This document shows positions 1-64,000 of a DNA stretch of 64,000 nucleotides, one piece after another (position 1 is the stretch's first letter; each line of letters opens with the position of its first letter). The translations under genes were made by a program, and so were the position numbers. The stretch comes from Halothiobacillus sp. (lineage in GTDB: Bacteria > Pseudomonadota > Gammaproteobacteria > Halothiobacillales > Halothiobacillaceae), in contig JAGXIF010000033.1 of NCBI GenBank assembly GCA_024635755.1, forward strand, positions 62,001-126,000, in the 5' to 3' direction. Under the pieces are notes generated by a model, which was not told the origin of the DNA, ran no database searches, and saw only the letters and a program-made list of their open reading frames with translations.

Positions 1-57
1 GTGTTGAGCAACGCGCAGAAATTCCTGCGCTTTCGATATCCCATGCCGAGCCGCTGA
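1..57 (+). CDS. C-terminal fragment of an upstream protein (partial; family not determinable)
   Basis: Frame 1 reads VLSNAQKFLRFRYPMPSR then TGA at 55-57, four nt before the next ATG; only 18 codons visible. Confidence 0.4.
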   Translation: MLSNAQKFLRFRYPMPSR

Positions 58-60
58 TCC

Positions 61-783
61 ATGGCCTCATCCGAGAAGAAAGCCACAGGTTCCCCCACGT
101 GGAGGACCTTTTTCGCCGAGCAGTCCCGCGTGTGCCGGGACCCGGCGCTGCGACAATTCTATGCCGCCGGCGTTCCCGATCCGGATACGCCGATTCAGGA
201 TGTGGAGATGATGGCACTCGACTTCGAGACGACCGGCATGGACCACCATCGCCATGCAATTGTGAGTATCGGACTGGTGCCGTTCACGCTGCGCACGATC
301 CGCCCGAATGCCGGCCACTACTGGGTGGTTTACCCCCAACGTCCGTTGGACGAGGCATCGATCGTGTTCCATCGAATCACCCACGCCGAGGTGGCCAATG
401 CCCCCGACTTCGACGAGGTGTTGGACGAGGTGCTAGCCGCGCTGTCCGGCCGGTTGGCCGTGGTGCATTACCGCCATATCGAGCGACCATTTCTCGATAC
501 GGCTGTGCTCGCCCGCCGGGGAGAACGCTGCCTGTTTCCCGTCATCGACACCATGACGATCGAGGCGTTGCAGGAGCGACAAGGATGGATGAGCCGCCTG
601 AAAGCGTTTTTCGGTGGAAAGCCGGTCTCCATCCGTTTGGGTGATAGCCGTGCGCGCTACGGGCTGCCAGCGTATTCGTCGCACCATGCCAAACTCGACG
701 CCCTAGCCACGGCCGAATTGTTGCAGGCGCAGATTGCCAGACATTACCGTCCGGAGACCCCCGTGGGAGAACTCTGGATATAG
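61..783 (+). CDS. DnaQ-like 3'-5' exonuclease
   Basis: 240 aa with ExoI-type motif ALDFETTGMD and downstream H-x4-D-like motif SSHHAKLDALATAELL. Confidence 0.8.
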   Translation: MASSEKKATGSPTWRTFFAEQSRVCRDPALRQFYAAGVPDPDTPIQDVEMMALDFETTGMDHHRHAIVSIGLVPFTLRTIRPNAGHYWVVYPQRPLDEASIVFHRITHAEVANAPDFDEVLDEVLAALSGRLAVVHYRHIERPFLDTAVLARRGERCLFPVIDTMTIEALQERQGWMSRLKAFFGGKPVSIRLGDSRARYGLPAYSSHHAKLDALATAELLQAQIARHYRPETPVGELWI

Positions 784-812
784 CTCAGCGCTCATCCAAT
801 CTTCGTGGACAT

Positions 813-843
813 AAAAAAGGCGACCATTAATGGTCGCCTTTCT
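813..843. terminator. Bidirectional intrinsic terminator
   Basis: AAAAAAGGCGACCATTAATGGTCGCCTTTCT: perfect stem with A/T tracts, between convergent genes. Confidence 0.85.
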
Positions 844-871
844 ACTGCTCCGTTAAGCCTTTCGGTCAGGC

Positions 872-2545
872 TTAGGCCTTTTTCTTGGACCGAGGTTCAT
901 CCATCAGTCCCTTGACGATGGCGTAACACCCGACCAGAAGCACGAGGGTGAACGGCAGGCCCGCGGAGACGGCGACGGCCTGCAGTGCTGCCAGGCCACC
1001 ACCGACGAGCAAGGCGATGGCAATCGCGCCCTCGATCACGCCCCAGAAGACACGCTGGGGTTTGGGTGCATCGATCTTGCCGCCCGCTGTGATGGTGTCG
1101 ATCACCAAGGAACCCGAGTCCGACGAGGTGACGAAGAACACGATCACCAGAACGATGGCGATGAAGGACGTGACCTCGGTCCACGGCATCTGGCCGAGTA
1201 CCTCGAACAACTGTATCGGCAGGTCAGAATTCGCAGCGCCCTCGAAGCCCTTTTGCAGTTGATCGATTGCGGCCGTGCCAAACGCGGTCATCCAGAATAC
1301 CGACACGACGGAGGGGATCAGCAGGACGGCAGTCAGGAACTCCCGGACCGATCGGCCACGGCTGACACGGGCGATGAACATGCCGACAAACGGCGACCAG
1401 CTGATCCACCAAGCCCAGTAGAACGTTGTCCAACCCTGGCTGAAATTGGCGTCCTCCCGACCGAAGGGGTTGGCCAGGAAGGGAAATTCGACAAGGTAGG
1501 AGCCCAGGTTCTTGAAGAACCCGGTGGCGATCAAGAGCGTCGGTCCGACGAAGACGACGAACATCAGCAGCAGGAAGGCCAGCACCATGTTGAGCTGGGA
1601 CAGGCGTTTGACACCCTTGTCAACGCCCAAGACGATCGAGATGACGGCCACGGCCGTGATGCTGGCGATCAACAGCACCAGCGTGGTGTTGCCCCCGGGA
1701 ATCCCGAACAAATGGCTGAGTCCGGCTGCGGCCTGCTGTGCACCCACACCGAGGGAAGTCGCCAGGCCAAACAGGGTGGCAAAGACCGCCAGGATGTCGA
1801 TTGCGTGGCCGGGCCAGCCCCAGATACGCTCACCCAGAATCGGGTAAAAGATCGACCGAACGGTCAGCGGCAACCCCTTGTTGTAGGAGAAGATCGCCAG
1901 CGACAGGGCCACGACCGCGTAGATCGCCCAGGGGTGCAGACCCCAGTGAAAGATGGTCGCTGCCATCCCGAGGCTCATGGCGGCCGACGGGTTGCCCTCA
2001 GCGGCTCCCAGGGGAGCCCAGTCCGTCCGGGCGCCGGCATCACCCATGCTGGTGCCGCCCAAGGCGGTGCCGTAGTGAGTCAGCGGCTCGGAAACGCCGT
2101 AGAACATGAGACCGACACCCATGCCCGCGGCAAACAGCATCGAGAACCATCCCAGGTAGGAAAAGTCCGGCGTGGCGTTGCCACCCCCGATGCGGACCCG
2201 CCCCAGTGGCGAGAAGATCAGGCCGATGCACACGATCAGGAAGATGTTCGCCGACAGCAGAAAGAACCAGGTCATGTTGCTGTTGATCCAGTTCTTCATG
2301 CCGTCGAACACGTTGGTCGACAGCTCGGGCAAAGCCAGGGTCAGCACGACGAACGCCAGCACCAAGAGGGAAGAGACGACGAACACGGCCCCATGGATGT
2401 CGATGCTGACGCCCATGGGGTTGGCCTGGTAGTTGTCCTGACCGATCTTGTAGTCCGTATCGATCAGGGTGGCTTCGCCTTCCGGTGCCGGGACGCCCAC
2501 CGACTCGCTGGGCGTATCCGGGGAACTTTCGGGTTTGTTATCCAC
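872..2545 (-). CDS. BCCT family (betaine/choline/carnitine) transporter
   Basis: 557 aa, many TM segments, BCCT signature region FYWAWWISWSPFVGMFIARVSRGRSVREF. Confidence 0.93.
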   Translation of the reverse strand: MDNKPESSPDTPSESVGVPAPEGEATLIDTDYKIGQDNYQANPMGVSIDIHGAVFVVSSLLVLAFVVLTLALPELSTNVFDGMKNWINSNMTWFFLLSANIFLIVCIGLIFSPLGRVRIGGGNATPDFSYLGWFSMLFAAGMGVGLMFYGVSEPLTHYGTALGGTSMGDAGARTDWAPLGAAEGNPSAAMSLGMAATIFHWGLHPWAIYAVVALSLAIFSYNKGLPLTVRSIFYPILGERIWGWPGHAIDILAVFATLFGLATSLGVGAQQAAAGLSHLFGIPGGNTTLVLLIASITAVAVISIVLGVDKGVKRLSQLNMVLAFLLLMFVVFVGPTLLIATGFFKNLGSYLVEFPFLANPFGREDANFSQGWTTFYWAWWISWSPFVGMFIARVSRGRSVREFLTAVLLIPSVVSVFWMTAFGTAAIDQLQKGFEGAANSDLPIQLFEVLGQMPWTEVTSFIAIVLVIVFFVTSSDSGSLVIDTITAGGKIDAPKPQRVFWGVIEGAIAIALLVGGGLAALQAVAVSAGLPFTLVLLVGCYAIVKGLMDEPRSKKKA

Positions 2546-2594
2546 GCGAATCTCTCCGTTGATTTGTTATGAGATGACGATTGCTTGTCGCTGA

Positions 2595-3011
2595 TCAGGG
2601 CCGCACGAGGAAGACCGATACGTTCGTATGCGCGGCCACCTTGCTCCCGTTGCCCGGCATGATGGCGTCGATATGGTGGGGGAGGTGAGTGCCCATGATC
2701 ACCAGATCGGCGCCAACCTCGTCGATTGCCTTGATCAGGATGTCATCGAGATCGGCGACGGGGTCGTGGCTGTTGTAGACCCGGCTGGTGGGTTCATGCC
2801 CATTGTCGGGAGCATGTTCGTGGGAGAAAGTCTTCAACTTTTCCGCGTATTCCTCTGGGGTACGCGCCACCGAGCTCGGTTGCGAGGTGGTGACACCGAC
2901 ATAGCAGAGTGCGGCATCGTAGTGCCGTGCCATGTCGGCGGCGACGTTCAGTGATTTTTCCAGCGCCTTGAGATGCGCCAGATCCACCGGCACCATTATT
3001 TTTTTGTACAT
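2595..3011 (-). CDS. Universal stress protein (UspA family)
   Basis: MYKKIMVPVDLAHLKALEKSLNVAADMARHYDA...LVIMGTHLP...GSKVAAHTNVSVFLVRP; start at 3011 preferred over the longer ORF start. Confidence 0.88.
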   Translation of the reverse strand: MYKKIMVPVDLAHLKALEKSLNVAADMARHYDAALCYVGVTTSQPSSVARTPEEYAEKLKTFSHEHAPDNGHEPTSRVYNSHDPVADLDDILIKAIDEVGADLVIMGTHLPHHIDAIMPGNGSKVAAHTNVSVFLVRP

Positions 3012-3240
3012 GCAGTCGGCTCCTCTTTCGGTTGCATGAACGGACTCGATCGGGAATCGTTCCATGAACGCTTTAAAGGCTTTTCTCAAGCTTCGCATGC
3101 GCTCGAGTATAGGCACCTGATTGCCTGTTTGTGTCCGGCAACGTTTTTAATCGGCCTGCCCACCGTAATGCCTTTGTCAATGAGATAAGAAGGTAAAAAC
3201 CGCACTTCGAATTCCCTTTATGCCGATAAAGAGCCCGTTT

Positions 3241-3984
3241 TTATTGGAGAATTTCTAAGTCATCCGTTCGCAGTTGCCAGAGTCGCTGGCCACTGGCGCG
3301 GTATTTTTGTTCGAACAGGGTCAGGGCCGGGTCTGTCTCGGGCAACGGACGGAGCGTGGTGGCCCGACCATGGTATTGCAGCGCGATCGCTAGTTCCTTG
3401 AGGTAGATCAGCCAGTTGCTTCGTGATTCGAACACTCCGCCAAGGGCCGCGAGGTCAGGGAATACCGGATGGGCGTGGAATCGCCTTTTCAGGTGACGCG
3501 GCTTGGGCTCGGGGTTGGGATAGAGGAGGTAGTGGCGGACTGGCTGCCAGCCGGCCTGGTTGGCCAATCGCCAGAAGTCGATCAGATCTGCGCGCACCAG
3601 CATGCAATTCTCGGGCGTGGCCTCGCGGTGTCGGGACAGGCGATCGGCCGACCGGTCGACACCAATGACAAGATGATCCGAATACATCCGGGCGAGGGCC
3701 CGGCTGCTGTCACCCGTCCCACAGCCAGAATCCAGGATCAATGGCCGGCCATCGGCACTTGCCTGTTCGTGGACCGGTTCGAAGGCCTCGCGGTTGTAGT
3801 CGGCGATGGGGCGTATGTAGCGGTTGGTGGCGTGCCGTTCCAAGTGCTTGAGGAGTGCCTCATGGGGCCCAGTCTGACGGGAACGCACGGCACGCGAACA
3901 ACCGGCGGCATCCGATGGATCGACCGATTTAGCGGATCGCTGATCGGAGGGCGGGATTGCCGGCTTCATCGACCGGTTTCGCAA
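3241..3984 (-). CDS. TrmB-like tRNA (guanine-N7)-methyltransferase / SAM-dependent methyltransferase
   Basis: LILDSGCGTGDSSRALARMYSDHLVIGVDRS motif; YPNPEPKPRHLKRRFHAHPVF resembles TrmB PDPWPKKRHHKRR region. Confidence 0.7.
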   Translation of the reverse strand: MRNRSMKPAIPPSDQRSAKSVDPSDAAGCSRAVRSRQTGPHEALLKHLERHATNRYIRPIADYNREAFEPVHEQASADGRPLILDSGCGTGDSSRALARMYSDHLVIGVDRSADRLSRHREATPENCMLVRADLIDFWRLANQAGWQPVRHYLLYPNPEPKPRHLKRRFHAHPVFPDLAALGGVFESRSNWLIYLKELAIALQYHGRATTLRPLPETDPALTLFEQKYRASGQRLWQLRTDDLEILQ

Positions 3985-3994
3985 GGGTGGCCAG

Positions 3995-5074
3995 TCATTC
4001 CGGCGCTCTCACCGAGCGGTCCGACACTTGCCGGCGGACCCGGTCGCTCAACAGAATGCCCGCCCAGCGTGTCTGCGGGCTGGAGTCGAGGGCGAGCTTG
4101 GCGATCATGGTCAGCGGCACGGCGAGCAGCATGCCGATCGGGCCGAACACCCACCCCCACACCAGCAGCGAGATCAATACGATCACCGGAGACAGTCCCA
4201 AAGTGCGACCCAATAGGCGCGGTTCGAGAATGCTGCCGATACTGATGTTCACCACCAGATAGAGCATGCCTACCATCAGGATCACCAAAGGCTCTGCGCT
4301 GACGATGGCGACAAGGACGGCCGGGATGGCGGCAAAAAACGAGCCGATCGTGGGAATGAAGTTAAGCAAACCGGCAAGGATGCCCCAGAGGATGGCGAAA
4401 TCGATGCCCAGCCAGCTCAAGCCGACGCCCACCAGCAACCCGGTCAGCGCGCTGGCTGCTGTCTTGATCAGCAGGTAGCGATAGACCGAGCGTAGGAATC
4501 GGCGGGTACGCACGCGCGCCCGGCGGCGCCCGGGGAACGCCGCGACCAGTTTGTCTGCCAGCGTGCGCTCCTCGAGCAGCAGAAGCATGAAGGCCAACAG
4601 TACGAGCAAGGTGCTGGCCGTGAACTGGCCCAGACCGGTGGCGATCCCGGTGGCGGTGCCGGTGATCGTGCTGGTCGCCGGCAAGGGGATCTGGGCCGGG
4701 AGCAGTTCGGGGGGCGCGCCGCGCTCGGCGAGCACGATCCGAATCTGTTCCAGCCAGCCGCCGAGCTGGGCCTGGTAGGCGGGCGCCTGATTCGCCAGGC
4801 TCTCGGCCGCTCCCTGCAGGGCCAGGAAGAGCAGGAAGAAGGCCACGCCCACCAACGAGAACAGGAACAGGATCGAGACCAGACCCGGGACGCCGCGACG
4901 CTGCATCCATGCCATCGGCGGGGCGCTGATGATCGCGAGGAACGCGGCCAGGAGGAATGGGGTCACGATGTGGCTGACGGTCTTCAGTCCGGCAAGCAGG
5001 ATGAACACCGCCGCCACCCCTAAAAGCCAGATTAGGGCACTCGGCTTGTGCGCCTGGGCGGCACCGGGTGTCAT
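3995..5074 (-). CDS. AI-2E family transporter (PerM-like)
   Basis: MTPGAAQAHKPSALIWLLGVAAVFILLAGLK...; polytopic; start overlaps upstream gene stop by ATGA. Confidence 0.85.
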   Translation of the reverse strand: MTPGAAQAHKPSALIWLLGVAAVFILLAGLKTVSHIVTPFLLAAFLAIISAPPMAWMQRRGVPGLVSILFLFSLVGVAFFLLFLALQGAAESLANQAPAYQAQLGGWLEQIRIVLAERGAPPELLPAQIPLPATSTITGTATGIATGLGQFTASTLLVLLAFMLLLLEERTLADKLVAAFPGRRRARVRTRRFLRSVYRYLLIKTAASALTGLLVGVGLSWLGIDFAILWGILAGLLNFIPTIGSFFAAIPAVLVAIVSAEPLVILMVGMLYLVVNISIGSILEPRLLGRTLGLSPVIVLISLLVWGWVFGPIGMLLAVPLTMIAKLALDSSPQTRWAGILLSDRVRRQVSDRSVRAPE

Positions 5075-7131
5075 CGCGGGGACTCCTCCGTCGGGGTAAT
5101 CCCGTGTTGCTTCAATAGCGGCTGGATGCTCGGCTCCCGACCGCGGAAGGCCTGGAACAAGGCCATCGGGTCCTCGCTGCCGCCGCGTTCGAGGATGTGG
5201 ACGAGGAAATCCGAGCCGGCGCGCTCGTTGAACACACCGTCCTCCTCGAAGCGAGACCAGGCGTCCGCCGAGAGGACCTCGGCCCACTTGTAGCTGTAGT
5301 AGCCCGCTGCGTAGCCGCCGGCGAAGATATGCGCGAATCCGTGCTGGAACCGGTTGTAGGCGGGCGGCTCGATCACGGCCACGGATCGGCGCACCTCATC
5401 GAGGGTGTCCTGGATGCGGGCGCCCACGGCCGGATCGAAGTCCTGGTGCAGCAGCAGGTCGAACAGTGAGAATTCCAGTTGCCGGACCATCTGCATGCCG
5501 GCTTGGAACTGGCGCGCGGCGCGCAGGCGTTCGAACAGATCGGCCGGCAGTGGCTCGCCGGTTTCGTGATGATGGGCGAACAGGTCGAGCGCCTCGCGCT
5601 CCCAGCACCAGTTCTCGAGGAACTGGCTGGGGAGTTCGACGGCATCCCAGGCGACCCCGCTGATCCCGGACACGCTGGCAGCATCCACCTGGGTGAGCAG
5701 GTGATGCAAGCCATGCCCGAACTCGTGGAAAAGGGTGGTGACCTCGTCGTGCGTCAGTAGCGAGGGCTCGCCGCCCACCGGTGGGGTGAAATTGCAGGTG
5801 AGGAAGGCGGCCGGCTGCTGGACGGTCCCGTCGGGCAGTCGACGCCGCTGGACTGCACCCGCCATCCAGGCGCCGCCGCGCTTGTGCGCCCGCGCGAACA
5901 GGTCGAGGTAGAAGCGGCCCCGTGGATTGCCGTCGCGATCCTCGATCTCGAAAAAGCGCACGTCCGGGTACCAGGTAGGCACGTCGTCGCGCTCGTGCAC
6001 CTGGATGCCGAACAGGCGCCTGACCACGGCAAACAGTCCCTCCACGACCCGATCGGCGGGAAAGTAGGGCTTCAATTGTTCCTGTGAAATCGCGAACCGG
6101 GCCTCGCGCAACTTCTCCCCGTAGAACATAAGGTCCCAGGGCTGCAAGGTCTCGGGGCCGCCGGATTCCCGGGCGAATACCTGCAGATCGGCCAGTTCCT
6201 GGCGGGCCTTGGGGGCCGCCTGTTCGGTCAAATCCTGCAGGAATTCCAGCACCTCGGCAGGGTTTCCGGCCATCTTGGTTTGCAGTGAACGCTGGGCGTA
6301 ATTGTCGAAACCGAGCAATTGCGCAAGTTCGTGGCGGATGACGAGGATGCGATCCATGACAGGGCCATTGTCCCACCGTCCGGCATATGGCCCGACATCG
6401 GAGGCGCGTGTCACGAATGCCTCGTAGAGGGTCTCGCGCAGGCTGCGGTCCTCGGCATGGGTCATGACCGCGAGGAAGCTCGGCATGTCCAGCGTGATTC
6501 GCCAGCCGGGCCGCTCGGCGCGTTCGGCGGCCTCGCGGAACAGGGCGCGGGCCGACTCCGGCAGGCCGGACAGGCGCGATTCGTCCTCGATGACCAGCGA
6601 CCAGCCGTTGGTGGCATCCAGCAGGTTGTTGGCGAATCGCGTGGTCAACTGGGAAAGCTCGCTTTTCAACGTCTTGTAGCGTTCTTTGTCGGCAGGATCG
6701 AGGTCGACCCCGGCGAGACGGAAATCACGGATCGCGTTCTTGACCACTCGGCGCTGCTCGACAGGAAGCGTCTCGAAGTCTGCGCGATCGCTCACGGCCT
6801 GATAGGCCGCAAACAGGGCCTCGTTCTGCCCGAGATCGGTCGAGTAGTCGGACATCTTGGGCAGACAGGCCTCGTAGGCCGCGCGGAGTTCCGGGGTGTT
6901 GACCACGGCATTGAGGTGCTTGACGGGTGACCAGGCACGGTCGATCCGATCTTCCAACGCCTCCATCGGGACGACGAAGTTCTCCCAGGTGAACGGTGCG
7001 CCCTGTTCCAGACGCTTGGCAATGGCGGCCCGGTTGTCGCTTAGGATCCGATTGATGGCCGGCTCGACGTGCTCCGGCAGGATGCGATCGAAGGCGGGAA
7101 GATCCGGGGTATCCAGCAAGGGATTGGACAT
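5071..7131 (-). CDS. prlC: Oligopeptidase A, M3 family metallopeptidase
   Basis: 686 aa, zinc motif LFHEFGHGLHHLLTQ, N-terminus NPLLDTPDLPAFDRILPEHVEPAI. Confidence 0.93.
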   Translation of the reverse strand: MSNPLLDTPDLPAFDRILPEHVEPAINRILSDNRAAIAKRLEQGAPFTWENFVVPMEALEDRIDRAWSPVKHLNAVVNTPELRAAYEACLPKMSDYSTDLGQNEALFAAYQAVSDRADFETLPVEQRRVVKNAIRDFRLAGVDLDPADKERYKTLKSELSQLTTRFANNLLDATNGWSLVIEDESRLSGLPESARALFREAAERAERPGWRITLDMPSFLAVMTHAEDRSLRETLYEAFVTRASDVGPYAGRWDNGPVMDRILVIRHELAQLLGFDNYAQRSLQTKMAGNPAEVLEFLQDLTEQAAPKARQELADLQVFARESGGPETLQPWDLMFYGEKLREARFAISQEQLKPYFPADRVVEGLFAVVRRLFGIQVHERDDVPTWYPDVRFFEIEDRDGNPRGRFYLDLFARAHKRGGAWMAGAVQRRRLPDGTVQQPAAFLTCNFTPPVGGEPSLLTHDEVTTLFHEFGHGLHHLLTQVDAASVSGISGVAWDAVELPSQFLENWCWEREALDLFAHHHETGEPLPADLFERLRAARQFQAGMQMVRQLEFSLFDLLLHQDFDPAVGARIQDTLDEVRRSVAVIEPPAYNRFQHGFAHIFAGGYAAGYYSYKWAEVLSADAWSRFEEDGVFNERAGSDFLVHILERGGSEDPMALFQAFRGREPSIQPLLKQHGITPTEESPR

Positions 7132-7317
7132 GCGTTACTCTCGACGGAAGGTGAACCGATTGGCCGCCCAGATTAGCATTTTTGCCTCGATGACTGGTTG
7201 TCGCATGGCATGTGGTGGGGGTTACGACTACGCTAAATGCGCTTGCGTGAATTGGTTCAAACCGCCTCTTTTCACAAGGCGGAGCCAGTCAGATCCACTC
7301 CGGGCCTCGGTGCAGCA

Positions 7318-8427
7318 ATGAATCCCTGTCAGCCTTCTCGTCGCGCCGTTTCCCTCGCACTCGCTTTTGCGATGGTGGCCATGACGTCCCTAGCCGGTTC
7401 CGTCGGGGCGGCAGAAGGCCCCCGTGTCGTCACCGAGACCGCCGAACCCACCGAGATTATCGAGGTGGTTTCACTCGACGGCACGGTCAACAGCCTGCAC
7501 ACGGCGGCGTTGTCGGTGGAGATTGCCGGGCTTGTCGAGGCGGTCCTGGTGGAAACGGGAGACCGGGTCACCGCCGGCACACCACTGTTCGAACTGGATG
7601 CCGAACTCGAGCGGTTGTCGGTGACCAGTCTCGAGTCCGAACGGCGTGAGGCCGTCGCCGCTCGGGAGGAGGCGGCTCGTCGTCTCGTGGAGGCAAGATC
7701 GGTCGGCGCCGGGCGGAATATCCCGCAAACCGAGGTCCGGGCCCGTGCCGCTGCCGTCGAGCAAGCGAAAGCCCGCGTGGCGCGGCTTACCGCCAATCTC
7801 GAACGGGGCCGGGCACGGCTCGATCGCCACCGGCTTGTTGCCCCTTTCGATGGCGTGGTGAGCGAGCGGCACGCGGAGCGAGGCGAATGGGTCTCGCCGG
7901 GGGAGGCGCTGGTGAATCTGGTCGACCGAGATGCACTTCGCCTGGATTTCCCCGTCCCTCAGCGCTACTACCCGCTGCTTGGCGAGGATGCCACGCTTGA
8001 TTACCGCGTGGATGGCTCGACGACGGATTGGCAATCGGCCGACATCGCCACCGTGGTGCCGGTCACCGATCCGACCTCGCGGACCTTCCTGCTGCGGGGA
8101 CAAACCATTGGGACCAAGCCATTGCTTCCGGGTATGGCGGTGGAGGGGCGCTTGCGGTTGCCGACTGGGCGTGAGGGGCTGACTGTGGCGAGGGATGCCA
8201 TACAGCGGTATCCGGATGGGCGCACCACGGTGTGGGTACTCGAGGACGTCGCCGCGCAGACGGTGGCCGAGCGGCAGGTCAACCTGGCGGATGGTTTCGA
8301 TGATCGTGTGGTGGTGACCGAGGGCCTTGCAGCCGGTATCGAGGTGATCGTGCGCGGCAATGAGGCATTGGAAGCGGGCATGGAAGTGCGCGTCGAGGGT
8401 GGTGATACCCAGGCGGGGGGCGACTAA
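7318..8427 (+). CDS. RND efflux periplasmic adaptor (membrane fusion) subunit
   Basis: Signal-like N-terminus, barrel-sandwich lipoyl-like halves and coiled-coil; 1-bp overlap with downstream RND permease. Confidence 0.88.
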   Translation: MNPCQPSRRAVSLALAFAMVAMTSLAGSVGAAEGPRVVTETAEPTEIIEVVSLDGTVNSLHTAALSVEIAGLVEAVLVETGDRVTAGTPLFELDAELERLSVTSLESERREAVAAREEAARRLVEARSVGAGRNIPQTEVRARAAAVEQAKARVARLTANLERGRARLDRHRLVAPFDGVVSERHAERGEWVSPGEALVNLVDRDALRLDFPVPQRYYPLLGEDATLDYRVDGSTTDWQSADIATVVPVTDPTSRTFLLRGQTIGTKPLLPGMAVEGRLRLPTGREGLTVARDAIQRYPDGRTTVWVLEDVAAQTVAERQVNLADGFDDRVVVTEGLAAGIEVIVRGNEALEAGMEVRVEGGDTQAGGD

Positions 8428-11400
8428 TGTTCGCCGCGGTTGTCCGACACGGCACGCTGGTCACCGTTGTTACCCTGATCATCGCGATCCTGGGGGCGGT
8501 TGCCGCATTGCGGATTCCGGTGCAGATGATCCCGGATCTCGACGTGCGCACCATCACGATCGAGACCCGTTGGCCCGGTGCCACGCCACAGGACATCGAA
8601 AAGGACATCCTGATCGAGCAGGAGCGCTTCCTGCGTAACATCCCGGGCCTGGCGGAGCTCAACGCCACCGCCACCAGCGATGCAGCCGAGATCGAACTGG
8701 AATTTCCCTTCGGAACGGACATCACCGAGGCGTTGATCGAGGTCAACAATGCCTTGAGCCAAGTGCCCGACTACCCGCGCAACGTCGACGAGCCGCGCAT
8801 CGCAGCCACGTCGTTTTCCTCCAATGCCTTCATGTACTTCCGGGTCGCGACGCTGCCGGGCAACCCGCGCGGCCTCGACATCGATCTGATGCGCGATTTC
8901 GTCTACGACGAGGTCCGCCCGCGCATGGAGAGCGTGCCGGGCGTCTCGGAGGTCACCATGCGCGGCGGGGCCGAGCGGCAGATGCAGATCCACGTCGATG
9001 AACGCCAGCTGGCGCGACGCGGACTAACACTGCTCGATCTGCGCGATACCATCCGGGCGCGCAACCAGGACATCTCCGGCGGGGAGTTGGATTCCGGCAA
9101 GCGACGCTATCTCCTGCGTACGGTGGGCCGTTTCGCCAGCGCCGAGGAGCTTGAGCAACTGGTGATCACCCGCAGGGGCGATGCCGTCATCCGGCTGGGT
9201 GACGTGGCGAAGGTCGCCCAAGGCGGTTCGCGTCAGCGAGGGCTCGCCTTTACCAACGGCCAGAAGGTGATCGGCCTGCAGGTACGGCGCGAGAGTGGCT
9301 CGAATGTCATCGACATCAAATGCGCGATGCTTGAGCAGGTCGAGCGCATCAACGAGGAGGTGCTCAAGCCGGCCGGGATGATCCTAGAGCTCAACACCGA
9401 CGATGCCCGCTATGTGCAAGCATCGATTCAGAATGTCTGGGTCAATCTGGGGCTGGGTGCGGCCTTCGCGACGCTGGTGATGTTCCTATTCCTGCGCTCG
9501 ACGCGTGCGACCCTGGTCGGGGTCATCGGCATTCCGCTGTGTGCGATCGCCGCGTTTCTCGGGCTGCTGGTCACTGGCCGGACCATCAACGTCATATCGC
9601 TCGCCGGGGTTGCCTTCGCCATCGGCATGACCGTCGACAACAGCATCGTCGTACTGGAGAACATCGAGCGACTGCGTCGCCGTGGCATGGCCCGTATGGA
9701 ATCCGCCGTCGAGGGTGTGCGAGAGGTCTGGCCGGCGGTGCTCGCCTCGACGGCGACCACGGTGCTGGTCTTCCTGCCGATTCTCTTTATTCAGGAAGAA
9801 GCGGGGCAGTTGTATTCGGATGTGGCCATCGCGATTGCTGCGGCGATCGTCGCCTCCATGTTGGTGGCGGTGATGCTGATTCCGACGCTCAGCGCGCGTC
9901 TGGATTTCGGTCGCGCAGGAAACGAAGGGGTCGCGACGCCGGCGTGGGGAGGGATCATCGAATCCGGCGTGCGCGGCATGATCGGGTCGCGCACGCGGCG
10001 CTGGACCACCATGGCTGTGGTCTTGGCGGTGAACGTGTCGATCGTCGTGTTTCTCACGCCGGCGGCCGAGTATCTCCCCGAGGGGGAAGAACCCAAGACC
10101 TTCGCGGTGATGAACGCGCCGCCGGGCTACAACCTCGACGAGATGGCGCGGATTGCTGAGGAGGTCGAGGCGCACCTCCTGCCGGCGGTCGAGGCGGATC
10201 CAGGTGCCTTCGAGCGAGGCGAGACGCCCGTGCCGCCGCTACGCAATCTGGTCATGCAGGTTCAACCGACCCGGATACGGGTGATCTCGGAGACGATCGA
10301 TCCCAGCCATATCGAGCCGCTAATGACCGAAATCACCCGGTTCTACGAGCAGTATCCGGGGATGCGGGCGTTCGCGGCCAAAGGGTCGATCATCTCGAGC
10401 AATGACGGCGGCACCCGCAGCATTTCGCTGGATATCGCCGGTCCGGACTTGGCGGATATCTACGAGGTCGCCAATCGTGCCTACGAACGGGCCGAGGTGA
10501 TTTTCGATGATCCGCGCATCCAGACCCGTCCCTCGACCCTGGAACTCGCCCAACCGTTGGTCGAGATCCGTCCGGATTGGAACCGTGCCGCGGAGCTGGG
10601 GGTGAGCTTGGAGGCGATCGGCTTTTCCGTCTCGGCCCTCACGGAAGGGGCCTACGTGGACGATTTCTTTCTCGACGACGACAAGATCGACATCTACCTC
10701 TACGGTTCCGGCGGGCGCGACCCGCGTCTGGCGCGACTCGACGAGATCCTGCTGAAAAGCCCCCAGGGTGCCAGCATGCCGTTGTCATCGATCGCGCGCA
10801 TAGACACGCGGGTGGACACCAGTATTGTCCGCCGCGTGGATGGCAAACGAATGGTGACCCTCGACATCATCCCGCCGGATTCTGTGGCCCTGGAGACCGG
10901 CGTCGAGCGAGTTCGCGAGGAACTAGTTGGTCAGATGCGTGCGGCTGGGGAGGTCCCCGCTGGTGTCAGCCTGTCCATCTCCGGGGCGTCCGATCAGCTT
11001 AACGCCACCCGGGAGGCGCTTTCCGGCAATTTCGTGATCGCGCTGGCGATCATCTACCTGCTCCTGGTTGCTATCTTCACCCACTGGCGCTACCCATTGC
11101 TGATCATGACCGCGATTCCGCTCGGCATCGCCGGGGGCATTGCCGGGCTGGCGCTGATGAACCTGGTGGGTGGTCTGCTTCCGGCAATCGGAGTGAAGGC
11201 CATCAGTCAGCCGTTCGACATGATCACCATGCTCGGCTTTCTCATCCTAATGGGGACGGTGGTCAACAATCCGATCCTGCTGATCGAACAGGCCCGACGT
11301 AGCTTTGCCGACAGACGTGACGCGGTGGAGGCGGTGATGGATGCCGTCTCGGTGCGGCTGCGCCCGATCGTGATGACCACGTTGACCACCCTCAGTGGGC

Positions 11401-11567
11401 TCTCGCCGCTGGTGCTCATGCCGGGGGAGGGGACCGAGCTTTATCGTGGGGTCGGGGCGATCGTGATGTTCGGCTTGCTCGGCGCGACCATCGTGACACT
11501 GACCTTCCTGCCCGCCCTGACCGCAACCGTTCTCGGCATCGCGCAACGGCGTGCACGAACGGATTGA
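8427..11567 (+). CDS. RND efflux permease (HAE1/AcrB-type)
   Basis: 1046 aa; VAFAIGMTVDNSIVVLENIERLRRRGM and LILMGTVVNNPILLIEQARR motifs. Confidence 0.93.
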   Translation: MFAAVVRHGTLVTVVTLIIAILGAVAALRIPVQMIPDLDVRTITIETRWPGATPQDIEKDILIEQERFLRNIPGLAELNATATSDAAEIELEFPFGTDITEALIEVNNALSQVPDYPRNVDEPRIAATSFSSNAFMYFRVATLPGNPRGLDIDLMRDFVYDEVRPRMESVPGVSEVTMRGGAERQMQIHVDERQLARRGLTLLDLRDTIRARNQDISGGELDSGKRRYLLRTVGRFASAEELEQLVITRRGDAVIRLGDVAKVAQGGSRQRGLAFTNGQKVIGLQVRRESGSNVIDIKCAMLEQVERINEEVLKPAGMILELNTDDARYVQASIQNVWVNLGLGAAFATLVMFLFLRSTRATLVGVIGIPLCAIAAFLGLLVTGRTINVISLAGVAFAIGMTVDNSIVVLENIERLRRRGMARMESAVEGVREVWPAVLASTATTVLVFLPILFIQEEAGQLYSDVAIAIAAAIVASMLVAVMLIPTLSARLDFGRAGNEGVATPAWGGIIESGVRGMIGSRTRRWTTMAVVLAVNVSIVVFLTPAAEYLPEGEEPKTFAVMNAPPGYNLDEMARIAEEVEAHLLPAVEADPGAFERGETPVPPLRNLVMQVQPTRIRVISETIDPSHIEPLMTEITRFYEQYPGMRAFAAKGSIISSNDGGTRSISLDIAGPDLADIYEVANRAYERAEVIFDDPRIQTRPSTLELAQPLVEIRPDWNRAAELGVSLEAIGFSVSALTEGAYVDDFFLDDDKIDIYLYGSGGRDPRLARLDEILLKSPQGASMPLSSIARIDTRVDTSIVRRVDGKRMVTLDIIPPDSVALETGVERVREELVGQMRAAGEVPAGVSLSISGASDQLNATREALSGNFVIALAIIYLLLVAIFTHWRYPLLIMTAIPLGIAGGIAGLALMNLVGGLLPAIGVKAISQPFDMITMLGFLILMGTVVNNPILLIEQARRSFADRRDAVEAVMDAVSVRLRPIVMTTLTTLSGLSPLVLMPGEGTELYRGVGAIVMFGLLGATIVTLTFLPALTATVLGIAQRRARTD

Positions 11568-11581
11568 ACGCGCACAAACAA

Positions 11582-11614
11582 AAAGCCCCGAGGGCCATGC
11601 CTCGGGGCTTTTAA
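11582..11614. terminator. Intrinsic terminator between convergent RND permease gene and tRNA-fMet
   Basis: AAAGCCCCGAGGGCCATGCCTCGGGGCTTTT stem-loop flanked by A/T. Confidence 0.85.
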
Positions 11615-11618
11615 TATC

Positions 11619-11695
<77 letters not shown>

Positions 11696-11709
11696 TCTGT
11701 TGAGTGCGC

Positions 11710-11737
11710 ATTGTACGCAGACTCGTAATCCTGTCAA
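11710..11737 (-). promoter_or_regulatory. Sigma70-type promoter for tRNA-fMet copy 1
   Basis: TTGACA-N16-TACAAT on minus strand; -10 ends 14 nt before mature tRNA 5' end. Confidence 0.75.
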
Positions 11738-11778
11738 GGGAGGATCGACACGAATCTGACATATCGCCCTGTACATGA

Positions 11779-11813
11779 AAAAAGCCCCGAGGCGAGGCCC
11801 CGGGGCTTTCTTG
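11779..11813 (-). terminator. Intrinsic terminator after tRNA-fMet copy 2
   Basis: AAAAAAGCCCCGAGGCGAGGCCCCGGGGCTTTCTT. Confidence 0.75.
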
Positions 11814-11817
11814 GATC

Positions 11818-11894
<77 letters not shown>

Positions 11895-11900
11895 AGATGA

Positions 11901-11929
11901 ATTATACATAAATCCGGCCCGAAGTCACA
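11901..11929 (-). promoter_or_regulatory. Sigma70-type promoter for tRNA-fMet copy 2
   Basis: TGTGAC-N17-TATAAT on minus strand; only 6 nt between -10 and the mature tRNA 5' end. Confidence 0.7.
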
Positions 11930-11938
11930 GGATCCTGA

Positions 11939-13993
11939 TTACTTCACCCGCGTACCCGGCGTGGCACCGTCGTCCGGCGAGAGAATATGCAGGTCGGAGC
12001 CGCCGGAACCCGCGGCCAGCACCATCCCCTCCGAAAGGCCGAACTTCATCTTGCGCGGGGCCAGGTTGGCGACCATCACGGTATGCCGCCCGACCAGCGA
12101 GGCGGGATCGTAGGCTGCCTTGATGCCGGCGAACACCTGGCGGGGCTTGTCTTCACCGATATCGAGCGACAGGCGCAGCAACTTGTCCGCCCCCTCGACG
12201 TGGTCGGCCTCGACGATGCGGGCGATGCGCAGGTCGACTGCGCCGAACTGCTTGATGTCGATAGTCTCGGCGATCGGTTCGATCTCGCGCTTCTCGGCCT
12301 TCTCTTTCGGTGCATTTTCACCGGCCTTGGTCTTGGCCTCGTCGGCCGCATCCTGCTTGGCCGCCTCGAGCAGGGCCTCAAGCGAGGGCTCCTCGATCCG
12401 CTGCATCATCGGTTTGAACTTGTTGATCGGGTGATCGAGCAGCGGCTCGGACAGACCCTGCCAGCTCAGCGCCTCGACGTTGAGGAACTCGGCGGCCTTG
12501 GCGGCGAGCTTGGGCAGCACGGGCGAGAGGTAGGTCATCAGCACGGCGAAGGCGTTGATGCCGTCCGTGCAGATCGATTGCACCTCGTTCCGCGTGGCCT
12601 CGTCCTTGGCGAGCACCCACGGCTTGCGCTCGTCGATGTACTGGTTGGAGCGGTCGGCCAGTGCCATGATCTCGCGCATCGCCGCGGAGTACTCGCGGCG
12701 CTCGTAGCGCTCGGCGATGCCGGCAGCCGCGTCGATCATCTCCCGATGGAGTTCCGGGCGCTCGAGTTGGGATGCCAGCCGGCCGTCGAAGTGCTTCTTG
12801 ATGAACCCCGCGCAGCGGCTGGCGATGTTGACCACCTTGCCCACCAGATCGGCATTCACCCGGTAGCGGAAGTCCTCGAGGTTGAGGTCGATGTCGTCGA
12901 TGCCCGAGCCCAGCTTGGCGGCGAAGTAGTAGCGCAGCGCCTCCGGATCGAGATGATCGAGGTAGGTCTTCGCCTTGATGAACGTGCCGCGCGACTTGCT
13001 CATCTTCTCGCCGTTGAGGGTGAGAAAGCCGTGGGCATGGATCGCATTCGGGGTGCGCATGCCGGCGCCCATCAGGGTCGCGGGCCAGAACAGGGTGTGG
13101 AAGTAGGCAATGTCCTTACCGATGAAGTGCACCAGCTCGCTATCGGCATCCTTGCCCCAGAACTCGTCGAATGAGAGTCCCTCGCGACGCGCCAGCTCGA
13201 TGAACGAGCCGATGTAGCCGATCGGCGCGTCCAGCCAGACGTAGAAGAACTTGCCGGGGGCACCGGGGATCTCGAAGCCGAAGTAGGGCGCATCGCGGGA
13301 GATATCCCAGGATTGCAGACCCGACTCGAACCATTCCTGGAGCTTGGCCTTGATCGACGACTGGACTTCGGCGGCGTCGAGCCAGGCTTTCAGTCGGTCG
13401 CCGATCTTGGGCAGGTCGAAGAAGTAGTGCTCCGAGTCGCGCTCGACCGGCGTGGTGCCGGAGAGTACGGACTTCGGATTCTTCAGTTCGATGGGCGAAT
13501 AGGTCGCCCCGCAGACTTCGCAGTTGTCACCGTGCTGGTCATCGGCGCCGCACTTGGGGCAGGTACCCTTGATGAAGCGGTCCGGCAGGAACATCTGCTC
13601 GGTCTCGTCGAAGGCCTGTTTGATGGTTTTGCGACTGATCAGGCCCGCGGCATCGAGCTTGCCGAAGATTTCTTCGGCCATCCGGCGGTTGTCGTCGGTA
13701 TGCGTGCTGCCGAAGTTGTCGAAGCCGATGCCGAAGCCCTGAAAGTCCGCCTCGTGGAGTTGATGGATCTTGGCAATCAGTTCCTCGGGCGTTATGCCTT
13801 CCTGCTTGGCACGCAGCATGATCGGGGTGCCATGCGTGTCATCGGCGCAAACGTAACGGCAGTCGTGACCGAAGAGCTTGTGTGCGCGCACCCAGATATC
13901 CGTCTGGATGGTCTCGATGATGTGGCCGAGGTGCAGCGGGCCGTTGGCGTAGGGCAGGGCGGAAGTAACCAAGATCCGGCGTTTGTTGTCCAT
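11939..13993 (-). CDS. metG: Methionyl-tRNA synthetase with C-terminal tRNA-binding (EMAP II-like) domain
   Basis: [27 protein letters not shown]; zinc knuckle [27 protein letters not shown] (KMSKS); alternative start at 14002. Confidence 0.96.
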
Positions 13994-14204
13994 GCGGTGC
14001 ATTCGTCTGTGGGCCTGTGGCTTTGATCGGCCGGCCTGCCGCCCCTGGCCAAGCCAGGGCGGGCGGAGCAAACGCTCACGCGGCCGGCGTCATTGGTGAT
14101 TCGAGGCGCGGCAGTTTAGCATGCAGCCTTGCCCCGAATTTCCCAGCGTTTCACGATTCATGCGTGACAACCCGCCACATTTCTTTGCCAGGATGCCCGA
14201 CTGC

Positions 14205-15206
14205 ATGCGTATCGCAATTGTCGCTCCCGACCTCCCGGACGAGGTCATACCCACGTTTCCCGCCCTGACCGACGCCTCCCGCGCCCGCCCGGGTCTCAAG
14301 ATCAGCGTGCTCACCGGCCCGCAGGCCGCGCCCTGGTTCCGGCGCCACCCGGCGGTGGACGAGGTGATTGTCTTCGATCTCGAGAGGCTGCCCGGTTCGC
14401 GATGGACACCCAGCGGCTGGCATACCCGCCGGGCGTGGAAGCAATTGCTCCAGGCGCACCCGCAGCTGAACGAGGCGCAGTTCGTGGTCGACGCCTTCGG
14501 GCGCCCGGCGACCTTGGCCGCCGCCAGGCGTCTGCCGGTGAAATCCGTGGGTATTGCTCGACCCTCGAAAGGCAAAATGCCGGCACGTCAGCCCTACGAT
14601 TCCCAGTATCCGGTGCCCGAGGACCTGCACCGCATTCAAGCCGTGCGGGTGCTGCTGGCGGCCGTGCTCGAGTACTCCCTTCACGATCTCAACCCCGATT
14701 ACGGGCTGAACATCGAGGCCGAGCCGGTGGTCACCGACCTGTTGCTCGATGTGCGAGGCCTGCCCTTCGATGAATCCGGCCGGGAATTGATCCGCCGGCG
14801 CCTTGATGAAACCGGCGTGGTGATTGATGACGTCGAACAGCATCCGCCCGCGGATCCGGCGGAATTTCAACGGCGCCTGACCCAAAGCCGCTACGTGCTT
14901 GCCGGGAACAACCTTACGGGGTGGTTCGCTGCCGCCCTGGGCATTCCGGGTGTCTGCGTCTGTGATGACGACGAGGCGCAATACCGCGGCGTGATCTCCA
15001 CGCGGCGCTCGCGCCAGAAGCTGATCAACGTGGACAAGCGACCCATGAACCAGCCGGAAATCGTGGTCGAGTCGATCATCCAAGTCATCACGCGCGGCGA
15101 GGCCCCGATCGAGCTGCCCACGGACGATATCGGCGAGGCAGGGCAAACCCACGAGGCTGATCAGGCCCCTGCCGACGTGGCGACGAACGGGTCGCGGGCG
15201 CAGTGA
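14205..15206 (+). CDS. Glycosyltransferase family 9-like (LPS heptosyltransferase-type) protein
   Basis: MRIAIVAPDLPDEVIPTFPAL..., DEVIVFDLERL..., YVLAGNNLTGWFAAALGIPGVCVCD near the C-terminal region; divergent member. Confidence 0.6.
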   Translation: MRIAIVAPDLPDEVIPTFPALTDASRARPGLKISVLTGPQAAPWFRRHPAVDEVIVFDLERLPGSRWTPSGWHTRRAWKQLLQAHPQLNEAQFVVDAFGRPATLAAARRLPVKSVGIARPSKGKMPARQPYDSQYPVPEDLHRIQAVRVLLAAVLEYSLHDLNPDYGLNIEAEPVVTDLLLDVRGLPFDESGRELIRRRLDETGVVIDDVEQHPPADPAEFQRRLTQSRYVLAGNNLTGWFAAALGIPGVCVCDDDEAQYRGVISTRRSRQKLINVDKRPMNQPEIVVESIIQVITRGEAPIELPTDDIGEAGQTHEADQAPADVATNGSRAQ

Positions 15207-16318
15207 ACGATCCGGATGCCGCGGCGCCGGGGTCGGGCCATGAGCCGGGGCATGGGGCCGCGTTCGAGTGGCAACGTGATCTCCCGGTCGGCAACACGCT
15301 GCACCTGCCGGCAGCGGCCCGCTACGCCCTGGTTCTCCACCAGACCGCCCCGTCGCTGTTCGAGCACAAGGCAATTGCCGACTGGCTCACCGATCGCCAG
15401 ACCCTGGTGGTGGGCGGTGGATCGAACCTGGTGTTCGTCACGCCCGCAATCCAGCAGGCGGTTCGCGTGGATGCGGCCGGGTGGTGGATCGACCGGGAGG
15501 GCGAACAGTTCGTCGACATTGCCGTCGAGGCGGGCAAGGGACTGGATGACCTCGTGCGGGAAACTGCCCGGCGGGCCTGGTTCGGCCTGGAGGCGCTGGC
15601 CGAAATCCCCGGCAGCGTTGGTGCAGCGCCAGTGCAGAACGTTGGGGCCTATGGCACCGAGATAGGCGAGCACGTCCGCTGGGTGGAGGCGTTCGATCGA
15701 GACGAAGCGCGAATTGTGCGGCTGACTGCCCGAGAGTGCCGGTTTGGCTATCGCCAGAGCCGCTTCAAGCGAGAACCCGGCCGCTGGCTCATTCTTCGCG
15801 TCGGCCTGCGGCTGCACAGGCAAGCTCCCGACCACTGGCCGGAAACGCGGTACCCGGGCGTGGCCGAGGCGCTCGCGGACTGGTCCTGCCGGTCGGGCCA
15901 GCCGATCACGTCGATCGCTCCCGATGCCTTTGCTGAGCTGATTACCGCGATCCGCCGAAGCAAGCTGCCCGATTGGCGCCAGGGCTTGCCGGGGAGTGTC
16001 GGCAGTTTCTTTCAGAACCCGGTTATATCCATTGACATGGCCGACCGCCTGACAAGCCGTTGGTCCGATATGCCGCGTTTTCCGACGCCCGGCGCGGACG
16101 GGCAGGTCAAGTTGTCCGCCGGCTGGCTGATCGAGCAGTGCGGCTGGAAGGGCTACCGGGACGATGGCGTGGGGGTATCTCCCAACCATGCACTGGTCTT
16201 GATGCACTACGGCGGCGCCGACGGGCAGGCGTTCTGGTCACTGGCCTGTCGAATCCGAGAGTCCGTCGACCGCACGTTCGGGATTGCCCTGGACCCGGAG
16301 CCCAGGATCGTCGAATAA
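15203..16318 (+). CDS. murB: UDP-N-acetylmuramate dehydrogenase
   Basis: NTLHLPAAARYALVLHQ, LVVGGGSNLVFV, IPGSVGAAPVQNVGAYGTEI, FGYRQSRFK; GTG start overlapping previous stop (GTGA). Confidence 0.94.
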   Translation: MNDPDAAAPGSGHEPGHGAAFEWQRDLPVGNTLHLPAAARYALVLHQTAPSLFEHKAIADWLTDRQTLVVGGGSNLVFVTPAIQQAVRVDAAGWWIDREGEQFVDIAVEAGKGLDDLVRETARRAWFGLEALAEIPGSVGAAPVQNVGAYGTEIGEHVRWVEAFDRDEARIVRLTARECRFGYRQSRFKREPGRWLILRVGLRLHRQAPDHWPETRYPGVAEALADWSCRSGQPITSIAPDAFAELITAIRRSKLPDWRQGLPGSVGSFFQNPVISIDMADRLTSRWSDMPRFPTPGADGQVKLSAGWLIEQCGWKGYRDDGVGVSPNHALVLMHYGGADGQAFWSLACRIRESVDRTFGIALDPEPRIVE

Positions 16319-16555
16319 CCAACCGTTTCCACGAGCCCGGTTGTCGCCTGAGGTGTGTTTCATGGGGCGGCCACGCAAGAAGGCTGGCAGCCCGGTCACC
16401 AGTTGATCGTCCCGCCGCCGTTCACCACCGAAGGCGGGAGCGACGCATCGAGGAAGGGTTACGGGTGCACCGACTGGTATTTCTAGTCAGAGGTCGCTCT
16501 AAAAGTGCCGGCAAACTTGGCCCAGAGCAACGACAACCCGGGTGAATATGACGTG

Positions 16556-16590
16556 CCCTTGAAAGTTGGACACCAATCCAACTGACAGGG
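16556..16590. repeat. Imperfect palindrome resembling two abutted IS3-type ends (possible remnant)
   Basis: CCCT-TGAA-AGTTGGA-CACCAA-TCCAACT-GAC-AGGG. Confidence 0.35.
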
Positions 16591-16621
16591 GGGTGTTGAG
16601 CCTATTGCACCAACTGCAGGA

Positions 16622-18097
16622 TCAGGGCTGATCCTTGCCATGCTTGCGGGCAATCTCCGCATCAAGCAGGGCATCGATGTCATCGAGGTCGGATTCCTCG
16701 GCCGTTTCGTTGTCGACCTTGTCTTCCTCGGGTATCTCCACTTCGTCGAGATCGATGACCGAGTCGTCGTCGTCAGTGTCTTCACGTCGTTGGGCGTCGG
16801 GCTGATCCAGATCGATTTCCTCGGTCTCAGACACGGTGTCCTTCTCGCCCGCCTGGCTGTCCTCCGGGGCGGGCGTTGCTTGCCCGGTTTCGCCCCCTAC
16901 GTTCTCGCTGGTAGCGGGGGATGACGCTTGCTCGGCGTTGTCCCCGCCGATTTCCTCCTCGGGTTTCTCGGCAGGACCATCGGCCGCAGCCTGGCTGCCT
17001 TGGGCGCGCGTCTCGGGCAATTCCGCCGCGGCTGCCTCGTCGGCCGCCGGCTCTTCGCTCCCGGACTCCTCCTGGCTGGACTCGGTGTCGCTCGAGGAGG
17101 CTGGCTCGGTCTGGGCTTGGGCAATCAGGTCATCGATATCTTCATCGCCTCCGGCCTGAGCCGGTTGCTCAGGCGGTTCGGTGGCATCGTCTGAACTCGG
17201 CAACGTATCAGTAGCCGGCAGTTCAGACGGTTCTTGCTCCGCGTCACTGGGTTCGGCGCTCTGATCGGCCTGGGCGCTGTCATCTGCGCTGCTTTCCGGC
17301 TGTTTCGGCTGGGCGGGGGCCGTGTCCTGTGAGGCACCGGCATCATCGAAACTCGACTCCTCGGTCTCGGTACCAGCGCTTTGCCCACCCTGGTCCGCAT
17401 CCTCGGCATGAACTGAGGGGGTCGCGACCAGGTCCTCGCTGACGAGGTCCTGGGCGCGGCGACGGGCAGTTTCGCAATCGGCACCCGCATCCATCTCGTC
17501 GAGCATGACAATCGCTTGCAGGAGCGTGGATACGCGCGGTTCCTTGTCGTAGTCGAATTTGCGCCCGTATTCGCGGACCATGATATTGACCGTCTCGAGG
17601 GATTCGCCGAGTTGTTTGGCTTGGCGCTCGCCGGTTTCGCGCAAGTCGGCAACAGTCCTCTCGAGTTCGCCCATGCGAGGGTCGGCCTCGTCGTTCTTCG
17701 ATTCACACTGCGCGAGCGCCAGATTGAGAACCTGCTCCAGGTCGGCCTGACGGACCTGAAGCAGGCTGCGGGCGACGCCCGAGAGTTCGTATCGCTTGGG
17801 TTCCAGCCAAGGCTCGACCAGTGCCTCGATCGCATCCAGCGAACGCTCGGCGTATTCGCTACGTTGCGCCTCGTCGAGTTCAATCTCCGGCCAGATGCGC
17901 TTGACTTGGCGTTCGACCATCTCCTCGCTGGCCCGAGCGATGGGGTCTCGATCATCGAGCAATCGCTCGGCCGCGTCGGTATGCCGGCGTTGGCCCCGCC
18001 AGACGAGGATGGCCAGGATCACCGTGAGTACGACAAATCCCGCCAACAGTTCGGTTGCGATGATGGCCCAGTCTGAGCTGAGGAAGTAATCCAGCAT
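16622..18097 (-). CDS. Uncharacterised single-pass membrane protein with coiled-coil region and long acidic disordered C-terminal tail
   Basis: 491 aa: one N-terminal TM (AIIATELLAGFVVLTVILAILVW), helical region to about aa 225, then D/E/S/A/P-rich tail. Confidence 0.75.
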   Translation of the reverse strand: MLDYFLSSDWAIIATELLAGFVVLTVILAILVWRGQRRHTDAAERLLDDRDPIARASEEMVERQVKRIWPEIELDEAQRSEYAERSLDAIEALVEPWLEPKRYELSGVARSLLQVRQADLEQVLNLALAQCESKNDEADPRMGELERTVADLRETGERQAKQLGESLETVNIMVREYGRKFDYDKEPRVSTLLQAIVMLDEMDAGADCETARRRAQDLVSEDLVATPSVHAEDADQGGQSAGTETEESSFDDAGASQDTAPAQPKQPESSADDSAQADQSAEPSDAEQEPSELPATDTLPSSDDATEPPEQPAQAGGDEDIDDLIAQAQTEPASSSDTESSQEESGSEEPAADEAAAAELPETRAQGSQAAADGPAEKPEEEIGGDNAEQASSPATSENVGGETGQATPAPEDSQAGEKDTVSETEEIDLDQPDAQRREDTDDDDSVIDLDEVEIPEEDKVDNETAEESDLDDIDALLDAEIARKHGKDQP

Positions 18098-18136
18098 GTA
18101 TGCTTTTCCCTAGAGTGGTCTTTTCCGGCGGGCCGA

Positions 18137-19975
18137 TCAGGCGCGCGTCTGAGATATCAGTTTCCGGCGCACGCGGCGATTGTGCGCCAGCCAGCCAAAG
18201 GCGATTGCCGCCAGCACACCGAGGCCAGCCAGGCCGATCAAGACTGCCGGCAGCGGGTTGCCCGTTTTCTCTTCCGCCTGGGGAGAGTCGGCCGTTGGCT
18301 CGGCAGGTTTCGGTGTCGATGATTTCGGCTCGGGGGACGCCGGGCGCGGCACTTTCAGATCGACCGGCAAACGGATCTGGCGACCGTCTTCGGTCTCGCC
18401 GGCAATGGTTCCTACCAGGCGACAATTGTCCGCTTCGCTTGTCGGCAGTTCGATTCGATTTCTGGCCGACGGCAGGTTGGCGTCGAGTTGTGCATAGTCC
18501 CCGCCCGAACATCGGATCTCGGTATCCAGCCGTGAGGAGCCGGGGTCGAGGATGGTGACATCCTGTTCGACCAGCAGGAGTGGTGCGGCTGGGGCGGCAT
18601 TCCCGCCATCGGGTGGCGTGATTTCGAATGACGCTGCGAAGGGGCGGTTGGGGGCCAGGGCGATCTTCTTGCGGATGATGCGCTCGAAGGTCGGTCCCTC
18701 GGCCCGGCCGACCAAGGTGTAAATGCCGGGGGTGTCGCTCAGCACCAGATGGAAGTCATAACGCCCGTCGCCGCCGAGTACATCCGGGTCGGCGCCAATG
18801 TCGTTGAGTTCCATGGTCTGTCGGGTCCGGTCGTCCGGGCCGATCACCGAGAGGCCGGCGTCGATGTCGTCGGTCAGGCGCGGTTCGACGATGGGCTCAC
18901 CGCGATTGGTGAGTTGAAGGCCACTTTCGAGGGTTTCCCCGGGATAGACCCGGCTGGGCAGGTTCGTCATGGCGAGATTGAGATCCGTGATCACCAGGGC
19001 ACGATTATCCGGGTCTTCGGCGGCCAGGATTCGCCAGCTTCCCGCCGGTGGGTTGCTGATCGTGATCAGGTCCCGGCCGGCGCTATCGTCCCAGCGCCAG
19101 TCCTTGAGAACCGCGGCCTGGCCGGCATCGATCTCGCTGCCGCCGGGCAGGCGAATGCGCGTCGGCTGATCGTCTTCAGCCCGGAAGACCACCAGCGTGA
19201 GCTCGCTGATGCTGTCGTCGACGCGGAAACGATTTTCCACCAGCGGCACCCCGGTGCGTGGTGCCGTCGCTTCGAAAAGCGACAGGAACACCCGCTGCAA
19301 GTCGGCGTTGCTCCGAGCGCTGAGGGCCAGGCCCCCGGTGCGATCGGCTACCTGCGCGAGCATCTCCTGATCGGCGTCATCGGAGAGGGCGACGGTGTGC
19401 ACCTGGATCTCGGCCTCGGCCAGTGCCGGGATGGCCTCGTCTTGCAGCCGTCGCGTGGCCCGCTCGTTGAACCCCTCGTGGGGGGAAATGTCGACCTTGC
19501 CATCGGAGAGCAGAATGATATTGCGCTGGGTGTTTTCGCTCCAGCCTTCGTTGACCGCCTCGAGGGCGGCCGGGATGTCGGTGAACGGTTCGTTCGACCG
19601 GATCTTGCCGGCGGATTCGCGCATGGCCGCCTTTGTCGCCGGGTTCGCGCGTGAAGCCGGCAACACGGAGGTGATGCGATTGCCGAACAGGTCGACGCGC
19701 ACGTGGCTCTGTTCGGGCAGCAAGTCACTCAACAGGCGCAGGGCCGGGGCCCGCAGATTTTCCGGGTCGGTCTTTTTCATGCTGCCCGACACGTCGATCA
19801 GCACATGCAGCTCGGGATCGGACGTCGCCGTGGCCCCCAGCGGGAACCAGGCGAGGCAGGCGATCAGGCAAAGCCGTATCAGGCGCGGCCATCGGAGGGG
19901 ACGGGGCGCCTTTGTCGTGCAGGGTGCATCAAGTCGCGGCACAGTGCTGGTATCCTTGGCGTCAAGTGCGGTCAC
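18137..19975 (-). CDS. VWA domain-containing membrane protein
   Basis: Signal-like segment, MIDAS motif ELHVLIDVSGSMKKTDP, NIILLSDGKVDIS, C-terminal TM PAVLIGLAGLGVLAAIAFGWLAHNRRVRRK; exact start uncertain. Confidence 0.85.
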   Translation of the reverse strand: MTALDAKDTSTVPRLDAPCTTKAPRPLRWPRLIRLCLIACLAWFPLGATATSDPELHVLIDVSGSMKKTDPENLRAPALRLLSDLLPEQSHVRVDLFGNRITSVLPASRANPATKAAMRESAGKIRSNEPFTDIPAALEAVNEGWSENTQRNIILLSDGKVDISPHEGFNERATRRLQDEAIPALAEAEIQVHTVALSDDADQEMLAQVADRTGGLALSARSNADLQRVFLSLFEATAPRTGVPLVENRFRVDDSISELTLVVFRAEDDQPTRIRLPGGSEIDAGQAAVLKDWRWDDSAGRDLITISNPPAGSWRILAAEDPDNRALVITDLNLAMTNLPSRVYPGETLESGLQLTNRGEPIVEPRLTDDIDAGLSVIGPDDRTRQTMELNDIGADPDVLGGDGRYDFHLVLSDTPGIYTLVGRAEGPTFERIIRKKIALAPNRPFAASFEITPPDGGNAAPAAPLLLVEQDVTILDPGSSRLDTEIRCSGGDYAQLDANLPSARNRIELPTSEADNCRLVGTIAGETEDGRQIRLPVDLKVPRPASPEPKSSTPKPAEPTADSPQAEEKTGNPLPAVLIGLAGLGVLAAIAFGWLAHNRRVRRKLISQTRA

Positions 19976-20033
19976 TAATTCGATAGTGCCGCGTCATTTC
20001 ATCCGCAACAACTTAAAGTCGTCACGATAATCT

Positions 20034-21701
20034 ATGGCTCAGTACATCTTTACCATGAATGGCGTGGGCAAGGTCGTCCCGCCGAAAAAGCACATCCTCA
20101 AGGACATCAATCTCAACTTCTACCCGGGCGCGAAAATCGGCGTGCTGGGTTACAACGGCGCCGGCAAATCGACGCTGCTGCGCATCATGGCCGGTATCGA
20201 TCAGGACATCATCGGCGAGGCGCGCCCGCAACCGGGTATTAACATCGGTTACCTCAAGCAGGAGCCCGATCTCGACCCGGACAAGGACGTGCGTGGCAAC
20301 GTCATGGATGGTGTCGGCGAGATGGCCGATTTACTTGAGCGCTTCAACGAAGTTTCCAATCAGTTTGCCGACCCGGACGCCGATTTCGAGGCCCTGATGG
20401 AAGAGCAGGGCAAGCTGCAGGACCAGATCGAGGCCGGTGGCGGCTGGGACCTGGATCGCAAGCTGGAAGTGGCCGGCGATGCGCTGCGCCTGCCGCCCTG
20501 GGATGCCGACGTCACCCTGCTGTCCGGCGGCGAGCGTCGCCGGGTGGCATTGTGTCGCCTGCTGTTGTCCAACCCGGACATGCTGATCCTCGACGAGCCG
20601 ACCAACCACCTGGACGCCGAATCGGTTGCCTGGCTGGAGCGCTTCCTGCAGGAATTCTCCGGCACGGTGGTGGCGGTCACGCACGATCGCTACTTCCTTG
20701 ACAATGTCGCCGGTTGGATCCTGGAGCTCGACCGCGGTCAAGGCATCCCGTTTGAGGGCAACTACTCCCAGTGGCTCGAGGCGAAGGAGAAGCGCCTCAA
20801 GCAGGAGCAGAAGTCCGAGTCGGCACACCAGAAGGCCATGGCCCAGGAACTTGAATGGGTCAAGCAGAACCCCAAGGGCCGTCAGGCCAAGTCCAAGGCG
20901 CGCCTCAAGCGGTTCGAGGAGCTGCAGTCGGAGGAGTACCAGAAGCGCTCCGAGACGAACGAGATCTACATCCCGCCCGGTCCGCGCCTGGGAGACAAGG
21001 TCATCGAGGTGGAGAACCTCACCAAGAGATTCGGTGATCGCGAGCTGTACCAGGGGCTCTCGTTCTCGATTCCCAAGGGTGGCATCGTCGGCATCATCGG
21101 TCCCAACGGCGTGGGCAAGTCGACCCTGTTCCGCATGCTGATGGGTGAAGAGAACCCCGATGGTGGCAACATCGAGATCGGCGAGAGCGTCGAGATGGCC
21201 TACGTGGCACAGTCGCGCGATGACATGGAAGACAAGAAGACGGTCTGGGAGGAAATCTCCGACGGTTACGACAACATCACCGTGGGCAAATTCGAGATGC
21301 CCTCACGCGCCTATCTGGGCCGGTTCAATTTCAAGGGCCAGGACCAGCAGAAGTTCATGAAGGACCTGTCCGGTGGTGAGCGCAACCGGGTGCATCTGGC
21401 CAAGCTGTTGAAATCCGGCGGAAACGTCCTCCTGCTCGACGAGCCGACCAACGACCTGGACGTCGAGACCCTGCGTGCGCTGGAAACCGCGGTGCTGGAT
21501 TTCCCGGGCTCGGCACTGGTGATCTCGCACGATCGCTGGTTCCTCGACCGGATCGCCACGCATATCCTCGCGTTCGAGGACGATGGTTCGGTGACGTTCT
21601 TTGAGGGCAACTTCCAAGAATACGAGGTTGACCGCAAGAAGCGCCTCGGCGATGCGGCCGATCAGCCCAAGCGGGTCAAGTACACGCGCCTGGCTAGCTG
21701 A
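20034..21701 (+). CDS. ettA: Energy-dependent translational throttle protein EttA (ABC-F)
   Basis: Two ABC domains ([39 protein letters not shown]) with start [19 protein letters not shown] characteristic of EttA. Confidence 0.95.
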
Positions 21702-21708
21702 TGGACCC

Positions 21709-21732
21709 GGCCGCCTGTCATGCCAGGCGGCC
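21709..21732. repeat. Perfect 9-bp stem-loop between ettA and HDOD gene
   Basis: GGCCGCCTG-TCATGC-CAGGCGGCC, no T tract. Confidence 0.7.
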
Positions 21733-21759
21733 TGACGCGTATTTCAAGGAGACGGTAAC

Positions 21760-22569
21760 GTGGCCAATCCGGCACTCGAACAAGCGATCATCAACAAGAT
21801 CATGGACAAGGGCATATCCCTGCCCGTGCTTCCGGACGTGGCCTTGCGGGCCCGGCGCATCATTGATGATCCCAACAGCTCGGCGGGCGACCTGGTGGAC
21901 GTGATCTCGCACGATCCTTCCATCGCCGCCCGGTTGATCCAGGTGGCCAACAGCCCCCTGTATCGGGGCGCACAGCACATTGACAACCTCAACCAGATCG
22001 TCTCCAGGCTGGGGATGCGCACGGTGGGCCAGTTGATCGTGTCGTTGTCCACCAAGCAGATATTCACCGCGCGAACGCCGACGGTGAAAAAGGTCATGCA
22101 GGAGCACTGGGCGTTCGCTACCCAGGTCGCCGCACTCTCTAGCCACATCGCGCGTCGGCACACGCATCTGGACGCGGATCAGGCGCTTCTGGCGGGCTTG
22201 CTGCACAGCGTGGGCGGCATTCCGGTGATCGTGGTGGCAGAGGACATCCCCAAGTTGCTGGAGGCGCCGGCATTGCTCGACGAACTCGTGGTTAGCCTGC
22301 AGTCGCGGTTGGGCGGGAATATCGTCAAGGCTTGGGATTTCCCGGAGATGTTTGCCGAAGTGATCGACAATTGCGGGGACTTGGGCTACCAGCACGATGG
22401 CGAGCCGAACTACAGCGATGTGGTGATCGCGGCCATCGCCCAGGCGCGCGGTCTTTCACGCACGCTGGACGACCGCCCGATCATGGCGGGTGAAAAGCTG
22501 GGAGTGGATCTCGAATCGAGCCTGCTCGACGAGGAGCTTGACGAGGCCATCCGCGCGTTGGGTGGATGA
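21760..22569 (+). CDS. HDOD domain-containing protein
   Basis: LPVLPDVALRARRIIDDPNSSAGDLVDVISHDPSIAARLIQVANSPLYRG and AGLLHSVGGIPV. Confidence 0.9.
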   Translation: MANPALEQAIINKIMDKGISLPVLPDVALRARRIIDDPNSSAGDLVDVISHDPSIAARLIQVANSPLYRGAQHIDNLNQIVSRLGMRTVGQLIVSLSTKQIFTARTPTVKKVMQEHWAFATQVAALSSHIARRHTHLDADQALLAGLLHSVGGIPVIVVAEDIPKLLEAPALLDELVVSLQSRLGGNIVKAWDFPEMFAEVIDNCGDLGYQHDGEPNYSDVVIAAIAQARGLSRTLDDRPIMAGEKLGVDLESSLLDEELDEAIRALGG

Positions 22570-22595
22570 CCCGTCGAATTGGAACCAATATCGCC

Positions 22596-22627
22596 AACCC
22601 CGGTCTACATTAGGATCGGGGTTTTTT
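22596..22627 (+). terminator. Intrinsic terminator
   Basis: AACCCCGGTCTACATTAGGATCGGGGTTTTTT. Confidence 0.75.
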
Positions 22628-22645
22628 ATGTAAGGGTCCGCCCGT

Positions 22646-23446
22646 TTGAAGCAGGTATTTGCGATGCGTTTGCCGTTTGCCGTTTCACTGCTGGGCCTGA
22701 CGCTCGTGATCGCCGGTTGCACGACCCACCCGGTCACGGGGCGCAGCCAGTTGATGATCATGCCCGAGGGACAGGCCAATCAGATGGCCTATCAGGCCTA
22801 TTCCCAGATGGCCAGGGAGAAACCGACGTTGTCGGCGTCCGATCCGGCCAGTCAGCGGGTGCGGCGCATCACACAGCGCATCGTGCCGCAGGCGATTCGT
22901 GTCTATCCGCAGGCGGCGGGCTGGCAGTGGGAAAGTCTCGTTTTCCGTGATGACAGCATCAACGCCTTCGCGATGGCCGGCGGCAAGGTGGGCATCAACA
23001 CCGGCATGCTCAACAAGATTCGGCCCACCGATGACGAACTGGCGCAGGTGATCGCCCACGAGATCGCCCACGCACTGTCGGGGCACACGCGCGAAAAGAT
23101 GTCGATGGCGATGACCCAGCAGATGGGGCTGTCGGTAGCGGCTGCGCTGGGTGGGCTGGATAGACAGACGGCGGCGATGGCGCAACAGGTCGCGACCGTG
23201 GCCATCGACCTGCCGTTCGGTCGTCGAATGGAACTCGAGGCGGACAAGGTGGGGTTGTTGTTGGCCGCGAGGGCGGGTTACGACCCGCGAGCGTCCGTGA
23301 GCCTGTGGCGCAAGATGCAGGCACAGGGTGGCGGCGGTGGCCCGGAGTGGCTCAGCACCCACCCGGATAGCGGCAATCGTATCCAGGCGCTGGAACGCGC
23401 CATACCCGGCGTGATGCCCGAGTATCGTTGGGCCACCGGGCGCTAG
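22646..23446 (+). CDS. M48 family metallopeptidase, predicted lipoprotein
   Basis: Lipobox LVIAGCTT; zinc motif VIAHEIAHALSGHTREK; ELEADKVGLLLAARAGYDP; start could be 22664. Confidence 0.9.
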   Translation: MKQVFAMRLPFAVSLLGLTLVIAGCTTHPVTGRSQLMIMPEGQANQMAYQAYSQMAREKPTLSASDPASQRVRRITQRIVPQAIRVYPQAAGWQWESLVFRDDSINAFAMAGGKVGINTGMLNKIRPTDDELAQVIAHEIAHALSGHTREKMSMAMTQQMGLSVAAALGGLDRQTAAMAQQVATVAIDLPFGRRMELEADKVGLLLAARAGYDPRASVSLWRKMQAQGGGGGPEWLSTHPDSGNRIQALERAIPGVMPEYRWATGR

Positions 23447-24240
23447 CGCGCGCCGACCAGTGTCAATGGCGTGATGCCCGTCTCGTCGAGAGAAGTCGCA
23501 TGGGCGCCCCCGGCATCCAGTTCGAGATGCACCTCGCGGGGATGGAACGGTTTGATCCGTCGCACGCTCAGGGTTTGAGCGTGCCGATGCACGATCAGTT
23601 GCGCCCAGGCGGGGCTTGAAGGGGCGGTCGGGGTTCCTGCTGCCATCTCGGCGCCGAGCGGGTAGGGCGTGACCAGGCATCCGCCGCTCGTTTCAGCGGC
23701 CAGTTTGAGGCGTCGGCGCAAGGCAAAGCCCAGTGGGGGCAGCCAGGCGACGACCAGCGGGTAGACACCGGACTGGAGCACTTCCTCGGTCGCCCAACCC
23801 AGTTCACGCAGGTTGTTTGGGGCGATCAGCAGCAGCCTGTCTAGGGCCACTCCTTCGGCCTGCCAGCGCTCGGCACACAATCGTGCCGGCGGGTTGAGCA
23901 AGGCCACGCCCCGCTCGGCAGCCTGTTTGCGCAGCAGGGGGAGCAACACCTCCAGGGCACCGAAGCCCAGCGAGTCCTGAAACCAGCCTTGGTAGCGCTG
24001 TAGGGGATCGGTGCCGAGGTGGTCAATCGGTCGAGGCGCGGCTCGGGTCGCCGACCCGCTGTACAGCTCGACCAGTCCTTGCCGCGGCCAGCCGCCGCCG
24101 AGTATCTCGTCGAGCGCGCTCCAGCCGCTGGGGCAGGGCGGGTGTGTGCCGGCTGGTGGCGTCTGCTGTCGCCCCCGCCAGATGTCGTGGCGGGACAGCA
24201 GGGCTGCCACCTCGCTCGGCCTGTTTGCCAGTTCGCTCAT
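23443..24240 (-). CDS. imuA: ImuA-like translesion synthesis accessory protein (RecA/SulA-like)
   Basis: HDIWRGRQ...HPPCPSGWSALDEILGGGWPRQGLVELYS with typical ImuA N-terminus; lies downstream of lexA on the same strand. Confidence 0.8.
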   Translation of the reverse strand: MSELANRPSEVAALLSRHDIWRGRQQTPPAGTHPPCPSGWSALDEILGGGWPRQGLVELYSGSATRAAPRPIDHLGTDPLQRYQGWFQDSLGFGALEVLLPLLRKQAAERGVALLNPPARLCAERWQAEGVALDRLLLIAPNNLRELGWATEEVLQSGVYPLVVAWLPPLGFALRRRLKLAAETSGGCLVTPYPLGAEMAAGTPTAPSSPAWAQLIVHRHAQTLSVRRIKPFHPREVHLELDAGGAHATSLDETGITPLTLVGAR

Positions 24241-24280
24241 TGCCCACCCCGCATTTCCGGCCTGTTCCCACGCTGCTCGT

Positions 24281-24904
24281 TCAGTCGAACGTGCGCAGCA
24301 CGCCAACCACGCGCCCTTCGATCATCAATTCCTCGCGGCGCAGATCGACCTCGAGCGGCGAGAGCTCCTGGTTCTCCGGTATCAGCCAGACCTTCGCCCC
24401 CCGGCGTTTATAACGCTTGACCGTTACCTCGTCGGCCAGGCGGGCCACCACGATCTGCCCGTTGCGCACCTCCTCGGTGCGATGAACGGCAAGCAGGTCG
24501 CCGTCCATGATCCCGGCATCCTTCATGCTCATGCCCCGGACCCGCAGCAGATAATCCGCCCGGGGACTGAACAAGGTCGGATTGACCGGCACCTGAGTCT
24601 CGACGTGCTCCTCGGCAAAAATCGGGCTGCCCGCGGCAATCCGCCCGATCACGGCCAGTTCTTCCCGGTGCGCCTCGGCCGGCAGCCGAATGCCCCGCGA
24701 GCGACCGCCCACCAGTTCGATCGCCCCCTTCTTGGCCAGTGCCCGCAGATGACTCTCGGCGGCATTGGGGGAACGAAAGCCCAGCGCGGCGTTGATCTCC
24801 GCCCGGGTGGGCGGCATGCCCGTCTCGTAAATGGTGTCGCGGATGAACGTCAGGATCTCGGCCTGGCGCGGCGTCAGCGGATTGGTCGCGGGTTGCTCGG
24901 TCAT
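24281..24904 (-). CDS. lexA: LexA repressor
   Basis: 207 aa; [55 protein letters not shown]; catalytic [15 protein letters not shown]. Confidence 0.95.
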
Positions 24905-24965
24905 GCCTGGATGCCTCGGGCCCCTGAGAGGTTTGCTGTGGGATGTTTGTGCGAAATTTATTGTA

Positions 24966-24981
24966 CTGTAAAAATACACAG
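24966..24981. promoter_or_regulatory. LexA SOS box
   Basis: CTGTAAAAATACACAG = CTGT-N8-ACAG, within TACTGTA...TACACAGTA; between divergent lexA and imuB. Confidence 0.88.
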
Positions 24982-25023
24982 TATCCATGTCGATGGATTT
25001 CGCGAGCCACGTCCCGGAGCGCC

Positions 25024-26604
25024 ATGAGTACCCAGCCCCCATCCACCGAGTCCGATCCTCTCGATAGCGGTGCGCGCCGCCGCGGTCAGCAGGGTTCATT
25101 CTGGTTGGCCCTGCGCTTTCCCGAGGCCTGGTTCGAATCCCGTTGCCCGGCAGATGAACTGGCTGACCGGCCACCGGCCGTGCTGCTGGCCTCTCGTTCC
25201 GGGACGGCGCGGATAACGGCGGTCAATGCCGCTGCAGTGGCGCTGGGCATCACGCCGGGGCAGACGCCACTGGCGGCCCGGTCTCGGCACCAGGAGCGGA
25301 TGAACGGGACTGGTGCGCTGCACTGCTTGACAGAGGATGCCGCCGGAGTGGATGCCTGGCTGGCGCAGCTGGGCGAATGGGCGCGGCAGTACACCTCGCG
25401 GGTCTGTCGGCCGGATAATCGGGCGATGCCTGGGCTGCTGCTGGAGCTGGGGCGCAGCGCCACGCTGTTCGGCGGTCTTGAAAAGCTGGTCGCACAGGTG
25501 TTGCGCGATTTGCGGAGACAGCACCTGGTGGTCTGTCCCGCCGGCGCCCCGCATCCACGCGTGGCTTGGGCGTTGGCGAGAGATGCCCCCTCGGCAGGTG
25601 ATCCCGAACCGGCCACCTGTCCGATGCTGGATCGCCGGCGGCAGATCGCGGCGGTCTGCCGTCTGCCGCTGTCACTCATGGACTGGCCAGCGAAGTGGAT
25701 TGCCGGTTTTCGTGAGATGGGCCTGTCGCTGCTGGGCGAAGTCCAGCGCCTGCCGCGCGATGGCCTAGCGATGCGCTACGAGTCCGCGTTGCTCGAGGAT
25801 CTGGGACGCCTGTTCGCCGAGCGGGACTGGCCATTGCCTACCCTGGAGTCGCCCACCCATTTCTCCGCGCAGGTGAGCCTGTGGGATCCGGCCGACCAGG
25901 TGGGTCGATTGCTCTTACTCGCCCGCGGTCCCTTGGTGCAGTTGGCCGATTTTCTCCGGCATCGGCAGCTGTTGCTTTCGACTTTCGAGGTGCGGCTCTG
26001 TCACGAGGAGGGTGCCGATGCCCGTCTCGAGGTCCGCACGGCGGAGGTCGGGCGGGATGCGCGCGCCTGGCAGGAGCAGTTGCTTCTGCGGTTGCAGGCC
26101 TGTCGGGAGCTGTCGCCGGTCCATCGCATCCAGGTGTCGGCGGATGCCTTCGTGTCACTGGCCTCGGCCTCGAATGGCCAGGCGCGCCTGTTCGAGATGG
26201 AGGACGATCGGTGGCGACATGCGCAGGCGTTGTGGCACCGGCTCCGGGCGCGTCTGGGTGAGCGGGCCGTGGGGCGTGTGCGTGTCGAGGCCGAGCTGAC
26301 ACCGTCACGACAGAGCAGTTGGGTCCCGCTGGACGCTCCGATTTCCGGGCAGGCCAGCCCACCTATGGACACGGCCCGCCCCGCGCGGCCGTTCTGGTGG
26401 CTGGCCGAGCCTCGGCCCCTGGAGTCTGGGGTCGCGGACTGGGGAGAGATCGAGCGCGTCCAGACGGCCTGGTGGCAGCTGGCCGAGGAGTCGGCCGATT
26501 ATCGCCCGGCCACGCTGGAGTCGGGGCGGTCGGTCTGGGTCCGGCGGCCACTGGAGCCATCGTCCGGTAAGGGTGCCTGGCGAGTGATGGGCCTAGGTGG
26601 ATAG
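25024..26604 (+). CDS. imuB: ImuB, catalytically degenerate Y-family polymerase-like protein
   Basis: 526 aa from [42 protein letters not shown] and [18 protein letters not shown]; lacks Y-polymerase acidic DE motif; start ATG 25024. Confidence 0.85.
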
Positions 26605-26649
26605 AGCCAGGGGGGATAGAACCGGCGGTGGAGCCGGGCAAGTCTTTAA

Positions 26650-27909
26650 TCAGCCATGATTGGGTTGCCAACCCCGCCAGCACCACCACAGGCTGCCGGC
26701 CACCAGCAGGCCACTGCCACCGAACAGCAGGAAGAAGGTGGGCAGGTCGATATCGAGCACGGCGAACAGCAGGATGCCCAACACGCTGCTTGCCACCATG
26801 GCCAGCGCGTTCTGCACGTTGAGCGCGGCGATGACCCGGGCACGCTGCGAGGGCAGTGCCGTTCTTTGCAGGTAGCTGTAGAGCGGCACCACCAGCATCC
26901 CCGCCAACATCCCGGTCAACCAGACGTCGATGCCGATGCGCCACAGGGTGGGGTTGGCCGTCGAGGCGACCAGGTACCAGTCGATGGCCACCAACGCGAC
27001 GCCGAGGGCCGTAAAGGGTGCTAGGGCGAGCCGGGGGCGGCTGCCCCCGAGATAGCCGACTAGCAGGCCGCCCACGCCGGTGCTGATGGCGAATAACGCC
27101 AGCAGGCCGGTGGCCCCGTCGGCCGGCAGATCAAGAACTTCTCGAGAAAAACGCGGAAACTGGGTGAGATAACCCGCCCCCACGAACCAGAACCAGCTGA
27201 TAAGCCACATGGCCTGTCGGAGGTGAGGTGGCTGGTCTTGCAACAGATGCCACGTTGCCAGCCAGCTCTGGATCGGACCGGCATGGTCGGGGATCCCGTC
27301 CGGTGGCGGTGCAGGCGGGATCGCCCGGGCGGCCAACACCCCTGCCAGCGCGACGGTGAGCACCAGCCCGCTGGCCCAGAGTGTCGCTGCCTCACCGGTT
27401 GCCGTGAGCAGCCCGCCGGTCAATGTTCCCAGCAGGATGGCGGAGAAGGTGCTGGCCGTGACCCAGCCGTTCGCCTGCATGAGTCGATCGGCGGGCAGGT
27501 GGCGCGGCACGATCGCGTACTTGAGCGGCCCGAACCATGCAGACTGGGCGCCCATCAGAAACACCAGGGTCATTAACAGCCAGACGCTTTGCAGCCAGAA
27601 GGCGACCGCAGCCACTGCCATGAGCAAGAGTTCGGTCCATTTCAGCGCCCGGGCCAGCCGGGCCTGATCCAGCCGATCGGCCCAGTGTCCGGCCATGGGG
27701 GAGAAGATCAGCCCCGGCAGGATGAACAGGCCGGCCGCCAGGTTCATCAAGACATCCACGTCCCCGGCATCCGCCGAACCCATCTGATAGGTCAGCAGAA
27801 ACATCACTGAAAAGCGGAATGCATTGTCGTTGTAAGCACCCAGGGCCTGCGTCAGGAAGTACGGAAGAAAACGACGCGACAACAGGTGGGCCGGTGCGGG
27901 GTTGGGCAT
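26650..27909 (-). CDS. MFS transporter, LplT (lysophospholipid transporter)-like
   Basis: LPYFLTQALGAYNDNAFRFSVMFLLTYQ, GAQSAWFGPLKYAIVPRHLPADRLMQANGWV typical of LplT/Aas N-terminal domain. Confidence 0.82.
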   Translation of the reverse strand: MPNPAPAHLLSRRFLPYFLTQALGAYNDNAFRFSVMFLLTYQMGSADAGDVDVLMNLAAGLFILPGLIFSPMAGHWADRLDQARLARALKWTELLLMAVAAVAFWLQSVWLLMTLVFLMGAQSAWFGPLKYAIVPRHLPADRLMQANGWVTASTFSAILLGTLTGGLLTATGEAATLWASGLVLTVALAGVLAARAIPPAPPPDGIPDHAGPIQSWLATWHLLQDQPPHLRQAMWLISWFWFVGAGYLTQFPRFSREVLDLPADGATGLLALFAISTGVGGLLVGYLGGSRPRLALAPFTALGVALVAIDWYLVASTANPTLWRIGIDVWLTGMLAGMLVVPLYSYLQRTALPSQRARVIAALNVQNALAMVASSVLGILLFAVLDIDLPTFFLLFGGSGLLVAGSLWWCWRGWQPNHG

Positions 27910-28075
27910 GATCGGGGATGGCTCCTGGAAGGCGACGATCGACATTGGAACATGGCGCCGGAGGCGGCCCAAGCCGATGGGCGCCTAATCGCTCAGGCCT
28001 TGCCTATCCATTCGGGGGCGTCTGGGGTCATGCTACGGTTGCCTTCCCAGGGACCAACGGAAAAGAGGACAGGCG

Positions 28076-28834
28076 ATGGAGGACACGATCGAAACCCGAC
28101 GGCTATTGGCATTCTGTGACGAGCTTCTCACCCCGGAAATCTATCGTGATTATGCCCCCAACGGCCTGCAGGTCGAGGGGAGGGCATCCGTCAGCCGGCT
28201 GGTCACCGGCGTAACGGCCTGTCAGGCGCTGCTTGATGCGGCCGTGGAGGAGGGGGCGGATGCCATCCTGGTCCATCACGGCTATTTCTGGAAGAACGAG
28301 CCGCCGGTGCTCACCGGCATGAAGCGCCGTCGCATGGCCACACTGCTGGCCAACGATATCAACCTGATCGCTTATCACCTGCCACTCGATGGCCATGATG
28401 AGATCGGCAACAACGTCTGGCTCGCCGGAGAACTGGGCGTGAATGTCACGGACCGTTTTGGCCATCAGTCACTGGCTGTCGCCGGCCGGCTCGAATCGCC
28501 CCTGGATGGCCATCAACTGGCGGCTCGGATCGAGCAGCGTCTGGATCGTCCGCCGCTGGTCGTCGGCCCCGTGGATCGCCCGATTCGACGTATCGGCATC
28601 TGCACGGGCGGCGCGCAGGACATGCTGTCCGATGCCATCGACCTGGGCCTGGATGCCTTCGTGTCCGGGGAGATTTCCGAGCGCACCACCCACATGGCAC
28701 GTGAAGCGGGGGTGACCTACTTCGCCGCCGGTCACCATGCCACAGAGACCGGCGGGGTGCGTTTGCTGGGTGAGCGCCTCGCCGAGGCGTTCGGCATCGA
28801 GCACCGATTTGTCGACATCGACAATCCGGCCTGA
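28076..28834 (+). CDS. Nif3-like dinuclear metal centre hexameric protein (YbgI)
   Basis: YAPNGLQVEGRASVSRLVTGVTACQALLDAAVEEGADAILVHHGYFWKNE; AGHHATETGGVRLLGE. Confidence 0.93.
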   Translation: MEDTIETRRLLAFCDELLTPEIYRDYAPNGLQVEGRASVSRLVTGVTACQALLDAAVEEGADAILVHHGYFWKNEPPVLTGMKRRRMATLLANDINLIAYHLPLDGHDEIGNNVWLAGELGVNVTDRFGHQSLAVAGRLESPLDGHQLAARIEQRLDRPPLVVGPVDRPIRRIGICTGGAQDMLSDAIDLGLDAFVSGEISERTTHMAREAGVTYFAAGHHATETGGVRLLGERLAEAFGIEHRFVDIDNPA

Positions 28835-28908
28835 TCGCCTCGGTCGCCCACTGCGGCGTATCCGGCCAGGCTCATAAAGGCTCGAGAAAAGGTATTAGCC
28901 GCTCTTGT

Positions 28909-28936
28909 TTGACCGGCGAGACCAGATGCTTAAACT
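28909..28936 (+). promoter_or_regulatory. Candidate promoter upstream of petABC
   Basis: TTGACC-N16-TAAACT; about 190 nt upstream of petA. Confidence 0.4.
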
Positions 28937-29123
28937 ACCCCGGCCGCAGAATGGCTGATGCTGTGCATCGGCCATGCCCGCAGGGAATCCGGGCCGACCA
29001 GGTCGGTTTTCCGCATTGTCGAGCGCAGGGAGCCCGTGATGCTTGCCAGCAATACGAACGGCCGGAAGGGAAGGCCTCCGCCGAAATCGATTGACGGACA
29101 ATTTTGAGGAGTACGACGTAACA

Positions 29124-29729
29124 ATGGCTGATTCTCCCTCCAACCCGGCAAGGCGCCGGTTCCTGACCGGCGCCGCGACGGCGGTTGGCGCAGTGGGCGT
29201 TGGCTTTGCCGCCGTGCCGTTCCTGAGTTCCTTCCAGCCGAGCGCCAAGGCCGAGGCAGCCGGGGCTCCGGTGGACGTGAACATCGGCAAGCTTTCTCCC
29301 GGTCAGATGACCACCGTGTCCTGGCGTGGCAAGCCCGTCTATCTGGTCAACCGCACCGAGCGCATGCTGGAATCCCTGCCAGAGCTCAACGACCAGCTGC
29401 GGGATCCGGATTCCGAGATAGTGACCCAGCAGCCTCCATTCGCCTCGAATATCTATCGCGCCCGCGAGGAGAATGAGCGTTACCTCGTAGTCGTCGGCAT
29501 CTGCACCCACCTGGGTTGTGCGCCGACCTACCGCCCGGAAGTGGCGCCCGAAGATCTCGGTGAAGATTGGAAGGGTGGCTTCTTCTGCCCCTGCCATGGC
29601 TCGAAGTTCGATCTCTCCGGGCGGGTCTACAAAGGCGTGCCCGCACCGACCAACCTGGAAGTGCCGGAGTACGTCTATCTCAGCGAAGACATCATCCGCG
29701 TCGGCGGCACCGAGGAGGATCCAGCATGA
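29124..29729 (+). CDS. petA: Ubiquinol-cytochrome c reductase iron-sulfur (Rieske) subunit
   Basis: RRRFLTGAATAVGAVGVG Tat-like signal; CTHLGCAP and CPCHGSKFD. Confidence 0.96.
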   Translation: MADSPSNPARRRFLTGAATAVGAVGVGFAAVPFLSSFQPSAKAEAAGAPVDVNIGKLSPGQMTTVSWRGKPVYLVNRTERMLESLPELNDQLRDPDSEIVTQQPPFASNIYRAREENERYLVVVGICTHLGCAPTYRPEVAPEDLGEDWKGGFFCPCHGSKFDLSGRVYKGVPAPTNLEVPEYVYLSEDIIRVGGTEEDPA

Positions 29730-30937
29730 TCAAGGGCCTGGGTAAATGGGTGGACGACCGTCTGCCGGTGTCGCATTTCTGGAATGCGCACCTGGCGAAG
29801 TACTACGTCCCCCATAACTTCAACTTCTGGTACTACTTCGGCTCGCTGCTGCTGGTGGTGTTCGTCCTGCAGATCGTCACCGGCATCTGGCTGACCATGA
29901 GCTACAAGCCGTCTGCCGAAAACGCCTTCGCCTCGGTGGAATACATTATGCGGGATGTCGAGTGGGGGTGGCTGCTGCGCTACATGCACTCGACGGGGGC
30001 GTCGTTCTTCTTCATCGCGGTCTATCTGCATATCTTCCGCGGGATGATGTACGGCAGTTACAAGAAGCCCCGCGAGTTGATCTGGATCTTCGGCGTGCTG
30101 ATCCTGCTGGTGCTGATGGCCGAGGCCTTCATGGGCTACCTGCTGCCCTGGGGGCAGATGTCCTACTGGGGTGCGCAGGTCATCATTTCGCTGTTCAGTT
30201 CGGTGCCGGTGGTGGGCCCGGACCTCGCGTTGTGGATCCGTGGTGACTACGTCATTTCCGACGCCACCCTCAACCGTTTCTTTGCCCTGCACGTGATCGC
30301 ACTGCCTCTGGTGCTGCTGTTCCTGATCGGTGGCCACGTCATGGCGCTGCACGAAGTGGGCTCGAACAACCCCGATGGCGTGGACATCAAGGAACACAAG
30401 GACAGTTCCGGCAAGCCGGTCGACGGCATTCCGTTCCACCCCTACTACACCGTCAAGGACCTGTTCGGTCTGGGCGTGTTCATGTTCATTTTCGCCGTGG
30501 TGCTGTTCTACTGGCCGGATGGCGGCGGTCTGTTCCTCGAGCATCCGAATTTCACGCCGGCCAATCCGCTCCAGACGCCCGAGCACATTGCTCCGGTTTG
30601 GTACTTTGCGCCGCACTACGCGATTCTGCGTGCCGTGCCGGACAAGTTCCTCGGTGTGCTGGCGATGACCCTAGCGATCCTGATCCTGTTCGTGCTGCCT
30701 TGGGTCGACCGCAACCGCACGCGCTCGATCCGCTACCGCTCGACAGCGTTCAAGGTAAACCTGTTCGCCTTCGCCGCGGCCTTCATCGGGCTTGGCTACC
30801 TGGGCACACAGCCGCCAACGACGCTCGGCACGCTGGCCTCCCAGATCCTGTCGGCCGTCTACTTCGGTTTTTTCATCGCGCTGTTCTTTATCAGCCGTCG
30901 TGAACGTACCAAGCCCGTGCCGGAGCGTCTGCAATGA
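29726..30937 (+). CDS. petB: Cytochrome b of bc1 complex
   Basis: WYYFGSLLLVVFVLQIVTGIWLTMSY...; ATGA overlap with petA. Confidence 0.96.
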   Translation: MIKGLGKWVDDRLPVSHFWNAHLAKYYVPHNFNFWYYFGSLLLVVFVLQIVTGIWLTMSYKPSAENAFASVEYIMRDVEWGWLLRYMHSTGASFFFIAVYLHIFRGMMYGSYKKPRELIWIFGVLILLVLMAEAFMGYLLPWGQMSYWGAQVIISLFSSVPVVGPDLALWIRGDYVISDATLNRFFALHVIALPLVLLFLIGGHVMALHEVGSNNPDGVDIKEHKDSSGKPVDGIPFHPYYTVKDLFGLGVFMFIFAVVLFYWPDGGGLFLEHPNFTPANPLQTPEHIAPVWYFAPHYAILRAVPDKFLGVLAMTLAILILFVLPWVDRNRTRSIRYRSTAFKVNLFAFAAAFIGLGYLGTQPPTTLGTLASQILSAVYFGFFIALFFISRRERTKPVPERLQ

Positions 30938-31683
30938 TTCGTATCACCTTCCTCATGTTTCTGATTGGCCTGATGGCTACGCCCAGTGCCAAGGCGGCCA
31001 GCAGTGATTACCCGCTCGCGGATGCAGAAGTCGACCTGGGCGACAAGGCCGCGCTGTATCGCGGCGCCCAGACCTTCATGGGTAACTGCGCCTCCTGTCA
31101 CAGCGCCAACATGATGCGGTTTTCCCGAATCGGCGAAGATCTGGGTCTGACCGAGGAGCAACTGGCCGAGCTGCTGCCGACGGAGAGCCACAAGCCGGGA
31201 GACGTCATCGAGACCAACATGCCGGCCGACTACGCGAAAGAGACCTTCGGCATCGTTCCGCCAGATCTCACCCTGACGGCGCGTGTCAACGGGGCCGACT
31301 GGCTCTACACCTATCTGGTGTCGTTCTACGAGGACCCCGACACGTTGTGGGGGGTCAATAACGCCGTGTTTCCGTTGGTGAGCATGCCGCATGTGTTCGC
31401 CGCTGCACAGGGCGTCAAGCAGCCGGTCTACGAGACCGAGGGTGAAGGGGAGCGCACTCGGAAAACGCTCGTAGGACTCGAAGCACCGGCCCGTCCCGGC
31501 ACCATGACCGAGGAGGCCTTCGAGCAGAAGATGAAGGACCTGGCCGCCTACATGGTGTACATGGCCGAACCGGCGGCACTCAAGCGTCACCAGTACGGTC
31601 CGTATGTACTGGCCTTCCTGCTCGTCTTCATCTTGGTGATGTACTTGCTCAAGCGGGAATACTGGCGCGACATCAAGCACTGA
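30934..31683 (+). CDS. petC: Cytochrome c1
   Basis: CASCH heme motif, C-terminal TM anchor; ATGA overlap with petB. Confidence 0.95.
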   Translation: MIRITFLMFLIGLMATPSAKAASSDYPLADAEVDLGDKAALYRGAQTFMGNCASCHSANMMRFSRIGEDLGLTEEQLAELLPTESHKPGDVIETNMPADYAKETFGIVPPDLTLTARVNGADWLYTYLVSFYEDPDTLWGVNNAVFPLVSMPHVFAAAQGVKQPVYETEGEGERTRKTLVGLEAPARPGTMTEEAFEQKMKDLAAYMVYMAEPAALKRHQYGPYVLAFLLVFILVMYLLKREYWRDIKH

Positions 31684-31727
31684 TGACGTGCATCCGGACG
31701 GGCACATTGCCCGCCCAGTGAGCATTG

Positions 31728-31752
31728 AACCCGGCCCTGGGGCCGGGTTTTT
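31728..31752 (+). terminator. Intrinsic terminator after petABC
   Basis: AACCCGGCCCTGGGGCCGGGTTTTT. Confidence 0.85.
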
Positions 31753-31794
31753 GTTATCATAGCGTTTTAAACCATTGCACCACGGGAGGCGCCA

Positions 31795-32421
31795 ATGGCG
31801 ACCGTTAATCGTCGTTCGGTCATGACCTTGTTCACCAGCCCGGATTCACCGGACTGCCATCGGACACGTATCGTTCTCGCCGAAAAGGAACTGACGGCCG
31901 AGATCATTGACCTTTCCGAACAGGAAGCGCCGGAGGATTTCCATGATCTCTCTCCGGAGGGCACCGTTCCGGTGCTTGCCGATCGCGATCTGGTGCTGAC
32001 CAATGCCCGCGTAATCATGGAATATCTGGACGAGCGGTTTCCTCATCCGCCGCTGATGCCGGTGGATCCGGTCAGCCGGGCCAAGGTCCGCACGGCGCTC
32101 TACCGGATCGAAAAGGATTGGTATGGCCTTCTGCCGGAATTCGAGCGCGGCGAAAAGACGGTTGCTCGTGCCCGCAAGCAGTTGAAGGAAAGCCTGCTGG
32201 CCGCCGCGCCGATCTTTTCCGCCATGCCGTTTTTCATGAGCGAGGAATTTTCGCTGGCGGACGTCACCCTGGCGGCCCTGCTGTGGTATCTGCCTAAATA
32301 CGGTATCGAACTGACCGGCCCTGGTGCCAAGCCGATCCTGGATTACATGGACCGCATCTTCAGCCGTCCGACGTTCCAGGCGAGCCTCACGGAAGTCGAA
32401 CGCGAGATGCGCGAAGGCTGA
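31795..32421 (+). CDS. sspA: Stringent starvation protein A
   Basis: GST-like fold sequence MTLFTSPDSPDCHRTRIVLAEKELTAEIIDL; followed by sspB. Confidence 0.93.
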   Translation: MATVNRRSVMTLFTSPDSPDCHRTRIVLAEKELTAEIIDLSEQEAPEDFHDLSPEGTVPVLADRDLVLTNARVIMEYLDERFPHPPLMPVDPVSRAKVRTALYRIEKDWYGLLPEFERGEKTVARARKQLKESLLAAAPIFSAMPFFMSEEFSLADVTLAALLWYLPKYGIELTGPGAKPILDYMDRIFSRPTFQASLTEVEREMREG

Positions 32422-32424
32422 TTC

Positions 32425-32988
32425 ATGCTCTCCAAGCGTCCCTACCTCGTGCCGGCCTTTTACGACTGGATTGTCGACCAGGGTCATATTCCCCACCTGG
32501 TCGTCGATGCAACCGTCGAGGGGGTCATGGTGCCCGGCAACCTCGTCGAAGAAGGTCACATCCAGCTGAATATCAGCCCAACCGCGGTGCGTGACTTCCA
32601 CATGGACCGGGTGGGCATTTCATTTGAGGCCCGATTTGGCGGTCAGCCCGAACGAGTCTTTGTGCCGATGCCCGCCATCCGGGCGATCGTGGACCGAGAT
32701 TCGGGGCAGGGCGCTACCTTCCCTGACGAACCGGGCGAGACATTCCCGGATAGCGGGGGCGGCGAAACCGCTCCGGCCGGCACCACCGCGGCCACTCGTG
32801 GCCAAGGGACCCCGCACCTGCGCGCGGTGCCGGGCGGCGGATCCGATGACTCGGCCGGTGAGGACCGCGACGCCTCCTCGGATGCCCCAGAGTCCAAGGA
32901 TGCGGATGACGGCAACGACCCGGACGATGACCCGCCCCCCTCGGGCGGGGGCAAGGGAGGCGGCCCGAGCCTGCGGGTCGTCAAATAG
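32425..32988 (+). CDS. sspB: ClpXP protease specificity-enhancing factor
   Basis: SKRPYLVPAFYDWIVDQGHIPHLVVDA; C-terminal ClpX-binding-like tail SLRVVK. Confidence 0.93.
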   Translation: MLSKRPYLVPAFYDWIVDQGHIPHLVVDATVEGVMVPGNLVEEGHIQLNISPTAVRDFHMDRVGISFEARFGGQPERVFVPMPAIRAIVDRDSGQGATFPDEPGETFPDSGGGETAPAGTTAATRGQGTPHLRAVPGGGSDDSAGEDRDASSDAPESKDADDGNDPDDDPPPSGGGKGGGPSLRVVK

Positions 32989-32994
32989 AACGGC

Positions 32995-33393
32995 TTAATC
33001 CGACTCGGGCCGGAATCCCAGGCAGACGCTATTGATGCAGTAGCGCTTGCCGGTAGGTTCCGGCCCGTCCTCGAACACATGACCCAGGTGGGCCCGGCAC
33101 CGGGCGCAGAGCACCTCGGTGCGGGTCATGCCAAGCGTGGCGTCGTGTCGCGTCGACATCGCTTCGGATGACACCGGCTCGAAGAAACTGGGCCAGCCCG
33201 ATCCGGAATCGAACTTGGACCGGCTGTCGAACAACGGGCTGTCGCAGCAAACACAGTAAAAAACCCCGGCCCGTTTCTCGTCATTGAGTTTCCCGGACCA
33301 GGGTGCCTCGGTACCGCCCAGGCGACACACGCGATATTGTTCCTCGGTCAGCTTTTCCCGCCAGACATCGGGCTTGTGCAGGTCATCATTCAT
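32995..33393 (-). CDS. msrB: Peptide-methionine (R)-S-oxide reductase
   Basis: CxxC zinc motifs, [22 protein letters not shown]. Confidence 0.95.
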
Positions 33394-33594
33394 GGTCGGA
33401 CTCCGTTTGAATGGTAAACGTCATTCACCGGATGGATGATACCGGCTCTGTTGCGCTTTGCCGCCATGGGGTGCATGCCTTCATTGCGGCGACACTTGGT
33501 GGAATTCTGCCGGGTCGGGTATCATCCGGACTCGATCTTCCACTGCAAGAAAGCGTGGTAACTCATTGAGCAGGATAAGGATAGGCACGCCAAA

Positions 33595-35940
33595 ATGCCC
33601 GGATTGACCAAGCCCGCGATCTTTCGCCCGCAGTTGGCTCTACTCGAGCTGGCTTTGCTGATCGTCGCCTTGTTGCTTGGCGTCTATCTCCTCGCGCTGC
33701 TCAGTTACCAGCCGTCCGACCCGGGTTTCAGCTCCACCGGCAGCGGCGAGATCGTCAATGCGGCCGGGCTGGTCGGGTCCTACGTGGCCGACTTTTCCCT
33801 CTACCTCATCGGCCTGGGCGCCTACATGCTCGTGCCGGCACTGTTGCCACTGTTGTGGCGCACCTTCAAGCGTGCCCGGCAAGGGCATCCCTGGCTCGAT
33901 CTTGCCTTTGCCGTGCAATGGCTCGGTGCGCTGCTGCTGGTGCTTTGCGTGAGTGTGCTAGCAGCCATCAACCATGCACCACTGGATGTCCCCTCCGGGC
34001 AGTCGGCCGGAGGGGTGCTGGGCTTGGTGCTGGCCGAGGGAATGGTGCGCCTCCTGGGAGCACTCGGCAGCACACTGGTGCTGCTGGGGCTGGGCATGCT
34101 GGGTGTCTCGGCGACTACCGGCCTATCATGGTTTGCCCTGTTCGAACTGATTGGCGCCACCCTACTGCGTATCTGGGAGGGCTTGGGGCGTGGGCTGGCG
34201 CGGGTGTCAGCTCGTCTGCCGCTGGGCAAGAAATCGGAGCCGGCCGAGATCCCGGAAGTGGGGGCCAGTTACGCGGATGTCGAACAGCGACGAAGCCGCA
34301 ACCCCCAGGTTAAGCCGCCCAAACGCCCCGAAAAGCCGCCCACGGCAGGGCCGTCGATTGCGCCCAAGCCAAGCGCCCCTGCAAAGCGGCCAGCGGCCAA
34401 GACCGGGCGCCAGCCGCCTCAACCCGAACTGGGTACGGCCGATGGCAAGCCCATACTTGAACTGCTGGACCGCCCAGTCCAGCAGAGTAGCGGGTTCAAC
34501 AAGGATGACCTGCAGCACATGTCCGAGGTGATCGAGGCGCGCCTGATCGAATTCGGCGTGTCGGTCGAGGTGGTCGAAGCGCATCCCGGGCCGGTCATCA
34601 CGCGCTTTGAACTCCAGCCGGCACCGGGCGTGAAGGTCAGCCAGATATCCAATCTTTCCAAGGATCTCGCCCGCGCGCTGTCCATCATCTCGGTCCGCGT
34701 GGTCGAGGTGATTCCCGGCAAGTCCACCGTCGGGCTGGAGATTCCAAATACCTCTCGCGAAATCATTGCGTTGCGCGAACTGATCGAATCCCGTCGTTAC
34801 CGGGAAGCGCGTTCGCCGTTGACGGTGGCGCTGGGCAAGGACATCGGCGGCGAACCCATCATGGCGGACCTGGCGCGCATGCCGCACCTGCTAGTGGCGG
34901 GCACGACCGGTTCGGGCAAGTCGGTGGGCGTGAACGCCATGATCCTCAGCCTGCTGTACAAGGCGACGGCCGAGGAAGTGCGCCTGATTCTAATCGACCC
35001 CAAGATGCTCGAGTTGTCGGTCTACGAGGGTATCCCCCACCTGCTGGCTCCGGTGGTGACCGACATGAAGGAGGCATCGAACGCGTTGCGCTGGGCGGTT
35101 GGCGAGATGGAACGCCGCTATCGCCTGATGGCCACCCTCGGGGTACGCAATATCGCCGGCGCGAACGAGAAGATCCGCGCGGCGATCGATCGCGGGGAGC
35201 CGATCAAGGACCCGTTTTATGATCATGCCCAGGCACTCGATCCGGATCTGCCACCCCCCACAATCGAGCCGTTGCCGTACCTGGTGATCGTGGTCGACGA
35301 GTTTGCCGACATGATGATGGTGGTGGGCAAGAAGGTCGAGGAGTTGATTGCCCGGCTGGCCCAGAAGGCGCGCGCGGCCGGGATTCACCTGATTCTGGCG
35401 ACCCAGCGCCCCTCGGTCGACGTGATCACCGGCCTGATCAAGGCCAACATCCCCACTCGCATCGCATTCCAGGTGTCCTCCAAGGTGGACTCGCGCACGA
35501 TCCTCGACCAGATGGGCGCGGAAAACCTGCTTGGACACGGCGATATGCTGTACCTGCCGCCCGGCAGTGGGATGCCCATGCGGGTGCATGGCGCCTTTGT
35601 CGGGGACGACGAGGTGCATCGTGTGGTCGAGGCGCTCAAGACCCTCGGGGAACCCGAGTACGTTAACGAGGTCCTCTCTGAGGAGACGGCGGCCAACGTG
35701 ACCCTCCCGGGCGAGAAGCCCGTGCGGGCCGACGGCGAGGAAATCGATGCTCTCTACGACCAGGCGGTGGCTATCGTCACGGAGTCGCGCAAGGCCTCGA
35801 TTTCCTACGTGCAGCGCCGCCTCAAGATCGGCTACAACCGCTCGGCCCGGCTGGTAGAGCAGATGGAAGCCGACGGCGTGGTGGGTGCCTTGGGTGGCAA
35901 TGGCAGTCGCGAGGTGCTGGCCCCACCGCCACCGCGGTGA
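33595..35940 (+). CDS. ftsK: DNA translocase FtsK
   Basis: N-terminal TM segments, [27 protein letters not shown]-terminal gamma winged-helix domain. Confidence 0.97.
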
Positions 35941-35989
35941 TCCTTTTACGGCTCGTCCCCGACCTTTTCCTGTGATTCTCTGGTGGTCC

Positions 35990-36670
35990 ATGCAGACACG
36001 ATTCTCGAATGATCTCTTTTCTCGGCTCCGCTGGGCCCTTCTGGCTGGATGTCTAGCCATGCCCTTGGCCGGTGGGCCGGCCTGGGCGGGAAAGCCGGCG
36101 GACGTCGAAGTACTCACGGCACAATTGGCCGAGCTCGAGACGTTGGCCGCCGACTTTGAGCAGACCAGACTCAATGCCGAAGGCCGGGTGGTGCGCGAGT
36201 CCACCGGCACGTTCGTCATGCAGCGTCCTGGGCGCTTTTACTGGCGGTACGAGACGCCTTACGTACAGGAACTGGTCGCCAACGACGAAACGCTCTGGGT
36301 CTATGAGCCGGATCTGCGCCAGGCCAGCAGATCCTCGCTCGAGTCGGTCAAGGGTGCCCCGATCGCTATCCTGATGGGAGATCGTCCCGTCGACGAGCTG
36401 TTCCGCATCCGCCCACTTGAGGGCGACTCCGCGATGGCGTGGTTTGCGCTGCGTCCGAAGGATGAACAGGGGGACTTCCAGCAAGTGCTGCTGGGGGTCG
36501 ACGAGCGGGGCATCAAGGAAATGCGTTTCATCGATCAGCTCGATCAGACCACGCGCGTGGTATTCCGCGATCGCCGCTTCAATGAACCGGTGGCCGAGGA
36601 GCGGTTCGTCTTCGAGGTTCCGGCCGGGACCGACGTGGTCGAGGCCTCCCAGCCACCCGGACTCGAGTGA
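35990..36670 (+). CDS. lolA: Outer membrane lipoprotein carrier protein LolA
   Basis: Signal peptide; LAADFEQTRLNAEGRVVRESTGTFVMQRPGRFYWRYETPYVQELVANDETLWVYEPDL. Confidence 0.93.
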   Translation: MQTRFSNDLFSRLRWALLAGCLAMPLAGGPAWAGKPADVEVLTAQLAELETLAADFEQTRLNAEGRVVRESTGTFVMQRPGRFYWRYETPYVQELVANDETLWVYEPDLRQASRSSLESVKGAPIAILMGDRPVDELFRIRPLEGDSAMAWFALRPKDEQGDFQQVLLGVDERGIKEMRFIDQLDQTTRVVFRDRRFNEPVAEERFVFEVPAGTDVVEASQPPGLE

Positions 36671-36680
36671 GCCGTCGGTG

Positions 36681-38129
36681 ATGGCGCCGCAGGATGATTT
36701 GTTCGGCCCCGCTGCCGGAGTGGATGTACCCGGTGCGAAGCCGACTAATGAACCCACCGAACCCACCGAACCCGCCGAACCCGCCACGGCCTACCGGCCG
36801 CTGGCCGACCGGATGCGGCCGCGCAGCATCGAAGAGTTTGCCGGCCAGACTCGGGTGGTCGGTGACACGGCACCGTTGCGGGTGGCCATGGAGAAAGGGC
36901 AGGCGCATTCCTGCCTGCTATGGGGTCCGCCCGGGGTGGGCAAGACCACACTCGCGCGGTTGTATGCCGACCGACTCAATGCCGAAATCGTGCACATGTC
37001 CGCGGTGGAGGCGGGCGTAAAGGAACTGCGCGCCGTCATCCAGTCTGCCCGGGATCGCCGCGCGGCCCACGGTCGGCTGACCGTGCTGTTCTTGGACGAG
37101 ATCCACCGCTTCAACAAGTCGCAGCAGGACCAGCTCCTGCCGTCGGTGGAGCGGGGCGTGTTGATCCTGGTAGGCGCGACCACGGAGAACCCGTCGTTCT
37201 CGCTCAACAACGCGCTGCTCTCCCGCTTGCGCGTCTATCGCCTCGAACCGCTGGACGACGCGGCCATGCACGCCTTGCTCCAGCGCGCGCTCGAACACCC
37301 CGAGGGCGTGAAGGCGACCACGGGTGATACACCGATCAGCATCGAACAGCCCATCCGGGATCGGCTGGTTGCCTCCGCCGATGGCGACGCGCGTCGGCTT
37401 CTGACCCTGCTGGAGCTTGCAGCCCAACTCGCCGAGGAAACCGGGGACGGACTCGGTCGGGTTGTGGGCGCGGAAACCTTGCAGGCCTTGCTTTCGCAGT
37501 CTCCGCGTCGATTCGACCAGGGCGGGGACGAGTTCTACGACCAGATCTCGGCGATGCACAAGGCGATTCGCGGCTCGAATGCGGATGGCGGCGCGTACTG
37601 GCTGCTACGGATGCTCGATGGCGGGGCCGATCCCGCCTATCTCGCCCGGCGGCTGGTGCGCATCGCCTCGGAGGACATCGGCAATGCCGATCCGCGGGCA
37701 TTGAACGTGGCCCTAGACGCCTGGACGGCCTACGACCGTCTCGGGGTACCGGAAGGGGAACTGATGCTGACCCAGGCGGCGATGTACCTTGCGGTGGCCC
37801 CCAAGAGCAACGCGGTCTACAACGCCCACAATGCCATCCTCGCGACAGTGCGCCAGGGCGGATCGGAGCCGGTTCCCATGCACCTGCGGAATGCGCCGAC
37901 GCGCCTGATGGAAAGCGAGGGATGGGGCAAGGGCTACCGCTATGCCCATGACGAGCCGGATGCCTATGCTGCCGGTGAAACCTACCTGCCGGATGCCCTG
38001 GTCGGAGAGCGTTACTACCGGCCGGTGACAAGGGGCCTGGAGCGCAGCATCGCCGAGCGCATGACCCACTGGGAGGAACTGGATGCCCGGGCGGATCCAG
38101 CCGACAAGAGACGAGGTGGGAACGCCTAG
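36681..38129 (+). CDS. rarA: Replication-associated recombination protein A (AAA+ ATPase)
   Basis: LADRMRPRSIEEFAGQ, WGPPGVGKTTLARLYA, FLDEIHRFNKSQQDQLLPSVE; start ATG 36681. Confidence 0.95.
   Translation: MAPQDDLFGPAAGVDVPGAKPTNEPTEPTEPAEPATAYRPLADRMRPRSIEEFAGQTRVVGDTAPLRVAMEKGQAHSCLLWGPPGVGKTTLARLYADRLNAEIVHMSAVEAGVKELRAVIQSARDRRAAHGRLTVLFLDEIHRFNKSQQDQLLPSVERGVLILVGATTENPSFSLNNALLSRLRVYRLEPLDDAAMHALLQRALEHPEGVKATTGDTPISIEQPIRDRLVASADGDARRLLTLLELAAQLAEETGDGLGRVVGAETLQALLSQSPRRFDQGGDEFYDQISAMHKAIRGSNADGGAYWLLRMLDGGADPAYLARRLVRIASEDIGNADPRALNVALDAWTAYDRLGVPEGELMLTQAAMYLAVAPKSNAVYNAHNAILATVRQGGSEPVPMHLRNAPTRLMESEGWGKGYRYAHDEPDAYAAGETYLPDALVGERYYRPVTRGLERSIAERMTHWEELDARADPADKRRGGNA
36751..36786 (+). 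repeat. Four tandem 9-bp units (AACCCRCCR) inside rarA
   Basis: aacccaccg aacccaccg aacccgccg aacccgcca encoding EPT/EPA repeats. Confidence 0.9.
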
Positions 38130-38135
38130 CGGCAC

Positions 38136-38654
38136 TCAGGGCGCGCGCCGCCCTTCATATTCGAGCAGCCGGCTTTTTATCGCCGTCCCATGGGCATAGC
38201 CGCCCAATCGACCGTGGGCGGCCAGGACGCGATGACAGGGCACCAGCAAGGTCCAGGGATTGCAGCCCACCGCCTGACCCACGGCCCGCGCTGCATTCGG
38301 GCGCCCCAGGCGTTCGGCCAACTGGCCGTAACTGCATGTCTCGTCGGCTGCCAGCGCGCACAGCCCCCGCCAGACCGTCCGTTGGAAGGCGGTTCCCCGT
38401 GCCGGGAATAGCGGATGACTCGTCCAGTCGATCTGCTCGCGCGCCGATTGGGGCCATCGCCGGATCGCCGTCTCGATCTCTTCGATACCGCCGGGCAGGG
38501 CGGATTGGTTTGGTTGGGGCATCTCGCCGGTCGCCCAGTTGAGGTCGATCGATTCGATCCGGTTGGCCGTCACGGTTAGCCACGCACAAAGGCCGGTATC
38601 TCCCACGGGGACGGACACCGGTCCTTGTTCATCATGCGGATCCATTCCGAGCAT
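38136..38654 (-). CDS. ogt: Methylated-DNA--protein-cysteine S-methyltransferase
   Basis: VPCHRVLAAHGRLGGYAHG active-site motif. Confidence 0.93.
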   Translation of the reverse strand: MLGMDPHDEQGPVSVPVGDTGLCAWLTVTANRIESIDLNWATGEMPQPNQSALPGGIEEIETAIRRWPQSAREQIDWTSHPLFPARGTAFQRTVWRGLCALAADETCSYGQLAERLGRPNAARAVGQAVGCNPWTLLVPCHRVLAAHGRLGGYAHGTAIKSRLLEYEGRRAP

Positions 38655-41600
38655 CAGTCCCCCGGTCGTTTGCGGCGGAACAGTTTCTCGCTGCCGGTCT
38701 GCAGTAGCTCGAAGAACATCGGGATGAACAGGATCGCCACGTAGGTCGCCAGGATCATCCCGCCGACGATCGGCGTGCCCAGCGAATTGCGTGCCGCCTC
38801 ACCGGCGCCGGTGGCTAGAGCCAGCGGCAGCACGCCGAGGATGAAGGCCATCGAGGTCATGATCACCGGCCGGAAACGGATGCGCGCGGCCTTGAGTGCG
38901 GCCTCCTTGATCGACAGCCCGTCCTCGGTGTGCATCTTCGAGGCGAATTCGACCACCAGGATGGCGTTCTTCGCCGACATCGCGATTAGTACAAGCATGC
39001 CGACCTGGAAGTAGATATCGATGTTCAGGTCGCGCATCCAGATCGCGATCAGGGCGCCGAGCACGGCGAACGGCACCGCGGTGATCACGGCGAAGGGCAG
39101 GGACCAGCGCTCGTATTGCGCGGCGAGGATCAGGAACACCATGATCACGCCCAGCAGGAAGGCGATCGCCCCGGCCGAACCGCTGGAAAGCTCCTGGAAG
39201 GCCGAACCGACCCAGCCCAAGGTGTAATCGCCGCCGCCGAGCGTCTGGTCGATGACCTCTTGCATGGCGGTCAGGGCCTGGCCCGAGGAGTACCCCTCGG
39301 CCGCACTGCCCATGATCTTGGCCGCCGGGAAAATGTTGAAACGGTCGATCACGTCCGCCCCGGTCGTGCGGGTGAGGGTGACCACCGAGCTGATCGGCAC
39401 CAACTGTTGATCACCGCTGCGCACGAAGACGTTTTCCAGGTCCTGCGGGTCGGCGCGGAACTCGGCATCCGCGGCCATATTGACCTGGAAATTGCGGCCA
39501 TACAGGCTGAAGTCGTTGATGTAACGGGCACCGAAGGTGCCCTGCATGGTACGGAATACCGCAGAGACCGGCACGTCGAGGGCGTATGCCTGCTCACGGT
39601 CCACGTCCATGCGGAATTGCGGCGTGTTGTCGACGAAGGTGGTGCGCACCCCGGCCAGCTCCGGCCGCTGGTTCGCTGCGGCGACCAGGGCATTGGCGGC
39701 CTCGGCGAGTGCCTTGACGTCGGCCGAGCCGCGCTGCTGGAGATAGGCCTCGAAACCACCGGTGGTCGACATGCCACGGATGGGCGGTGGCGTGAACGCC
39801 ATGATGAAACCTTCCTCGATCTGGGTTCCCGCCCCCATGGCTTTCTTGACCGTCGCCTGGACGCTCTGGTCATCGTCGGGGCGTTCTGACCAGTCGTTGA
39901 GCCGCGTGAAGGCGACCCCCTTGTAGGGCCGCTGGGTGCCTGCCAACAGATCGAAGCCGGCGAAGGCGACCTGCATCTGTACGTCCGGGTTCTCGCGGAT
40001 CATCGCCGAGTACTCGTCCCGCACTTCAGCCGTACGCGAGACGCTCGCCGCTGGATCGAGATTCAACGTGGAGATGAAGTAGCCCGGATCTTCCTCGGGG
40101 ACGAGACCGGTCGGGGTGCTGCGGAACATCACCACGGCGGCGATCACGACGCCGGCGAATATCAGCAGGCCCACCGGCCAGGCCACCAGGAAGAAGTGCA
40201 CCAGCTTCATGTAGCCATTGCGGAAGGCATCGAAGCCACGGTTGAAGATCCGAAACGGCAGGACCGGCTCCTTCTCCTGGTGATTCTTCAGAAGCAGGGC
40301 GGTCATCGACGGCGTGAGGGTCAGGGCGACCACGCCGGACAGCACCACCGAGATCGATAGGGCCACGGCGAACTGGCGATACATCTCGCCGGCCAGGCCC
40401 GGGATGAAGGCCACCGGCACGAACACGGCAAGCAGGACGAGGGTCGTGGCAACGATCGGCCCCGTGACCTGCTCCATGGCCTTGATGGATGCCTCGCGGG
40501 CCTTGAGGCCTTCCTCGCGCATCAGGCGTTCGACGTTCTCGATCACGATGATCGCATCATCCACCACGATGCCGATCGCCAGCACGAAGCCGAACAGGGT
40601 CAGCAGGTTGATCGACATGCCGGAAAGGAACAGACCTGCCAGGGCGCCGATCAGGGCGACAGGGATCGCGATCAGGGGCACGATGGTCGCGCGTGGCTTT
40701 TGCAGGAAGATGAAGATCACCAGCGTGACCAGGATCAACGCCTCGACAAATACCTTGAGGACTTCCTTGATCGAGATACGCACGAAGTCGGTGGTATCTA
40801 GCGGAATCTTGTAGTCCATGTCGCCTGGGAATCGCTCGGAGAGCTCTTCCATCCGCCCACGCACCTCGGCCACTGTTTCCAGGGCATTGGCGCCGGGGGC
40901 GAGATAGATGCCCATCGGGACAGTGGGCGCGCCGTTGTAGGTCGCGTTGAAACCGTAACGCTGCGATCCCAGTTCGACCTCGGCCACGTCGCTCAGGCGC
41001 AGCGTCCCGCCATCCTCGGACGAGGCGAGGATGATGTTCTGGAATTGCTCGACGTCGGAAAAGCGCCCCTGGGAAGTGATGGTGTAGGTGAACGCCTCGC
41101 CTGCCTTGTTGGGCGAGTCGTTGAACTTGCCGGCGGCAAACTGGGCGTTCTGTTCGCGGATTGCCTCGGCTATGTCGTCCTGGGTGAGGTTGAAGTGCGC
41201 GAGTTTCGCCGGGTCGAACCAGACTCGGATGGAATAGTCCTGCGCACCGAACAGGCGGGCATCGCCGATGCCGGGCACCCGCTTGAGCGAGTCGAGGATG
41301 TTGATCAGGCCGTAGTTACTCAGGAACTTGGTGTCGAATTCCTCGTTTTCCGAGATCAGCGTAATGACCATCAGCAGCGCACTGCTTTTCTTGTTGACCA
41401 CCACGCCCTGGTTGCGCACTTCCTGCGGCAGCTGGGGCAGGGCGCGCTGCACGCGGTTGTTGACGTCGATGGTCGCCTGATCGGGGTCGGTGCCGGTGGC
41501 GAAGGTGACCGAGAGGTTCATGGTGCCCGCATCCGAGCTTCCGGACGTCATGTAGAGCATGTCGTCGACGCCGTTGATCGCCTGCTCCAGCGGGGCGGCA

Positions 41601-41785
41601 ACCGACTCGGCCAGGGTGCTCGCGTCAGCACCAGCGTAGGTGGCGCTCACCTCGACCTCGGGCGGCACGATCTCCGGGTACTGCTCGACGGGCAGCCCGG
41701 TGAACGCGGCCCCACCGGCGATCATGATCACGATCGCCAGCACGGTGGAGAAGATCGGGCGGTCAATGAAGAACTTGGAAAACAT
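38654..41785 (-). CDS. RND efflux permease (AcrB/HAE1 family)
   Basis: 1043 aa; MFSKFFIDRPIFSTVLAIVIMIAGGAAFTGLPVEQYPEIVPPEVEVSATYAGADA. Confidence 0.97.
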   Translation of the reverse strand: MFSKFFIDRPIFSTVLAIVIMIAGGAAFTGLPVEQYPEIVPPEVEVSATYAGADASTLAESVAAPLEQAINGVDDMLYMTSGSSDAGTMNLSVTFATGTDPDQATIDVNNRVQRALPQLPQEVRNQGVVVNKKSSALLMVITLISENEEFDTKFLSNYGLINILDSLKRVPGIGDARLFGAQDYSIRVWFDPAKLAHFNLTQDDIAEAIREQNAQFAAGKFNDSPNKAGEAFTYTITSQGRFSDVEQFQNIILASSEDGGTLRLSDVAEVELGSQRYGFNATYNGAPTVPMGIYLAPGANALETVAEVRGRMEELSERFPGDMDYKIPLDTTDFVRISIKEVLKVFVEALILVTLVIFIFLQKPRATIVPLIAIPVALIGALAGLFLSGMSINLLTLFGFVLAIGIVVDDAIIVIENVERLMREEGLKAREASIKAMEQVTGPIVATTLVLLAVFVPVAFIPGLAGEMYRQFAVALSISVVLSGVVALTLTPSMTALLLKNHQEKEPVLPFRIFNRGFDAFRNGYMKLVHFFLVAWPVGLLIFAGVVIAAVVMFRSTPTGLVPEEDPGYFISTLNLDPAASVSRTAEVRDEYSAMIRENPDVQMQVAFAGFDLLAGTQRPYKGVAFTRLNDWSERPDDDQSVQATVKKAMGAGTQIEEGFIMAFTPPPIRGMSTTGGFEAYLQQRGSADVKALAEAANALVAAANQRPELAGVRTTFVDNTPQFRMDVDREQAYALDVPVSAVFRTMQGTFGARYINDFSLYGRNFQVNMAADAEFRADPQDLENVFVRSGDQQLVPISSVVTLTRTTGADVIDRFNIFPAAKIMGSAAEGYSSGQALTAMQEVIDQTLGGGDYTLGWVGSAFQELSSGSAGAIAFLLGVIMVFLILAAQYERWSLPFAVITAVPFAVLGALIAIWMRDLNIDIYFQVGMLVLIAMSAKNAILVVEFASKMHTEDGLSIKEAALKAARIRFRPVIMTSMAFILGVLPLALATGAGEAARNSLGTPIVGGMILATYVAILFIPMFFELLQTGSEKLFRRKRPGD

Positions 41786-41855
41786 CGGTGATCTCCGATG
41801 CCCTCGTCAGGAGGGCGTCACGGGCAGGTAGGGTTTGACGGTAAGTGGGAGACGA

Positions 41856-43010
41856 TCAGTCGCCGTCGTTTTTACTCGGGTCTTGCGGGTCGACCGGTGC
41901 GCCCGGACGCACCTTGAGCAGACCGTCGATCACCAACCGATCGCCCGGCTCGAGGCCGGACAGGATGATGCGTCCCTAGTCGCTCATCGGACCGAGTTCC
42001 ACGCGCCGTTGGGCGGCCTTGTTTTCCTCGTCGATCACGAAGACCACGGTGCTGTTGGGCTCCGCACCGGTGCCGATGGCCGTTTCCGGGATGATCACCG
42101 CGTCCTGGACCTCGTCGACTTTCAGGCGGACACGAACGTAGCGGTTCGGCCGCAGGACATCCCCGGGGTTGTCGAACACACCGCGCAATTGGATCGAGTT
42201 GGTGCCGCGCTCGATGCTCGCCGAGCGATAGTCGAGTTCGCCGGTGATCGCCTCACCCTCGGGGCCGGTAATGCCCGCAACCTCGGCGGGCGTTGTCTGC
42301 TCGGGGGTGGGATTGAGGGCGGCCGTGTCGGCGAACGGATCGTCAACCGGATAGGAGAGGGTGACCTGGATCGGGTCGATCTCCTCGATGCTGACCAGCC
42401 GGTCGCCGACGCTGATCAGGTTACCGGGGTCGACAGCGCGCCGGCTCGCGATGCCCGGGATGGGTGCCGGCACCGAGGTGTAGTCAAGGTCGATCTGGGC
42501 GGATTCGAGTTGTGCCTCGGCGACCTGGACGCCTGCCTGGGCAGTTTCCAGCGTCGAACGGGCGTCATCCCGTTGTTTCTCGCTGGCCACGCCACGATCG
42601 AACAGCGAATTGATGCGGCGCCAGTCGCGCTGCGCAGCGGCCAAGGTCGCTCGCGCCGAGGTGAGGTCAGCCTCGGCCTCGTTCACCGCGGCTCGGAACG
42701 GGCGGTCATCGATCTGGAATAGCGTGTCTCCGGTTTCCACCCGTGCGCCCTCGACGTAATCGCGGGATTCGAGGATGCCGTCGACCTGGGCGCGCACCTC
42801 GACATGACGGTTGGCCTCGGTACGACCGGTGTATTCCTTGTAGACCGCGGCACTGCTCGGCTCGATCTGGATGACCGGCACCTTGGGTGGTGGCTGGCCG
42901 CCCGTTTGTGCCTGCGCGGGCAGGCCGCTGGCAAGCAGCAGCGCGGCCGGCGCAATCGCAGCAACAAGTCGGCGAGTGGTGAGTGCGGGAAGGGCGCTGA
43001 TCGGGGACAT
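41856..43010 (-). pseudogene. RND efflux periplasmic adaptor (AcrA/MexA-like) interrupted by in-frame amber codon at 41976-41978
   Basis: ORF 41976..43010 ends ...VELGPMSD then TAG; same frame continues GRIILSGLEPGDRLVIDGLLKVRPGAPVDPQDPSKNDGD to TGA at 41856-41858. Confidence 0.85.
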
Positions 43011-43112
43011 GGGTGTTGTACCGTGTCGGCGGCAGGCCTGACCTGCCATTGGGTAGAAGCACGAGAATCCGGCGGATCCATGGGAAGGTGGCCGCGGGAA
43101 GAAAGATAGTAT

Positions 43113-43126
43113 ACTAACTACTTAGT
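43113..43126. promoter_or_regulatory. Candidate TetR-type operator palindrome upstream of RND adaptor
   Basis: ACTAA-CTAC-TTAGT in the 43011-43208 intergenic region. Confidence 0.4.
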
Positions 43127-43226
43127 TTGCCAGCAATCCCGGGAACGCCGGTGGCGCCGGGATGCCCCGCGGGGTGAGCTGAACTTAGGCTAAGCTGGGC
43201 GGGAATTCATGTACGGAGGCTCGATC

Positions 43227-43571
43227 GTGAGCGAGACCATATTCAGCAAGATCATCAATCGCGAGATTCCGGCCGATATCGTCTTCGAGAACGACCGGAT
43301 ACTGGCGTTTCGCGACATCAATCCGCAGGCGCCGGTGCATCTGCTGATCATTCCGAAAAAGCCCATTCCGACGGTCAACGCCATCGCGCCCGAGGATGCG
43401 GCGCTGGTGGGGGAGCTGTTCGTCGTCGCCGGGGAGCTCGCCGCGCAGGAAGGGATCAACGAGTCGGGCTATCGCACGGTGTTCAATTGCAACCGTGATG
43501 GGGGTCAGGAGGTCTATCACCTGCACCTGCACCTGCTTGGCGGGCGGGCGATGGAGTGGCCCCCGGGCTGA
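43227..43571 (+). CDS. HIT family (HinT-like) hydrolase
   Basis: TIFSKIINREIPADIVFENDRILAFRDINPQAPVHLLIIPKK; HLHLHLLGGR HIT triad; GTG 43227 or ATG 43209 start. Confidence 0.92.
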   Translation: MSETIFSKIINREIPADIVFENDRILAFRDINPQAPVHLLIIPKKPIPTVNAIAPEDAALVGELFVVAGELAAQEGINESGYRTVFNCNRDGGQEVYHLHLHLLGGRAMEWPPG

Positions 43572-43583
43572 GCCGGGCTGGAT

Positions 43584-44561
43584 TCAACCGTTTGCGTCGC
43601 GCATGGCCTGATATTGGGCAAGTCGGCGCTCAAGGATGTCGCCGTCCGCTACGGCCGCACGCACTGCGCACCCCGGTTCGTTGATATGGCGACAGTCATT
43701 GAAACGGCAGTAGGCCGACGCGGCATGGATCTCGGGGAAACCGTCTTCCAGGGCGGCTGACGGCACCTCGTCGACTGGGAAATCCCGTACGCCGGGGGCG
43801 TCGATCAGCCCACCCTCGCCATCCGGGAACCGGTATAGCGTGCTAGCGCGGGTGGTGTGCGTGCCTTCCCGGTTGAACGTCGAGATTTCGCCGATGGCGG
43901 CCTGATCGGCGCTTGGGGTGATCTCCCGAGACAAGGACGTCTTGCCAACCCCCGACAACCCCACCATCAGCGTGATCTGTTCGTGCAGCCGGGCGCGCAG
44001 TGTCCCGATGCCGTCACCGGACTTCACCGAGGTGCGAATGACCTCGAAACCCAGTGATTCCCACAGGGCGATGTTTTCCACGATGACCCGTCGCTCGCCC
44101 GCCGGCAGCCCAGGCAACAGATCGGCCTTGTTGAGCACGATCACCGGCGAGGCCGGCAGGGCAAAGACGGCCACTAGGGTGCGCTCGACCACGTCCGGGT
44201 TCATCCAGGGGATCACCGAGGTGATCACCAGCACCTGGTCTATATTGGCGGCCATCATCTTCTTCTTGCCATAGGCGTCGGGACGGATCAGCAGGTTGCG
44301 GCGATCCTCGCGCTGCTCGATCATCACGTTTCCCTGCTCGTCGCAGTGCCAGCGGATGCGGTCGCCCGTGGTCAAGCGCCCGACGGTCCGTCGGGCACGA
44401 CCGCGGTGGAGTTCGTGATCGCTGTCCTCGATCAGCAGATCGTGGCCGTGATGAGTCACCACGATGCCCGTGGACAACGAGGTGTCAGCCTCGGCGCCCA
44501 CTCGCCGTCGGCGGTCGACGTGACGTTGCTGCTGCTTGCTCAGACGAATCTTGCGAGTCAT
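43584..44561 (-). CDS. rsgA: Ribosome small subunit-dependent GTPase A
   Basis: GLSGVGKTSL P-loop, circularly permuted GTPase motifs, CRFNDCRHINEPGCAV zinc region. Confidence 0.95.
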   Translation of the reverse strand: MTRKIRLSKQQQRHVDRRRRVGAEADTSLSTGIVVTHHGHDLLIEDSDHELHRGRARRTVGRLTTGDRIRWHCDEQGNVMIEQREDRRNLLIRPDAYGKKKMMAANIDQVLVITSVIPWMNPDVVERTLVAVFALPASPVIVLNKADLLPGLPAGERRVIVENIALWESLGFEVIRTSVKSGDGIGTLRARLHEQITLMVGLSGVGKTSLSREITPSADQAAIGEISTFNREGTHTTRASTLYRFPDGEGGLIDAPGVRDFPVDEVPSAALEDGFPEIHAASAYCRFNDCRHINEPGCAVRAAVADGDILERRLAQYQAMRDANG

Positions 44562-44570
44562 GCCTCAGGC

Positions 44571-46010
44571 TCAGAGCAGAAAGAGGGTGGCCAGCCCCAG
44601 GAAGATGAAGAAACCGCCCGAGTCGGTGATCGCCGTGATCATGACCGCGCTGCCTAGTGCCGGATCTCGTCCCAGGCGAGTGCGCAGGATGGGGATGGTG
44701 ACCCCGAAGAATGCCGCACTGAGAAAATTGAGGCTTACGGCGGCCATCATCACGATCGAGACCCCGGCGTGTTGGTACATGAGGTAGGTGACGGCGGCGA
44801 GTACGCCGCCCCAGACCACGCCGTTTATCAAGGCAACCTTGAGTTCCTTGCCATAGAGCAGCCGGATGTCCTCCCCGCCCAGTTTGCGGAAGGCCAGTTC
44901 GCGCACGATCATGGTGATGGTCTGGTTGCCGATGTTGCCCCCCATGCCGGCGACGATCGGCATGAGCGCCGCGAGGGCGACAAGTTGCTGAATCGACCCC
45001 TCGAACAACCCGATCACCTGGGCGGCAACCAACGCCGTCACCATGTTGACGGCCAGCCAGGGCGCCCGGTTGCGGACACTCTTGCGTACTGGCGCGAAGA
45101 TGTCCTCTTCCTCGGTCAGGCCGACCTGCGAGAGGCGCTCTTCGTCGCTGGCTTCGCGAATGAAATCCACCACCGCGTCGACGGTGACCCGGCCCACCAG
45201 CCGATCGACCTCATCGACCACCGGGGCACTGATCAGATCGTATCGCTCGAAGGCATCCGCACCGTCTCGTGCCTTGTCTTCGGGATGAAAACGGATGGCA
45301 TCGCGTTCCATGACATCGGCGACCACCGTTTCCGGGTCGCTGATTAGCAATGTCTTGAGGTGGATCACGCCCTCGAATAACCCGTCGCGGTCGGTCACGA
45401 AGAGCTTGTCGGTGTGATCGGGCAGCGAGTCCATGCGGCGCAGGTAGCGCAGGGCGACCTCGATGGTCACCTCTCCCCGGACGGTGACCAAGTCGAAGTC
45501 CATCAACCCGCCGATGGTGTCCTCCTGATAGGACATGACGAAGCGTAGCTTCTCGCGGTCGTCGATCGGCAGCGCCGTGAAGACGTCCTGCATCATGCCT
45601 TCGGGCAAATCCGGCGCCAAATCCGCCAGTTCATCGGTACCCAAAGTGCTCGCGGCGTTGAGAATCTCGTCGCGATCCATCACCTCGATCAGGCTGTCGC
45701 GGACCGAGTCCGAGACCTCCAGCAGCACCTCGCCGTCACGGTCGGAGTGCACCAGTTCCCATATGACCAGGCGCTCGTCCTGGGGAAGGGACTCCAACAA
45801 TTTGGCTATGTCGGCGGCGTGTAGTCGTTCGATCTTGCTCGCCAGCCGGGAAAGGGCCTGCTGCTGGACCAGCGTGCGGACGGCCTCCGACGACGTCTCG
45901 ACCTCCGTTTCCTCCACCGGCTCGTTGCGCGCCAGGGTGTTGCGGATCTCCCGAATCAGAGAGTCCATTTCCTCCTGGCGGTCGATGTCAGTCAGTTCGG
46001 GCATGGGCAA
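44571..46010 (-). CDS. mgtE: Magnesium transporter MgtE
   Basis: MgtE N domain, CBS pair, C-terminal TM with GGNIGNQTITMIVRELA; start could be 46004. Confidence 0.95.
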   Translation of the reverse strand: MPMPELTDIDRQEEMDSLIREIRNTLARNEPVEETEVETSSEAVRTLVQQQALSRLASKIERLHAADIAKLLESLPQDERLVIWELVHSDRDGEVLLEVSDSVRDSLIEVMDRDEILNAASTLGTDELADLAPDLPEGMMQDVFTALPIDDREKLRFVMSYQEDTIGGLMDFDLVTVRGEVTIEVALRYLRRMDSLPDHTDKLFVTDRDGLFEGVIHLKTLLISDPETVVADVMERDAIRFHPEDKARDGADAFERYDLISAPVVDEVDRLVGRVTVDAVVDFIREASDEERLSQVGLTEEEDIFAPVRKSVRNRAPWLAVNMVTALVAAQVIGLFEGSIQQLVALAALMPIVAGMGGNIGNQTITMIVRELAFRKLGGEDIRLLYGKELKVALINGVVWGGVLAAVTYLMYQHAGVSIVMMAAVSLNFLSAAFFGVTIPILRTRLGRDPALGSAVMITAITDSGGFFIFLGLATLFLL

Positions 46011-46236
46011 CGCAGCATCTTTTGGAACGTGGTCGGAGCGGCGAATGAACGCGAGCGAGTGGCCGGCGAGCGCCGAGACACGGCGCGGCGAACAGTATAG
46101 CCGAGGGCGCCGATCCGGTGGCAGCCGTTTCGGCGAGCGTCTGACTGGCGCGATCGTGGCATGCTAGGCTCTCGCCGATCCATCCCAGCCATCCATTGAT
46201 CGCGCCGATAGTAACGATCGGCACAAGTGAGGTTCC

Positions 46237-46782
46237 ATGCACGCCCCGGAAGACAACCTGATCTGGATCGACCTCGAAATGACCGGTCTGGATCCAGTGC
46301 GCGACACCATCATCGAAGTGGCGACCCTGGTGACCGACAAGCATCTGAACCTATTGGCCGAGGGGCCGACCGTGGCAATCTTCCAGCCCGAGGAGAAATT
46401 GGCCGGGATGGATGAATGGAACCAGCGGACCCATGGCCAGAGCGGCTTGATCGAGCGGGTAAGGCGGAGCGACTGCGATCTGCGTTGCGGTGAAAAGCTA
46501 ACGTTGGATTTTCTGCGCCAGCACGTGCCGGCCGGCAAGTCGCCGATGTGTGGCAACAGCATCTGCCAGGATCGGCGTTTTCTCGCCCGCCTGATGCCGG
46601 AACTGGAGGCCTTTTTTCACTATCGCAACCTGGACGTTTCGACGATCAAGGAGCTGGCCCGACGTTGGCAGCCTGAGGTGCTCACTGGCTACAAGAAGCA
46701 GTCCAACCATCAGGCCATGGACGACATTCGCGGTTCGGTAGCGGAGTTGTCGCATTACCGAGCCGGCTTCTTCAAACTCTGA
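46237..46782 (+). CDS. orn: Oligoribonuclease
   Basis: [41 protein letters not shown]. Confidence 0.97.
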
Positions 46783-46805
46783 TGCGGTTTCGCTTGGTAA
46801 ACTGA

Positions 46806-47657
<852 letters not shown>

Positions 47658-47856
47658 CCGCGCTCCCGCACTGCGCGCAAAATCGACGGGTTGCCGCGGC
47701 TCACCCCCTCGTTGCAGTGCGCAACGGGACGGCTAACGTGGACAGGGTCGGGGCGTTTCAGTCATAATCTCGCCCCGAGGCTCGCCGCCCATCGGTGGTG
47801 GTCACAGCCGGACTCACCTCCCGTTTTTTATCACGCGACGATCGCGAGGTGAACGG

Positions 47857-49047
47857 GTGGGGACCGACACGACAAATCTTGGGGGAAAGTTCTTGGATAG
47901 CACGGTCTCAGGCGCGAATGCTGCGCTCCCGGCAAATACGGCGCTCCTGGCTCTTGAAGACGGGAGCGTTTTTTACGGCACATCCATCGGTGTCGACGGG
48001 GAGTCGATTGGCGAGGTGGTGTTCAACACCGCGATGACGGGCTACCAGGAGATACTGACCGACCCGTCGTATCGACGCCAGATCGTGACGTTGACCTACC
48101 CGCACATCGGGAACGTGGGCACCAACCCGGAGGATGCCGAATCCGACGCGGTCCACGTGGCCGGGCTGGTGATCCGCGATTCCGGACAGATGAGCTCATG
48201 GCGCGGTGAGCAGACCCTCGAGGACTACTGCCAGACCCACCGTCTGGTCGCCATCGCCGAGATCGACACCCGCGAGCTTACCCGCCGCCTGCGTGACAAG
48301 GGCGCCATGAAGGGCTGCCTGGTCGCCGGCGACAGCCTGGACCCCACCGCCGCGATCGAGAAGGCCCGCGATTTCGCCGGCCTGGCGGGCATGGACCTGA
48401 TCCCCGAGGTGGGTACCCGCGAGATCCGCGAGTGGTCCGCCGGCTCCTGGTGGGTCAAGGACGAGGAGCGCCCCGCGCCGACACGGCACGTGATCGCCTA
48501 CGACTATGGCTTCAAGCAGAACATCCTGCGCAAGCTGGTCGACCGGGGTTGCCGCATCACGCTCTTCCCGGCCGATACGCCGGTGGAAGAGCTCTTGGCT
48601 ACCAATCCCGATGGCATCCTGGTCGGCAACGGCCCGGGCGATCCGGCAGCCTGCACGAAGGCAATCGGCGACATCGAACGCTTTTTGGCGAGCGGCATTC
48701 CCCTGTTCGGCATCTGCCTGGGCCACCAGCTGCTGGCACTCGCCAGCGGGGCGAAGACCAGCAAGATGAAGTTTGGCCATCACGGCGCGAACCACCCGGT
48801 GCAGGACATCCACGACAAGCGGGTGTTTATCTCAAGCCAGAACCACGGTTTCGCGGTCGAAGAGGACAGCCTGCCGGCCAACCTGGAGGCAACCCACCGT
48901 TCGCTATTCGACGGCAGCCTCCAGGGTATCCGTCGTACCGATTGCGAGGCCTTCAGTTTCCAGGGACACCCCGAGGCGAGTCCGGGGCCACACGATCTGG
49001 ACCTGCTGTTCGACCAGTTCGTCGACAGCATCGATGCCCGCCGCTGA
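47857..49047 (+). CDS. carA: Carbamoyl-phosphate synthase small subunit
   Basis: [35 protein letters not shown] 47857 start uncertain. Confidence 0.95.
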
Positions 49048-49102
49048 AATCCGCCATCCAGAATAACCAACTGCCCAGCCGCGGCTGGCAGGTGAGTCGA
49101 GC

Positions 49103-52100
49103 ATGCCAAAAAGAAACGACATCCAGAGTGTACTGATCATCGGGGCCGGACCCATCGTCATCGGTCAGGCCTGCGAGTTCGACTATTCCGGTGCCCAGGC
49201 CTGCAAGGCCCTGCGCGAGGAAGGCCTGCGGGTCATCCTGATCAACTCGAACCCCGCCACGATCATGACCGACCCGGAAATGGCCGATGCGACCTATATC
49301 GAGCCGATCACCTGGGAAGCGGTCAGCGCGATCATCGACAAGGAGCGCCCGGACGCGGTGCTGCCTACCATGGGCGGCCAGACCGCACTCAATTGCGCCC
49401 TGGACCTGCACCGTCACGGCGTACTGGAGCGCTTTGGTTGCGAATTGATCGGTGCCAGTGAAGACGCTATCGACATGGCTGAGGATCGCGAACGGTTCAA
49501 GGACGCGATGGCGGAGATTGGCCTGTCGACGCCGGCCTCCACCGTGGTGCACACCTTCGAAGGCGCCTTGGCCGCCCAGGCCGAGATCGGCTTTCCCTCC
49601 ATCATTCGCCCGTCGTTCACCATGGGCGGCACCGGTGGCGGCATCGCCTACAACCGTGAGGAATACGAGGAACTCGTCCGTCGCGGCCTCGACCTGTCGC
49701 CGACCAACGAGCTGCTGATCGAGCAGTCCGTGCTTGGCTGGAAGGAATACGAGATGGAGGTCGTTCGGGACAAGAACGACAATTGCATCATCATCTGCTC
49801 GATCGAGAACCTCGATCCGATGGGGGTGCATACCGGCGACTCGATCACGGTCGCTCCGGCACAGACCTTGACGGACAAGGAATACCAGATCATGCGCAAC
49901 GCCTCCCTGGCGGTGCTGCGCAAGATCGGCGTGGAAACCGGCGGCTCGAACGTCCAGTTCGCGGTCAACCCGGAAAACGGCGACATGATTGTGATCGAGA
50001 TGAATCCGCGCGTGTCGCGTTCGTCGGCACTGGCTTCCAAGGCCACCGGCTTTCCCATCGCCAAGGTCGCCGCCAAGCTCGCCATCGGCTACACGCTCGA
50101 CGAGCTCAAGAACGACATTACCAGCGGCGCGACGCCGGCCTCGTTCGAGCCGACCATCGATTACGTCGTCACCAAGATTCCGCGCTTCACGTTCGAGAAG
50201 TTCCCGGCGGCCAATGATCGCTTGACCACGCAAATGAAGTCCGTCGGCGAGGTCATGTCGATCGGCCGCACCTTCCCCGAGTCCCTGCAAAAAGGGCTGC
50301 GTGGACTGGAGATCGGCCGGGACGGGCTTGACGAGGTCCTGGAAGGCAATCTCTCGGATGCCGACATTGAGGACAGGCTGGTCCGCGAGCTGCATTCCCC
50401 GGGCGCCGATCGCCTCTGGTACGTCGCCGAGGCGTTCCGTCATGGCTTCGACCTCGAGCGGGTATTCGACCACTCGTTCATCGATCCCTGGTTCCTGCGC
50501 CAGATCGAGCACCTGGTGCGTACTGAAGAGGCCTTGCGCGGCCGTCACCTGAAGGAAATCGGGGCGGCGGAGATGTACCAGATCAAGCGACTGGGCTTCT
50601 CGGACGCACGCCTGGCCAAGCTGCTCGATGAGACCGAGAGCACCGTGCGCAGTCACCGCCATGCTCTCGGCGTCCGGCCGGTATACAAGCGCGTCGACAC
50701 CTGCGCCGCGGAATTCCCGACCTCGACGGCCTACATGTACTCCACCTACGAGCCGTTCTGCGAGGCCGAGCCGACCAATCGTGACAAGATCATGATCCTC
50801 GGCGGCGGCCCCAATCGGATCGGGCAGGGGATCGAGTTCGACTACTGTTGCGTCCACGCCGCGCTCGCACTGCGCGAGGATGGCTACGAGACCATCATGG
50901 TCAACTGCAACCCGGAAACGGTCTCCACCGATTACGACATTTCCGATCGCTTGTATTTCGAGTCGCTCACGCTGGAGGATGTCCTCGAGATCATCGAGAT
51001 CGAGCAGCCCCGCGGCGTAGTGGTGCAGTTCGGTGGCCAGACGCCGCTCAAGCTCGCGCGCGACCTGGAAAAGGCCGGGGCACCGATCATCGGCACCACG
51101 CCGGATGCCATCGACCGGGCGGAGGACCGCGAGCGGTTCCAGGACATGATCCACAAGCTCGACCTCATGCAGCCGCCTAACCGCACCGCCAAATCCGCCG
51201 ATCAGGCCATTCACCTGGCGGCCGAAATCGGTTATCCGCTGGTGGTCCGTCCGTCCTACGTGCTGGGCGGCCGTGCCATGGAGATCGTTCACGACGAGGA
51301 CGGCCTGAAGCGCTACATCCGCGACGCAGTCAAGGTGTCCAATGAGTCACCGGTGCTGCTGGATCGATTCCTCGACGATGCCACCGAGATGGACATCGAT
51401 GCCGTCTGTGATGGTGAGGACGTGGTCATCGGTGGGCTGATGGAGCATATCGAGATGGCCGGCGTGCACTCCGGTGACTCGGCCTGCTCGCTGCCGCCGT
51501 ATACCGTGGCGCGAGACGTGCAGGACCGTGTGCGCGAGCAGATCAAGGCGATGGCGCGGGAACTCAACGTGGTTGGCCTGATGAACACCCAGGTGGCCAT
51601 CCAGGGCGACGATATCTACATCATCGAGGTCAATCCGCGCGCCTCGCGCACGGTGCCTTTCGTTTCCAAGGCCGTGGGTATCCCGCTGGCACAGGTGGCG
51701 GCCCGCACCATGGCTGGTATCAGCCTCAAGCGCCAGGGCATCACCCGCGAACGCATCCCGCCATTCTATTCGGTCAAGGAAGCGGTGTTCCCCTTCATAA
51801 AGTTCGCGGGCGTGGACCCGCTGCTGGGGCCCGAGATGAAGTCCACCGGCGAGGTGATGGGGGTCGGTCGCGAATTCGGCGAGGCCTTTGCCAAGGCCCA
51901 GGCCGGTGCGAGTAATTCGCTGCCCCTGCAGGGCACCGCCTTCGTTTCCGTGCGCAAGCGGGATTACAAGGCGGTGATCCCGGTGGCCAAGGCACTGGAT
52001 GAATGGGGCTTCTCGCTGGTGGCCACGCGCGGCACCGCGAAATTCCTCAACGAACAAGGCCTGACGGTAACCGCGGTCAACAAGGTCACGGAAGGGCGTC

Positions 52101-52332
52101 CCAATGTCGTCGACATGATCAAGAACAAGGACATCGCGCTGATCGTCAACACGACCTCCAATAGCCAGCAGTCACGCAGCGACTCCTACGAGATCCGTCG
52201 TGAGGCACTGCACTACCGGATTCCGTACTTCACGACGCTGGCCGGTGCGGAGGCGATGGCGCTGGCATTGAAATACCTGCACCAGCCGGTGACTGTCAAC
52301 CGCCTGCAGGATCTGCATCAGGAGTGTGTTTC

Positions 52333-52336
<4 letters not shown>
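49103..52336 (+). CDS. carB: Carbamoyl-phosphate synthase large subunit
   Basis: 1077 aa, duplicated ATP-grasp halves, [30 protein letters not shown]. Confidence 0.98.
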
Positions 52337-54426
<2,090 letters not shown>

Positions 54427-54462
54427 GTGCTCGTCGTCGGGAGCCCGGGGGCAGCAATAAAG

Positions 54463-54495
54463 AAAGCCCGCCTGGCAATATGCCAGGCGGGCTTT
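54463..54495. terminator. Bidirectional intrinsic terminator
   Basis: AAAGCCCGCCTGGCA-ATA-TGCCAGGCGGGCTTTT between convergent ACP and ferredoxin genes. Confidence 0.85.
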
Positions 54496-54544
54496 TCTCG
54501 GTGCCGACAACCCTCCGGGGAGAGGGCGCGGTAAGGCGATACGA

Positions 54545-55398
<854 letters not shown>

Positions 55399-55420
55399 GC
55401 GGTTTCCTTGGGGAATGAGA

Positions 55421-56206
55421 TCACGACAGGATCATGTGCAGACCGAGTCCAAACAACACGATCGAGAAAATCCGCTTGAGGGTCGTCGCCGGCAACGTCT
55501 GGGCAAGTTTCGCTCCGAGCGGCGCGAACAGCACGGAGAACACGGCAATGCCCGCGAGAGCCGGCAGGTAGACATAGCCGGCGCTCATCGGCGGCAGGCC
55601 CTGGGTCGACCAGCCCGAGACAATATAACCGATGGCACCGAATAAGGCGGTCGGCAGGCCGAGCGACGCACTCGTGGCGATGGCATTGCGCGCGGTGACG
55701 TTGCAATAGAGGAAAAACGGGGTAGTCATGGCCCCGCCGCCCATCCCCATGATCGAGGCAATCGCGCCGAAGGTCGTGGACACGCCCGTCAGGGGAACGA
55801 TGCCGGGAAGCTGACGGGCCGCCGGTGGCTGACGACCGAACGCCATCTGCGCTGCGACCAGGATCTCGAGCACCCCGAAGACAATCTTGAGCACACCGCC
55901 GGGCAGGTAGTGCGCCAAGGTCGAACCGATGATCGCACCGAGCACCATCCCCGGTGCGAACCGGGCGAACACCCCCCACAGGACACCCCCGTGATGGTGG
56001 TGACTGTAGACGGAAGTGATCGAGGCGAAAACAATCGCCGCCAGCGAGGTGCCGATCGCTACATGCACGAGGTGCTCACCAGTGATGCCGATCGTGGGGA
56101 AGATCAGCAACAGGACAGGCACCATGATCAGTCCGCCGCCGATGCCAAGCAGGCCGGCGGCGAGACCGCCGACCATCCCCAGCATCGCGAACAGAAGATA
56201 TTCCAC
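55421..56206 (-). CDS. Sulfite exporter TauE/SafE family protein
   Basis: MVGGLAAGLLGIGGGLIMVPVLL; MGMGGGAMTTPFFLY. Confidence 0.9.
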   Translation of the reverse strand: MEYLLFAMLGMVGGLAAGLLGIGGGLIMVPVLLLIFPTIGITGEHLVHVAIGTSLAAIVFASITSVYSHHHHGGVLWGVFARFAPGMVLGAIIGSTLAHYLPGGVLKIVFGVLEILVAAQMAFGRQPPAARQLPGIVPLTGVSTTFGAIASIMGMGGGAMTTPFFLYCNVTARNAIATSASLGLPTALFGAIGYIVSGWSTQGLPPMSAGYVYLPALAGIAVFSVLFAPLGAKLAQTLPATTLKRIFSIVLFGLGLHMILS

Positions 56207-56238
56207 TCGCTAACTCCCTTAAGCGATCGGCAAATGGA

Positions 56239-58020
56239 TCAGCGCTTTTTCGGCGGCATCAAATCCGTGATCGTTCCCTCCGCCATCTCGGCGGCGAAGC
56301 CCAGAGTCTCGGACAGGGTGGGGTGCGGATGGATGGTCAGGCCGATGTCGGCCATGTCGGCCCCCATCTCGATGCCCAGCATGGCCTCGGCGATCAGCTC
56401 ACCCGCGTTTGGGCCAACGATGCCGGCCCCGAGCAGACGATGGGTCTTCTTGCAGAACAGCGCCTTGGTCAGACCTTCATCACGGCCGAGACTCAATGAC
56501 CGACCGGAAGCGGCCCAGGGGAACGCGCCTTTCTCGTACTCGACACCCTCAGCCTTGAGCTCGTCCTCGGTCTTGCCCGCCCAGGCCACTTCCGGGTCGG
56601 TGTAAGCCACGCTGGGGATGCCCATGGGCGTGAAGGCCGACGGGAGGCCACAGATGACCTCAGCGGCCACTTTGCCTTCGTGCGCAGCCTTGTGCGCCAG
56701 CATGGGCTGTCCCACCACGTCGCCGATGGCGTGGATGTGTTCCACGTTGGTGCGCATGCGTTCGTCGACGGAGATAAAGCCACCCTCGTCGACGCTCACA
56801 CCCGCCTTGTCCGCATCGACCTTCTTGCCGTTCGGCGAACGACCGACGGCAACGAGAATCCGATCGAATACAGCGGTTTCCGGCGTTTTCTTCCCTTCGA
56901 AGGTCACATGGAGACCATCGTCCTTGGCCTCGACGTTCGTCACCTTCGCGCCCAGGAAGATGTCCTGGTAGCGCTTTTTGAGGATCTTGAGCAACGGCCG
57001 GGTGAGGTCCTTGTCTGCCCCGGGGATGATGGTGTCGCCCAGTTCGACGATGGATACCTCGGCGCCAAGCGAATCGTAGACTTGCGCCATTTCCAGACCG
57101 ATTATGCCGCCGCCGATGACAAGCATGCGCTTGGGGATTTCCTCGAGCTCGAGTGCGTCGGTCGAGTCCATGACGCGCGGATCGTCGTGCGGGATGAACG
57201 GCAGCTTCACCGGCTGTGAGCCGGCAGCGATGATCGAATGGTCGAAACGTACCAGCGTTTCCTTGCCATCGTCATCGGTCACCGCGATATGGTGCGGATC
57301 GACGAAGCGACCATAGCCACGCACGATGGTGACCTTACGCTGTTTGGCCAATGCCTCGAGCCCGCCGGTGAGTTTCTTGATCGTCTGATCCTTGAAGCCG
57401 CGCAGCTTGTCGAGATCGATTTTCGGCTCGGCAAAGGTCACGCCGTGGGCCCCCATGGAGCGCGTCTCGTTGAGCACTTCCGAGACGTGCAAGAGGGCCT
57501 TGGAGGGAATACAGCCGACGTTCAGGCACACGCCCCCGATCACCGGGTAGCGCTCGATCATGACGACCGACTTGCCCAGATCCGCGGCACGGAAGGCAGA
57601 CGCATAGCCGCCCGGACCAGAGCCCAGTACGCAGATGTCGCATTCGACATCGGCCTTCTGATCTGTCGAGGCCGCGGCGGCCGATGCCGGGCTGGCCTCA
57701 CTGGTTTCGGCCGGGGATTTGGCAGGTTCTGCCTTGGCCGCCTCGTCCTTTTCCCCGCCGCCATCACCGTCGCTGGCATCGGCTGCCGGCTCGTACTTGG
57801 CGACCGGTTTGCCGGTACTGATCTTGTCGCCCACGCCCACCAGCACCTCGGTGATTTTGCCCGCCGCAGGGGAGGGGATCTCCATGGTGGCCTTGTCGGT
57901 CTCGAGGGTGATCAGGGAATCTTCCTTTTCGATCGTGTCACCGGCCTCGACCAGAACCTCGAGGATCTCGACCTCGTCGAAATTGCCGATATCGGGGAGA
58001 TTGATTGTCTCGATGGTCAT
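56239..58020 (-). CDS. lpdA: Dihydrolipoyl dehydrogenase with N-terminal lipoyl domain
   Basis: N-terminal lipoyl ETDKATMEIPSP; CVLGSGPGGYASAFRAADLG; GGVCLNVGCIPSKALL. Confidence 0.96.
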   Translation of the reverse strand: MTIETINLPDIGNFDEVEILEVLVEAGDTIEKEDSLITLETDKATMEIPSPAAGKITEVLVGVGDKISTGKPVAKYEPAADASDGDGGGEKDEAAKAEPAKSPAETSEASPASAAAASTDQKADVECDICVLGSGPGGYASAFRAADLGKSVVMIERYPVIGGVCLNVGCIPSKALLHVSEVLNETRSMGAHGVTFAEPKIDLDKLRGFKDQTIKKLTGGLEALAKQRKVTIVRGYGRFVDPHHIAVTDDDGKETLVRFDHSIIAAGSQPVKLPFIPHDDPRVMDSTDALELEEIPKRMLVIGGGIIGLEMAQVYDSLGAEVSIVELGDTIIPGADKDLTRPLLKILKKRYQDIFLGAKVTNVEAKDDGLHVTFEGKKTPETAVFDRILVAVGRSPNGKKVDADKAGVSVDEGGFISVDERMRTNVEHIHAIGDVVGQPMLAHKAAHEGKVAAEVICGLPSAFTPMGIPSVAYTDPEVAWAGKTEDELKAEGVEYEKGAFPWAASGRSLSLGRDEGLTKALFCKKTHRLLGAGIVGPNAGELIAEAMLGIEMGADMADIGLTIHPHPTLSETLGFAAEMAEGTITDLMPPKKR

Positions 58021-58027
58021 GGATACC

Positions 58028-59374
58028 TCAGAGCATCAGTTCGCGAAGGTCGGTGAGGGTCCGTGAGAGCGTCGTCATGAAACGCGCGCCCTCGGCCCCG
58101 TCGATCACACGGTGATCGTAGGAAAGAGCCAGCGGCAGCATCATGCGCGGGACGAATTCCGATCCGTCCCAGACCGGCTGCATGCTGGCCTTCGAGACAC
58201 CCAAGATGCCGACTTCCGGGCCGTTGACGATCGGCGTGAACTGCGTCCCGCCGATGCCGCCGAGGCTGGAAATCGAGAAGGTGCCACCGGACAAGTCCGC
58301 GCCGGTGAGCTTGCCATCACGGGCGCGCGAGGATATCTCCATCAGTTCCTCGGAGAGCTCGAAGACACCCTTCTTGTCGACATCACGAACCACCGGGACC
58401 AACAGGCCTTTGGGGGTGTCCACGGCCACGCCGAGGTTGATGTATTTCTTGACGATCAGGCTCTCGCCATCAGGCGCCATGGATGCATTCATGTTGGGGA
58501 ATTCGCCCAGCACGTGCGCTACCGCCTTCATGATGAACACCAGCGGCGTCATCTTGATGCCCATCTTCTCGGCACGCGGCTTGAGCGACTTGCGGAAGGC
58601 ATCCATCTCGGTGATGTCGGCCTCGTCAAACTGTGTGACGTGCGGGATGTTGAGCCACGCGGTCGATAGATGCTTGCCGGAAAGTTTCTTGATCCGCGAG
58701 AGGGGTTTCTCCTCGATCTCGCCGAACTGGGAAAAGTCGATTTCCGGCAGGGGCGGAATGCCGGCCCCTGTGGCAGCGCCGCCCTTGGCCGCGCCTTCCA
58801 TTACCGCCTTGATCGCGCCCTCGACGTCTTCCTGCAGGATGCGGCCCTTCGGGCCGGTACCGGTGACATTGGCCAGGTCCACCCCGAGCTTGCGAGAGAA
58901 AAGGCGTACCGACGGGCTGGCGTGGAACTTCGCGCCTCCGGCCTGCGCGTTGATCGGCATGGCCTGCCCACCCCCTGAAGCCGGGCCGGTCGCTGCCGGG
59001 GTTTCGGCGGTGGCGGCCGGGGAGGGCTCTTGCGTCGGTACCTCCGGCTTCGATGCGTCGGCAGCCGGCTCCTCGGCGGAGGTGTCGTCCTGGACCTTTT
59101 CGGCCGCCGGCTCGCTGGCTTCCTCCTTTTCGTCTTCCTCGGCATCGATTTCGGCGATCAGGTCGCCCTTGTTGAGGTTGTCGTCGTTCTTGACCAGGAC
59201 CTTGGTGATCTCGCCCGTGTAGGGGCTCGGGATCTCCATCGTGGCCTTGTCGGACTCCAGCGTGATCAGCGAGTCTTCCTTTTCGACCCGGTCGCCGGGC
59301 GAGACCAGCACCTCGATAACGGGTGTGTTCTCGTAGTTGCCGATGTCGGGGAGGGTGATCGACTTGATGGCCAT
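58028..59374 (-). CDS. aceF: Pyruvate dehydrogenase E2 (dihydrolipoyllysine acetyltransferase)
   Basis: One lipoyl domain, E3/E1-binding domain (SPSVRLFSRKLGVDLANVTGTGPKGRILQEDV), catalytic SYDHRVIDGAEGARF; start at 59374. Confidence 0.96.
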   Translation of the reverse strand: MAIKSITLPDIGNYENTPVIEVLVSPGDRVEKEDSLITLESDKATMEIPSPYTGEITKVLVKNDDNLNKGDLIAEIDAEEDEKEEASEPAAEKVQDDTSAEEPAADASKPEVPTQEPSPAATAETPAATGPASGGGQAMPINAQAGGAKFHASPSVRLFSRKLGVDLANVTGTGPKGRILQEDVEGAIKAVMEGAAKGGAATGAGIPPLPEIDFSQFGEIEEKPLSRIKKLSGKHLSTAWLNIPHVTQFDEADITEMDAFRKSLKPRAEKMGIKMTPLVFIMKAVAHVLGEFPNMNASMAPDGESLIVKKYINLGVAVDTPKGLLVPVVRDVDKKGVFELSEELMEISSRARDGKLTGADLSGGTFSISSLGGIGGTQFTPIVNGPEVGILGVSKASMQPVWDGSEFVPRMMLPLALSYDHRVIDGAEGARFMTTLSRTLTDLRELML

Positions 59375-59495
59375 CAGCCTGTCTCCATGAAAGGTTGCGT
59401 GCGTGCCCAGCACTCAACGGCGCGGGCATACGTATCAGGTGAATCCAGTGGCCCGGCCGATGCCTCTCGGCCGGGAACGCGCAGAGGCGGAATGT

Positions 59496-62162
59496 TTATC
59501 GCTCGATCGGCGGGCCGCACTCGGTGTCGATACCGTACTTCTCGATCGCCTCAGTGACCTTGGATGCCGGGATGCTGCCCTCGTTGGCCAGGGCCTTGAG
59601 CGCGGCGACCACGATGTGCGCGGAGTCGACCTCGAAGAAGCGGCGCAGGGCGGCCCGATTGTCGGAACGGCCGTAACCGTCCGTGCCCAGCGTGGTGAAG
59701 CTGGCCGGCACGAATCGACGGATCTGATCGGGATAGGCCTGGATGTAGTCGGTGGCCGCGATGACCGGCCCGCTGCCTTCTTCAAGCGCCGCGGTGATGT
59801 ACGGCTTTTTCGGCTCCGCCTCGGGGTGCAGGCGGTTGTAGCGTTCGCAGGCCTGCCCCTCGCGCGCCAGTTCGGTGAAACTGGTGGCCGACCAGACATC
59901 GGCGGCTACCTTCCACTCGTCTTCGAGCATCCTGGCCGCGGTCTCGGCCTCGCGCAGGATGGTGCCCGAGCCCATCAACTGGACACGGTTCTTGAGCTTC
60001 TTCTTGCTCTCGCGCAGGCGGTAGGCGCCCTTGAGCACCCCTTCCTCGACGTCCTCGGGCATTGCCGGGTGCGAGTAGTTCTCGTTCATCGAGGTGATGT
60101 AGTAGTAGCAGTCCTGCTTTTCCTCGACCATCGCCTTGAGGCCGTCACGGATGATGATCGCCATCTCGTAGCCGTAGGTGGGATCGAAGACGCGGCAACT
60201 GGGCACGGCCGAGAACATCATGATGTTGTGGCCGTCGTTGTGCTGCAGGCCTTCCCCTTCCAGGGTCGTCCGGCCGGCAGTCGCACCGATCAAAAAGCCG
60301 CGCGCCCGGATGTCACCGGCCAGCCAGGCCAGATCGCCAACACGCTGATAACCGAACATCGAGTAGTAGATGTAGAAGGGCACCATAGCCTCGCCGTAGT
60401 TGGCGTAGGCGGTGGCCGCGGCCAGCCACGAGGACATCGAGCCGGCCTCGTTGATGCCTTCCTGCAGGACCTGGCCGTTGGCCGCCTGCTTGTACCAGGC
60501 CACCTGGTCGGCATCGACCGGCTCGTAGAGCTGACCGGCCGGGTCGTAGATGCCCACCTGGCGGAACAGACCCTCCAGGCCGAAGGTGCGGGCCTCGTCG
60601 GGGATGATGGGCACGACGCGCTTGCCGAGCTTCTTGTCGCGCAGGATCATCGCCAGGATGCGACCGAAGAGCATGGTCGAGGACATCTCGCGCTCACCGG
60701 TGCCCTTGAGGATCATGTCGAATGCCTTGAGGTCCGGGGCCGGAAGCGACTCGGCACGGTCGACGCGCGAAGGCAGATAGCCGCCGAGCTCCCGTCGGCG
60801 CTCGTGCATGTACTTGATCAACTCATGGCTGTCGTCCGGCTTGTAGAACGGGACGTTCTTCTCGAGCTGCTCGTCGGAGATCGGTAGACCGAAGCGGTCG
60901 CGGAAATACTTCAAGCCTTCGTTATCCAGCTTTTTCTGCTGGTGGGCAGTCATCGCGCCCTCGCCGAACGGACCCATGCCGTAGCCCTTGACCGTCTTGG
61001 CGATGATGACCGTTGGCTTGCCCTTGCATTCGTTGGCCGCCTTGTAGGCCGCGTACATCTTGCGCGGGCTGTGGCCACCCCGGGTAAGCGAGAAGATCTC
61101 GTCGTCGGTCATGTTCTTGACCAGTTCGGCGGTCTCCGGGTACTTGCCGAAGAACTGCTCGCGCACGAAAGCGCCGTCCTTGGCCTTGAAAGCCTGATAT
61201 TCGCCGTCGACGGTCTCCATCATCAGCTCCATGAGCTTGCCGGACTTGTCACGGGCCAGCAGCTCGTCCCAGCCCGGTCCCCAGATGACCTTGACGACGT
61301 TCCAGCCGGCGCCCCGGAAGCTGCCCTCGAGCTCCTGGATGATCTTGCCGTTGCCGCGTACCGGTCCGTCGAGGCGTTGCAGGTTGGCGTTGACGACGAA
61401 GACCAGATTGTCGAGCTTCTCGCGCACGGCAAGGCCGATGGCGCCGAGGGACTCGGGCTCGTCCATCTCGCCGTCCCCGAGGAAGGCGTAGACCTTGCGC
61501 GGCCCGACCTTGCCGAAGCCGCGTGCTTCCATGTATTTCATGAAGCGCGCCTGGTAGATCGCCATCAGCGGGCCCAAGCCCATGGAAACGGTCGGGAACT
61601 GCCAGAAATCCGGCATCAGCCAAGGGTGCGGGTAAGAGCTCAGTGCCTGCTCATGAGCGGCCTCCTGGCGGAAGTTCAGCAGCTGTTCCTCGGTGATCCG
61701 GCCTTCCAGATAGGCACGGGCATACATCCCCGGGGAAACGTGTCCCTGGAAGAACACCATGTCCGAGCCTTCCGGGTGATCATGCCCCTTGAAAAAGTGG
61801 TTGAGGCCCACTTCGTACATGGTGGCACTGGACTGGTAGGAGGCGATGTGGCCGCCGACCGAGGAATCCTTGTTCGCGCGCACCACGATGGCCATCGCGT
61901 TCCAGCGGATCAGGGCACGCAGGCGCTGCTCCAGCTGCCGGTCGCCGGGGTACTGCGCCTCGTTTTCCGGGGGGATGGTGTTGATGTAGGGGGTAGTCGC
62001 GGAGTAGGGGGTGTCGATGCCGTGCTGTCGAGCCCGCTCGATCATGCTGCCAATCAGATGGCGGGCTTTTTCCGTCCCTTCAAAGTTGACCACCGCCTCG
62101 AGGGCATCGAGCCATTCGCGGGTTTCCTGCGGATCCTGATCGTTGTAATCGGTCACAAGCAC
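59496..62162 (-). CDS. aceE: Pyruvate dehydrogenase E1 component, homodimeric type
   Basis: 888 aa; GDGEMDEPESLGAIGLAVREKLDNLVFVVNANLQRLDGPVRGN. Confidence 0.97.
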   Translation of the reverse strand: MLVTDYNDQDPQETREWLDALEAVVNFEGTEKARHLIGSMIERARQHGIDTPYSATTPYINTIPPENEAQYPGDRQLEQRLRALIRWNAMAIVVRANKDSSVGGHIASYQSSATMYEVGLNHFFKGHDHPEGSDMVFFQGHVSPGMYARAYLEGRITEEQLLNFRQEAAHEQALSSYPHPWLMPDFWQFPTVSMGLGPLMAIYQARFMKYMEARGFGKVGPRKVYAFLGDGEMDEPESLGAIGLAVREKLDNLVFVVNANLQRLDGPVRGNGKIIQELEGSFRGAGWNVVKVIWGPGWDELLARDKSGKLMELMMETVDGEYQAFKAKDGAFVREQFFGKYPETAELVKNMTDDEIFSLTRGGHSPRKMYAAYKAANECKGKPTVIIAKTVKGYGMGPFGEGAMTAHQQKKLDNEGLKYFRDRFGLPISDEQLEKNVPFYKPDDSHELIKYMHERRRELGGYLPSRVDRAESLPAPDLKAFDMILKGTGEREMSSTMLFGRILAMILRDKKLGKRVVPIIPDEARTFGLEGLFRQVGIYDPAGQLYEPVDADQVAWYKQAANGQVLQEGINEAGSMSSWLAAATAYANYGEAMVPFYIYYSMFGYQRVGDLAWLAGDIRARGFLIGATAGRTTLEGEGLQHNDGHNIMMFSAVPSCRVFDPTYGYEMAIIIRDGLKAMVEEKQDCYYYITSMNENYSHPAMPEDVEEGVLKGAYRLRESKKKLKNRVQLMGSGTILREAETAARMLEDEWKVAADVWSATSFTELAREGQACERYNRLHPEAEPKKPYITAALEEGSGPVIAATDYIQAYPDQIRRFVPASFTTLGTDGYGRSDNRAALRRFFEVDSAHIVVAALKALANEGSIPASKVTEAIEKYGIDTECGPPIER

Positions 62163-62415
62163 TCCTCAAAGCTGTCGTTAGGTGCTGCCGGAATTCGCCC
62201 AAGCCGCATCAGCATGGGCACGCAACGGTCGCACCGGACCAAAATTTGTGGGCCATTATGCGTGATTCCATCAACATTTCCTATGTTCCGTGCCGGGGAA
62301 AGGCCCTGACAGACCCCACGCGGGCATGTCCCGAGCGCCTGCCGCAAGTGGGCCGACCGAGGCCATCGGCGTGATTTGGCGGGAGGTGATCGGGGGATCG
62401 AAAACCCCTATGCCC

Positions 62416-62443
62416 TGTGAACGACGGGCTGTGTCTATATAAT
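62416..62443 (+). promoter_or_regulatory. Candidate promoter of argG
   Basis: TGTGAA-N16-TATAAT, 41 nt upstream of the argG start. Confidence 0.55.
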
Positions 62444-62483
62444 GGCCCGCATTCTCGTACATTCAAATCAATCAGGAGTTCTG

Positions 62484-63722
<1,239 letters not shown>

Positions 63723-63749
63723 AATCGACGGCCCCCCGCTTGATGTAAC

Positions 63750-63801
63750 TAACGGCCACGTCATCGGTCGACCGGTGGTCGGCTTGGTGATGTGGCCGTT
63801 A
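63750..63801. repeat. Inverted repeat downstream of argG
   Basis: TAACGGCCACGTCA ... TGATGTGGCCGTTA, 14-bp arms with one G-T, 24-nt loop. Confidence 0.75.
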
Positions 63802-63870
63802 CACTTTTGTCATCACCCTCGGATGACATGACTGATACACCCAAAGGGCACCACGGGCGGGCTTGATTCC

Positions 63871-64000
63871 ATGAGCACCCGGGTCGATCTCGAAGGTCCA
63901 TTGATGGGCCGGACCGTCACCGGGACTGGCGGAAGGGCCGGGATGTCAGGGGATGCCTGGCAACGCCTTTCCAGGTTATTGGCCGCCATGATCAAGGCAG
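63871..64000 (+). CDS. Possible start of a CDS running off the window (partial, unknown)
   Basis: ATG 63871 opens MSTRVDLEGPLMGRTVTGTGGRAGMSGDAWQRLSRLLAAMIKA with no stop to window end. Confidence 0.35.
   Translation, partial: MSTRVDLEGPLMGRTVTGTGGRAGMSGDAWQRLSRLLAAMIKA

Follow-up and report, generated by a model that had tools for sequence, protein, structure and literature searches.

The closest described relatives of the protein considered here are the RND periplasmic adaptors of the AcrA, MexA and MexC type (TIGR01730), whose membrane-proximal domain has been reported to be essential for assembly and function (PMC8277102). Efflux by AcrAB-TolC is dramatically impaired when AcrA residue G363 is substituted (Ge et al. 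2009, cited in PMC4446572), and Salmonella AcrA G363F resembles a strain without four adaptors (PMC6975555). The adaptor gene that we describe here resembles this type in all the domains that precede an in-frame TAG, and also across the TAG when it is read through, and it shows the same operon order; it differs in that the TAG removes the last 40 residues, and with them the C-terminal part of the membrane-proximal domain. Two other kinds of described systems bear on this locus. Amber recoding, as achieved by suppressor tRNA, by pyrrolysine or in TAG-reassigned phages, shares with it an in-frame TAG that is followed by conserved coding sequence. Ordinary bacterial nonsense pseudogenes, or loss-of-function alleles, share with it the single transition, the recency, the intact flanks and the presence of related pumps elsewhere in the genome, and we see no difference from them. 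We consider it fairly probable that the locus carries a very recent single-base nonsense mutation in an AcrAB/MexAB-like RND adaptor of one Guyparkeria genome, with the pump probably inactivated. We see here an ordinary gene that was broken, probably very recently, or else a mistake in the assembly, and not a new genetic mechanism.

The window, meaning the whole stretch of 64,000 nucleotides that was analysed, corresponds to bases 62001-126000 of a 196-kb contig, and the amber site is internal to this contig. The assembly is that of a Guyparkeria (2.23 Mb, 51 contigs, 88%-complete), and the named genomes nearest to it belong to Guyparkeria and Halothiobacillus species, which are environmental halophilic sulfur oxidisers (PMC9032823).

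The interrupted adaptor and its predicted product

The features that we discuss are the following:
43101..43120, minus strand: block with TTAGTATACTA and the palindrome TAGTATACTA upstream of the adaptor, from the congener alignment
41979..43049, minus strand: RND periplasmic adaptor ORF up to the amber codon, 357 codons when counted from the first ATG
41976..41978, minus strand: in-frame amber codon TAG in the adaptor, from reading of the sequence and alignment of ten congeners
41859..41975, minus strand: open stretch of 39 codons following the TAG and encoding the C-terminal part of the membrane-proximal domain, from identity to the congener G007 and the TIGR01730 match
41856..41858, minus strand: TGA, the original adaptor stop, where the orthologues end, from the sequence and the orthologue comparison
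38654..41785, minus strand: intact RND (AcrB-type) permease of 1043 aa, NF000282 and TIGR00915 above cut-off, PF00873 at 1078 bits

The adaptor frame, including the codons downstream of the stop, spans 43049..41859 on the minus strand, and around the stop this strand reads ...GGT CCG ATG AGC GAC TAG GGA CGC ATC... A preliminary description of this DNA had placed an in-frame TAG at 41976-41978 of an AcrA/MexA-like adaptor, and both the coordinates and the peptide that it quoted are exact. It had also likened the 39 codons after the TAG to the normal membrane-proximal domain of the family; they are all open, encode GRIILSGL...KNDGD before the TGA and, on read-through, carry the TIGR01730 match to position 321 of 322. 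The permease follows the adaptor directly, and the gap between them, which had been called a typical one of ~70 nt, measures 70 nt from the TGA to the permease ATG at 41785. The ATG at 43010..43008 is the likelier adaptor start because a signal peptide (MSPISALPALTTRRLVAAIAPAALLLASGLPAQAQ) begins there, giving a product of 344 aa.

The truncated product still matches the adaptor profile (TIGR01730 RND_mfp) at 208.7 bits and the read-through product at 243.5 bits, both above the cut-off of 94.9. The lipoyl, hairpin and beta-barrel domains are retained before the stop, and the membrane-proximal domain is incomplete, the truncated match covering profile positions 1-288 of 322. In a phmmer alignment, G376 of the read-through protein aligns with AcrA G363, and it lies within the lost segment together with the predicted strands E360-364, E371-373 and E387-389. 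These strands come from a structure model of the read-through protein (8 sequences, mean pLDDT 76, pTM 0.56), which served solely to assign secondary structure to the lost segment.

We propose that a C to T transition would have converted CAG to TAG in the adaptor gene, and that RF1 would end translation there. The product would then lack its last 40 residues, and with them the last membrane-proximal strands and the glycine that corresponds to AcrA G363. Such an adaptor should not engage the permease correctly, which probably leaves the pump inactive, even if the 344-aa adaptor might retain partial function.

Probable recency of the stop and reliability of the base

The preliminary description had called for a comparison with orthologues, and had regarded close homologues naturally ending at ...GPMSD as what would speak against an interruption. 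The adaptor orthologue is present in all ten congeners searched, and at the amber position nine of them have CAG and the tenth, the most divergent, AAG. All ten proteins run past the site to full length, their stops lying at the corresponding place, 63 to 84 nt ahead of the permease gene; none ends at ...GPMSD. The relatives carry a sense codon one substitution away from TAG, as expected of a recent nonsense allele. The earlier proposal of a single substitution without frame decay stands as well, the frame being otherwise intact and CAG having been among the suggested ancestors.

By protein, the closest congener is G007, in which the 39 codons after the TAG are identical at the amino-acid level, with 6 synonymous and no nonsynonymous differences. 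If substitutions were unconstrained (~70% of random ones being nonsynonymous), the probability of finding 0 of 6 nonsynonymous would be about 8e-4, and on this sequence comparison chance cannot explain that the segment is open and conserved. Most of the six synonymous differences are probably older than the stop, and the comparison therefore shows that constraint acted on the segment until very recently, not that it is translated at present.

We then considered private changes, counted at bases on which six congeners agree with one another and this genome departs from them. In the adaptor, 9 such changes are synonymous and 1 is nonsynonymous over 300 codons upstream of the stop, and the codons downstream of it have none; the permease shows 20 synonymous and 7 nonsynonymous ones. 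These counts are within the range of intact congeners. No footprint of relaxed selection was found in the private changes of the adaptor and permease, and decay after the stop is absent, as it should be in a recent nonsense allele. The lack of such a footprint means that the stop is either young or an error.

An error is the second explanation, and we hold it to be rather unlikely: the TAG would be a consensus error, or the base of a minor strain, in a fragmented and probably metagenome-derived assembly, and the gene would be intact in the organism. The MAG-like character of the assembly, with its 51 contigs and 88% completeness, is in keeping with this, and so is a stop that comes without accompanying decay of any kind. 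However, the site lies inside a 196-kb contig, transitions such as this one are the commonest of real mutations, and no other interruption was found in the genes compared. When ORFs from the syntenic regions of four congeners were compared with the window, the adaptor was the sole gene internally stopped in its true frame among about 46 conserved window genes. A generally decayed or error-prone assembly finds no support, as the other flagged stops fall either where the relatives' ORFs extend upstream or into non-coding DNA, or in shadow frames on the antisense strand (judging from the examples that were read). At the scale of the assembly, where our statements rest on family searches, no stop was found within 12 ACR_tran and 32 ABC_tran matches. 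The error background is therefore low, and we infer that the TAG base is real. Among the explanations offered in the preliminary description, we thus judge the recent null or truncated pump to be the most likely, with a consensus error second.

The nearest relatives carry GAC CAG G at this place, which makes a CCAGG site, and cytosine methylation at CCAGG makes amber hotspots in E. coli. A Dcm-type mutation hotspot is unsupported here, since neither a Dcm nor a Vsr homologue was found in the assembly, from which ~12% of the genome is missing; an ordinary C to T transition is enough to account for the stop.

Amber readthrough and a shortened adaptor as unlikely alternatives

Amber suppression or readthrough had also been put forward, and it finds no positive support. 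According to this explanation, which we regard as very unlikely, a suppressor tRNA or inefficient termination would give some full-length adaptor, and the downstream part would remain under selection. The downstream frame is indeed perfectly conserved, but the recency of the stop accounts for this equally well. ARAGORN gave no CUA anticodon among the 34 tRNA hits, a set from which Trp, Glu, Ile and some others are also missing, and this incompleteness leaves some room for a suppressor; the tRNA entered as 'tag' carries leucine and decodes CUA codons. RF1 is present in the assembly, and the stops of the conserved window genes (>60% identity to the congener G009) are TGA in 28 cases, TAA in 8 and TAG in 7 including the adaptor. 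TAG thus ends six conserved genes besides the adaptor, and it therefore terminates normally; a change of the genetic code is rejected on the same grounds. This sets the locus apart from the known cases of amber recoding, as does the lack of an in-frame TAG at this codon in all ten congeners. A TAG conserved in the relatives, or the absence of RF1, would have pointed to recoding, and neither holds. It is more improbable still that readthrough, through an unassembled suppressor tRNA or through context, yields some full-length adaptor with its leakiness setting the amount of pump.

That the truncated adaptor is a functional, naturally shortened variant is scarcely credible: it keeps the lipoyl, hairpin and beta-barrel domains and shows no relaxed selection upstream of the stop on this lineage, but the adaptors of all ten congeners extend beyond this point, and it loses the glycine whose substitution severely impairs AcrA (PMC6975555, PMC4446572).

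Redundancy and surroundings of the pump

According to the family search, the assembly carries ten RND permease genes of full length, nine besides that of this pump, and at least two of the others are of the AcrB class, judged by score. The loss of this pump could be tolerated because of this redundancy. The window itself holds a second RND adaptor-permease pair, which is intact, at 7237-11567. The finding has little importance beyond this genome; it illustrates cleanly a newly arisen loss-of-function allele in an environmental chemolithoautotroph whose efflux systems are redundant, and it warns against calling this pump functional just because its genes are present.

The permease is 97% identical to its orthologue in G009. 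A gene with an O6-methylguanine-DNA methyltransferase DNA-binding domain (38136-38654) begins at the permease stop, and because of this coincidence it may belong to the pump operon. The adaptor-permease locus and its neighbours (38670-44566) have ~91% DNA identity to G007, and the rest of the window ~70-85%; the proteins may be under strong constraint here, or the region may have recombined within the genus. Finally, in the block upstream of the adaptor (43101..43120), the palindrome TAGTATACTA is a perfect one of 10 bp, and the alignment shows that the TTAGTA part is kept across most of the genus and that the TATCTTT-like stretch after it is also conserved. This block likely serves the pump operon as its promoter or as an operator and, if it is an operator, its regulator is perhaps of the TetR type.
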